Below are positions 1-32,383 of a stretch of 32,383 nucleotides of DNA, piece by piece. The translations under genes were made by a program, and so were the position numbers. The DNA lies in contig CAJVXI010000011.1 in NCBI GenBank assembly GCA_913009635.1, forward strand, positions 1 through 32,383. The letters are read 5' to 3'. Numbering within the stretch: the stretch's first letter is position 1; every line of letters starts with the position of its first letter. Under the pieces are notes generated by a model, which had not been told where the DNA came from, did no database searches, and saw only the letters and a program-made list of their open reading frames with translations. Source of the stretch: an uncultured bacterium (GTDB lineage: Bacteria > Patescibacteriota > Minisyncoccia > UBA6257 > UBA9933).

Positions 1-172
1 TTTCACCACGCTGAAGCTTCTACTTTGTCGGAGCGAAAGCGGGTTTCACCACGCTGAAGCTTCTACTTTGTCGGAGCGAAAGCGGGTTTCACCACGCTGA
101 AGCTTCTACTTTGTCGGAGCGAAAGCGGGTTTCACCACGCTGAAGCTTCTACTTTGTCGGAGCGAAAGCGAG
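1..172. repeat. Tandem repeat, 4 copies of a 43-bp unit (tttcaccacgctgaagcttctactttgtcggagcgaaagcggg)
   Basis: Units start at 1, 44, 87 and 130 and are identical until the last bases of unit 4 (gag instead of ggg). The array runs into the contig end. Confidence 0.97.
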
Positions 173-248
173 CTTTACCCGTTCGCTAAAACTCGCAAGA
201 ACAGAGACTAATAATTTATCAACTCTAAACCAAAATTATCCGCAAAAC

Positions 249-283
249 AAAAAAATCTTACGCTTTTGTCGTAAGATTTTTTT
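249..283. terminator. Intrinsic terminator, bidirectional type
   Basis: aaaaaaatcttacg / cttttgt / cgtaagattttttt; lies 3' of the 321-584 minus-strand ORF. Confidence 0.85.
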
Positions 284-320
284 ACTATATTTTTAAATTA
301 TACTTTTAATTAAAAAATAT

Positions 321-584
321 CTAGAAAATAGCCGGTTGAAGCTTTAAAAATATATCTGATTGAAGATACCAAGGAACAATAACAAGAAGCTTAACAGCGC
401 CCCAAATAATTGAAAAAATAATAATAGTTAGTCCTTCTTTACGATGCTTTTTTTCCGTCAATAAAGCAATGCCGTAGATTAAACCGCCAACTACGTTAAA
501 AACAGCTACTACTATTCCAATCCAAAACCATTTTTCCCAAAGCTTAAATTTATCAATTGAAATTGGTGAAAATTGTTCGTCCAT
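321..584 (-). CDS. Small membrane protein, function unknown
   Basis: 87-aa ORF with two hydrophobic segments; terminator downstream. Confidence 0.6.
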   Translation of the reverse strand: MDEQFSPISIDKFKLWEKWFWIGIVVAVFNVVGGLIYGIALLTEKKHRKEGLTIIIFSIIWGAVKLLVIVPWYLQSDIFLKLQPAIF

Positions 585-598
585 ATTATTAAGAATTT

Positions 599-672
599 AA
601 AATCTAGGATTTAGGATTTAGGATTTTTAACCCTTATATTCTATATTCTATATTCTATATTCTATATTCTTA
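599..672. repeat. Short-word inverted repeat (gatttagg... / ...tattctatattcta)
   Basis: aatctaggatttaggatttaggattttt followed by tattctatattctatattctatattc. Confidence 0.85.
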
Positions 673-709
673 CACTATATTTCGACCTTATTTATTAATA
701 TCTTTTAAG

Positions 710-2392
710 TTAACAATCTTCGCAAAATGGGTCTTGATATTCTGACGGTACTTCAAGCGCTTTGCGCGGTGAAATTTCTCTTATTGTCGGCCTGTTGACA
801 TTAATAATAGCTGTTGAAAAGGTTTGATCGCCGTCGTCATTCTCGCAAGTTAAAACGAATAAAGTGGTTTTATCTACTGTGATTGGTATATTTCCCCCGT
901 TTTCACAAGTAGTGGCATCATTGCAAACATCGCCAATACCTTGAGAGATTGAACAATTAACGGCATCATCACAATCCCAAAACAAAGTTGAATCAGTATC
1001 GGGGTAAATAAGAGCGTCAGGGTTGGCGCTAAAAGAGCAGGTCGGCAAACATTTAGTAGCGCTTTCTACGGGACCAAAATCTTGAAAAATACCAGAATCA
1101 GTTCTAACAGTTATGTTATAAGAATAAGTAACGCCACCGGTTAAACCAGTATCCTGATAAGTTGTCTGTGAAATAGGGACTGATTGAGCAATTAACACGC
1201 CATCCCGTTCAATATCATATTTTGTAACATCGGATGAAAGCGGATTAATTGACAAAGTAATACTATCGCAATCAGTTCCGATAATTGCCACATTAGCTAA
1301 ATCGCCATCTTCATCTCCATCTTCACCACAGCTATCTAAACTCCCGGTTTTATAAACATTAATTATTGGAGGAACTTTTGAGTAAGTACGAGACATTCTA
1401 TAAGGATATTTTCCTTCTTTAGACGAAAGAAATTTATTATCGCATTTCCAAGTAACAAGTTGATAGCTATCAGCGTTAAAAGTATCATCCTTAGCAAAAG
1501 GACCACGCAATCCTTTTTGTCGCCAAGTTAAATCATTCCACCAATCCCATAAAGGATCCCCAAGAGAAGGCACAACAAAAGCGCTTCTACTACTGTCACA
1601 TCCATAAAGCCCGTCATCGCCATAACCTAAACCAATAGCGTCAGGGAATGACGGCGCTGTTTCATTATAAAAATACGCGGGCGAAAGCAAGTCATAAGCG
1701 CCCATTACCTTAGCAACATAAGCGACATAAGATTTTTCTGGTAAAATATCGTTAAAAGTACAAACTCCGCTATCATCACAAATATCGGAATAATTAACGG
1801 TTGCATAAGCAGCTGGCACTGCGCCACTTCGATAATATGCGCTAACATCCAAATAGCCTCCTGTTCTTAAAGATTTCATTGCTTCTGCGACAACCCTGCC
1901 AGATCCTTTCTCAAGAGTAATTCCCTTACCAATTAATAAAGGAACACTGTCGTTAGTAAATGGCCACGATTTAGTAAGCCAATAAGCTAATCTTTCCGAA
2001 CTTATGCTGGTTGGCTTTGTAAATCTGTAAATTTTAATCTGGCGAGTTGAATCATTTTCTCTATCATGAGGAAGAGTATTATAGAAAGTTACACCTTGCA
2101 CAAAAGCGCAGTTAATATCTTGAGGCATAACAGCAATAAAAACACCGCCTCCTTCAGCCTCGTCACAATCACCTATTGGTCCGCCAAACGTACAAAACAG
2201 TGAAGCAATAAAAATTATATCTCCTACTATACCAATAGTAGTAATTACAAGTATATCCATTACTAAAACATTAACTAAAAAACCGATAAGTAATCCTACT
2301 GCAGGACCAGCCTGAACGATTTCCGGCAAGGAGACGGAAATAACTGATATAATTAAAATCAAGATAAAAATTTTATTTTGAAAGATTTTCAT
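710..2392 (-). CDS. Secreted/membrane-anchored surface protein with an Fn3-like segment and a Cys-rich C-terminal region
   Basis: 560 aa; signal peptide (MKIFQNKIFILILIISVISVSLPEIVQA), hydrophobic N-terminal region, Fn3-like block (YDIERDGVLIAQ...YQDTGLTGGVTYSYNITVRT), Cys-rich end. Confidence 0.75.
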   Translation of the reverse strand: MKIFQNKIFILILIISVISVSLPEIVQAGPAVGLLIGFLVNVLVMDILVITTIGIVGDIIFIASLFCTFGGPIGDCDEAEGGGVFIAVMPQDINCAFVQGVTFYNTLPHDRENDSTRQIKIYRFTKPTSISSERLAYWLTKSWPFTNDSVPLLIGKGITLEKGSGRVVAEAMKSLRTGGYLDVSAYYRSGAVPAAYATVNYSDICDDSGVCTFNDILPEKSYVAYVAKVMGAYDLLSPAYFYNETAPSFPDAIGLGYGDDGLYGCDSSRSAFVVPSLGDPLWDWWNDLTWRQKGLRGPFAKDDTFNADSYQLVTWKCDNKFLSSKEGKYPYRMSRTYSKVPPIINVYKTGSLDSCGEDGDEDGDLANVAIIGTDCDSITLSINPLSSDVTKYDIERDGVLIAQSVPISQTTYQDTGLTGGVTYSYNITVRTDSGIFQDFGPVESATKCLPTCSFSANPDALIYPDTDSTLFWDCDDAVNCSISQGIGDVCNDATTCENGGNIPITVDKTTLFVLTCENDDGDQTFSTAIINVNRPTIREISPRKALEVPSEYQDPFCEDC

Positions 2393-2441
2393 TGTTTTTA
2401 TTATAACATATTCAAAAAAATAACATCTGTGGATAAATAAA

Positions 2442-2480
2442 AAACGTCCAGTTGTTGTTATTAAACAACCAGACGCTTAA
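2442..2480 (-). terminator. Intrinsic terminator of the 2490-2972 gene
   Basis: On the minus strand gcgtctggttgtt-taataac-aacaactggacgt followed by a T-run; stem completed by G-U pairs. Confidence 0.75.
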
Positions 2481-2489
2481 ATCAAAACA

Positions 2490-2972
2490 CTATATTCTGT
2501 TAAGCTTCCGATGGAGAACTATTGTTTCATTAATCATTTCCGCATTAAAATCAACTCCTTGCTTAACCAGTTCAATATCGTTCTTGCTTAATGGTCGATC
2601 TATAATCTCTAAAATATCTCCATCAAAACGAACAATTTTTAAAACTATAAAGGATGTCTCTGTTGACTTTACAATTGAATTCTCTACCACAAGTTCACTC
2701 ATAAAAAAAATCAAATTCTCGTATACGGCGTAATACAGTTTTTCCGGCACAGTATCCTGCGTTACGACAACCCCGTCAAACGATGCACTAAACCTAACTT
2801 CCTTGTCAGGAGTAAACTCGTATACTACAATCATTGTTTTTCCGTCAACAACTTTTGTTGTCGTCCACTCCCCGACAATTGAGTCCCGTCTTTCAACATC
2901 TGCCGCCATAACCGTGGCAACGCCGATTGCCAAAACAGACAATACAATCAATAAAGCGATTATTCTTTTCAT
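2490..2972 (-). CDS. Small secreted protein, lipocalin-like in appearance
   Basis: 160 aa; signal peptide MKRIIALLIVLSVLAIGVATVMA, then IVGEWTTTKVVDGKTMIVVYEFTPDKEV; consensus promoter upstream and terminator downstream. Confidence 0.7.
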   Translation of the reverse strand: MKRIIALLIVLSVLAIGVATVMAADVERRDSIVGEWTTTKVVDGKTMIVVYEFTPDKEVRFSASFDGVVVTQDTVPEKLYYAVYENLIFFMSELVVENSIVKSTETSFIVLKIVRFDGDILEIIDRPLSKNDIELVKQGVDFNAEMINETIVLHRKLNRI

Positions 2973-3013
2973 TCCATTCCTCCTATTTTTAATTTTATTA
3001 AAAACCTGCTTAA

Positions 3014-3041
3014 ATTATACACCTAAAACATAATTTGTCAA
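3014..3041 (-). promoter_or_regulatory. Sigma70-type promoter for the 2490-2972 gene
   Basis: Minus strand TTGACA (3041-3036), 16-bp spacer, TATAAT (3019-3014). Confidence 0.75.
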
Positions 3042-3081
3042 GACAGGGACATAAACCGAAAAACCTGATAAAATAAAGCTA

Positions 3082-4476
3082 ATGATTATTGTTTTGCCTG
3101 TTTTATCGGCAATTTTGGGAATCTTGGCGTTTTTGCCGGCTAATTTATGGTTTTTCGGATTTCTTTTTTTAGTCCCTTTATTTATTTTTTTTCTTAAAGA
3201 AAAACTCCTTTGGCGATTAATTCTCGGCGCTTTTATTTTTAGATTTATTCTTATGTTAGGAGCTGTTTATTACACCCTTGAACCGCTCGCTTGGCTTTCT
3301 TCAATTGGAATTTTTCTAGGCCTCCCAATTTCTATTTTTATTTTTAAAAAAGTATTGAAATACTTACAAACCCGCCAATTCGTTTCATTACTCGTCTTAT
3401 TGCCTTTCCTTTGGACCGTCTTTGATTATCTTACGGCTCGCTACTCTTTATTGCCGGGCTATATTATTACAACCGGCAATATATTCGGGTCTTCGCCATT
3501 TTTAGGACTATCAGCAATCGGAGGTTTAACCTTATTAACTTTTTTTGCGGCATTAGTAAACATGCTAATCACGTCAATTTTCAATTTTCGGAAGTCCGAC
3601 TTCCGAAAAATTACTGTCATTGTCATAATTATAATTATAATGCTAATAAGCGCTTGGCAAATTTCAAATTATCAAATCCAAAAAAATGCGGAAAATTATA
3701 GTAATCTTGAAAATTCTTTTAATATCGCCTCTATTTCTACTAATGAGAATTTTAACTGGTTATCTTTTAATAAAATTAAAGACAAATTAACCGACAAAGA
3801 TATAAATCTTATTATTTTTCCTGAAAATATTTTTAATAATGCCGTAAACAATAAAAAAGTTTATCAAGATTTAGCCAAAAAATTAAATACCAACTTAATT
3901 GCCACCTTTAGCACCATTCAAAACACCAAAAAATATAATTCCTCTATCTTATTTGATAAAAACGGGAAAATTATTGATACATACAACAAAAATCATTTAA
4001 CTTTTATCGGCGAATATTGGCCATTTGGCAATTGGCATCCTTTCTTTTTTAATTGGCTGAAAAAAAACAACCCAAGCATCAAAAATTACGCGGTTTTCAA
4101 CCCTCAATCTCAATATTATAAAGGAGAAAAGAAAATTTTAACAATGAAACAATTTAACAATGAAACAATTTTATTCGCTTCTCTTATTTGCTTGGAAATT
4201 CATTATCCGTCTGACATTAAAAAATATAAAAAAATGGGAGCTCAATTTATTATTAATCCCACCAGTAATCGCTGGATATATATTGGAACAAGACACTTTT
4301 TGTATCTTAATAATAATTTAAGAAAAATAAAGGCGACGCAATTAAAAATACCGATTATTTTGGCTGGAATAAAAGATTTTGCCGGTATTATTACACCAAG
4401 TGGAGAAATTAAGTTTGTGGATTTTGCGGACCAAAACAAAAACTACGAAATATTTTTAGGAAAAATTAAATATTAA
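3082..4476 (+). CDS. lnt: Apolipoprotein N-acyltransferase-like protein (multi-TM plus nitrilase domain)
   Basis: N-terminal TM segments; nitrilase-type E (FPENIF), K (KNHLTFIGEYWPFG) and C (LICLEIHYP) motifs in order. Confidence 0.8.
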   Translation: MIIVLPVLSAILGILAFLPANLWFFGFLFLVPLFIFFLKEKLLWRLILGAFIFRFILMLGAVYYTLEPLAWLSSIGIFLGLPISIFIFKKVLKYLQTRQFVSLLVLLPFLWTVFDYLTARYSLLPGYIITTGNIFGSSPFLGLSAIGGLTLLTFFAALVNMLITSIFNFRKSDFRKITVIVIIIIIMLISAWQISNYQIQKNAENYSNLENSFNIASISTNENFNWLSFNKIKDKLTDKDINLIIFPENIFNNAVNNKKVYQDLAKKLNTNLIATFSTIQNTKKYNSSILFDKNGKIIDTYNKNHLTFIGEYWPFGNWHPFFFNWLKKNNPSIKNYAVFNPQSQYYKGEKKILTMKQFNNETILFASLICLEIHYPSDIKKYKKMGAQFIINPTSNRWIYIGTRHFLYLNNNLRKIKATQLKIPIILAGIKDFAGIITPSGEIKFVDFADQNKNYEIFLGKIKY

Positions 4477-5063
4477 GGATTAATTATTGGCCTTGAGCTG
4501 ATAGTTGTTTGAAGATTAATTGTTACGTCTTTAATATCTCTGCCTATTGGGCTTATTGATAAACTAATAGTAATTCGCGGCTGTAAATTATCTCCGGTAT
4601 CGTTACCTGCAAGGATAATGTTAAAATAATTAATTTTAACATTATCAGCGGTAATTTTTTCATCCATAGGAATGCCCAAAACATCAACTTTTTTCCAAAT
4701 CGCTTCATTTTCAAAACGATAACTAACCTCTCGTTCAGAAGCATTTACAAACGCTAATTCATTATTTACTAAACCGTTGCAATGCCCCGTAAAATCAGCA
4801 TCTAAATTTAAAATAGGCGCTATATTGGTGCAAAACCTGTAACCGGTTCTGATTTCCCGAACCATCTGCTCAAAAACCAAACTAATATTATCATTAGCCT
4901 CCATTAATGCTGCAATTGATCTCTGTGCCCGAAGCGCTTGAATAAAGCTAACGCTAACAATAGATATAACAATAACAAAAATACCCATTGCGATTATCAA
5001 CTCTATTAAAGTAAAACCTTTTAGCTTTGAGTTTTTAGCTTTTAGTGAATTTCTAGTTTTCAT
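4473..5063 (-). CDS. Type IV prepilin-like protein (PilW/GspJ-like)
   Basis: KGFTLIELIIAMGIFVIVISIVSVSFIQA prepilin N-terminus. Confidence 0.85.
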   Translation of the reverse strand: MKTRNSLKAKNSKLKGFTLIELIIAMGIFVIVISIVSVSFIQALRAQRSIAALMEANDNISLVFEQMVREIRTGYRFCTNIAPILNLDADFTGHCNGLVNNELAFVNASEREVSYRFENEAIWKKVDVLGIPMDEKITADNVKINYFNIILAGNDTGDNLQPRITISLSISPIGRDIKDVTINLQTTISSRPIINP

Positions 5064-5116
5064 ATTTTAATTTTTAGTTTTTAGTTTTTATTTATCTAAC
5101 CGCTAATAGCTAAAAA

Positions 5117-6028
5117 CTAGTTATTGCATAGCCAATTAAAAAAATGGTCTTCTAGATCTATTGAAAAAGAACCTCCTCCCCTAGTTCTCCACTTAATAAT
5201 TGAATTAATCTGAATCTCGTCATTGCTTAATGGAGCAATCTGAATTGTTCTAAAAAATCGGGTAGAAACACCGCTGTCATAACTATATAAGCCATTAGAA
5301 GAATCAAATAAAAGAGGGTTATTGCTTCCATCAGGACAAGAAGTAGAAGTTAAACCAGGAATCTTAGAATCTTGGTAATCAATCTCATAACATTTAGTAA
5401 CGCCGCTAAATCCCTGTTTATTCCAGGGACCTTTTCCATCAAGACAATCAATAACATTAGCGTCAATAATATTTTTTACAATTTCAATACCTTCCATTGC
5501 TAAATAATTTGCCGTAAATTGGCTGCTAATTACCCGATTAATACTTAATGACTTAGAAAGAAAACCAATGATGCTCAAAATTCCCACTACAATAATTACA
5601 ATGGCTATTATTAATTCAATCATTAAGTAACCGTCTTTTTGAGAATTTAGAATATAGGATTTAGAATTTAGGGACTTTATTAGACCATTTATCATTTTAG
5701 AAACCTCAACAACTAATAGAATCAAATCTTGATAATCATTTTCCTGCAAGAAACCAAGTTTTTTAGAAATTTCAATTTGGCTTTCCAATTCAGAGGCTGA
5801 ACTATAAGCAACGTTATAAAATTGTAATTTTTCTTTTTTATGGACTCTTTTAAATCCTTCAGCAAGATTAGAGCTAATAGAAATAACTGCCCGCCTCATC
5901 TGATTAATAATGCCATAAAGCTCCGAACGAGGAAATTTATCGGTTATCTTATAAACTAACACCGCTAAATCAGCTGCTTTTTGCCAAACACTTAAATCTT
6001 TAAATGATTTTAATTCTTTGTTTTTCAT
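5117..6028 (-). CDS. Fusion ORF: S23/four-helix-bundle domain (N-terminal) plus prepilin domain (C-terminal)
   Basis: N-terminal FKDLSVWQKAADLAVLVYKITDKFPRSELYGIINQMRRAVISISSNLAEGFKR is typical of the S23/IVP family; residues after SKSYILNSQKDGYLMIELIIAIVIIVVGILSIIGF are prepilin-like. One uninterrupted frame. Confidence 0.8.
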   Translation of the reverse strand: MKNKELKSFKDLSVWQKAADLAVLVYKITDKFPRSELYGIINQMRRAVISISSNLAEGFKRVHKKEKLQFYNVAYSSASELESQIEISKKLGFLQENDYQDLILLVVEVSKMINGLIKSLNSKSYILNSQKDGYLMIELIIAIVIIVVGILSIIGFLSKSLSINRVISSQFTANYLAMEGIEIVKNIIDANVIDCLDGKGPWNKQGFSGVTKCYEIDYQDSKIPGLTSTSCPDGSNNPLLFDSSNGLYSYDSGVSTRFFRTIQIAPLSNDEIQINSIIKWRTRGGGSFSIDLEDHFFNWLCNN

Positions 6029-6037
6029 TATATTATT

Positions 6038-6253
6038 AACTAGAATTTAGAATATGGGATTTAGAATTTAGGGGGATGCAACGAGAATTAAGGATTTAGT
6101 ATTTAGAATTTAGGGGAAACATAAATTAAAATTTATCTCTATGTCTTATATTCTAAATTCTAATTCCTCGTCGTATTCTTCCCTATATTCTATATTCTAT
6201 ATTCTAACCCCACGTCGTATTATTCCCTAAATTCTATATTCTAAATCCTAAAT
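6038..6253. repeat. Long array of gaattta/tattcta words in inverted arrangement
   Basis: Left arm gaatttagaatatgggatttagaatttaggg...; right arm ...tattccctaaattctatattctaaatcctaaatcctcg. Confidence 0.9.
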
Positions 6254-6259
6254 CCTCGT

Positions 6260-6805
6260 TTACTGCGTAGTAATCATTCCAAATTTATTAACTTTAATTA
6301 TAACAATTGGCTCTGTACTGCCAATGATTTTTAAACTAATAGTTGCTTCTTCTTGAAAATCCGGCAAAATAGCTATAATTGGCTCGGGTGGGAAAAAAAT
6401 AATATCATCCAAAGTTAAACTGTCAAAAACAATAAAAGAATTTAAATTAAATACTTCAAAATCTTCTGATTCTCCTGAATATTGAAAATCCACATTTGAA
6501 CAATCTATTTTGGTTGCTAATTCCTTAAAAATAATAAAACTGCCATTAGAACTGTCAAAATGAACTCCAAAACCGCAAGGAACGTCCTGTTGGTTAAAAG
6601 TATTGATACTTAAAGATTTTGCCCTTGAAATGGCATTAAGAATTTTTACTTGTTCCTGAAATAAAATTATCTGCCGTTCACCGGTATGACTGTAAAAAAT
6701 TGCCATTGTGGAAAGTAGAGTTATGATGCCAATGACAATAAGAAGCTCAATAAGAGTGAAACCGCTATTACGAGAATTTAGGAATTTTATTAAATCTTTA
6801 ATCAT
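6260..6805 (-). CDS. Type IV prepilin-like protein (GspH/FimT-like)
   Basis: NSGFTLIELLIVIGIITLLSTMAIFYS; overlaps pilD by 4 bp. Confidence 0.85.
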   Translation of the reverse strand: MIKDLIKFLNSRNSGFTLIELLIVIGIITLLSTMAIFYSHTGERQIILFQEQVKILNAISRAKSLSINTFNQQDVPCGFGVHFDSSNGSFIIFKELATKIDCSNVDFQYSGESEDFEVFNLNSFIVFDSLTLDDIIFFPPEPIIAILPDFQEEATISLKIIGSTEPIVIIKVNKFGMITTQ

Positions 6806-7722
6806 AAATTAAAAAGTTTGAAATACGCGTTAATTATTTGATAACCGAAGAAAAAAATTGAAGCCGCGCCAATAATCAAAAATGGGCCAAATGGTACAGC
6901 GTCTTTCATTTTCTTTTTACCGTTAACCAAAAGAACTGTACTGAAAATTCCGCCAATCAAAAAAGAAAATATTAAAATCATTATAATGTCTGGCCAGCCA
7001 AAAATTAAGCCCAAAGCGCCAACCAATTTCAAATCGCCCCAGCCCATTGCTTTGCCCTTACTTAAAAAAATAATGAGCCAAAAGAAAACTACTCCAAAAA
7101 TAGCGGCAATAAAATGGCTCAACCAGATATTCTCAAACATCCAAGATGTCCCAAAAAGATAAGCGTAAGAGCCTAGAAACGAATTGGAAATTGCCTGCCC
7201 GCCAAAACCTGCGGCTTCAGACATTGGAAGACGGGAAAATTGAAAATTAAAAATTATTAAAACTATACCTAATACTGCCAAAGATAAATTAATTTGATTA
7301 GGTATTATATATTGGCGGAAATCTATAATAGAAAGCAAGAGAAAAAGCAAAAAAATCGCTATCCAAACTATAGTAATCAGTAATTGATAATTGGAAATTA
7401 ATTGAAAATTGAAAATTGAAAATTTAGAATTTAGAATTTTTATCGGCACCAATAAAAAAATTAAGCCCGATAAAAATTCTACGACTAGGTATTGCCAAAA
7501 AAACCGCTTACCGCAGGAACGACAACGGCCTTTTTGAACAATAAAGCTTAAAATCGGAATTAATTCATACCAAGACAATGTTTTCTGGCAACTCAAACAC
7601 TGAGAACGACCGCTAATAATTTTTAAATTCAAAAGCCGATTGCCTGGAACATAACGGAGAGAAACTACATTAAGGAAACTTCCGACAGCAAGACCGAAAA
7701 TAAAAAGTAAAAAATAATACAT
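6802..7722 (-). CDS. pilD: Prepilin peptidase (A24 family)
   Basis: CLSCQKTLSWYELIPILSFIVQKGRCRSCGKRF N-terminal domain; KAMGWGDLKLVGALGLIFGW catalytic motif. Confidence 0.92.
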   Translation of the reverse strand: MYYFLLFIFGLAVGSFLNVVSLRYVPGNRLLNLKIISGRSQCLSCQKTLSWYELIPILSFIVQKGRCRSCGKRFFWQYLVVEFLSGLIFLLVPIKILNSKFSIFNFQLISNYQLLITIVWIAIFLLFLLLSIIDFRQYIIPNQINLSLAVLGIVLIIFNFQFSRLPMSEAAGFGGQAISNSFLGSYAYLFGTSWMFENIWLSHFIAAIFGVVFFWLIIFLSKGKAMGWGDLKLVGALGLIFGWPDIIMILIFSFLIGGIFSTVLLVNGKKKMKDAVPFGPFLIIGAASIFFFGYQIINAYFKLFNL

Positions 7723-7727
7723 AAACC

Positions 7728-7772
7728 CAAAAATATCAGCATAAATCAGCCGATATCAGCATAAATCAGTGT
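7728..7772. repeat. atcagcataaatcag word repeat
   Basis: tatcagcataaatcagccgatatcagcataaatcagtg; same words at 23165-23260. Confidence 0.8.
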
Positions 7773-7780
7773 CTATAATT

Positions 7781-8224
7781 TTAGAATGACACGCAGTAAA
7801 TTGGATCAGCGCAATCAATTGAATAAACCGTTCCATCAACATCGTCATTAAGCGCCCTATGATTTGTATCTTCTAAACGCGCGCCAAGAACATAACTTTG
7901 AAGCGAAGGAAGACCACCACTGTCAACACCATATCTGTAATAAAAATCAGTATCATTTAGTGGATCAAGCGAAATAGATCTAACTCCAACACCAGCGCCT
8001 ATCAAAGCTGTTTGTAAAGCGCCCCATGTGCTTACATCAGGATACGCATCATTTACTTGATAATAAAGCTCAAGCGCCTGCTGCGTTGACCTTAAATCAG
8101 CTATTCTTTTGGCATCTCGGGCTGCTCCTCTGCGAGAGCCTAAACCAACTATTATTATTCCTGCTAAAATTCCAATAATAGCAATAACAATCAACATTTC
8201 TATTAAAGTAAAACCTCGTCTCAT
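7781..8224 (-). CDS. Type IV pilin, probable major pilin
   Basis: MRRGFTLIEMLIVIAIIGILAGIIIVGLGSRRGAARDAKRIADLRSTQQALELYY. Confidence 0.9.
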   Translation of the reverse strand: MRRGFTLIEMLIVIAIIGILAGIIIVGLGSRRGAARDAKRIADLRSTQQALELYYQVNDAYPDVSTWGALQTALIGAGVGVRSISLDPLNDTDFYYRYGVDSGGLPSLQSYVLGARLEDTNHRALNDDVDGTVYSIDCADPIYCVSF

Positions 8225-8227
8225 TAT

Positions 8228-8322
8228 TTTATTGTTAAATTGTTACATTGTTAAGGATGCTATTTGTTTAATAGTTAATCGATTTAACAATTTAACAGTT
8301 TAACAGTTTAACAGTTTAATTT
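8228..8322. repeat. tgttaaat / aacagttta word inverted repeat
   Basis: attgttaaattgttacattgttaa ... aacaatttaacagtttaacagtttaacagttta. Confidence 0.85.
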
Positions 8323-8333
8323 ATCGACCTTTC

Positions 8334-9542
8334 TTAAAATGCTTGCATTAAATTATATATCGGAATCAAAATTGCCGCAAATAATAAACCCACCAAAACA
8401 CCCATAATAATCATCATAAATGGTTGGATTAATTCCAATAAATTATCCAAAACATTATTAACTTCTCGCGTATAAAAAAATGAAATTTTTGATAAAGTTT
8501 GATCAAGACGGCCGGTACTCTCGCCAATAGCCACCATTTGACTCACTAATGAAGGAAAATAATATTCGTTCTGAGATAAAAGCTGCGATAGCAGTTCGCC
8601 CCGACGAACACCTTCACTAATTTCATGAAGAATATCACGATAAATAATATTACCAACAGTATGACTTGTGATTTCCAATGCCTGAGCTATAGGCACTCCA
8701 CCTTTAATTAAAACGCTTGTTGACTCAGCAAAACGAACAACGTAAATTTTCTTAAACAAATTACCAAAAACAGGTATCTTAATTATTAATTCATTAGACA
8801 ATGCCTTTCCTTCCGGACTTCGAAAATAATCTATCAATACAAAAACAAGAAGACCAAACATTAAAAGAACAACCCACCACCAAGCAATAATAAAATTACC
8901 TGTTCCTAATAAAAGCTTAGTAAGAAACGGTAAAGCAATATTAGATTCCTGAAAAATCGGTCCGAGTTGAGGAAAAACAAAGGTAAACATTATACCGCAA
9001 ACAATTACAAACAAAACCGCGATAACAGCCGGATAAATTAAGGCATTTTTAAGCCGAGCGCGCCAAACAGCTTCTTTTTCCAAATAGTCAGCTAAAAAAA
9101 GCATTGACTCTTCTAAACGACCGGTGATTTCAGCTGAACGAATCATACTAATATAAAAGCCGAAAAAAATATGACTATGACGTTCTAACGCTTGAGATAA
9201 TGACAACCCAGAATCAATATCAGAAGAAAGCTCAAATATTATTTCTTTAAGAGTTGGGTTCTTAGTTTGTCTATAAAGTGAACGGATAGAATCACCAATT
9301 GGAACTTTTGATTCTAATAACGTAGAGAACTGTCGCGTAAAAATCATTAAATCATTAACTTTTACTCGTTTAAAAAAATTCAACAACCGCTGATACCAAT
9401 AATTTTTTTCAGCGCTTTCTATGCTAAGAATAAAAAGCTCGTGGCCAGTTAAAATATTTAAAGCTGCCTCACGATTAACCGCATCTATAAATCCTGTTTG
9501 CAACTCCCCTTCTTTAGTTCTGGCTTGATATTTGAACTTCAT
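8334..9542 (-). CDS. pilC: Type IV pilus inner-membrane platform protein (PilC/GspF)
   Basis: Two T2SF-type domains (FTRQFSTLLESKVPIGDSI; FAESTSVLIKGGVPIAQALE) and TM segments. Confidence 0.93.
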   Translation of the reverse strand: MKFKYQARTKEGELQTGFIDAVNREAALNILTGHELFILSIESAEKNYWYQRLLNFFKRVKVNDLMIFTRQFSTLLESKVPIGDSIRSLYRQTKNPTLKEIIFELSSDIDSGLSLSQALERHSHIFFGFYISMIRSAEITGRLEESMLFLADYLEKEAVWRARLKNALIYPAVIAVLFVIVCGIMFTFVFPQLGPIFQESNIALPFLTKLLLGTGNFIIAWWWVVLLMFGLLVFVLIDYFRSPEGKALSNELIIKIPVFGNLFKKIYVVRFAESTSVLIKGGVPIAQALEITSHTVGNIIYRDILHEISEGVRRGELLSQLLSQNEYYFPSLVSQMVAIGESTGRLDQTLSKISFFYTREVNNVLDNLLELIQPFMMIIMGVLVGLLFAAILIPIYNLMQAF

Positions 9543-9650
9543 GCGCTTCGCTTAATGAAATACTAATATACTAATTCATGCTAATTATACTAATGGATAC
9601 GAATTAGTATTTATTCGTATCATTAGCACGCATTCGTATATTGGCATTAC
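9543..9650. repeat. tactaat/attagta word inverted repeat
   Basis: gaaatactaatatactaattcatgctaattatactaatggatacgaattagtatttattcgtatcattag. Confidence 0.8.
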
Positions 9651-9652
9651 GC

Positions 9653-10723
9653 TTAATTCCTTTCTAACAATATCCTCAACTCGCTCGGATTCAATGAATA
9701 CAATTCCGCGTTCTCCAAAGATATTTCCTTTCTTTTTACTAATTCCATTAAAGAATGATTGAGCGTAATCATCCCTTCCTGCATACTGGTTTCAATTACC
9801 AAATCAATCTGATAAGCTTTACGTTCACGAATAAGATTGCGAACTGCTGAATTGGTAATCATTATTTCACAAGCTGGAAGTCGACCTCCGTCAATTCTGG
9901 AGATTAAACGCTCTGAAACAACACCTACTAAAGTAGCTGCCAATTGAGAAGCGACTTGCCCTTGCTGTTCTGCCGGAAAACTATCAATAATTCTATCAAC
10001 GGTTTGCGCGGCTGAATTAGTATGAAGAGTGGAAAATACAAGATGTCCAGTTTCAGCCGCGGTCAAAGCCGTGGCAATTGACTCCTTATCCCGCATTTCA
10101 CCAATCATTATTATATCTGGATCCTGTCTGAGAATTGAACGTAAGGCCTTATGAAAACTCGGACTGTCAATTCCTACTTCTCTCTGAGAAATAGTGCTTT
10201 TATCTTGACCAAAAACATATTCGATAGGATCTTCAACGGTAATAATATGATCAGTACGTCTATGATTTATTTCATCAAGAATGGCGGCTAAGGTAGTTGA
10301 TTTGCCATGGCCAGCCGGTCCAACCAATAAAACAAACCCCTGAGAAAGACGAGTAAAATCATGAATAATTGGGGGGAGATGCAATTCATCAATAGTTTTT
10401 ATTTTTGCCGGAATCAAACGTAAAGCCGCCGCCATAAATCCTCGTTGATGAAAAACGTTAATTCTGAATCTTGCTTTATCTTCAAGGGCATAAGCAAAAT
10501 CAATTTCTTTTTCTTTTATAAATACTTCTTTTTGCTCTGGAGTTAATAAAGCAAAAACTAAATTTTCAGCCATTTCAGGAGTTAAAATCGGCTCTTTTTG
10601 AAGCGGGATTAAAACGCCGTCAATTCGAAGAGTAGGATGACGACCAACAGCCAAATGTAAATCAGAAGCATTTTGACGCGCTGTCGTAAGTAATAAATCT
10701 TTTAATTTTTGATTGTAATCCAT
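9653..10723 (-). CDS. pilT: Twitching motility ATPase PilT
   Basis: Walker A GPAGHGKSTT; AIRDE-region variant IIMIGEMRDKES; HLVFSTLHTNSAAQTVDRIIDSFP. Confidence 0.95.
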   Translation of the reverse strand: MDYNQKLKDLLLTTARQNASDLHLAVGRHPTLRIDGVLIPLQKEPILTPEMAENLVFALLTPEQKEVFIKEKEIDFAYALEDKARFRINVFHQRGFMAAALRLIPAKIKTIDELHLPPIIHDFTRLSQGFVLLVGPAGHGKSTTLAAILDEINHRRTDHIITVEDPIEYVFGQDKSTISQREVGIDSPSFHKALRSILRQDPDIIMIGEMRDKESIATALTAAETGHLVFSTLHTNSAAQTVDRIIDSFPAEQQGQVASQLAATLVGVVSERLISRIDGGRLPACEIMITNSAVRNLIRERKAYQIDLVIETSMQEGMITLNHSLMELVKRKEISLENAELYSLNPSELRILLERN

Positions 10724-10728
10724 ATGTG

Positions 10729-10862
10729 TTTAAATTCCAAATAACAAATTCCAAATTACAAATAAATTCTAAATTCCAATTACCTAAATTCTAAACACGA
10801 GTTTTGGTTATTGAAATTTTGGTTATTGAATATTATTTGAAATTTGGTGCTTGGGATTTGTA
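10729..10862. repeat. aattccaaataacaaa / ggttattgaaattt word inverted repeat
   Basis: Caaat-rich left arm, attt(g)g-rich right arm ending tttgaaatttggtgcttgggatttg. Confidence 0.9.
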
Positions 10863-10873
10863 ATTTTATTCTA

Positions 10874-12619
10874 TCATACTTCTATTGTTTCTCTCAATAT
10901 CACCTCTATTGAAATCAATCCTTGAAGAGCTTTTAAAATTCCATCTTGACGTAAAGTTATCATTTTTTGCCGTTTAGCTTCTTCTAAAATACGACTTTCG
11001 TTTGAGCCACTATTAATTATTTCTTTAAGCTCTGAAGTCATTCTAAAAACTTCAAATATAGCGATACGACCATCAATACCTTTATTTTTACATGCCGAAC
11101 ACCCCGAAGAATGAAAAATTTTAAAATCTTCAGATTTGTTTAATTTTAAATTTTTAATTGTTTCTTCCGGTAATTTTTCTATTTCTTTTTTGATAATTCC
11201 TTGAATTTCCGGAGGGGCAACTTCTGTTTTTCTGCACTTTTGGCATAATTTTGGAATCAAACGCTGAGCCAACATTAGATTCAAAGAAGATGGCAATAAA
11301 AATGACGCAACTTTCATATCAATCAAGCGAGAAACAACTCCCAAGGAATTATTTGTATGTAAGGTAGAAAGAACAATATGACCAGTAAGAGCAGCATGGA
11401 CTGCCAAAGCAGCAGTTTCATTATCGCGAATTTCTCCAATCATTATAATGTCGGGGTCTTGCCTAAGAATTTGCCGCAAACCAGAAGCAAAGTCGTAACC
11501 AATTTCCGGTCTTACTTGTGATTGGTTCAAACCATCCATAAAATACTCTACTGGATCCTCTAAGCTAACAATATTAACATCTTCTTTATTAAGTAATTGC
11601 ATTAGCGCGTATAAAGTCGTAGTTTTTCCCGAACCAGTAGGACCTGTTATTAAAATCATTCCATACGGCTTTTCTATTCCTTCTTTAACTATTTTAAAGT
11701 CCTCGCCACTAAGCCCAAGCTCTTCCAGCCCCTTAAGTCCAACCTGAGGATCAAGAACTCTAATCGCAGCTTTTTCTCCAACTGGAGTTGGGAAAGTTGA
11801 AATTCTAAAATCAATATCACGCCCCAAAATAATACTTCGGAAACGACCATCTTGAGGAATTCGTGTTTCGTCAATTTTTAAGCTTGAAAGAACTTTGATT
11901 CGTGAAACTATCGGTTGATGAAGTTCAATTGGCAAAGAAGAAACTTCCTGTAAATCACCATCAATTCTAAAACGAATCCTCAAACGACTTCTTTGCGGCT
12001 CAATATGAATATCAGAGGCCTTTAGCCAAACCGCTTCTTTGAGAGTGGAAGCGACTATTTTGATAATCGGAGCTTCTTCAGAAACAGCCACGCCTTCCTC
12101 TAATCGAATAATTTTTTGCCCTGAAACCAATCCTTGGCCCGGCTGAAAATTTAAAGATTTAACCGCTTCTTCGACTTCGCTTTGAAAAGGCGAATAACGC
12201 CTTAATATTGCTTCCCAAACTGATGAGGTAATTAAATAAACTCCGAGATTAACTTTAAGCTGTTTAGCAATAAATTTTAGGGCTTCTTGAGTTTTAAGAT
12301 TATCGGGATTAAGCATTCCAACAACTAAAAGCTCATCAGAACGACTAATTGGAATTACTTTATAAGTACGAACAGTTTCTTCGGAAATTATTTTTAAAAC
12401 TTCGTCATCAATATCCTCTGGTTTTATTTTCTTATAGGGAACGCCCAATAGCTTACTTTTGATTGCGGCAACAGTTTCTTCATCTACTATTCTACGGTCA
12501 TAAATTAAAACCTCAACGTTTTGTCGAGTTAAAGAAGATTCTTTAAGAATCTTCTTGGATAGTTCTTCGTCAAGCAGCCCCTGCTTAACTAATTCATTAA
12601 CTAAAATTTTATTATCCAT
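10874..12619 (-). CDS. pilB: Type IV pilus assembly ATPase PilB/GspE
   Basis: GPTGSGKTTTLYALM, DPDIIMIGEIRDNETA, CQKCRKT...CSACKNKG zinc-binding cysteines. Confidence 0.95.
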   Translation of the reverse strand: MDNKILVNELVKQGLLDEELSKKILKESSLTRQNVEVLIYDRRIVDEETVAAIKSKLLGVPYKKIKPEDIDDEVLKIISEETVRTYKVIPISRSDELLVVGMLNPDNLKTQEALKFIAKQLKVNLGVYLITSSVWEAILRRYSPFQSEVEEAVKSLNFQPGQGLVSGQKIIRLEEGVAVSEEAPIIKIVASTLKEAVWLKASDIHIEPQRSRLRIRFRIDGDLQEVSSLPIELHQPIVSRIKVLSSLKIDETRIPQDGRFRSIILGRDIDFRISTFPTPVGEKAAIRVLDPQVGLKGLEELGLSGEDFKIVKEGIEKPYGMILITGPTGSGKTTTLYALMQLLNKEDVNIVSLEDPVEYFMDGLNQSQVRPEIGYDFASGLRQILRQDPDIIMIGEIRDNETAALAVHAALTGHIVLSTLHTNNSLGVVSRLIDMKVASFLLPSSLNLMLAQRLIPKLCQKCRKTEVAPPEIQGIIKKEIEKLPEETIKNLKLNKSEDFKIFHSSGCSACKNKGIDGRIAIFEVFRMTSELKEIINSGSNESRILEEAKRQKMITLRQDGILKALQGLISIEVILRETIEV

Positions 12620-12643
12620 GCCAATATTGTTTAAATTTATAAG

Positions 12644-12820
12644 TGAAACTCAATGCTCGCCCCGTTAGATAATTAATTATATTTTCTTATTATTCCAAAA
12701 ATGACTTTTAAGTATTAATTTTTATTTTAGATATATCACGTATTTATCTAACGGGGTAGACGAAATAAATTTATCTACAACATTGAGCACCCCATTAGAT
12801 AACCCCCGTTAGATAAAAAT
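12644..12820. repeat. ccccgttagataa repeats, direct and inverted
   Basis: Copies at 12660-12672 (+), 12744-12756 (inverted), 12790-12802 (+, one mismatch), 12804-12816 (+). Confidence 0.92.
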
Positions 12821-12856
12821 TTATAACTATCGACTCGAAAATTTATAGAAAGCCCT

Positions 12857-13147
12857 TTACGGCATAAAAGGATTTTCTCTGATGGTTGTAGTAGACACGC
12901 TTAAAGAAGAAACAGTTTGCTGAAGAGTATTGTAAACAGGATGGCTAAAAACCTTCTGCGGGTTGAATTCTATTTGAGATAATTCGTTTAAGGATTGAAC
13001 ATTTAACGGAATTATCACGTCAATCAAAGGCGGTTTAATAAAAAATAAATAATAAATTACCACACTAGTCAAAACAACAAACAAAAGAGTTGTTACTATG
13101 GTAAACAAATTTCTTTTCTTACCTTCTTCTTTAATTATAATGGCCAT
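12857..13147 (-). CDS. Single-TM protein of the pilus locus, function unknown
   Basis: 96 aa, one TM helix, sits between PilO-like and PilB genes. Confidence 0.65.
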   Translation of the reverse strand: MAIIIKEEGKKRNLFTIVTTLLFVVLTSVVIYYLFFIKPPLIDVIIPLNVQSLNELSQIEFNPQKVFSHPVYNTLQQTVSSLSVSTTTIRENPFMP

Positions 13148-13190
13148 AATTTTCTAATTGCTAGTCACTAGTGGCTAGTGGCTAGTCAAC
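13148..13190. repeat. ctagt word repeat (gctagtcactagtggctagtggctagt)
   Basis: Seen directly; related words at 20598-20690. Confidence 0.8.
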
Positions 13191-13748
13191 CTGATAATAC
13201 GCGTCAATTGTTATTGTGTCTAAAAATATATTTTGGCCCGGCACGCCAACCGGATCAATTCTTAAATCAACTAAATCCATTAATCTAATATTATTCTCTA
13301 ATTGCTTAATAAATGTTTTAAGTGATAAATAATTTCCAATTAAACGAACTTCAAACCTTAATGTTCCCAATCCCTTAATTAACCCCAAATCAATTGGCGG
13401 CTTAATTGCTAATTGCTTTAAAGTAAGCGATTGAATAGATAAAGCATTATTCTCTGCTAAGCCAATAATTTGAGCGATAGCTTGCGGAACGAATGGCTCA
13501 ACCGGTAAAATTGCGGAAACTGTTTCTTGCACAAGACCTACGTCCCGATATTCAACAAGTAAATTTTGGATTTGCTCTGCTGCTGATTTAAGCTGCTCCT
13601 CTATCATAAGCTGAGCTGCTAATTCTGCGCGCATTGCTTTAATATCTTCATAAGCCGGCTTAATAAAAGAACCGTAAACAATTAATGTTCCAATAAACAA
13701 AATCACAACTATAGCAATACTTATTAATCTTTTACTTGATGATCTCAT
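13182..13748 (-). CDS. PilO-like pilus alignment protein
   Basis: N-terminal TM, coiled-coil, then RFEVRLIGNYLSLKTFIKQLENNIRLMDLVDLRI typical of PilO. Confidence 0.8.
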   Translation of the reverse strand: MRSSSKRLISIAIVVILFIGTLIVYGSFIKPAYEDIKAMRAELAAQLMIEEQLKSAAEQIQNLLVEYRDVGLVQETVSAILPVEPFVPQAIAQIIGLAENNALSIQSLTLKQLAIKPPIDLGLIKGLGTLRFEVRLIGNYLSLKTFIKQLENNIRLMDLVDLRIDPVGVPGQNIFLDTITIDAYYQVD

Positions 13749-13760
13749 GGTAATTAGTTT

Positions 13761-14306
13761 TTAGAATGATAACACCCTTGATTTTAAAACTATATCTATA
13801 GTAAAGCCAATATCTCCATCTTTTATTTTAGAGTTATTAAGGAAAACTTGCTCTATTTTAGGATTCAATCGAAATAATTCCAGTTGTTCAGATAAAATTC
13901 TATAAGAAGAAGCCAATCCCTTAAGACGAGCTTCGTTTTCTTGCGCGGATAAATTCATTGAAACAAAGTAAACGCCCTGATGAGTATTTTCTTCTAAAAG
14001 GTCAAAAATATTAGAAGCTAAAATATGAGAATTAAATAATTTTTGGATATTTGTTAACTGAGAATAAAATTCAGTTAAATTTTTCTGCTGTTCTTTGTCA
14101 ACTCTTTCATCAAAAACGGAAATTCCCTGACTAACTTTACTTAATTGTGAATTAAGATATGGTCTGTAGCCAATTATCATACTTAAATAAATAAAAATCG
14201 TGAAGCCAAAAAGAATAACTGCTAAAAGCAAAATTTTCCACGGTAAACCTACTGATAATTTTTCGGTTTTTAATTCTTTTTCAAGAAGAGATTGGTTATG
14301 CTGCAT
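13761..14306 (-). CDS. PilN-like protein
   Basis: 181 aa, single TM near the N-terminus, position between PilM and PilO-like genes. Confidence 0.7.
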   Translation of the reverse strand: MQHNQSLLEKELKTEKLSVGLPWKILLLAVILFGFTIFIYLSMIIGYRPYLNSQLSKVSQGISVFDERVDKEQQKNLTEFYSQLTNIQKLFNSHILASNIFDLLEENTHQGVYFVSMNLSAQENEARLKGLASSYRILSEQLELFRLNPKIEQVFLNNSKIKDGDIGFTIDIVLKSRVLSF

Positions 14307-14307
14307 A

Positions 14308-14519
14308 AAAATTTAAAATGTAAATATCAAAATGTAAAATGACAGATTAAAATGTTAAAATGACGCTTCGACGGAAATCATTTAAGCAAAACATTTCAGA
14401 ATGACAATTTTGTTATCATTTTGAAATTTTACGTTGTCATCCTTCAATATTCTCAGGATGATACTGAGTGCATCGAAGTATCATTTTGATTTTTGATTTT
14501 TAAATTTTGCATTTTAAAC
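14308..14519. repeat. aaaatgtaaa/tttacatttt inverted repeat with a nested catc...gatg element
   Basis: aatgtaaatatcaaaatgtaaaatgacagattaaaatg ... cattttgatttttgatttttaaattttgcatttt; nested gtcatccttcaatattctcaggatgatactgag. Confidence 0.85.
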
Positions 14520-15653
14520 GAATTCCCTTATTCCCAATCCAATACTTACTGCAAATGGCGGACCTAATTCTTTAATAATTGGCTTAATTTCCGGAGAATA
14601 ATCAACCTGAGAAAATGGGTCGCCTATAACCGTTGTTAAGCCAATCTGTTTTTCAAAATACGTATCAATTCCTAAAAGATTAGCGCCACCGCCAGTCAAA
14701 ATAACTCGTTCAATCCTTCGACTTTGCTCAGGATTGATGGTGAGCGAAGTCGAACCATCAATTTTAGAACCGGAATTTTTTTCGTAGTTGTCTTTTGCCC
14801 GCTTTACTTCAGTAATTATAGCATCTAAAAATGGAATAGTTAATGTGGATAACTCATAATCACCTCCCACTCCAATAATGCCTTTTTGCTTTTTAAGCTC
14901 TTCGGCGCGCCTAATATTAATATTTAAACCGCTGGCAATTGCTTGAGTTAAGGAGCCACCAGAAAAATCTGTCTGACTATTGTGTCTTAAATAACCTTTA
15001 TCAATAATAGCAATATTCGTAGAGCGTGCCCCAATATCAACAATTGCGGTCGGCGTCGGATCATTGGCAATTAAAGCTCTAACCAAAGCTAAACTTTCAA
15101 CCTCTAAAGCCCGGAGATTAAGTCCGGCTAATTTAAAAATATTTTGATACTTCCTAATTTGTTCATTTGGCACAGAAATTAAAATAACCTGCTGCTTATT
15201 CACTCCTTTTTCATCTTGTCTTTTACCAACAGGCAGCCAATCAATAGTTACTTCTGAAGTTGGCAATGGAATATATTGACGCACCTGATACTTCATTGTT
15301 TCCATAATTTCCGATACCGGCATTTCCGGTATTTCTAAAAGAGTAATAAAAGCCGAAAAAGCTGGAATTGAAGCAACAACGTCGCGACTTTTGCATTTTA
15401 ACTGCTTTATAAGAATTTTTAAAAATTTAGCGGCCTCTTGGTCCATTATTTTTAGAGAACTGGTTTGAAGAGCATCATTTAATCTCTCTAAATGGCCATA
15501 ACTTTCTAAAAAACCATAAGTTTTAAGTTTTGGTTTTGTAGATGTCTTAATAATCTCAACCACTTTTATAGAAGTGGTGCCAATATCAACACCAAGATAA
15601 GATTTAGTTCCAAAAATATTGAACATGATAATAATGTAAAATGTAAATATCAA
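14514..15653 (-). CDS. pilM: Type IV pilus assembly ATPase-like PilM
   Basis: SYLGVDIGTTSIKVVEI, AIVDIGARSTNIAII, RVILTGGGANLLGI. True start may be the internal Met at 15626 (MFNIFG). Confidence 0.92.
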   Translation of the reverse strand: MIFTFYIIIMFNIFGTKSYLGVDIGTTSIKVVEIIKTSTKPKLKTYGFLESYGHLERLNDALQTSSLKIMDQEAAKFLKILIKQLKCKSRDVVASIPAFSAFITLLEIPEMPVSEIMETMKYQVRQYIPLPTSEVTIDWLPVGKRQDEKGVNKQQVILISVPNEQIRKYQNIFKLAGLNLRALEVESLALVRALIANDPTPTAIVDIGARSTNIAIIDKGYLRHNSQTDFSGGSLTQAIASGLNINIRRAEELKKQKGIIGVGGDYELSTLTIPFLDAIITEVKRAKDNYEKNSGSKIDGSTSLTINPEQSRRIERVILTGGGANLLGIDTYFEKQIGLTTVIGDPFSQVDYSPEIKPIIKELGPPFAVSIGLGIREFV

Positions 15654-15776
15654 AATGGAAAATGACAGATTAAAATGTTAAAATTGTTTTCGTTTTTTTG
15701 ACTCATTTTGAAATTTTACATTGTCATTTTGATTTTTGATTTTTGATTTTTACATTTTTGAAATTTGATTAGTAAT
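15636..15776. repeat. Second copy of the aaaatgtaaa/tttacatttt inverted-repeat family
   Basis: aatgtaaatatcaaaatggaaaatgacagattaaaatgttaaaattg ... cattttgaaattttacattgtcattttgatttttgatttttgatttttac. Confidence 0.88.
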
Positions 15777-15804
15777 TAACTATTAACTATTTTATAATTA
15801 TACC

Positions 15805-16518
15805 ATGTTTTTAATAAAAGCCAAAAATACCATTCTAAATATCCTCTTCTCTCCTATTTGTATAAATTGCCAACGGCATTTAGATGAAAAAAATAAATTA
15901 ATCTGCAAACAATGCATGTCTTTGATTAAATCCAATAATACTTTCTTCTGCCCAATTTGCAGAGCCAGATTAACTAAAAATAAAAATACCTGCCATAGTA
16001 ATTCTTATCTCTTAGCCGCGGCTGGAAATTATTCTGACCCGATTTTTCAAAATCTAATACATTATTTCAAGTATAAATACTTTGATAATTTAACTCCGCT
16101 TTTAGGCGGATTACTTCTGAAATATTTCAAATATATAGACCCTAAATTCTATATTCTAAATTCTAAATCCTATATTATAATCCCAATCCCCCTTCATCCC
16201 AGCAGAGAACGCCAACGTGGTTTTAATCAGGCAAAATTATTAGCAAAATTCGTATCCAATAATTTAAATTTAAAATTAGTTGAAGGATTAAGGCGAATTA
16301 AAAATACAGGATCACAAAGTCAGCAAAAAAATAAAGAAGCTCGTAATAAAAATATTATTGGCTGTTTCAAAATAAGAAGCTCCGAATCAGTCAAGGAGAA
16401 AAATATTATTTTAGTTGACGATGTTTTTACTTCAGGAGCCACCATGAACGAAGCAATAAAAATTTTAAAAATGAATGGCGCTAAAAAAATTATTGCTTTG
16501 GTTTTAGCTAAAGCGTAA
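15805..16518 (+). CDS. comF: ComF family phosphoribosyltransferase-like protein
   Basis: N-terminal zinc-finger cysteines, IPIPLHPSRERQRGFNQAKLLAK and IILVDDVFTSGATMNEA. Confidence 0.92.
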   Translation: MFLIKAKNTILNILFSPICINCQRHLDEKNKLICKQCMSLIKSNNTFFCPICRARLTKNKNTCHSNSYLLAAAGNYSDPIFQNLIHYFKYKYFDNLTPLLGGLLLKYFKYIDPKFYILNSKSYIIIPIPLHPSRERQRGFNQAKLLAKFVSNNLNLKLVEGLRRIKNTGSQSQQKNKEARNKNIIGCFKIRSSESVKEKNIILVDDVFTSGATMNEAIKILKMNGAKKIIALVLAKA

Positions 16519-16524
16519 ATTTTC

Positions 16525-16695
16525 ACAAAATTCCAAATAACAAATTACAAATCACAAATCCTTCGACCCCGAGAGCCTCAGGACCGAGGGGTAATATCCA
16601 ATGACCGAAATTCTAATGACCAAAATCCGTCGGGTTTGGTCCGCCAGCTGGCGGATAGAATTTATTTGTTATTTAGTGCTTGAGATTTGGTACTT
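16525..16695. repeat. Second copy of the aattccaaataacaaatt family, with nested GC-rich palindromes
   Basis: aaaattccaaataacaaattacaaatcacaaatcc ... tttatttgttatttagtgcttgagatttgg; contains the perfect palindrome tccgccagctggcgga (16640-16655). Confidence 0.88.
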
Positions 16696-16700
16696 TAAAG

Positions 16701-17702
16701 TTAAAATACTATCTGCGCAATTACGAATAAGACATAAACGCCTATCAACACAACTCCTTCCCGACGACTAATACAATCACGGGTCTGGAGAAATAAATTA
16801 GCTAAGAACAAAACCAATACCATTGCCACAGCGCTAACCCAAAACGAAGTTACATCAATAATTTTAATTGGGCTTATTAATGCAACTAATCCTAAAATCC
16901 AAGTAGAATTAAAAGCGGTAGCTCCAAATAAGTTACCAAGCGATAACCCTTCGTGATTTCTTAAAGCAGCCCTGATACCAAAAGACAATTCCGGTAAAGT
17001 CGTGCCAAAAGCAATAATAAAAATACCAACCAAGAGCTCAGAAATCCCGATTTTTAAAGAAATTATCTCAGCGCTATCCACCACAAAAAAAGCTGAAACC
17101 AAAACAATAACAACCGACACAATAAATATAAACAAATTCCTAAAAAAATATTTAAGATTTAATCCATCGGTTCGATGCTCAAAATAACCAATAAAAGAAA
17201 CCCAAAAACTTTTTCGATGTTCAAAAATTTCTTTAAGATGAAAAAGTCGCGCTAAATATAGAAAGAAAATAATTATCAAAATTAATCCATCAAGCCGGGA
17301 AAGTTCTAAATCAAAAAGTAAAATTACCGGAGAAATTCCTATAAAAAAAGCAATCCAAGCTTTATGATGATGAGACGGTGAACTCCTATCAATAACCAGT
17401 GATTTAGAAATGATTACAACTAAACCAAGAACTAAGCTTAAATTTAGGATATTAGCGCCAAAAATATTCCCCAAAGAAATTAACGGCTCACCAGAAAAAG
17501 CTGAATTAAGACCAATGGCAAATTCCGGCAGAGTAGTGGCAAAAGACATTAAAATAAATGCCAGAGCAAATTCGGAAACATTTAAAAAATGCGCCATTCG
17601 AATAAGCGAGCGCACCACAAAAACTCCAGCCCGAATTAAAACAAAAACCGCTATTGCTAAAATTAAAAAATTAAATGTAATTTCGTAATCCATACTAGAC
17701 AC
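16701..17702 (-). CDS. Calcium/sodium antiporter (CaCA family)
   Basis: Two internally repeated motifs: SFATTLPEFAIGLNSAFSGEPLISLGNIFGANILN and AFGTTLPELSFGIRAALRNHEGLSLGNLFGATAFN. Confidence 0.92.
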   Translation of the reverse strand: MSSMDYEITFNFLILAIAVFVLIRAGVFVVRSLIRMAHFLNVSEFALAFILMSFATTLPEFAIGLNSAFSGEPLISLGNIFGANILNLSLVLGLVVIISKSLVIDRSSPSHHHKAWIAFFIGISPVILLFDLELSRLDGLILIIIFFLYLARLFHLKEIFEHRKSFWVSFIGYFEHRTDGLNLKYFFRNLFIFIVSVVIVLVSAFFVVDSAEIISLKIGISELLVGIFIIAFGTTLPELSFGIRAALRNHEGLSLGNLFGATAFNSTWILGLVALISPIKIIDVTSFWVSAVAMVLVLFLANLFLQTRDCISRREGVVLIGVYVLFVIAQIVF

Positions 17703-17764
17703 AGACCAAATACGGACTATACACAGACCTATACGGAAAATTTTCTATATGAGTCCGCGTTAAG

Positions 17765-18694
17765 TCAGTATAAGTCAGTGATAAAGTCGTAAATATTTAA
17801 GACCGCCTTGATGCCATCTCCGATAGCGATATTGTTCTGCTTATATAGAACATCCGTGATATCGCCGGCTGCCCAAATTCCTTCTTGAGTCGTTTTTTGG
17901 GTTTTATGGTCAACTATGATTTGTTTATATTTATTTAACTCAACTAAATCTTTTACTAAACCGCTGTTCGGCTCATAGCCGATTGACACAAAAACTCCTC
18001 CTAATTTAATTTCATTTATTTTATTAGTTTTTCGATCTAAATATTTAAGTCTGGAAACAAAATCTTCTCCCAAAATCTCTTTAACAGCAGCCATGGTGAT
18101 TATTTCTACCTTAGAATCTTTCTTTATTTTTTCCTGAAGAATGATATCTCCCCTGAACGAATCTGAGCGTATAATTAAGTAAATTTTAGAAGCGTAAGAA
18201 AGTAAGTCAATCACCGCTCCCAAAGCCGAATTGCCGCCGCCTATCACGGCCACTGCCTTATTCTTAAATAGGGGCGCGTCGCAAATAGAACAATAAGACA
18301 CGCCCTTGCCTTCAAATTCTTTTTCGCCAGGTATATTTAATTTGCGATAATGGCTGCCAGCCGCAATTAAAATAGTTTTTGATTTAAATTTTTCATTATT
18401 ATCAGTTACTACGGTAAAAACATCTTTATTTTTTTCTACGCTAGAAACCGAAATACCGCTTTTAATATCAATCTCTTCTTGGACTCGTAAATGTTCTTCC
18501 AACGCTTTTGCTAATTTAACTCCGGAGATTGATTTAATGCCGATAAAATTATTAATTTCCGCGGCAATAGTTGACTGACCGCCAAAATCTTTGGCAATCA
18601 ATAAAGTTTTTATTTTCTTTCGGGCTCCGTAGATTCCAGCTGCGACAGCTGCCGGCCCACCGCCAATTATGATTAAATCGTACATAATATTCAA
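17765..18694 (-). CDS. trxB: Thioredoxin reductase-like FAD protein
   Basis: DLIIIGGGPAAVAAGIYGARKK, redox CSICD, AVIGGGNSA, GIWAAGDITD. Confidence 0.9.
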   Translation of the reverse strand: MNIMYDLIIIGGGPAAVAAGIYGARKKIKTLLIAKDFGGQSTIAAEINNFIGIKSISGVKLAKALEEHLRVQEEIDIKSGISVSSVEKNKDVFTVVTDNNEKFKSKTILIAAGSHYRKLNIPGEKEFEGKGVSYCSICDAPLFKNKAVAVIGGGNSALGAVIDLLSYASKIYLIIRSDSFRGDIILQEKIKKDSKVEIITMAAVKEILGEDFVSRLKYLDRKTNKINEIKLGGVFVSIGYEPNSGLVKDLVELNKYKQIIVDHKTQKTTQEGIWAAGDITDVLYKQNNIAIGDGIKAVLNIYDFITDLY

Positions 18695-18722
18695 ATTATA
18701 ACAAGATTTTAAAAATAAAAAA

Positions 18723-18750
18723 GGGTCCTTGTAAAATCTTACAAGGACCC
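18723..18750. terminator. Strong intrinsic terminator of the 18769-19554 gene
   Basis: gggtccttgtaa-aatc-ttacaaggaccc, 12-bp perfect stem; T-run on the minus strand. Confidence 0.92.
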
Positions 18751-18768
18751 AAAAGTCAAATCAAAACT

Positions 18769-19554
18769 TCAAGAACTCAAGTTTTCGGACTTCCGGACAG
18801 ACGACAAACCAATACTGCCATCGCGCCGGTCATCCCACCAGTAGGCGATCCGGAGACCACCAAAATCGAAGCTGCCGACACTGACACGGTGGCCGTCCGA
18901 AAGCAAATCCGAGCAACGAGCATAAATATTTTCAAATAAGCGCTCTCCAGTAGCAAGGTAATGACCTATAATCGTGTAAACCATTATTCGGGCTTTTGGT
19001 GTTTCCTCGTTTTCGACAAGTAAAGCTTGCTGTTCATTCCAGGTTTTACTTGTTGAATTAGGCACGATATCCTTACGAATAAGATGCCAGCTTGCTTCGC
19101 CTTTGTCTCTTGCAAAAGATTGCTTATTATACCAGGAATCTTCGTGAGAATAAAAGAGTTTTTTCTCAATTTTCTCGCGAATCTTAAGAATTGACATCGG
19201 AAAAGCAGCAACGAGAATATGAGTTTTTTTATACTCCTCCAAAACACCCTCTGTGAATGGCACTTCAACAAAAAGACCTAATTCTCTTTCGGTTGGATTA
19301 ACTCTAAGATGTTGGATGGCTTTTTCAATACCAAAAAAGTTTTTACCCATAATAGCACAAGCTGTTTTTTGACTAACTGTGGCTTCATAGCCGCCCTGAC
19401 GAATGAATTGCACCACCTTTGTAGCAAGCTTATTCCCCTTACTTTGAATCACTGACTGAGCTTCGGTATCGCCAAGACCTGCTGCCTCAAGTTTCCAAAG
19501 AAGCTCATGCTCCTTGTGCACCAACAACTTACGTTGGCTTACGATGTTTTTCAT
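18769..19554 (-). CDS. Unknown 261-aa protein with GC-rich 3' end (GGLRIAYWWDDRRDGSIGLSSVRK)
   Basis: Long ORF, consensus promoter upstream, strong terminator downstream; no family assigned. Confidence 0.8.
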   Translation of the reverse strand: MKNIVSQRKLLVHKEHELLWKLEAAGLGDTEAQSVIQSKGNKLATKVVQFIRQGGYEATVSQKTACAIMGKNFFGIEKAIQHLRVNPTERELGLFVEVPFTEGVLEEYKKTHILVAAFPMSILKIREKIEKKLFYSHEDSWYNKQSFARDKGEASWHLIRKDIVPNSTSKTWNEQQALLVENEETPKARIMVYTIIGHYLATGERLFENIYARCSDLLSDGHRVSVGSFDFGGLRIAYWWDDRRDGSIGLSSVRKSENLSS

Positions 19555-19633
19555 CGCGCACCTTCTTAAAAAAATTTAGATTTGATATTTATCCCGCTAA
19601 TGCAGGATTTGTAAAAGACCTAATTTAACTATA

Positions 19634-19661
19634 ATTATACACATATTCCAAGCTTTGTCAA
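19634..19661 (-). promoter_or_regulatory. Consensus sigma70-type promoter for the 261-aa gene
   Basis: Minus strand TTGACA (19661-19656), 16-bp spacer, TATAAT (19639-19634). Confidence 0.82.
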
Positions 19662-19689
19662 CTTTATCCGCTTTAGTTAGCCCCGAATA

Positions 19690-20058
19690 AATCCCTTCGG
19701 GATTATGCAAAGCATGCCAAAGCGCTCTAACCGGTTAGAGCGCTTAAACTTTTTTTCTACGCATTTCTGCGCAGTGGATATCTACTGAGATATTAACGTA
19801 GATATCTACATTAATATCTCATGAGATATCTCAGTAGAAAAATCCTGCTGCTACAAGTGGCAATAAAAAAATACGTATTAAAATACGTATTTAATTACAT
19901 AATAAATCCTTGAATAAATTCAAGGATTAAAACAAGGATTAATTCAAGGATTAAAACAAGGATTTATTCAAGGATTTCACTTTACTATCTTATACATGCG
20001 ATCGCATGTATAAGATAGTAAATGTGTGGATGTACGTAAATGTTCTGGCGAATGAACA
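19690..20058. repeat. Dense palindrome and phased-repeat island
   Basis: Perfect palindromes at 19720-19745 (26 bp), 19798-19809, 19814-19829, 19881-19892, 19981-20022 (42 bp); caaggatt x5 at 12-bp spacing; several hairpins. Confidence 0.95.
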
Positions 20059-20064
20059 ATAAAA

Positions 20065-20090
20065 AAACTCGCCCTGGATAGGGCGAGTTT
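20065..20090. terminator. Intrinsic terminator of the 20104-20295 gene
   Basis: aaactcgccc-tggata-gggcgagttt with flanking A/T run. Confidence 0.88.
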
Positions 20091-20103
20091 GAATAATAAT
20101 TTA

Positions 20104-20295
20104 CTAAGCAGCAGGAGCATCTTCTCCTTCTTTAGGAGCTTCTCCTCCTTCAGCAGGAGCTTCAGTAGGAGCATCAGTAGGAGCATCAGCAGGAGCATCA
20201 GATCCTCCTTCTGCTTGCTCTTCAACCATAGGAGTGCCACAACACTCTTTTGCCTCGTCTGAGGTAACATTACATGAATTGCATTTATAAGCCAT
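20104..20295 (-). CDS. Small Cys-rich zinc-ribbon/rubredoxin-like protein with Ala/Pro/Asp/Glu repeat tail
   Basis: MAYKCNSCNVTSDEAKECCGTPM then APADAPTDAPTEAPAEGGEAP; own terminator. Confidence 0.75.
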   Translation of the reverse strand: MAYKCNSCNVTSDEAKECCGTPMVEEQAEGGSDAPADAPTDAPTEAPAEGGEAPKEGEDAPAA

Positions 20296-20361
20296 AATAA
20301 TTTTATTTTCTTAATTAAACAAACAAAAAACGACCTTTTATTAAATAATCGTATTTTATGA

Positions 20362-20592
20362 TTATTTTATCCCTAATGCTTTTTCAAGCTCAGGACGGTT
20401 AAATCCTACTATAATTGTCCCATTAATGTCAAGTACCGGCACCCCCATCTGATGTGATTTATCAATCATCTCCTGTCGAGCTTTTTCATCGTTTGTAACG
20501 TCAAGTTCTTCATATTCAACGTCATTTTTCTTAAAAAACTCTTTTACCATGTCACAATAAGGGCAAGTTGATGTTGTATAAATTTTGACCAT
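20362..20592 (-). CDS. Glutaredoxin-like protein
   Basis: 76 aa, MVKIYTTSTCPYCDMVKEFF ... MGVPVLDINGTIIVGFNRPELEKAL. Confidence 0.9.
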   Translation of the reverse strand: MVKIYTTSTCPYCDMVKEFFKKNDVEYEELDVTNDEKARQEMIDKSHQMGVPVLDINGTIIVGFNRPELEKALGIK

Positions 20593-20597
20593 AAATA

Positions 20598-20690
20598 ATT
20601 AGTAAACAGTAATCAGCAAACAGTAACTAGGGATAAAAATAGTTTAATTTATTTCAACCCTAGTTCCTAGTTGCTAGTTCCTAGTTACTC
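20598..20690. repeat. agtaa(c)/ctagtt word inverted repeat
   Basis: aattagtaaacagtaatcagcaaacagtaactaggg ... accctagttcctagttgctagttcctagttact. Confidence 0.85.
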
Positions 20691-20691
20691 T

Positions 20692-20862
20692 TTAATAATT
20701 TTTAGATTTTCCTCCAAATATCATCCATAAAGACAATATCACTATTGCAGCTCCAGCAACAACATTACTCCACAAAGCCACATTATTAACATAAAATCCG
20801 AGCAACCATGGCGAAATTATTACCCAGAGACCCAAAACCAATTGAAACCAACTTAAAATCAT
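20692..20862 (-). CDS. 56-aa two-TM protein resembling SPW-repeat proteins (not in the supplied ORF track)
   Basis: Manual translation: MILSWFQLVLGLWVIISPWLLGFYVNNVALWSNVVAGAAIVILSLWMIFGGKSKNY*; fills the gap between glutaredoxin and DsbA-like genes. Confidence 0.72.
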   Translation of the reverse strand: MILSWFQLVLGLWVIISPWLLGFYVNNVALWSNVVAGAAIVILSLWMIFGGKSKNY

Positions 20863-20900
20863 AATATTAAAAAAATTTAGAATATAGAATTTTATTTATT

Positions 20901-21632
20901 CTACTCTCTACTTTCTACATTAACAAGCGCCTCTTCAATGGCTTTGACAAAAACATCATAAGGATAAGCTCCTTGAATCATTTTACCGTTAATAAAAATA
21001 GTAGGGGTTGAAATATTCTGCCCCATAGCGGCTTTTGCTTCATTAGCATCATTTTCAACTTCAGCGGCATATTTTTTAGAATCAAAACAATTAAGAAATT
21101 CCTCAACATTCATCTCTAAATTAGAGGCGATTTCCTGAAAAGTTTCTCTATTTAAATTCCCCGTATGTTCGCTATTCCCCTTCTCTTCAAATTCTTTAAT
21201 TTCAATTTCAAACAATTGATCATGATATTGCCAATATTTCCCTTGATCTTTAGCGCATTCAGCTGCCTGAGCGGCAACAGTTGATTCTGGACCAAGAAAA
21301 GCTAAGTCTTTGTGGATTAATTTTGCTTTACCTGTTTCAATATAATTTTTGCGGATTAATGATTCTGTCTCCTTGTAATATCTGGCGCAAAACGGACACT
21401 GATAATCACTAAAAACAATTATAGTTACGGGCGCTTTGGGGTCTCCAAGAATTACGTCATCGCCAATTTGAGGTTCAGATAAATTAATTATTGGTTCTTT
21501 AAGATTAGCTGCTTGATTATCGTTATTAACTTTTTTTAATCCAGCGCTATAAATCAATGAACCGCCAATTAAAACTGCTGCGACTAAAACGCTTATAGAT
21601 AAAAACTTGTCTGATTTATTTTGATTTTCCAT
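20901..21632 (-). CDS. DsbA-like thioredoxin-domain protein, membrane anchored
   Basis: N-terminal TM; GDPKAPVTIIVFSDYQCPFCARYY; STPTIFINGKMIQGAYPYDVF. Confidence 0.92.
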   Translation of the reverse strand: MENQNKSDKFLSISVLVAAVLIGGSLIYSAGLKKVNNDNQAANLKEPIINLSEPQIGDDVILGDPKAPVTIIVFSDYQCPFCARYYKETESLIRKNYIETGKAKLIHKDLAFLGPESTVAAQAAECAKDQGKYWQYHDQLFEIEIKEFEEKGNSEHTGNLNRETFQEIASNLEMNVEEFLNCFDSKKYAAEVENDANEAKAAMGQNISTPTIFINGKMIQGAYPYDVFVKAIEEALVNVESRE

Positions 21633-21711
21633 AAAAAATAGTATAAATTAAGTTATATGATATCTTTGTTAATTGTTAGCCATTATTAAATAAATGTCAA
21701 GCTATCCAAAT

Positions 21712-21838
21712 GAAAAATTCAAATATCAAAATGGAAAATGACAGTGTAAAATTTCAAAATGAATTAAAACGAACGGAAACAATTTTAACATTTTGATTTG
21801 TCATTTTGAATTTTTAATTTTTACACTTTCAATTATTT
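21712..21838. repeat. Third copy of the aaaatgtaaa/tttacatttt inverted-repeat family
   Basis: aaattcaaatatcaaaatggaaaatgacagtgtaaaatttcaaaatg ... cattttgatttgtcattttgaatttttaatttttacacttt. Confidence 0.87.
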
Positions 21839-21842
21839 ATTT

Positions 21843-23168
21843 ATGTCAAAAATAAAAACAATAATAATATTTTTAGGTGATATCGCTATTTTATACGGGT
21901 CATTAGCCCTTACTTTATTATTGCGTTATGGGCCATCTAATTTCCAAGAATCGTTCTTAACCCACCTTAAATCATTTTCTTTAATTTTTATTATTTGGCT
22001 CTTGGTTTTTTATCTTGCCGACCTTTACCAAAATAAAACTCTTAAAAACAATTTTTCGTTGGCTCGCTCCATTATTCCGGCGATTACAATAAGCGCCATT
22101 ATTTCAGTTATATTTTTCTACGCATTCACTCCGCTTTTTAACCTTACCCCAAAAACAAATCTTTTAATATTCGCTTTTATTTTTGGAATTATAGATTTCA
22201 TCTGGAGGGCGTTAATGATTAAAATTCTGATTAAAAGCGGGTGGCGCACCAATTTATTGATAATTGATAATTCAGAAACCATAACTAAAATCACGTCCTA
22301 TTTGGAATCCAATCCCCAATTTGGCTATGATATTCGTCATTGGCTCAAAGAAGATTTGAATAACAATAATCTAAAAAATTTAGAAAAAACAATTTCTGAT
22401 AATGAAATTGATATAATTATTATTCCTCCCAACATCATTAAAAAAAATATCTCTGTTGTTAAATTTATCTATAAATTATTGCCGTTGAAAATCAGCGTGA
22501 TTGATTCAGCGAGTTTTTATGAATTAATTTTCCAAAAAGTGCCTATTGATGAGCTTGAAGAAAGCTGGTTTATTGAAAAAATAACAACCAGACGTCATGT
22601 TTATGACGCTGCCAAGAGAACAATGGATGTTATTTTGGCCTCTCTATTGTGTATAATTTTACTGCCTTTAATTATTATTATTGCGATTTTAATTAAAGCT
22701 ACTTCACGAGGAACAATAATTTATAAACAAAAAAGAACAGGCAAAAACGGGAAATCATTTACTCTCTATAAATTCCGAACTATGCGAACCAATCAAGACG
22801 GACCGCTCTGGACCGCTAAAGATGACAAACGGCTCACTTTTATAGGAAAAATTCTCCGCCACACCCATTTAGACGAATTCTCACAATTTTATAATATTAT
22901 TAAAGGCGATATTTCTTTTATTGGTCCGCGCGCGGAACGTTCGGAGCTAGTTGAACAATATCAAAAACTCCCCTATTATGACATGCGTCACATTATCAAA
23001 CCCGGACTGACTGGATGGGCTCAAGTTAACTATCAACCAAGCGTTTCTTTAGAAGAAGCGTTTGAAAAACTCCAGTACGATATTTATTACATTAAAAATC
23101 GTTCTCTGTTTTTGGATTTCTTGATAATTTTGAAAACAATTAAGTATTTATTTACGTCTAATAACTAA
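21843..23168 (+). CDS. Polyprenyl-phosphate sugar-1-phosphate transferase (WcaJ/WbaP-like)
   Basis: N-terminal TM block, then KRTMDVILASLLCIILLPL, YKQKRTGKNGKSFTLYKFRTM, LDEFSQFYNIIKGDISFIGPRAE, PGLTGWAQVNY. Confidence 0.93.
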   Translation: MSKIKTIIIFLGDIAILYGSLALTLLLRYGPSNFQESFLTHLKSFSLIFIIWLLVFYLADLYQNKTLKNNFSLARSIIPAITISAIISVIFFYAFTPLFNLTPKTNLLIFAFIFGIIDFIWRALMIKILIKSGWRTNLLIIDNSETITKITSYLESNPQFGYDIRHWLKEDLNNNNLKNLEKTISDNEIDIIIIPPNIIKKNISVVKFIYKLLPLKISVIDSASFYELIFQKVPIDELEESWFIEKITTRRHVYDAAKRTMDVILASLLCIILLPLIIIIAILIKATSRGTIIYKQKRTGKNGKSFTLYKFRTMRTNQDGPLWTAKDDKRLTFIGKILRHTHLDEFSQFYNIIKGDISFIGPRAERSELVEQYQKLPYYDMRHIIKPGLTGWAQVNYQPSVSLEEAFEKLQYDIYYIKNRSLFLDFLIILKTIKYLFTSNN

Positions 23169-23260
23169 TCGGCATAAATCAGCTATATCCGCATTAATCA
23201 GCGTATTAACACCACCAACACTGATTTATGCTGATTTTAACTGATTGATGCTGATAAAAA
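23165..23260. repeat. aatcag/ctgatt word inverted repeat
   Basis: ggcataaatcagctatatccgcattaatcagcg ... cactgatttatgctgattttaactgattgatgctgat. Confidence 0.88.
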
Positions 23261-24715
23261 ATGAGGATTAAGGAATTACTTTTTCAGAATCGCGGAATGC
23301 GCCAAACAATAGCTAAAAATGTTTTTTGGTTAACCCTAAGCCAGGTTGGCAGTCGATTAATTAGAGCATTAATAATAATCTACGCAGCTCGAATTTTAGG
23401 CGCGGCTGAATACGGTATTTTTGCTTATGTTTTAGGTTTTGCCGGATTTTTTACTCTTTTTGCTGACGTCGGAATCAACCCACTACTTACTAGAAATACA
23501 GCTAATCATCCTGAACAACGAACTGAATACTTTTCAACGAGTTTTTGGATAAAAATAGTCCTGCTTTTAGCTACTGCTTTGTTGGTTATCTTTGTCGCGC
23601 CTCATTTTACAAATATTGAAGCAGCTAAAGCGCTAATTCCGCTTGTTGCTTTATTGGTTATTTTTGATGGTTTGCGGGATTTTTCTATTGCTTTTTTTAG
23701 AGGTTTAGAAAAAATGGAGCGAGAAGCTCTTATTGTAATTGTAATGAATATAACAATCGCGGTGGCTGGTTTTATTATTTTAAGTATTTCCCCAACTGCA
23801 AAATCATTAATATTTTCTTATATCGCCAGCGTTGGAGTTTCGGTTATTTTATCTGTTATTATTCTAAGAAATCAGTTTTTTAAAGTTTTCCTTTTTTTTA
23901 AAAAGAACTTAGCTAAGCAAATTATCAAAGATGCTTGGCCTATGGCTTTTTCAGCAATGTTAGGAATTTTTATGATGAATACTGATATTATAATGCTTGG
24001 TTGGTGGCGAACAGCTGAAGAAATTGGTTATTATTCAGTCAGCCAACGTATTATTGGACTACTTTATACCCTACCAACACTTTTAGCTATTGGAATATTT
24101 CCGACCTTGTCCCGGCTCATTAAACAAAGTGAAAAACAAAAAATAAAAAATCTTAGTGAAAAATCAATGACTTTAACTTTTTTGATGGCAATTCCGTTGG
24201 TAGTGGGAGGAATTATTTTGAGCCAACCGATTATTGAATTACTCTTTGGTCATGAATATTTACCGGCTATCCCGGCCTTTAAAATTTTACTTATCAGCAT
24301 GCTTATAATATTCTCCGGACCTCTTATTTTTAGATTCGTCGTAGCACACAATCAACAAAGAAAGGTAATTAAATATGTAGCAGTTGGAGCTTTTGGAAAT
24401 GTTATTTTTAACGCCATATTAATTCCTATTTACGGAATTATTGGCGCTGCAATTACCACAATTGTTGCCTATTCTTTATATTACGGTTTAACCTGGAGAA
24501 AAATTAAAAAAACAGCTGACCTTAAAATATTGCCTTATCTTAAAAAAATAACCGCAGCCGCGATTATTATGGGAGTATTTACTTTCACTCTTAATCAATT
24601 TGGCTTGAATGTAATTATTAATATTATTATTTCAGCTGTAATTTATTTGGGAGCGCTTTACTTGCTGAAAGAAAAAATCCTAGAAGAAGTTATGTCTTTA
24701 TTTAAAAAGATATAG
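23261..24715 (+). CDS. Oligosaccharide flippase (Wzx/MATE-like)
   Basis: 484-aa polytopic protein; AARILGAAEYGIFAYVLGFAGFFTLFADVGINPLLTRN. Confidence 0.9.
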   Translation: MRIKELLFQNRGMRQTIAKNVFWLTLSQVGSRLIRALIIIYAARILGAAEYGIFAYVLGFAGFFTLFADVGINPLLTRNTANHPEQRTEYFSTSFWIKIVLLLATALLVIFVAPHFTNIEAAKALIPLVALLVIFDGLRDFSIAFFRGLEKMEREALIVIVMNITIAVAGFIILSISPTAKSLIFSYIASVGVSVILSVIILRNQFFKVFLFFKKNLAKQIIKDAWPMAFSAMLGIFMMNTDIIMLGWWRTAEEIGYYSVSQRIIGLLYTLPTLLAIGIFPTLSRLIKQSEKQKIKNLSEKSMTLTFLMAIPLVVGGIILSQPIIELLFGHEYLPAIPAFKILLISMLIIFSGPLIFRFVVAHNQQRKVIKYVAVGAFGNVIFNAILIPIYGIIGAAITTIVAYSLYYGLTWRKIKKTADLKILPYLKKITAAAIIMGVFTFTLNQFGLNVIINIIISAVIYLGALYLLKEKILEEVMSLFKKI

Positions 24716-24719
24716 AAAT

Positions 24720-25352
24720 CTAATAAATGTCACGGCGTGGCGCCTGCCACCATTCTATTAGAAAAACCAGAAAAATCCCTAAAAATAGACCTGACAATCC
24801 TCCTATAATTATGTTTAATATCGGTCTTTTATTTGTTTGTTTTTCTGAAATTACGGGGGTTTTTACTATTTTAGTAAATTGAATATTACTAAATGAATCT
24901 AAGGGGCCAATAATTCCATCTCTTAGGAAATCTTTTTTAACATTAATTCTTTCTTTATGTTCAGCTAAAATCTTCCCGCTTATTTCCTCTAAAACACTTT
25001 GTGCTTCTTCTGGTTTAATTGCTTCAATTTTAATCTGAATTAAATTCGTTTTAGTTGGATTCAAGACAATCACATTATAAGAAAATTCTCCATAAATTCC
25101 TTCCTGAATTTTTTCTATTAATTGTTCGGGTGATTCTATTAAAATATTCTTATCAATCTTACCAATTTCTAGCCAAATATTTGCTTCATAGGTTTTTATC
25201 TCGTTTAAAGTAAAATAAAAAGTTAAGCCGCCGGCTATTATAACTCCCAATAAAAACGCGCCGAAAATCAACCATTTTCTTTTAAGTATCAATCTAATAT
25301 AATCCTTTAAATCAACTTCTTTTTCTTCCATAATTACAATTTTATTATTCAA
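24720..25352 (-). CDS. Wzz-type chain-length determinant protein
   Basis: EVDLKDYIRLILKRKWLIFGAFLLGVIIAGG ... KRPILNIIIGGLSGLFLGIFLVFLIEWW. Confidence 0.82.
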   Translation of the reverse strand: MNNKIVIMEEKEVDLKDYIRLILKRKWLIFGAFLLGVIIAGGLTFYFTLNEIKTYEANIWLEIGKIDKNILIESPEQLIEKIQEGIYGEFSYNVIVLNPTKTNLIQIKIEAIKPEEAQSVLEEISGKILAEHKERINVKKDFLRDGIIGPLDSFSNIQFTKIVKTPVISEKQTNKRPILNIIIGGLSGLFLGIFLVFLIEWWQAPRRDIY

Positions 25353-26518
25353 ATTACTTGTTTAATATATTCTACAATAAGTTTTGCGGCTTTACCATCC
25401 CCATAGGGATTGCTTCCTTTTATCATTAAACTATAAGCGTCTTCATTGTCTAATAATAAAAACGTTTCATTGATAATATTTTCAGGCGATTTTCCCACAA
25501 GTCTTGAGACGCCAGATTTTACTCCTTCTTGACGTTCTGTAATGTCTCGCATAACTAAAACGGGTTTTTTAAGCGAAGGCGCTTCTTCTTGGATGCCGCC
25601 GGAATCGGTTAAAATTAAATACGATTTACTCATCAAAAAAACAAATAAATCATATTCCAGCGGTTCAATTAAATGAATATTTGAAATGCCGCTTAACATT
25701 TCCTTCGCCAGATAATAAACATTTGGATTTAAATGAATCGGATAAATTATTTCCACGTCATTCCTTTTTCGCGCGATTTCTTTAATCGCAGAAAAAATAT
25801 TTTTTAATCCCTCGCCGAAACTTTCTCTTCTGTGCGCAGTAATTAAAATTATTTTCTTATTGTTTTTTAAATTAACGCCATATTTTTTTAAGAATTTACC
25901 CTCATATTTTTTGGCATCTTTTTCTTGCTTTTCTTTTACCATAAGCAATGCGTCAATTGCCGTATTTCCGGTCAAAAATATTTTTTCTTCCGTAATGCCT
26001 TCATTTAAAAGATTGTTTTTCGCCTGTTCGGTTGGAACAAAATGAATATCAGCCAAACGAGATATAAGTTGACGGTTCATTTCTTCCGGAAACGGATTAT
26101 ATTTATTATAAGTCCTTAAGCCCGCTTCAATATGAGCGATTTTAATTTTAAAATGAAAAGCTAAAAAAGCGGTTAAAAAAGCGGTAGAAGTATCGCCCTG
26201 CACCATTAAAATATCCGGTTTTTCTTTTTTGAGAATTCGTAAAAATTTTAAAAATGAAAACCCGCTTATGATTAAATTTTTAATTTTTCTAAAAATATTA
26301 ATTCTCTTGCTAAATAGCGCCTTATCGCTCAACATAATTCTTAAATCATAATCTGGCGCAATGCCAAAAACTTTTAACACATCGTCAAGCATCTTATTGT
26401 GCTGACGAAAAACACAAACAATACCTTTTAGGGAAGGTGTGTTTTTAATTTCCTTGATTATCGGCGCAAATTTAATCGCTTCCGGCCGAGTGCCGAATAC
26501 CATCAAAATTTTTTTCAT
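25349..26518 (-). CDS. wecB: Non-hydrolysing UDP-GlcNAc 2-epimerase
   Basis: MVFGTRPEAIKFAPII, VQGDTSTAF, HIEAGLRTYNKYNPFPEEMNR, DSGGIQEEAPSLKKPVLVMRDITERQEG. Confidence 0.94.
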   Translation of the reverse strand: MKKILMVFGTRPEAIKFAPIIKEIKNTPSLKGIVCVFRQHNKMLDDVLKVFGIAPDYDLRIMLSDKALFSKRINIFRKIKNLIISGFSFLKFLRILKKEKPDILMVQGDTSTAFLTAFLAFHFKIKIAHIEAGLRTYNKYNPFPEEMNRQLISRLADIHFVPTEQAKNNLLNEGITEEKIFLTGNTAIDALLMVKEKQEKDAKKYEGKFLKKYGVNLKNNKKIILITAHRRESFGEGLKNIFSAIKEIARKRNDVEIIYPIHLNPNVYYLAKEMLSGISNIHLIEPLEYDLFVFLMSKSYLILTDSGGIQEEAPSLKKPVLVMRDITERQEGVKSGVSRLVGKSPENIINETFLLLDNEDAYSLMIKGSNPYGDGKAAKLIVEYIKQVI

Positions 26519-26523
26519 ATTAT

Positions 26524-27735
26524 TTATAATAATTTTTCAAATTTATCCACACAAACTTTTTTCTCCATATTTTTTAAAAGATATCTCAAGCCGTTTTCGC
26601 CGTATTCCTTCATTTTTTCTTTTTCATTATACATCTTTAAAATTATTTCCAGCGCTTTTTCTTCATTGTTTGAAATCGCGCCATAACCGCATTTTGCTTC
26701 TTTAACAATTAATAAACCATCGCTTTCTTTATGTAAAAATGCAACAACCGGCACAGCGGCCGCCATATAACCTAAAATTTTTGCCGGCACTGCCGGAGTG
26801 GTATTTTGCGCTGTAAGACAAATTATACCAACATCACAATCCTTAACTAATTCTGGATATTCTTCCAAAGAAACAAAAGGTTTGAAAACTACATTTTCCA
26901 ACTCCAATTTTTCTGCCATTTTTACCAAATTTTCTTTTGCTGACCCGCCGCCCACAAAAAGAAAAATAATGTCTTTGTTGTTTCTTATTTTATCAGCTAT
27001 TCTAATAAATAAATCAAGTCCCTGAGACGGTCCAAGCACTCCGCCGAACAAAAATATAAATTTATTTTCCAAACCGTACAATTTTCTAAATCTTCCGGTT
27101 TTTTTTGCCTTTAAAAAAGGCCCGCTATCTATCCAATGATACACTATTTGCGTTTTTTCTTTTGGCACGCCCTTTTTTTCTTCAATAAATTTTTTATGCT
27201 CATTGGAAGGTACAATGATTAAGTCTGAATTTTTATAAGCGTTTTTTTCCATACGCTCAAAAAGCTTGATTAAAAATTTATTGCGCAAAATACCTAAATC
27301 AACCGCGTTCTGCGGAAAAATGTCATGAAGATTAAGCACATATTTCGCGCAGTAAAATTTTTTAACTTTATAAGCGGCTATTGATAGCGGCAATGGCGGA
27401 CTATGAACAATAACAACATCAATTCTTCCTTTAATATTTTTCTTAATTTTGCGGAAAAAAATATAAGGCATTAGAAGCTGCGCTACGCCCCTGGTAATAA
27501 AATTCACTTTATGGTGCGGAAGAGTTTTAATCCGTAAAACTTTTATTCCGTTTTCATCCGCCATTTCCGGCCAAACAGCGTTTTCGGAGTCCGTCAAATT
27601 ATATTTAGGATAGGAAGTGGCCACCCAAACATTGTGGCCTTTATCGCGTAAACCGTCCGCCAAATTTCTCATCAATTGCGAGGCTGAACGGATCTCCGGC
27701 GGATAAGAATCCGTAATGATTAAAATATTTTTCAT
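26524..27735 (-). CDS. Glycosyltransferase, GT4-like (WbuB-like)
   Basis: ILIITDSYPPEIRSASQLMRNLADGLRDKGHNVWVATSYPKYN; KILGYMAAAVPVVAF. Confidence 0.9.
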   Translation of the reverse strand: MKNILIITDSYPPEIRSASQLMRNLADGLRDKGHNVWVATSYPKYNLTDSENAVWPEMADENGIKVLRIKTLPHHKVNFITRGVAQLLMPYIFFRKIKKNIKGRIDVVIVHSPPLPLSIAAYKVKKFYCAKYVLNLHDIFPQNAVDLGILRNKFLIKLFERMEKNAYKNSDLIIVPSNEHKKFIEEKKGVPKEKTQIVYHWIDSGPFLKAKKTGRFRKLYGLENKFIFLFGGVLGPSQGLDLFIRIADKIRNNKDIIFLFVGGGSAKENLVKMAEKLELENVVFKPFVSLEEYPELVKDCDVGIICLTAQNTTPAVPAKILGYMAAAVPVVAFLHKESDGLLIVKEAKCGYGAISNNEEKALEIILKMYNEKEKMKEYGENGLRYLLKNMEKKVCVDKFEKLL

Positions 27736-29384
27736 TTAAAATAACTCCAAAATTTTTCTTTAGCTCTCTTATATTTATCGCCCCATCCTTTCATCTCCTG
27801 AAGTTTTTCCTCAAGGTCCAACATTATTTTTGCCGAAATAAGAATTGATTCTATTGAATCCCCCTCTTCATTGTTGGATATTCTTCTTCCTATTTTTTGA
27901 TACATATCCCTATAGCTATCTGTCTTAAATATTCTCTTTTTTCTGATTATTCTGTGGTTGTCTTCGGATTGATAATTTATGGCGTCCGTTATTTTTACGT
28001 TCCTGCCATAAACTTTTAATTCCACATGGTCTCGAGGGCCAACCCTTAAACTTCCCTTCTCGCTGAAAGTTGTCGTGAAAGACGCGCCGTTTTCAAGTTC
28101 TATCCACACCTCAACGGCGCCGTCTTGCAAGAGCTTAATGCCAAAATCTTTCGGCTTACTAAAATTATTAAGATGGAGAAAATGGTCAATCTGATGGCAA
28201 CCGTTCGCGAAAAAAGTACTTCGCGAGACTGGCCAATTATACCAGAAAAATTCCGGCTGAATTAATTCATAAACTATGGAGTGATACGAAATCGGGTCGC
28301 CGTATTTTACGCCAAGGTCCTCAATGGCCATTTCATTAAAACTCCCATAACGCTTATGGAATCCAGTAAAGAGACGCCTTCCGGATTTTCTAAGAGCTTT
28401 TTCCAGCTCATTTAGCTCGTCATAATCCATAACAACCGGTTTTTCCACTACGACATACGCTCCTTGCCTTAAAGCATGTAAAGTTATTGGAATATGAGTA
28501 TGGTTATAACTTGCGACAAAATAAACATCATATTTTTCGTCCTTTCTCGGAAAAGGATCTGAATCCCATCTTTGAATTCTCTTTTCCAAAAATATTTGTG
28601 TCGGATCAATTTCATGAACCGTTTGTATGTCCACGAACGGCTTGGAATAAGGAATAATATTGATTTTCGCGTAATTGCCATAGCCGAACAAAATTCCTCT
28701 TTTCGCATTAGAACTTGTTTTTTTAACTTGTCCTTTCGTTTCCGCGACGCGACTGGCGTTCCGCGCGTCAATTTTTTGAAACTTAAGCCATTCACTGTTT
28801 TTAATCTCTTTTTTTAATCCGTCCACCAGTTTTTTTCGCGTTTCTTTGGAAATTTTCATTCCAGAATAAATACTCCATCCCCTTATATCCTTCCACCACG
28901 CATCTCGATGCTCCTTTTTATCAAAAAAAGAATGCAAAATCGTATCCGCCGAAATTTCGGGAATATCCGATTTATCAATTTTTTCGTCAGAGGCGAATCC
29001 GCCTTCGACGGGAAAAATAAGTTCCTCGGGCAAAACAATTCGCTCCACGAGAGCCGGATGCAAAGGTGCCACGAAACCTACCAATTCTCCTTCGGGGAAA
29101 ATTTTGCCATCAGCGCTCTCAATAATTTTCCCGAAACCGCAGGAAATATATTTTTCGTTACGCCTTTCTTCCCTAAGACGAGACCACGTTTTTGTAAATA
29201 ACCCATGAAATCCAACAACAGGGAAATAATTAATTAATAATCTCAAACTTTTAGCCCTCGTATGATAAACATTTTCAAGTTTTTCAAGATTTTTCCAAGC
29301 AAGAACTTGAATCCTGTACTCATTTTTATTGCGGTGATAATCCAAAAAACCGCTTCTCCATTTTTTACCCGTAAATATTCTCAT
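27732..29384 (-). CDS. Gfo/Idh/MocA-type oxidoreductase with a ~230-aa N-terminal extension
   Basis: C-terminal Rossmann region VYFVASYNHTHIPITLHALRQGAYVVVEKPVVMDYDELNEL; N-terminal part has a GroES-like look (SCGFGKIIESADGKIFPEGELVGFVAPLHPALVERIVLPEELI). Confidence 0.82.
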   Translation of the reverse strand: MRIFTGKKWRSGFLDYHRNKNEYRIQVLAWKNLEKLENVYHTRAKSLRLLINYFPVVGFHGLFTKTWSRLREERRNEKYISCGFGKIIESADGKIFPEGELVGFVAPLHPALVERIVLPEELIFPVEGGFASDEKIDKSDIPEISADTILHSFFDKKEHRDAWWKDIRGWSIYSGMKISKETRKKLVDGLKKEIKNSEWLKFQKIDARNASRVAETKGQVKKTSSNAKRGILFGYGNYAKINIIPYSKPFVDIQTVHEIDPTQIFLEKRIQRWDSDPFPRKDEKYDVYFVASYNHTHIPITLHALRQGAYVVVEKPVVMDYDELNELEKALRKSGRRLFTGFHKRYGSFNEMAIEDLGVKYGDPISYHSIVYELIQPEFFWYNWPVSRSTFFANGCHQIDHFLHLNNFSKPKDFGIKLLQDGAVEVWIELENGASFTTTFSEKGSLRVGPRDHVELKVYGRNVKITDAINYQSEDNHRIIRKKRIFKTDSYRDMYQKIGRRISNNEEGDSIESILISAKIMLDLEEKLQEMKGWGDKYKRAKEKFWSYFK

Positions 29385-29424
29385 AATATGATTAAATCAC
29401 AATTATTTAAAAAATTAAACACTA

Positions 29425-30222
29425 TTAAACTTTTTGGTTTTTAAGTTTTTGTTCGTAAATTTTAGCGTCTATTAAAAATCTATACCAAAAAGCATGTAAA
29501 AAATGAAAAATTAACCCCTCTTTACCATCCAAAAAACCGAAACGAATAAAATAACGATAAATAAAATAAAGAAAAGCCCGGCAAAAAAGCGGTAATTGAT
29601 AATAAATTTTCTTTTTACCACGCCCGTAATTACCTGACAATATTTCTTTTGCCTCGCGCGATGAATAATTATTATGTTTATTAATCCAATCTTCCAAATC
29701 ATTTTTATTATCATCAATAAAATCATTTTTTAATTTTTTCGCTTTGCCTTCCAATAAAACAATATGCTCGTCCATTTTTCTCTCTTCTGATCTGCCTTTG
29801 CCATTTCTAAATAACCGCAAGAGCCAAGTTGGATAATAACCGCCATGTTTTATCCAACGACCCATAAAATAAACCCTGCGCTTGATATAATAACCGCTTA
29901 TATTACTAGGTGTATTTTCAAGTTTTTCAGTTATTTCGTTTTTAAGTTCTCTAGTTAGATATTCATCAGCGTCCAACCGCAAAATCCAATCATTTTTAAT
30001 TTCCAAATTATCCAGCGCCCAGTTAAACTGCTGAGCTTGATTTTCAAAAGGATGCTGAATTATTTGGCAATTATATTTTTTAGCAATCTCCAAAGTTTTA
30101 TCAGTAGAATAAGAATCAACAATAAAAATTTCACTCGCCCAATCAGCAATATTTTTAAGACAATTTTCTATATTTAATTCTTCGTTATAAGTTAAAACTA
30201 TAACGGTAATAGACGTTCTCAT
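29425..30222 (-). CDS. Glycosyltransferase family 2
   Basis: TVIVLTYNEELNIENCLKNIADWASEIFIVDSYSTDKTLEIAKKY; WILRLDADEYL. Confidence 0.93.
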   Translation of the reverse strand: MRTSITVIVLTYNEELNIENCLKNIADWASEIFIVDSYSTDKTLEIAKKYNCQIIQHPFENQAQQFNWALDNLEIKNDWILRLDADEYLTRELKNEITEKLENTPSNISGYYIKRRVYFMGRWIKHGGYYPTWLLRLFRNGKGRSEERKMDEHIVLLEGKAKKLKNDFIDDNKNDLEDWINKHNNYSSREAKEILSGNYGRGKKKIYYQLPLFCRAFLYFIYRYFIRFGFLDGKEGLIFHFLHAFWYRFLIDAKIYEQKLKNQKV

Positions 30223-30228
30223 GTCTAA

Positions 30229-31413
30229 TTATACTAACTTTTTAACAATTTTAGGTAAAGTTCTCAGCACATAATTAATATCATTTTTAGCTGTATCTCT
30301 TCCTAGTGTCATCCTAAGGGCGCCTTTAGTAAATTTTGGCGATAATTTAATTGCCGAAAGAACATGGGAAAAATTTGTATTGCTTGAAGCGCATGCGGAA
30401 CCAGTTGAAGCGGAAATACCGCATTTATCCAACGCCAGAACCAACGCCTCACCATTAACGCCAGGAATTGAAATATTAATGTTATTCGGCAATCTTTTTA
30501 CATAATGGCCATTAAGCCGACATTTTGGAATAGATTTTAAAAGATTTTTAATAAAATAATTGCGCAAATCTCGTAAGCGCTGGCTTTCTTTTCTTCTCAT
30601 TTTTTCCGTTAATTTCAACGCTTCGCCAAACCCAACTATTAAAGCTGTATTTTCGGTTCCGGCTCTAAAATTTCTTTCCTGACCCCCTCCAATAATCATC
30701 GACTCTAACTTAATTTCTTCTGATTTATACAAGCAGCCCACTCCTTTGGGTCCGTAAATTTTTGAACCATTCAAAGTCATCAAATCAACGCCTAATTTTT
30801 TAACATTTAGAGACAGAAAATTAGCTGCCTGACAAGCGTCGGTGTGAAGCAGCGGCAGTACCGCTGCTGAGCTTTTAGCTTTTAGCTTATAGCTTTTAGT
30901 CTTTCTAAAATTGCTGATTATTTCAGCAATTTTAGAAATTGGCTGTATGGTTCCGATTTCATTATTGGCATACATTATTGAAACTAAAATCGTATCCCGC
31001 TTAAATGCCCTTTTAAGTTCTGAAATCTTAACAATTCCTTTTGAATCAACATTCAAATAAGTAACCTTAAAACCCTCTTTTTCTAGTGTTTTAACCGCCT
31101 CTAAAACCGCTTTGTGTTCTATTTTTGAAACGATAATATGCTTTCCCTTATTTTTATAAGCTCTAGCAATTCCCAAAATAGCCAAATTATCCGACTCCGT
31201 ACCTGAACCGGTAAAAATAATTTCCTCTGAATTAGAATTTAATACTTCAGCAATATTTCTTCGCGCGCCTTCAATAGCGGATTTTGCTTCTCTACCAAGA
31301 GAATACAAAGAAGATGGGTTGCCAAATTTTTTTGTTAAATACGGCAACATTTTATTTAAAACCCTTTTATCAATATAAGTGGTAGCTGCATAATCCAAAT
31401 AAATGTTTTTCAT
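30229..31413 (-). CDS. Cysteine desulfurase (NifS/IscS-like)
   Basis: YLDYAATTYID, FTGSGTESDNLAI, LHTDACQAANFL, LNGSKIYGPKGVGCLY, STGSACASSNTNFSHVL. Confidence 0.95.
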   Translation of the reverse strand: MKNIYLDYAATTYIDKRVLNKMLPYLTKKFGNPSSLYSLGREAKSAIEGARRNIAEVLNSNSEEIIFTGSGTESDNLAILGIARAYKNKGKHIIVSKIEHKAVLEAVKTLEKEGFKVTYLNVDSKGIVKISELKRAFKRDTILVSIMYANNEIGTIQPISKIAEIISNFRKTKSYKLKAKSSAAVLPLLHTDACQAANFLSLNVKKLGVDLMTLNGSKIYGPKGVGCLYKSEEIKLESMIIGGGQERNFRAGTENTALIVGFGEALKLTEKMRRKESQRLRDLRNYFIKNLLKSIPKCRLNGHYVKRLPNNINISIPGVNGEALVLALDKCGISASTGSACASSNTNFSHVLSAIKLSPKFTKGALRMTLGRDTAKNDINYVLRTLPKIVKKLV

Positions 31414-32221
31414 ATTAATTCATTATATTCTTTTATAAATCTATCAGTAATTTTTAGTAAAGAAAATTCTGTTTCTACTAATTGCTTTCCTTTACGGTCT
31501 ATTTCTTTACTTAGCTTCGAATTACTTAAAACTTTCAAAATTGCTTCAATCAACTGAGTTTTATCTTTTTTAATAACTATGCCGGCATTGGCTTTTAAAA
31601 TACTTGGCGATATGCCGACTCCTTTAGTAATCACTACTGGCAAACCAAAATACATTGCCTCAATTACCGCCATTCCGAAATTTTCCGAATATGAAGGCAA
31701 AACAAAAATATCACTATCATGGAAAGCGGCAATTTTGTCTTTGCCAATAATCATTCCCGTAAAAATAACTTTCTCTTTAAGATTGTATTTTTCAATAAAC
31801 TTATCAACTGTTTTTTTATACCCTTCGTCATTGCCGCCAGCCAAAACCAAAATTGCTTTTGGCTCTTTTTTTATAACTTCAGCGAAAGCCGGTATTAAGG
31901 TATCCAAACCTTTTTTCCAATTCAAGCGGCTTAAAAACAAAACTATTTTTTTATCCGCAGCAATACCAAACTTCTCCCTAAAATCAATCTTACGAAGTTG
32001 AACTTCGTAAGATTTAAATTCTTGGAGGTCTAAGCCGTTGGGAATGATAATGGATTTTTTAAGCGGCAGGTTGAAATTTAAATATTCATCTTTTTCCGCT
32101 TCAACAGTAAAATGAATTGCCGCCGCCCCTCGCAAATTTCTCTTTTCAATTAAGGAAATATAAATTTTCTTTTTAAGCAAACTTTTTTTCTTTAATGGCT
32201 CTTTCATCAAGCTGCCCCGGG
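31410..32221 (-). CDS. Glycosyltransferase (GT4-like), 5'-truncated by the artefactual contig end
   Basis: VLFLSRLNWKKGLDTLIPAFAEVIKKEPKAILVLAGG, PSYSENFGMAVIEAMYFGLPVV. Bases beyond about 32221 are adapter. Confidence 0.9.
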
Positions 32222-32287
32222 AGATCGGAAGAGCACACGTCTGAACTCCAGTCACATTCCTTTATCTCGTATGCCGTCTTCTGCTTG
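32222..32287 (+). other. Illumina TruSeq-type adapter plus index (sequencing artefact)
   Basis: AGATCGGAAGAGCACACGTCTGAACTCCAGTCAC + ATTCCTTT + ATCTCGTATGCCGTCTTCTGCTTG. Confidence 0.99.
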
Positions 32288-32383
32288 AAAAAAAAAAAGA
32301 ACAAAAAAAAAAAAAAAAAACATCTTACACCTATCTTCACACAATCCTAATTACCTACAGTCTACTTCCTTCATCTTCTCCTT
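32288..32383. other. Post-adapter poly-A and low-quality sequence
   Basis: A-run immediately after the adapter, then C/T/A-rich, almost G-free sequence. Confidence 0.95.

What the first reader, a model, noticed from the sequence alone, without database searches (positions are those of the whole stretch)
5117..6028. In-frame fusion of an S23/four-helix-bundle domain to a type IV prepilin
The ORF reads without interruption from a typical S23-type domain through NSKSYILNSQKDG into YLMIELIIAIVIIVVGILSIIGF, a prepilin helix. A prepilin with ~140 residues before the peptidase site would be highly unusual. Either the proteins are truly fused and cut by PilD, or the prepilin starts internally at Met 5695 (MINGLIKSLNSKSYILNSQKDG...), leaving two overlapping genes in one frame. 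The G-Y-L-M-I-E-L site departs from the GFTLIEL used by the neighbouring prepilins.
Basis: partly seen in the sequence, partly recalled or inferred. Interest (0 to 1): 0.7.

Follow-up and report, generated by a model that had tools for sequence, protein, structure and literature searches.

The report
Mobile S23 element fused to prepilin
In this Patescibacterium a small repeat-bounded gene of unknown function (S23, the kind found in 23S rRNA intervening sequences) has inserted just ahead of a pilus-subunit gene and reads straight into it, and the same accident recurs in many related bacteria, always ahead of proteins whose N-terminus is an export signal, usually one that is cut off.

Summary
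One uninterrupted ORF (5117-6028, minus) joins a 23S_rRNA_IVP/S23 domain (residues 10-115) to a PilV-like prepilin; the peptidase site is G133|Y134. It is not an error and not a lone oddity. The prepilin is standalone in relatives, so the S23 part is an insertion. S23 genes here and elsewhere are bounded by 7-bp repeat arrays complementary to each other (105/142 S23 genes against 12/188 control genes), the architecture of 23S rRNA intervening sequences. In the window the right-hand array encodes the prepilin leader (NSKSYILNSQ). The same element, 76-81% identical only up to its arms, sits before other exported-protein genes in other families. In all, 18 S23 ORFs read into a downstream gene: 18/18 partners carry an N-terminal export signal (14 prepilin/PilX-like, 4 Sec), against 35/99 for unfused neighbours. 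A congener pair shows a near-empty site. Most likely the ORF is translated as one chain and split by PilD, releasing S23 in the cytoplasm; initiation at ATG 5695 cannot be excluded, but two other fusions have no usable internal start. GYLMIEL is the normal motif of this prepilin family. Expression, cleavage and transposition are inferred, not shown.

The parts
5117..6028 (-). Fused ORF, 303 aa: S23/23S_rRNA_IVP domain, repeat-encoded linker, PilV-like prepilin
5681..6028 (-). S23 (four-helix-bundle) coding part, residues 1-116; dN/dS 0.09-0.17 against the four other copies of the same S23 subfamily
   Evidence: (PDB 2gsc E=2e-18)
5641..5674 (-). Right heptad arm (CCCTAAATTCTAAATCCTATATTCTAAATTCTC), read in frame as LNSKSYILNS, serving as prepilin leader
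6224..6257 (-). Outer left heptad arm, 85% complementary to the right arm over 34 nt; begins 2 nt after the stop codon of the upstream prepilin
   Evidence: (I3)
6042..6073 (-). Inner arm, direct copy (97%) of the right arm, just upstream of the S23 start
   Evidence: D3
6080..6260 (-). Non-coding hairpin with the same arms (36 nt, 89% complementary), probably a nested gene-less element; the 6036-6262 stretch folds with z = -5.3
   Evidence: (I1)
5693..5695 (-). Internal ATG (Met112), GAGG 8 nt upstream, duplex -6.3 kcal/mol; alternative start giving a 22-aa leader
5627..5632 (-). Predicted prepilin peptidase site G133|Y134 (GYLMIEL)
5120..5629 (-). Mature PilV-like minor pilin, conserved standalone in relatives; the only copy found in this genome
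6802..7722 (-). Prepilin peptidase PilD gene of the same operon, the expected cutting enzyme (assigned from its sequence and its place in the operon; no family search was run on it)

Best explanation
The ORF arose when an S23 element (an S23 gene between complementary 7-bp repeat arrays, the same architecture as a 23S rRNA intervening sequence) inserted between two minor-prepilin genes of a type IV pilus operon. Its right arm replaced the prepilin's own start and leader and stays in frame with S23. The most likely working is that the ribosome makes one chain from ATG 6028, the prepilin helix inserts N-in, PilD cuts after Gly133 on the cytoplasmic side, and a normal pilin plus a free cytoplasmic S23 protein with a short leader-derived tail result. 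Initiation at ATG 5695 may supply extra prepilin. Such joins survive ahead of export signals because the added domain stays in the cytoplasm and is cut away. Shown here: insertion, arms, frame, recurrence, partner bias. Inferred: translation, cleavage, mobility.
For: Prepilin matched in 124/151 genomes searched; in the 29 homologous loci examined it is standalone with a short leader. All seven S23-family loci that a search with the window protein found in this genome are bounded by matching repeat arrays, unit differing per locus. Inverted arms: 105/142 S23 genes against 12/188 control genes, p=7e-40; no such excess for direct arms. The same element is 76-81% identical to the window copy in three other genomes (G041, Brennerbacteria, Terrybacteria) from arm to arm with no homology outside, before different genes; a fourth copy (L090) matches over the S23 gene only. 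18/18 fusion partners have N-terminal export signals, against 35/99 unfused same-strand neighbours, p=1e-7; the last two fusions were fetched on open-frame length alone and fitted. Congeners G103/G059: homology breaks at the stop of one pilin and resumes inside the next leader; G059 has the pilin with its own ATG. Two fusions (L073b, L142b) have no ATG/GTG/TTG between S23's last 20 codons and the signal. The transcript folds arm to arm, z=-3.9. Prepilin leaders are cytoplasmic and PilD cuts there (PMC10191384).
Against: No proteomic, transcript or cleavage data. Known leaders are 6-26 aa (PMC4471445), so PilD acting on a 133-aa leader is untested. The internal ATG 5695 has a good Shine-Dalgarno match, though few genes of this window use one, and an ATG near that position is no commoner in fused than in unfused S23 genes. 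In Coxiella the S23 protein appears not to be made (PMC4990558). No transposase or integrase is visible and no target duplication is defined. The window copy's inner left arm is direct rather than inverted, so it is a composite, and its own arm score within 140 nt is low (1.2).
Confidence: 0.6

Rival explanations
1. Two overlapping genes in one frame: S23 from ATG 6028 and the prepilin from internal ATG 5695, with a 22-aa leader made of the S23 C-terminal helix end plus the repeat arm.
For: ATG 5695 has GAGG 8 nt upstream (-6.3 kcal/mol); 22 aa is a normal leader length and K-rich; 13/18 fused S23 genes have an ATG in the last 22 codons.
Against: 82/138 unfused S23 genes have such an ATG too, p=0.44, so it is part of S23; two fusions have no internal start codon there; few starts in this window show a Shine-Dalgarno match.
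Confidence: 0.3
2. A purposeful domain fusion: the S23 domain has a role in pilus assembly or regulation and was selected to be part of the prepilin.
For: Recurs ahead of pilins (14 class III or PilX-like fusions); the S23 coding part is under purifying selection, dN/dS 0.09-0.21.
Against: Not retained in relatives: standalone in the other homologous loci examined; gained or lost within one genus; different S23 subfamilies and arms at different pilins; four partners are Sec-exported, not pilins; most S23 genes are unfused, beside unrelated genes.
Confidence: 0.07
3. Assembly or sequencing error joining two genes.
For: The genome is a 26-contig draft with adapter sequence at this contig's end.
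Against: 17 other in-frame joins in 15 other genomes; the junction lies inside a contig; the arm with the same open frame is found in three other genomes.
Confidence: 0.03

Closest known systems
23S rRNA intervening sequence (IVS) with S23p ORF (Coxiella, Leptospira)
   Same: S23 ORF inside terminal inverted repeats that form a stem; the Coxiella IVS has heptameric repeats (GACAGAT) just upstream of the S23p start and a 28-bp stem (PMC4990558).
   Different: Lies in a protein-coding operon, not in rRNA; arms are themselves arrays of 7-mers; the ORF runs through its right arm into a host gene.
Free-standing four helix bundle proteins (TIGR02436, PF05635; PDB 2gsc, 2rld)
   Same: Same domain, full length, above curated cut-offs.
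   Different: I found no description in the held papers of their flanking complementary heptamer arrays or of fusions to exported proteins.
Avd / bAvd accessory protein of diversity-generating retroelements
   Same: Related fold (from general knowledge) and weak sequence match (bAvd E=1.6e-9, NCBIfam Avd 8.7e-10).
   Different: Below the curated cut-offs; no reverse transcriptase was noticed nearby (no dedicated search was made).
TAACTGA heptamer repeat sets (MacGregor 2015, PMC4679880)
   Same: Intergenic 7-bp tandem repeats, often at start codons, in Beggiatoaceae, Cyanobacteria and Bacteroidetes.
   Different: One fixed heptamer, nearly always direct, no S23 gene mentioned; here the unit differs per element and the two sides are complementary.
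PilV-like minor prepilins of Patescibacteria type IV pilus operons
   Same: Motif, operon position and sequence.
   Different: 133-residue leader containing a whole domain instead of a short one.

Membership tests
S23 / 23S_rRNA_IVP (PF05635, TIGR02436) | Domain match above curated cut-off over full length | tested here: met
   124.6 bits (cut-off 33.8), profile 1-106/106; 119.7 bits (cut-off 24)
23S rRNA IVS element | Located inside a 23S rRNA gene | tested here: not met
   It lies between prepilin genes of a pil operon
23S rRNA IVS element | Terminal inverted repeats able to form a stem around the S23 ORF | tested here: met
   Arms 5641-5674/6224-6257, 85% complementary; folds arm to arm
23S rRNA IVS element | Excision from the transcript by RNase III | not testable with these tools
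   Needs RNA data
Type IV prepilin | Class III signal: G|xxxxE followed by about 20 hydrophobic residues | tested here: met
   G133|YLMIE and hydropathy 3.3; N-termini of the orthologues
Type IV prepilin | Short cytoplasmic leader (6-26 aa, PMC4471445) | tested here: inconclusive
   133 aa if translation starts at 6028, 22 aa if it starts at 5695
Type IV prepilin | Cleaved by PilD and assembled | not testable with these tools
   Experiment needed; a PilD gene is in the operon
DGR Avd | Score above the Avd model's curated cut-off | tested here: not met
   38.8 bits, cut-off 80
DGR Avd | Adjacent reverse transcriptase and template/variable repeats | not tested
   None was noticed among the window ORFs, but no dedicated search was made
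Autonomous transposable element | Encodes its own transposase, integrase or reverse transcriptase | tested here: not met
   The fused S23 ORF is the only ORF of 60 aa or more listed between the arms

The most novel reading that the evidence does not exclude
S23 genes outside rRNA are a widespread family of IVS-like mobile elements bounded by complementary heptamer arrays, which spread by inserting before genes and persist as read-through fusions where an export signal lets prepilin peptidase or signal peptidase release the S23 protein. Their arms are a recurrent raw material for new prepilin leaders and Sec signal peptides.
Probability: 0.4. Interest if true: 0.82.

Novelty: new variant of a known kind. 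Interest (0 to 1): 0.62.

Why it matters
S23 proteins are common, structurally solved and of unknown function, and the rRNA IVS is the only setting in which their element has been described in the papers I could search. Showing that free-standing S23 genes have the same stem-forming, heptamer-built ends makes them one kind of element and gives a clear test of what S23 does. The recurrent fusions show a way in which an inserted gene can tap a host gene without harm, by using an N-terminus that is cut away, and point to repeat arrays as a source of new leader and signal peptides: 18/116 prepilin leaders show strong 7-bp periodicity against 10/384 other gene starts.

Tried and rejected
Sequencing or assembly error: rejected on recurrence. 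Deviant cleavage motif: rejected, it is the family norm. Internal start under selection in fused copies: no enrichment of ATG (13/18 against 82/138, p=0.44). Fusion conserved for pilus function: rejected as main reading, sporadic and gained or lost within a genus. The window genus has no other held genome. No solved structure is close in sequence to the pilin part. Paper searches for S23 with Patescibacteria or for prepilin N-terminal fusions found no description. No structure prediction was run: the domain identity was already clear.

Full report
WHAT IS THERE. The ORF 5117-6028 on the minus strand is open over 303 codons. Residues 10-115 are a complete 23S_rRNA_IVP domain (E=2.4e-36; TIGR02436; PDB relative 2gsc, E=2e-18). 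From residue 134 it is a PilV-like minor prepilin. Counting on the sequence, Gly133 (codon 5630-5632) is the peptidase position, so the fused leader is 133 aa, and Met112 (5695) would give a 22-aa leader. The operon holds the usual pil genes, including a PilD gene at 6802-7722, two other prepilins upstream (6260-6805, 7781-8224) and one just downstream (4473-5063).

THE PREPILIN ALONE IS THE ANCESTRAL STATE. A search with only the pilin part matched 124 of 151 genomes. In the 29 homologous loci read out, the gene is standalone, often starting on or near the stop codon of the preceding prepilin, with a leader of roughly 5 to 25 residues and the motif G[YQ][LI][LMI][IV]E. So GYLMIEL is ordinary. 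This is the only match to that prepilin in the window genome.

S23 GENES SIT IN REPEAT-BOUNDED UNITS. The seven S23 loci found in this genome with the window protein (the Pfam profile counts twelve matches) each lie between arrays of 7-bp or 8-bp repeats; the unit differs from locus to locus but the two sides match each other, nearly always as complements. Over 142 S23 genes from many genomes, 105 have complementary flanks at z>3 against dinucleotide-shuffled flanks; 12 of 188 other genes from the same loci do (p=7e-40), and direct-repeat similarity shows no such excess (14/142 against 13/188; smaller first run, where lag-7 self-match is 0.443 in S23 flanks against 0.319 in control flanks). 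Several Bacteroidota copies show it too. This is the plan of the 23S rRNA intervening sequence: in Coxiella an S23p ORF inside a 28-bp terminal stem, with heptameric repeats just before its start codon (PMC4990558).

THE WINDOW COPY. The outer left arm (6224-6257) starts 2 nt after the stop codon of the upstream prepilin and is 85% complementary over 34 nt to the right arm (5641-5674). The right arm is read in frame as LNSKSYILNS and forms the leader. Between the outer arm and the S23 start lies a further hairpin built of the same arms (6080-6260), so the copy is composite, and its nearest left arm is a direct copy of the right arm. The transcript folds with outer left arm paired to right arm (z=-3.9). 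The same element is found in G041, Brennerbacteria (G022) and Terrybacteria: 76-81% DNA identity to the window copy over about 390 nt, ending at the arms, with unrelated sequence outside. A related copy in L090 (Parcubacteria) matches over the S23 gene (76% over 357 nt) but not in the right arm. The S23 parts evolve under constraint (dN/dS 0.09-0.21).

FUSIONS RECUR AND ARE SELECTIVE. Taking every S23 ORF examined that runs 60 or more residues past its domain gives 18 fusions in 16 genomes. All 18 continue into a protein with an N-terminal export signal: 14 prepilin-like (four of them PilX-like, without Glu5) and 4 with Sec signal peptides. Among 99 unfused S23 genes with a same-strand neighbour, 35 neighbours have an N-terminal hydrophobic stretch, about the rate of background genes (78/233); p=1e-7 for fused against unfused. 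The last two fusions, L192 and L193, were fetched on open-frame length alone after the pattern had been seen, and both fitted. In the two L142 cases and L090 the hydrophobic core of the signal peptide appears to be encoded partly by repeat-like sequence. More widely, 18 of 116 prepilin leaders are strongly 7-periodic against 10 of 384 other gene starts (p=2e-6).

A NEAR-EMPTY SITE. G103 and G059 are of one genus, 84-86% identical here. G059 has PilV then PilJ with its own ATG and a repeat-like leader (MKPKTRNPKLEIRTARGGFTIIEL). In G103 homology stops at the PilV stop codon and resumes just before GFTIIEL, with an S23 element in between reading into the pilin. Whether G059 is the site before insertion or a site after loss of the gene is not decided.

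HOW IT WORKS. Shown: insertion, arms, open frame, partner bias. Inferred: one chain is made and PilD cuts it. The leader of a prepilin stays in the cytoplasm and is cut there (PMC10191384), so an extra cytoplasmic domain need not cross the membrane and is removed; by the same topology argument an N-terminal extension ahead of a Sec signal stays inside. Two fusions have no ATG, GTG or TTG between S23's last helix and the signal, so at least there the chain must start in or before S23 unless a rarer start codon is used. In the window, ATG 5695 with GAGG 8 nt upstream is a real alternative, but an ATG near that position is as common in unfused S23 genes.

LIMITS. Draft genomes, no expression data, export signals judged by hydropathy and motif, related genomes not fully independent, PilX-like cleavage not tested, no enzyme of movement identified, and papers searched only among open-access ones.

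Noticed in passing
window 32221-32290: Illumina TruSeq adapter with index and poly-A (AGATCGGAAGAGCACACGTCTGAACTCCAGTCAC...TCTCGTATGCCGTCTTCTGCTTG) at the contig end; it makes the false N-terminus MTGVQTCALPIS of ORF 31410-32255. Sequence beyond it is doubtful.
   Followed up: partly
window 7381-7439: A 7-bp repeat array lies in frame inside the PilD gene, coding IKILNSKFSIFNFQLISNYQL between hydrophobic segments.
   Followed up: no
window 16142-16180: A 7-bp array lies in frame inside a ComF-like phosphoribosyltransferase gene (FYILNSKSYI).
   Followed up: no
window 15633-15770, 21692-21842: Gene-less pairs of complementary heptamer arrays, possibly S23 elements without the gene.
   Followed up: no
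window 5019-5090: The downstream prepilin (4473-5063) also has a heptamer array running through its start codon into its leader (MKTRNSLKAKNSKLKG).
   Followed up: partly
window 1-170: Four perfect copies of a 43-bp tandem repeat at the contig start.
   Followed up: no
L073 (G041:C17:7000-13000): Two S23 elements of different subfamilies in tandem, each fused to a consecutive pilin-like gene.
   Followed up: partly
L007 (G000:C7:24300-27698), match 1501-1899: An S23 copy with an apparent frameshift near its start, flanked by complementary arrays, upstream of a prepilin gene.
   Followed up: no
L086, L087: S23 genes inside operons that look like PrgI/VirB4-type secretion loci, so pilus operons are not the only secretion loci hit.
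   Followed up: no

Follow-up and report, generated by a model that had tools for sequence, protein, structure and literature searches.

The window analysed here, a stretch of 32,383 nucleotides from an uncultured bacterium of the Patescibacteriota, carries an island of self-complementary elements at positions 19690 to 20058. On one side, the island is bordered by the intrinsic terminator (20065-20090, minus strand, outside the island) of an upstream 63-aa gene (20104-20295, minus strand), and on the other side by the consensus sigma-70 promoter TTGACA-16-TATAAT (19634-19661, minus strand) of a 261-aa open reading frame (18769-19554, minus strand). A preliminary description of this DNA had reported a palindrome island between these two signals that is made up of many different self-complementary elements, and all the elements that it named are indeed present. 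At the edge of the island, two short hairpins, AATCCC-TTC-GGGATT and ATGC-AAA-GCAT, can be read directly (19690-19715). They are followed by a perfect 26-mer of family G, AAGCGCTCTAACCGGTTAGAGCGCTT (19720-19745), similar copies of which are found on contigs C2 and C12, by the short palindrome CTGCGCAG (19767-19774), which may be due to chance, and by a nest of the family F elements TATCTACTGAGATATCTCAGTAGATA and ATATCTCATGAGATAT that is 89% self-complementary over 54 bp (19777-19838). Further on lie a degenerate copy of the family E element TGCTACCACAAGTGGTAGTA (19846-19865; better copies are present at L010:1538 and L009:1789), two AATACGTATT units of family C in a 12-bp phase (19870-19892), and the 12-bp phased units of family D, ATCCTTGAATAA and TTAAAACAAGGA (19904-19979), which also form AATCCTTGAAT-AA-ATTCAAGGATT (19905-19928). 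The island is completed by a perfect 42-bp palindrome of family A with the centre GCGATCGC (19981-20022) and by the weak inverted repeat TGTTC...GAACA (20041-20058). The shortest items, i.e. ATGCAAAGCAT, CTGCGCAG and TGTTC...GAACA, are each unremarkable alone. The two edge hairpins, CTGCGCAG and TGTTC...GAACA were assigned to none of the families. The palindrome density of the island as a whole is far beyond chance: counting arms of at least 6 and loops of at most 3, palindromes cover 49% of the island, whereas the other 369-bp segments of the contig average 5.1% and do not exceed 27%, and 300 Markov shuffles of the island average 3.5% with none above 22.5%. No Rfam RNA family was matched above its gathering score in the window. 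Since all major elements of the island recur elsewhere in the same genome, a chimeric assembly seems unlikely. At the contig end (32222-32283), an Illumina P7/TruSeq adapter (CAAGCAGAAGACGGCATACGAGAT...GTGACTGGAGTTCAGACGTGTGCTCTTCCGATCT, minus strand) lies beside poly-T, and the first residues of a 281-aa open reading frame (MTGVQTCALPIS) are translated adapter, an assembly artefact.

The preliminary description had considered the island plus the 261-aa gene as one system, and this proposal did not hold. The 261-aa gene is present in 16 of 101 genomes, the own genome included, and the scan of up to 800 bp upstream of 13 homologues for zero-loop palindromes with a score of at least 10 left 11 of them without any. 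The other two have a single terminator-like hairpin in one case and a position within a parS cluster in the other, and none of the 13 is preceded by an island comparable to that of the window. Moreover, mixed islands elsewhere in the genome adjoin genes other than homologues of the 261-aa gene. Adjacency is what speaks for a unit of island and gene, and we regard such a unit as hardly credible. The encoded protein has no significant match in Pfam, NCBIfam or PHROGs, and the gene is best seen as a neighbour with no functional tie to the palindromes. Its promoter and leader (19560-19670) are nearly identical to those of an unrelated 218-aa gene (C16, L011:1490-1600), including the small hairpin ATCCTGCATTAGCGGGAT and TAAATATCAAA; this may possibly be a shared regulatory leader.

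The island and its flanks were searched against the whole of the own genome (713 kb, 26 contigs), and the 24 further matches resolve into families A to H. Thus, the earlier statement that the elements share no sequence and are not one amplified repeat is correct inside the island, but it is misleading since the long elements are members of dispersed multi-copy families. Family A (36-48 bp, with GCGATCGC or a close variant of it at the centre) has about 10 copies. Family C consists of AATACGTATT in 12-bp phase, with an array on C9 and two units on C10, family D of 12-bp phased ATCCTTGAATAA and its relatives in mixed islands on C9, C10, C12 (twice), C2 and C14, family E of TGCTACCACAAGTGGTAGTA, family F of TATCTACTGAGATATCTCAGTAGATA with further copies on C15 and C10 and in genome G083, and family G of CGCTCTAAnnnnTTAGAGCG with the motif CGCTCTAA(n4)TTAGAGCG. 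Two families are absent from the window: family B (CAGGTACTTCCACGCGTGGAAGTACCTG) is present in sister islands, and family H (AAACGGCTCA...TGAGCCGTTT) has nine copies on C9, C2, C5, C16, C14 (two), C18 (two) and C1. The own genome was sampled in stretches that total about 385 kb and were partly picked for similarity to the island. In a 212-kb sample that included such island-similar regions, 26 palindromes scored at least 13 as compared to none in Markov shuffles. The families recur in mixed islands on C9, C10, C12, C2 and C14, with a block of E, C and D repeated in three islands. Again in a sample partly selected by similarity to the window island, 24 of 44 elements had a neighbour of a different family within 200 bp, whereas 1000 random placements in non-coding DNA gave 6.3 such elements on average and never more than 18. 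Outside the own genome, the family A pattern matches only one other of the 245 genomes in the order. The idea that family A is a variant of cyanobacterial HIP1 was rejected; most hits of the pattern are in cyanobacteria, as single sites with GCGATCGC as the core. Family B was not found in viral contigs.

The partners of the palindromes are located on other contigs. Pairs of family A palindromes on C13 and C6 enclose genes for proteins of 199 and 204 amino acids, and the C-terminal halves of these proteins match PaaX_M (Cas2-like) and Cas2. The two genes are 80% identical at the DNA level, with an alignment that reaches from the upstream palindrome to near the stop codon. The other two PaaX_M genes of the genome (C10, C4) have different matched palindromes on both sides. 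PaaX_M genes are present in 60 of 101 related genomes, and of the 48 PaaX/Cas2-like genes of the order whose flanks are complete, 35 lie between two matched zero-loop palindromes as compared to one of 316 control open reading frames from the same loci, and this one borrows the palindrome of a neighbouring PaaX gene; at a stricter cut, the numbers are 31 of 48 and 0 of 316. The palindromes of these pairs are 30-60 bp long, have no loop and are specific to each gene. In 928 kb, an unsupervised search for matched pairs of palindromes at distances of 150-2500 bp found 49 pairs, 38 of them around PaaX/Cas2-like genes and one around a TrpR-like gene, and the remaining pairs, mostly parS-like, have no open reading frame in between. 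Clusters of the parS-type palindrome GTTTCACGTGAAAC, some with long perfect arms, are present at L134:14322-14583, L135:14012-14266 and L028:2215-2452. In a phylum-wide sample outside the order, strict pairing is much rarer (3 of 30 PaaX_M genes). The proteins do not pass the PaaX equivalog model (18.5 and 25.3 bits, cut-off 264.55), and it is the PaaX_M domain alone that passes. Those of C13 and C6 exceed the cut-off of the NCBI cas2 model TIGR01573 (27.5 and 27.8 bits, cut-off 24.5), whereas the C4 protein remains below it. In the stretches that were read, neither cas1 nor a CRISPR array was noticed. No relatives of the PaaX-like proteins were found in phages and only distant actinobacterial PaaX in plasmids, and a sequence search for a solved structure gave no convincing match.

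The arrangement is shared by a second protein family. All four TrpR-like genes of the own genome are enclosed by palindromes, as judged by inspection, and 11 of 29 in related genomes have a matched pair. The gene on C3 lies between palindromes of family G, the family of the window palindrome at 19720-19745, the gene on C19 between those of family B, and the genes on C9 and C1 between palindromes of their own, which by inspection are shorter here. Moreover, palindromes of the family G type enclose TrpR-like genes of genomes G019 and G003 and adjoin one in G011. The four own proteins match the Trp_repressor domain of Pfam (34.5-38.8 bits, cut-off 27), remain below the cut-offs for TrpR and YerC, and have no catalytic domain. 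At least two families of the island, A and G, are the boundary palindromes, and probably also the binding palindromes, of modules located elsewhere in the genome, and the sister islands add family B as a third. An undescribed system, as envisaged in the preliminary description, is possible, but it would consist of palindromes with PaaX/Cas2-like and TrpR-like genes rather than of the island with the 261-aa gene. The layout is thus shared by two unrelated families of DNA-binding proteins, which suggests that the modules have binding in common rather than catalysis. The earlier suggestion that the zero-loop forms fit sites for dimeric proteins was, in our view, right. For families C, D, E, F and H, a partner gene was not demonstrated in the stretches examined. 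Family H is likely a further module family, and the core of family F resembles the palindrome of a TrpR-like module in genome G044 (L227). A family F palindrome at L017:1550-1575 (C15) has a tRNA-like sequence on one side and a 63-aa MazE/AbrB-like gene on the other, and AbrB-like genes may be another partner family.

The Cas2 fold raises the question of whether the protein itself might be an active transposase that nicks or joins DNA at the palindromes, with the solos being MITE- or REP-like elements moved in trans. The aspartate of Cas2 is present in all 48 proteins, the Q.SV motif is invariant or nearly so, two of the proteins pass the cas2 cut-off, and a gene with two palindromes and dispersed solos fits the REP/RAYT logic (PMC2817692). 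The TrpR-like genes have the same layout with no nuclease domain, no target-site signature was seen next to the diverged flanks, and the copy numbers are low, with about 10 for family A. All in all, we consider active transposition by the Cas2-like protein quite doubtful. Cas2-fold proteins are not known to act as transposases. The invariant aspartate would leave nuclease action open for the PaaX-like modules, and it could not serve the TrpR-like ones; as the TrpR-like proteins lack a catalytic domain, the protein alone cannot explain the movement of their modules.

The palindromes change in a concerted manner. In ten copies of family A, 96% of the pair cells are still paired, and 8 of 18 pairs have changed on both sides as compared to 3.5 in shuffled data (0 of 500 as high); sliding the partner destroys the signal. 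When the left and right copies within each module are compared, 103 pair positions differ in all, 53 of them on both sides and 50 on one side, and the expectation for two-sided changes under independence, derived from the same counts, is about 9. At an orthologous locus in four species, both copies and both arms have changed together, with GTCCAAATGTACGACCGTACATTTGGAC in three species and GTCCAAATTGACGGTCGTCAATTTGGAC in the fourth. The cores vary (CGATCG with CGACCG/CGGTCG, CTATAG, CCATGG, CGGCCG, CACGTG, CGTACG and others), and the core type follows the tree of the PaaX/Cas2-like proteins, with 15 changes as compared to 20.4 after shuffling (0 of 200 as low). The symmetric change could come from selection for a dimer site, from hairpin-templated correction or from both. 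In the extreme case, quasipalindrome correction would have made and perfected the palindromes as mutational products without any function. The frequent two-sided changes agree with this, as does the symmetry, which continues outside the conserved core with letters that differ from copy to copy. Such a process would leave unexplained why the pairs are found nearly exclusively around two protein families, why the left and right copies within a locus are identical, and why the core is inherited with the protein. We therefore regard a purely mutational origin as improbable, and the correction may act in addition.

Could the palindromes simply be operators of self-regulating transcription factors, with the dispersed copies as their regulon, nothing mobile involved, and the island integrating several regulators upstream of the 261-aa gene? 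The module proteins do belong to known regulator families, the distance of the upstream palindrome to the start codon is mostly 0-80 bp, a promoter-like site is present in 27 modules and overlaps with this palindrome in 16 of them, and one family A copy lies directly upstream of an HTH gene on C6. Moreover, several PaaX modules are found at the same place across species of one genus; orthologous modules thus persist vertically, and their movement is therefore not frequent. Self-regulation, however, needs no matching palindrome downstream of the gene, and it is the downstream copy that is usually the more perfect one (downstream in 23 modules, upstream in 9). Several solos are located 3' of genes, and the homologues of the 261-aa gene lack the palindromes. 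The two PaaX modules on C13 and C6 have outer flanks that cannot be aligned and share nothing beyond the palindromes. Finally, modules were missing from the collinear site of a congener in three out of three cases tested: two PaaX modules of genome G018 are absent from G009, where about 78 and 103 bp lie between the matching flanks, and at the third site, an unrelated open reading frame in G009 takes the place of a TrpR-like module of G018. Since the flanks have diverged, these three comparisons of filled and empty sites reveal neither a target-site duplication nor an exact junction, and they are compatible with gain as well as with loss. Plain operators are thus a possible account of the palindromes, if a rather unlikely one. 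Gene-less solos were observed in families A, B and G, among the PaaX types of C10 and C4, and in G018. A double palindrome on C2 was considered as a gene-less module and rejected; it is a 59-bp tandem duplication.

We are highly confident that the island is a mosaic of solo palindromes of these modules. As the best explanation overall, the site is probably a dump of solo palindromes derived from mobile, self-bounded modules with genes for DNA-binding proteins. For the mechanism, we lean with some caution towards a combination of binding, self-repression and a mobile gene unit bounded by palindromes: A module of about 0.4-0.8 kb would consist of a palindrome, a gene for a DNA-binding protein, either of the PaaX type with a Cas2-like domain (family A) or TrpR-like (families G and B), and the matching palindrome. 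A dimer of the protein would bind its own long palindrome, and since the upstream copy often lies over the promoter, the gene probably represses itself. The pair of palindromes would bound a unit that moves between intergenic sites. Solos may arise in two ways: (i) the gene may be lost by recombination between the identical ends, as in solo LTRs, or (ii) the palindromes may be mobilised in trans as REPs are. Solos of several families would then pile up at tolerant intergenic sites, and the island in the window would be one of them. It is tempting to speculate, and we do so only tentatively, that the Patescibacteria harbour a new class of minimal selfish elements, in which single genes for unrelated DNA-binding proteins, each with its own fast-changing, self-perfecting palindromes, spread without a known transposase and leave solos that accumulate in intergenic islands. 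In genome G001, a 208-bp stretch is present with 91% identity at two unrelated places (L130:2700-2905 and L132:5357-5562), perhaps another small mobile element.

In the Patescibacteria, genomes are very small, regulators are scarce and few mobile elements are recognised, and a common module would account for part of their intergenic repeat content. Moreover, the modules would show by sequence alone where a given PaaX/Cas2-like or TrpR-like protein is likely to bind, they would provide a set of proteins and DNA sites that co-evolve in nature, and they would bear on the roles of Cas2-fold proteins outside of CRISPR. If the speculation on selfish elements is true, Cas2-type proteins would have taken on another role, the recognition of the ends of a mobile module. 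In the open-access literature, we found no description of PaaX, Cas2 or TrpR with palindromes in CPR/Patescibacteria. The gene with its two palindromes is thus apparently an undescribed kind of gene module, and this novelty is provisional because the coverage of the literature was limited to open access.

The proteins of the modules are related to established families. They share with PaaX, PaaX_M (PF20803) and Cas2 (TIGR01573) the homology of the domains including the invariant Cas2 aspartate; unlike PaaX, they have only about 170-250 amino acids with the N-terminal and Cas2-like parts and score far below the equivalog cut-off, and unlike those of PaaX or Cas2, their genes are enclosed by long palindromes. 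Similarly, the TrpR-like proteins resemble the TrpR and YerC-YecD family (PF01371) in the domain match and in the palindromic DNA site that we predict, but they remain below the family cut-offs and have gene-specific palindromes on both sides and dispersed solos. Like MITEs, the solos are short and non-coding, occur dispersed and are related to the ends of elements that carry a gene. Unlike MITEs, each solo is a perfect palindrome throughout, without internal sequence; no target-site duplication was seen next to the diverged flanks, and the modules contain no recognised transposase. The parS and other chromosome-organisation sites are perfect palindromes as well, they are dispersed, and a dedicated protein binds them, as we suppose for the modules, but parS is one conserved sequence whereas each module gene has its own site, which encloses the gene. 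A parallel in layout is provided by the REP/RAYT systems (with BIMEs and REPINs), in which two palindromic repeats enclose a gene, further copies of these repeats are dispersed as extragenic solos and mosaics, and palindromicity is kept between orthologues while the sequence changes (PMC2817692). The own genome has two genes for Y1_Tnp (RAYT-like) proteins, at L051:2832-3527 (C15) and L048:1291-2013 (C8), and the gene on C15 has GAAGT-loop-ACTTC repeats on both sides, apparently an ordinary REP/RAYT pair alongside the modules. It is very improbable that the island families are ordinary REP elements moved by these two transposases: the repeats next to the C15 gene are of another type, and the island families lack both a GTAG-type head and a loop in the middle, and the genes that they pair with are different ones. 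The modules themselves contain PaaX_M/Cas2-like and Trp_repressor domains only, with no Y1/HUH tyrosine transposase; their palindromes have no loop, and no GT(A/G)G head or non-complementary middle was seen. They have about 3-10 copies as compared to more than 100 for REPs, and each gene copy has its own palindrome. With the Y1 transposase, the GTAG-type head and the looped palindrome missing, the modules are not members of the REP/RAYT systems; with enclosed genes and dispersed repeats, both of which we looked for and found, with mosaics of solos and with palindromicity that is kept, they work like them.

Follow-up and report, generated by a model that had tools for sequence, protein, structure and literature searches.

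Short palindromes scattered between genes are known from the REP/RAYT systems and from REPINs and BIMEs, in which intergenic palindromes of 20–40 bp are often located downstream of genes (PMC3733652, PMC3116915). In REP/RAYT systems, a cognate resident gene is flanked by the palindromes, several lineages are present per genome, and the palindromes form mosaic composites (PMC3733652, PMC3116915). A further mark of REP sequences is a GTAG or CGTC tag that stays unpaired at one of their ends (PMC3733652).

Here we describe a dispersed family of perfect or nearly perfect palindromes, found through a 42-bp member in a patescibacterial genome, whose copies bracket genes for a protein with a PaaX_M and Cas2-like part. 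This arrangement of a palindrome-bracketed Cas2-like gene recurs across the phylum, and we found no earlier description of it; a search of the open-access literature returned no report of palindromes around PaaX/Cas2-like genes.

Results

The 42-bp palindrome and its intergene

The window, i.e., the whole stretch of DNA analysed (32,383 nucleotides), is the entire contig C11 of a 713-kb host genome in 26 contigs that is 98% complete and whose relatives are Wolfebacteria, Liptonbacteria, and other Patescibacteria. At 19981–20022 it contains TTTACTATCTTATACATGCGATCGCATGTATAAGATAGTAAA, a perfect palindrome of 42 bp with arms of 21 bp each, zero spacer and zero mismatch, just as the original prediction had described it. 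It is the longest perfect palindrome of the window, whereas the longest arm in Markov-shuffled windows (n=20) was 7–11 bp. Genome-wide, 32 perfect loop-less palindromes with arms of at least 11 bp were found in the 704 kb of the host that were read, compared with a mean of 0.7 expected from third-order Markov copies. The shuffled maximum of 11 and this genome-wide excess exclude a chance origin of the 42-mer. Its hairpin strength is −29.4 kcal/mol, and a search of Rfam gave nothing near the gathering score, so the sequence represents no known RNA family. The features of the intergene and its surroundings are as follows.

18769–19554, minus strand: 261-aa ORF, family unknown, patchy in relatives
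19634–19661, minus strand: promoter TTGACA-16-TATAAT, matching the consensus at 12 of 12 positions, for the 261-aa gene
19720–19745: 26-bp perfect palindrome AAGCGCTCTAACCGGTTAGAGCGCTT, solo of family F; its plus strand is also terminator-like
19777–19838: module D, imperfect palindromic, related to C15:11949-11974
19868–19901: module E, palindromic, of the TACGTATTAAAATACGTA type, repeated on C9 and C10
19904–19977: module G, AAGGATT-type repeats
19981–20022: 42-bp perfect palindrome, solo copy of family A with core CGATCG (from sequence, shuffles, and family search)
20065–20090, minus strand: terminator-like hairpin with a T-run, after the upstream minus-strand small gene
20104–20295, minus strand: small Cys-rich ORF (MAYKCNSCNVTSDEAKECC...), read from sequence, immediately upstream of the mosaic

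The 26-bp palindrome, which shares the intergene with the 42-mer, had been overlooked in the original prediction. Module G adjoins family A copies on C9, C11, C12, and C14, and elsewhere adjoins family B. The intergene is a mosaic that holds solos of two distinct gene-palindrome systems and is BIME-like in form. The 42-mer lies between a terminator and the 12-of-12 promoter, upstream of the latter by about 320 nt, a position that makes an operator function unlikely. Nor is it the GC-rich stem followed by a T-run that defines an intrinsic terminator: it has no T-run and is absent from the terminator scan list, whereas the neighbouring hairpins are listed.

The 261-aa ORF has no Pfam or PHROG family match; its homologues occur in 13 of 61 genomes, with five matches in one of them (G055). 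It was rejected as a functional partner of the palindrome, as its homologues elsewhere are not generally palindrome-flanked. At the start of the contig (1–172) are four 43-bp perfect tandem copies, the same 14-mers of which occur about 11 times genome-wide. The contig end (32183–32383) consists of Illumina adapter read-through (GATCGGAAGAGCACACGTCTGAACTCCAGTCAC...) and poly-A, and the ORF beginning MTGVQTCALPIS is an artefact of this read-through.

Palindrome families of the host genome

The palindromes of the host group into sequence families. In the host genome, the exact 42-mer is present at a single place and its core at nine, with up to 3 mismatches. With a further relative at C13:415-460, family A has ten perfect or nearly perfect members, distributed over C5, C6, C9, C11, C12, C13, and C14. 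Differences between their arms are largely symmetric, as in the window copy (...ACATGCGATCGCATGT...) versus the C9 copy (...ACACGCGATCGCGTGT...). Other dispersed repeats of the host occupy many intergenes and include CTAGTGG heptamer arrays, TCCGCCAGCTGGCGGA palindromes, and about 13 AATAAACGGCTCACAC hairpins; within the window, such repeats are located at 13160–13186 and 16640–16655.

The original prediction had remarked that perfect palindromes of this size are usually unstable in bacteria owing to cleavage by SbcCD. The remark was apt, as the SbcD model has no match in the 98%-complete host and is positive in 13 of 14 control genomes. Cas1 was searched for in the host genome and not found. 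There are three Y1_Tnp matches in the host, one of them below cut-off, on C8, C15, and C23, contigs that contain no family A copies. Phages gave no match to the 42-mer, IMG/VR viral contigs none to family A, and no viral relative of the bracketed protein described below was found.

Bracketed PaaX/Cas2-like genes and their product

Four of the family A copies form two pairs, which bracket the paralogous genes C6:25444-26058 and C13:480-1079. Their product has about 200 amino acids, and its C-terminal part matches both PaaX_M (PF20803) and Cas2 (PF09827). Two more distant paralogues have bracketing repeats of their own: the third, on C10, lies between copies of a different CGATCG palindrome, solos of which are located on C2, C9, and C21, and the fourth, on C4, lies within yet another repeat pair.

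The protein combines a winged helix with PaaX_M. In an alignment of 28 sequences, the motifs F131-D132-x-P-E and R141-x-W-x-R are invariant. The Cas2 model TIGR01573 matches 28 of 28 members, and a Pfam scan of the 28 members found no Y1_Tnp. PaaX_M is the only PaaX domain matched, the N-terminal (PF07848) and C-terminal Pfam domains being unmatched. The predicted structure (mean pLDDT 82.5, pTM 0.51) has E. coli PaaX (8a39) as its closest fold, followed by Cas2 proteins, with weak E-values. Judging from the profile alignment, the invariant D132 appears to be equivalent to the catalytic Asp of Cas2, and the protein may possess nuclease activity. The NCBIfam model would name such stand-alone CPR genes CRISPR Cas2, or PaaX, without a matching function.

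Bracketing in relatives and across the phylum

Homologues of the gene were found in 107 of 244 genomes at the order level. The 30 loci examined are the best matches to one query, so the fractions obtained from them do not come from an unbiased survey. An independent BLAST of flank against flank detected a matching repeat pair of the CGATCG type in 22 of the 30, and a palindrome score of at least 9 was obtained on both sides of 20 of the 30 genes and on at least one side of 26, as opposed to 4 of 251 control segments. The sites lie as a rule within about 110 nt of the gene, their two centres being about 630–780 bp apart. Their arms vary among loci and agree inside a locus, around a common CGATCG-type core; similarity of the upstream and downstream arms is 0.90 within a locus versus 0.49 between loci, and divergence of the arms tracks that of the protein (Mantel rho −0.27, p about 0.0005). 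Mismatches concentrate 3–9 nt from the centre, and the core and outer arms are nearly always paired. When the two sites of a locus are compared, 25 positions show a joint change in both arms, where about 3 would be expected for independent arms; the outermost positions are biased towards pairing because the site ends were chosen by score, and 17 symmetric changes remain without them. Wobble mismatches show no strand bias, and this balance (17 GT versus 18 AC) led us to reject a reading of the sites as RNA hairpins only.

Across the phylum, 68 of 287 genomes contain homologues, often with the same bracketing and with cores such as CGATCG, CGGCCG, and CGTACG. Many of these sites are bipartite: they combine inverted half-sites with a palindromic core and a spacer that is unpaired, as would be expected if a dimeric protein recognised them. 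As many sites outside the order have unpaired spacers, perfect palindromy is not required. One genome fetched as a gene-less negative control (G042) contained a palindrome family with the core GCTATAGC, two copies of which bracket a divergent PaaX_M gene, as had been predicted blind. Another, G052, has no match to the gene and zero CGATCG-type palindromes of this kind in 200 kb.

Solo sites and their turnover

Solo sites are intergenic, with three inside ORFs that were called purely by length; several sit between convergent genes, and many lie close downstream of genes. In 400 kb of G010, seven cognate palindromes were counted, two at the gene and five elsewhere. Within a genus, the gene itself remains at a single locus. 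The sister species G020 and G021 have this locus in common but different sets of solos, one G020 solo being absent from G021; one intergene is palindromic in both, with symmetrically different arms. Turnover affects whole intergenes. A recent copy of an 85-bp segment with the downstream palindrome is located elsewhere in G114; it is 98% identical and includes 43 bp of flank. No target-site duplication, clean empty site, or clean insertion junction was found, the sites of G020 and G021 being heavily rearranged.

Two further observations concern individual loci. G021 has a CGATCG palindrome pair around a nucleotidase-like gene (L177:1515 and 2232), which is absent at the G020 orthologue. The congeneric species G112 (C3:6247, L074) and G114 (C25:7771, L086) share a tRNA-Leu locus at which the PaaX/Cas2-like gene points in opposite directions and is accompanied by different palindromes.

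A second partnership with TrpR-like genes

Family B (GGTACTTCCACGCGTGGAAGTACC) brackets a 134-aa TrpR-like HTH gene at C19:6403-6807 (L056), and family F brackets a second TrpR-like HTH gene at C3:18201-18548 (L005); both families have solos elsewhere, that of family F in the window being the 26-bp palindrome. These pairs are a second gene-palindrome partnership, unrelated to that of the PaaX/Cas2-like genes. What the two partnerships have in common may be DNA binding and not cutting, since a nuclease domain is absent from the TrpR-like proteins.

Discussion

We consider it reasonably probable that the 42-mer is a solo copy of the dyad-symmetric dispersed sites that belong to a DNA-binding protein of the PaaX_M/Cas2-like type, in an arrangement that resembles REP/RAYT. 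The genes are bracketed by sites that match within a locus and diverge symmetrically, and solos turn over; from these sequence patterns we infer that the protein binds the sites and that the sites spread. The blind prediction in G042, the recent copy in G114, the solos between convergent genes, the separate repeats of the C10 and C4 paralogues, and the invariant residues and Cas2/PaaX matches of the protein also speak for this reading. The protein would bind as a dimer, with its helix-turn-helix parts on the outer half-sites and its Cas2-like parts over the CGATCG centre. Less certainly, the sites may multiply and be re-made as perfect palindromes in a REP/RAYT-like manner, with the resident gene acting in trans. 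The invariant Cas2-type aspartate makes it possible that the protein nicks or cuts DNA at the dyad or at an extruded hairpin. In a genome without SbcCD, perfect palindromes would be able to persist. A model of terminal inverted repeats cut at their dyads was rejected, as the inner arms of the two sites resemble each other no more than each resembles the outer arm of its own site. The original prediction, which is partly supported as a whole, pointed in the right direction with function or recent origin and with a recombinase site or element end, in that dispersed family copies bracket a specific gene; for the replication or transfer origin that it also listed, we found no supporting gene or feature.

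Several observations stand against this binding and spreading of sites by a resident protein. The TrpR-like genes, without a nuclease domain, are bracketed alike, so binding alone may suffice. For that reason real weight remains with the main rival, a PaaX-like transcription factor or a roadblock or insulator whose brackets autoregulate or insulate its own gene and whose solos are fast-evolving regulon or termination sites. The winged-helix and PaaX_M architecture, the bipartite half-site and core form in other classes, the TrpR-like layout, and the many solos close downstream of genes all agree with such a regulator, but a downstream site is found just as regularly as an upstream one, convergent genes enclose several of the solos, sister species show no conservation of solo positions, and the 42-mer lies some 320 nt away from the promoter, past the terminator of the previous gene; on balance we regard it as rather unlikely. 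That no target-site duplication or clean empty site was found, the single locus of the gene within a genus, and the 43-bp flank carried by the recent copy also weigh on the preferred reading, as do the balance of GT and AC mismatches and the unpaired spacers outside the order. The first two also count against a small transposon with palindromic ends, in which the gene and both sites would move jointly and solos would be excision scars or non-autonomous remnants. Although the spacing of the brackets, the opposite gene orientations at the tRNA-Leu locus in G112 and G114, and the pair of palindromes that G021, unlike G020, has around another gene would suit such an element, no near-identical multi-copy elements occur within a genome and no relative was found in IMG/VR viral contigs; we consider it slightly more doubtful than the regulator.

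The remaining alternatives are far less probable. Template switching might have perfected ordinary bidirectional terminators or hairpins that have no link to a protein, which would fit the strong hairpin and a genome without SbcD. However, the 42-mer has no T-run and is not listed by the terminator scan, and this very improbable origin is already disfavoured by the place of the 42-mer in a family and by the way one gene family is specifically bracketed throughout the phylum. An assembly or library artefact, which the original prediction had allowed for and which the adapter read-through at the end of the same contig might suggest, is hardly credible given ten diverged copies at separate loci internal to contigs and equivalents in dozens of other, independent assemblies.

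A bolder proposal, which we put forward only tentatively, is that these sites constitute a new class of mobile or selfish palindromes, in which a stand-alone Cas2/PaaX-like winged-helix protein would recognise and cut the CGATCG dyad of the palindromes that bracket its gene and would spread them. If true, this would be an analogue of REP/RAYT in Patescibacteria built on the Cas2 fold without Cas1, and a protein that cuts or moves its sites would bear on how that fold works without Cas1. With its cognate sites identified, an orphan protein family becomes a protein-DNA pair that is open to testing, and the arrangement may account for long perfect palindromes in genomes without SbcCD.

Comparison with known systems

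The C-terminal domain of the protein matches Cas2 models (TIGR01573 in all 28 members) and keeps the D, R, and S-V-W positions, including the conserved aspartate, of Cas2/VapD-type nucleases. In contrast to CRISPR Cas2, however, it has an extra N-terminal helical/wHTH part, and its repeats are dispersed and gene-bracketing rather than arranged as a spacer array; as the host has no Cas1, a CRISPR reading was rejected. The protein shares PaaX_M and its best fold match with the PaaX repressor, but it is about 200 aa long as opposed to about 305 for PaaX, has one of the three PaaX domains, and is associated with sites that lie on both sides of the gene and are dispersed. A small gene between two hairpin-forming ends is also typical of IS200/IS605 elements, whereas the gene bracketed here does not encode an HUH transposase and no asymmetric ends or target tetranucleotide were found.

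The layout is most like that of REP/RAYT, with dispersed, multi-copy short intergenic palindromes and a resident gene flanked by its own cognate palindromes. However, RAYT is a Y1 (HUH) transposase, while the protein here contains a wHTH and a PaaX_M/Cas2-like domain and no Y1_Tnp; the sites are symmetric to their ends, without an unpaired GTAG or CGTC tag, and number about 5–16 copies as opposed to hundreds. Because the Y1 transposase and the tag are both missing, we do not file the system as a member of REP/RAYT despite the like layout; it would instead represent a second kind of gene-palindrome partnership beside it.
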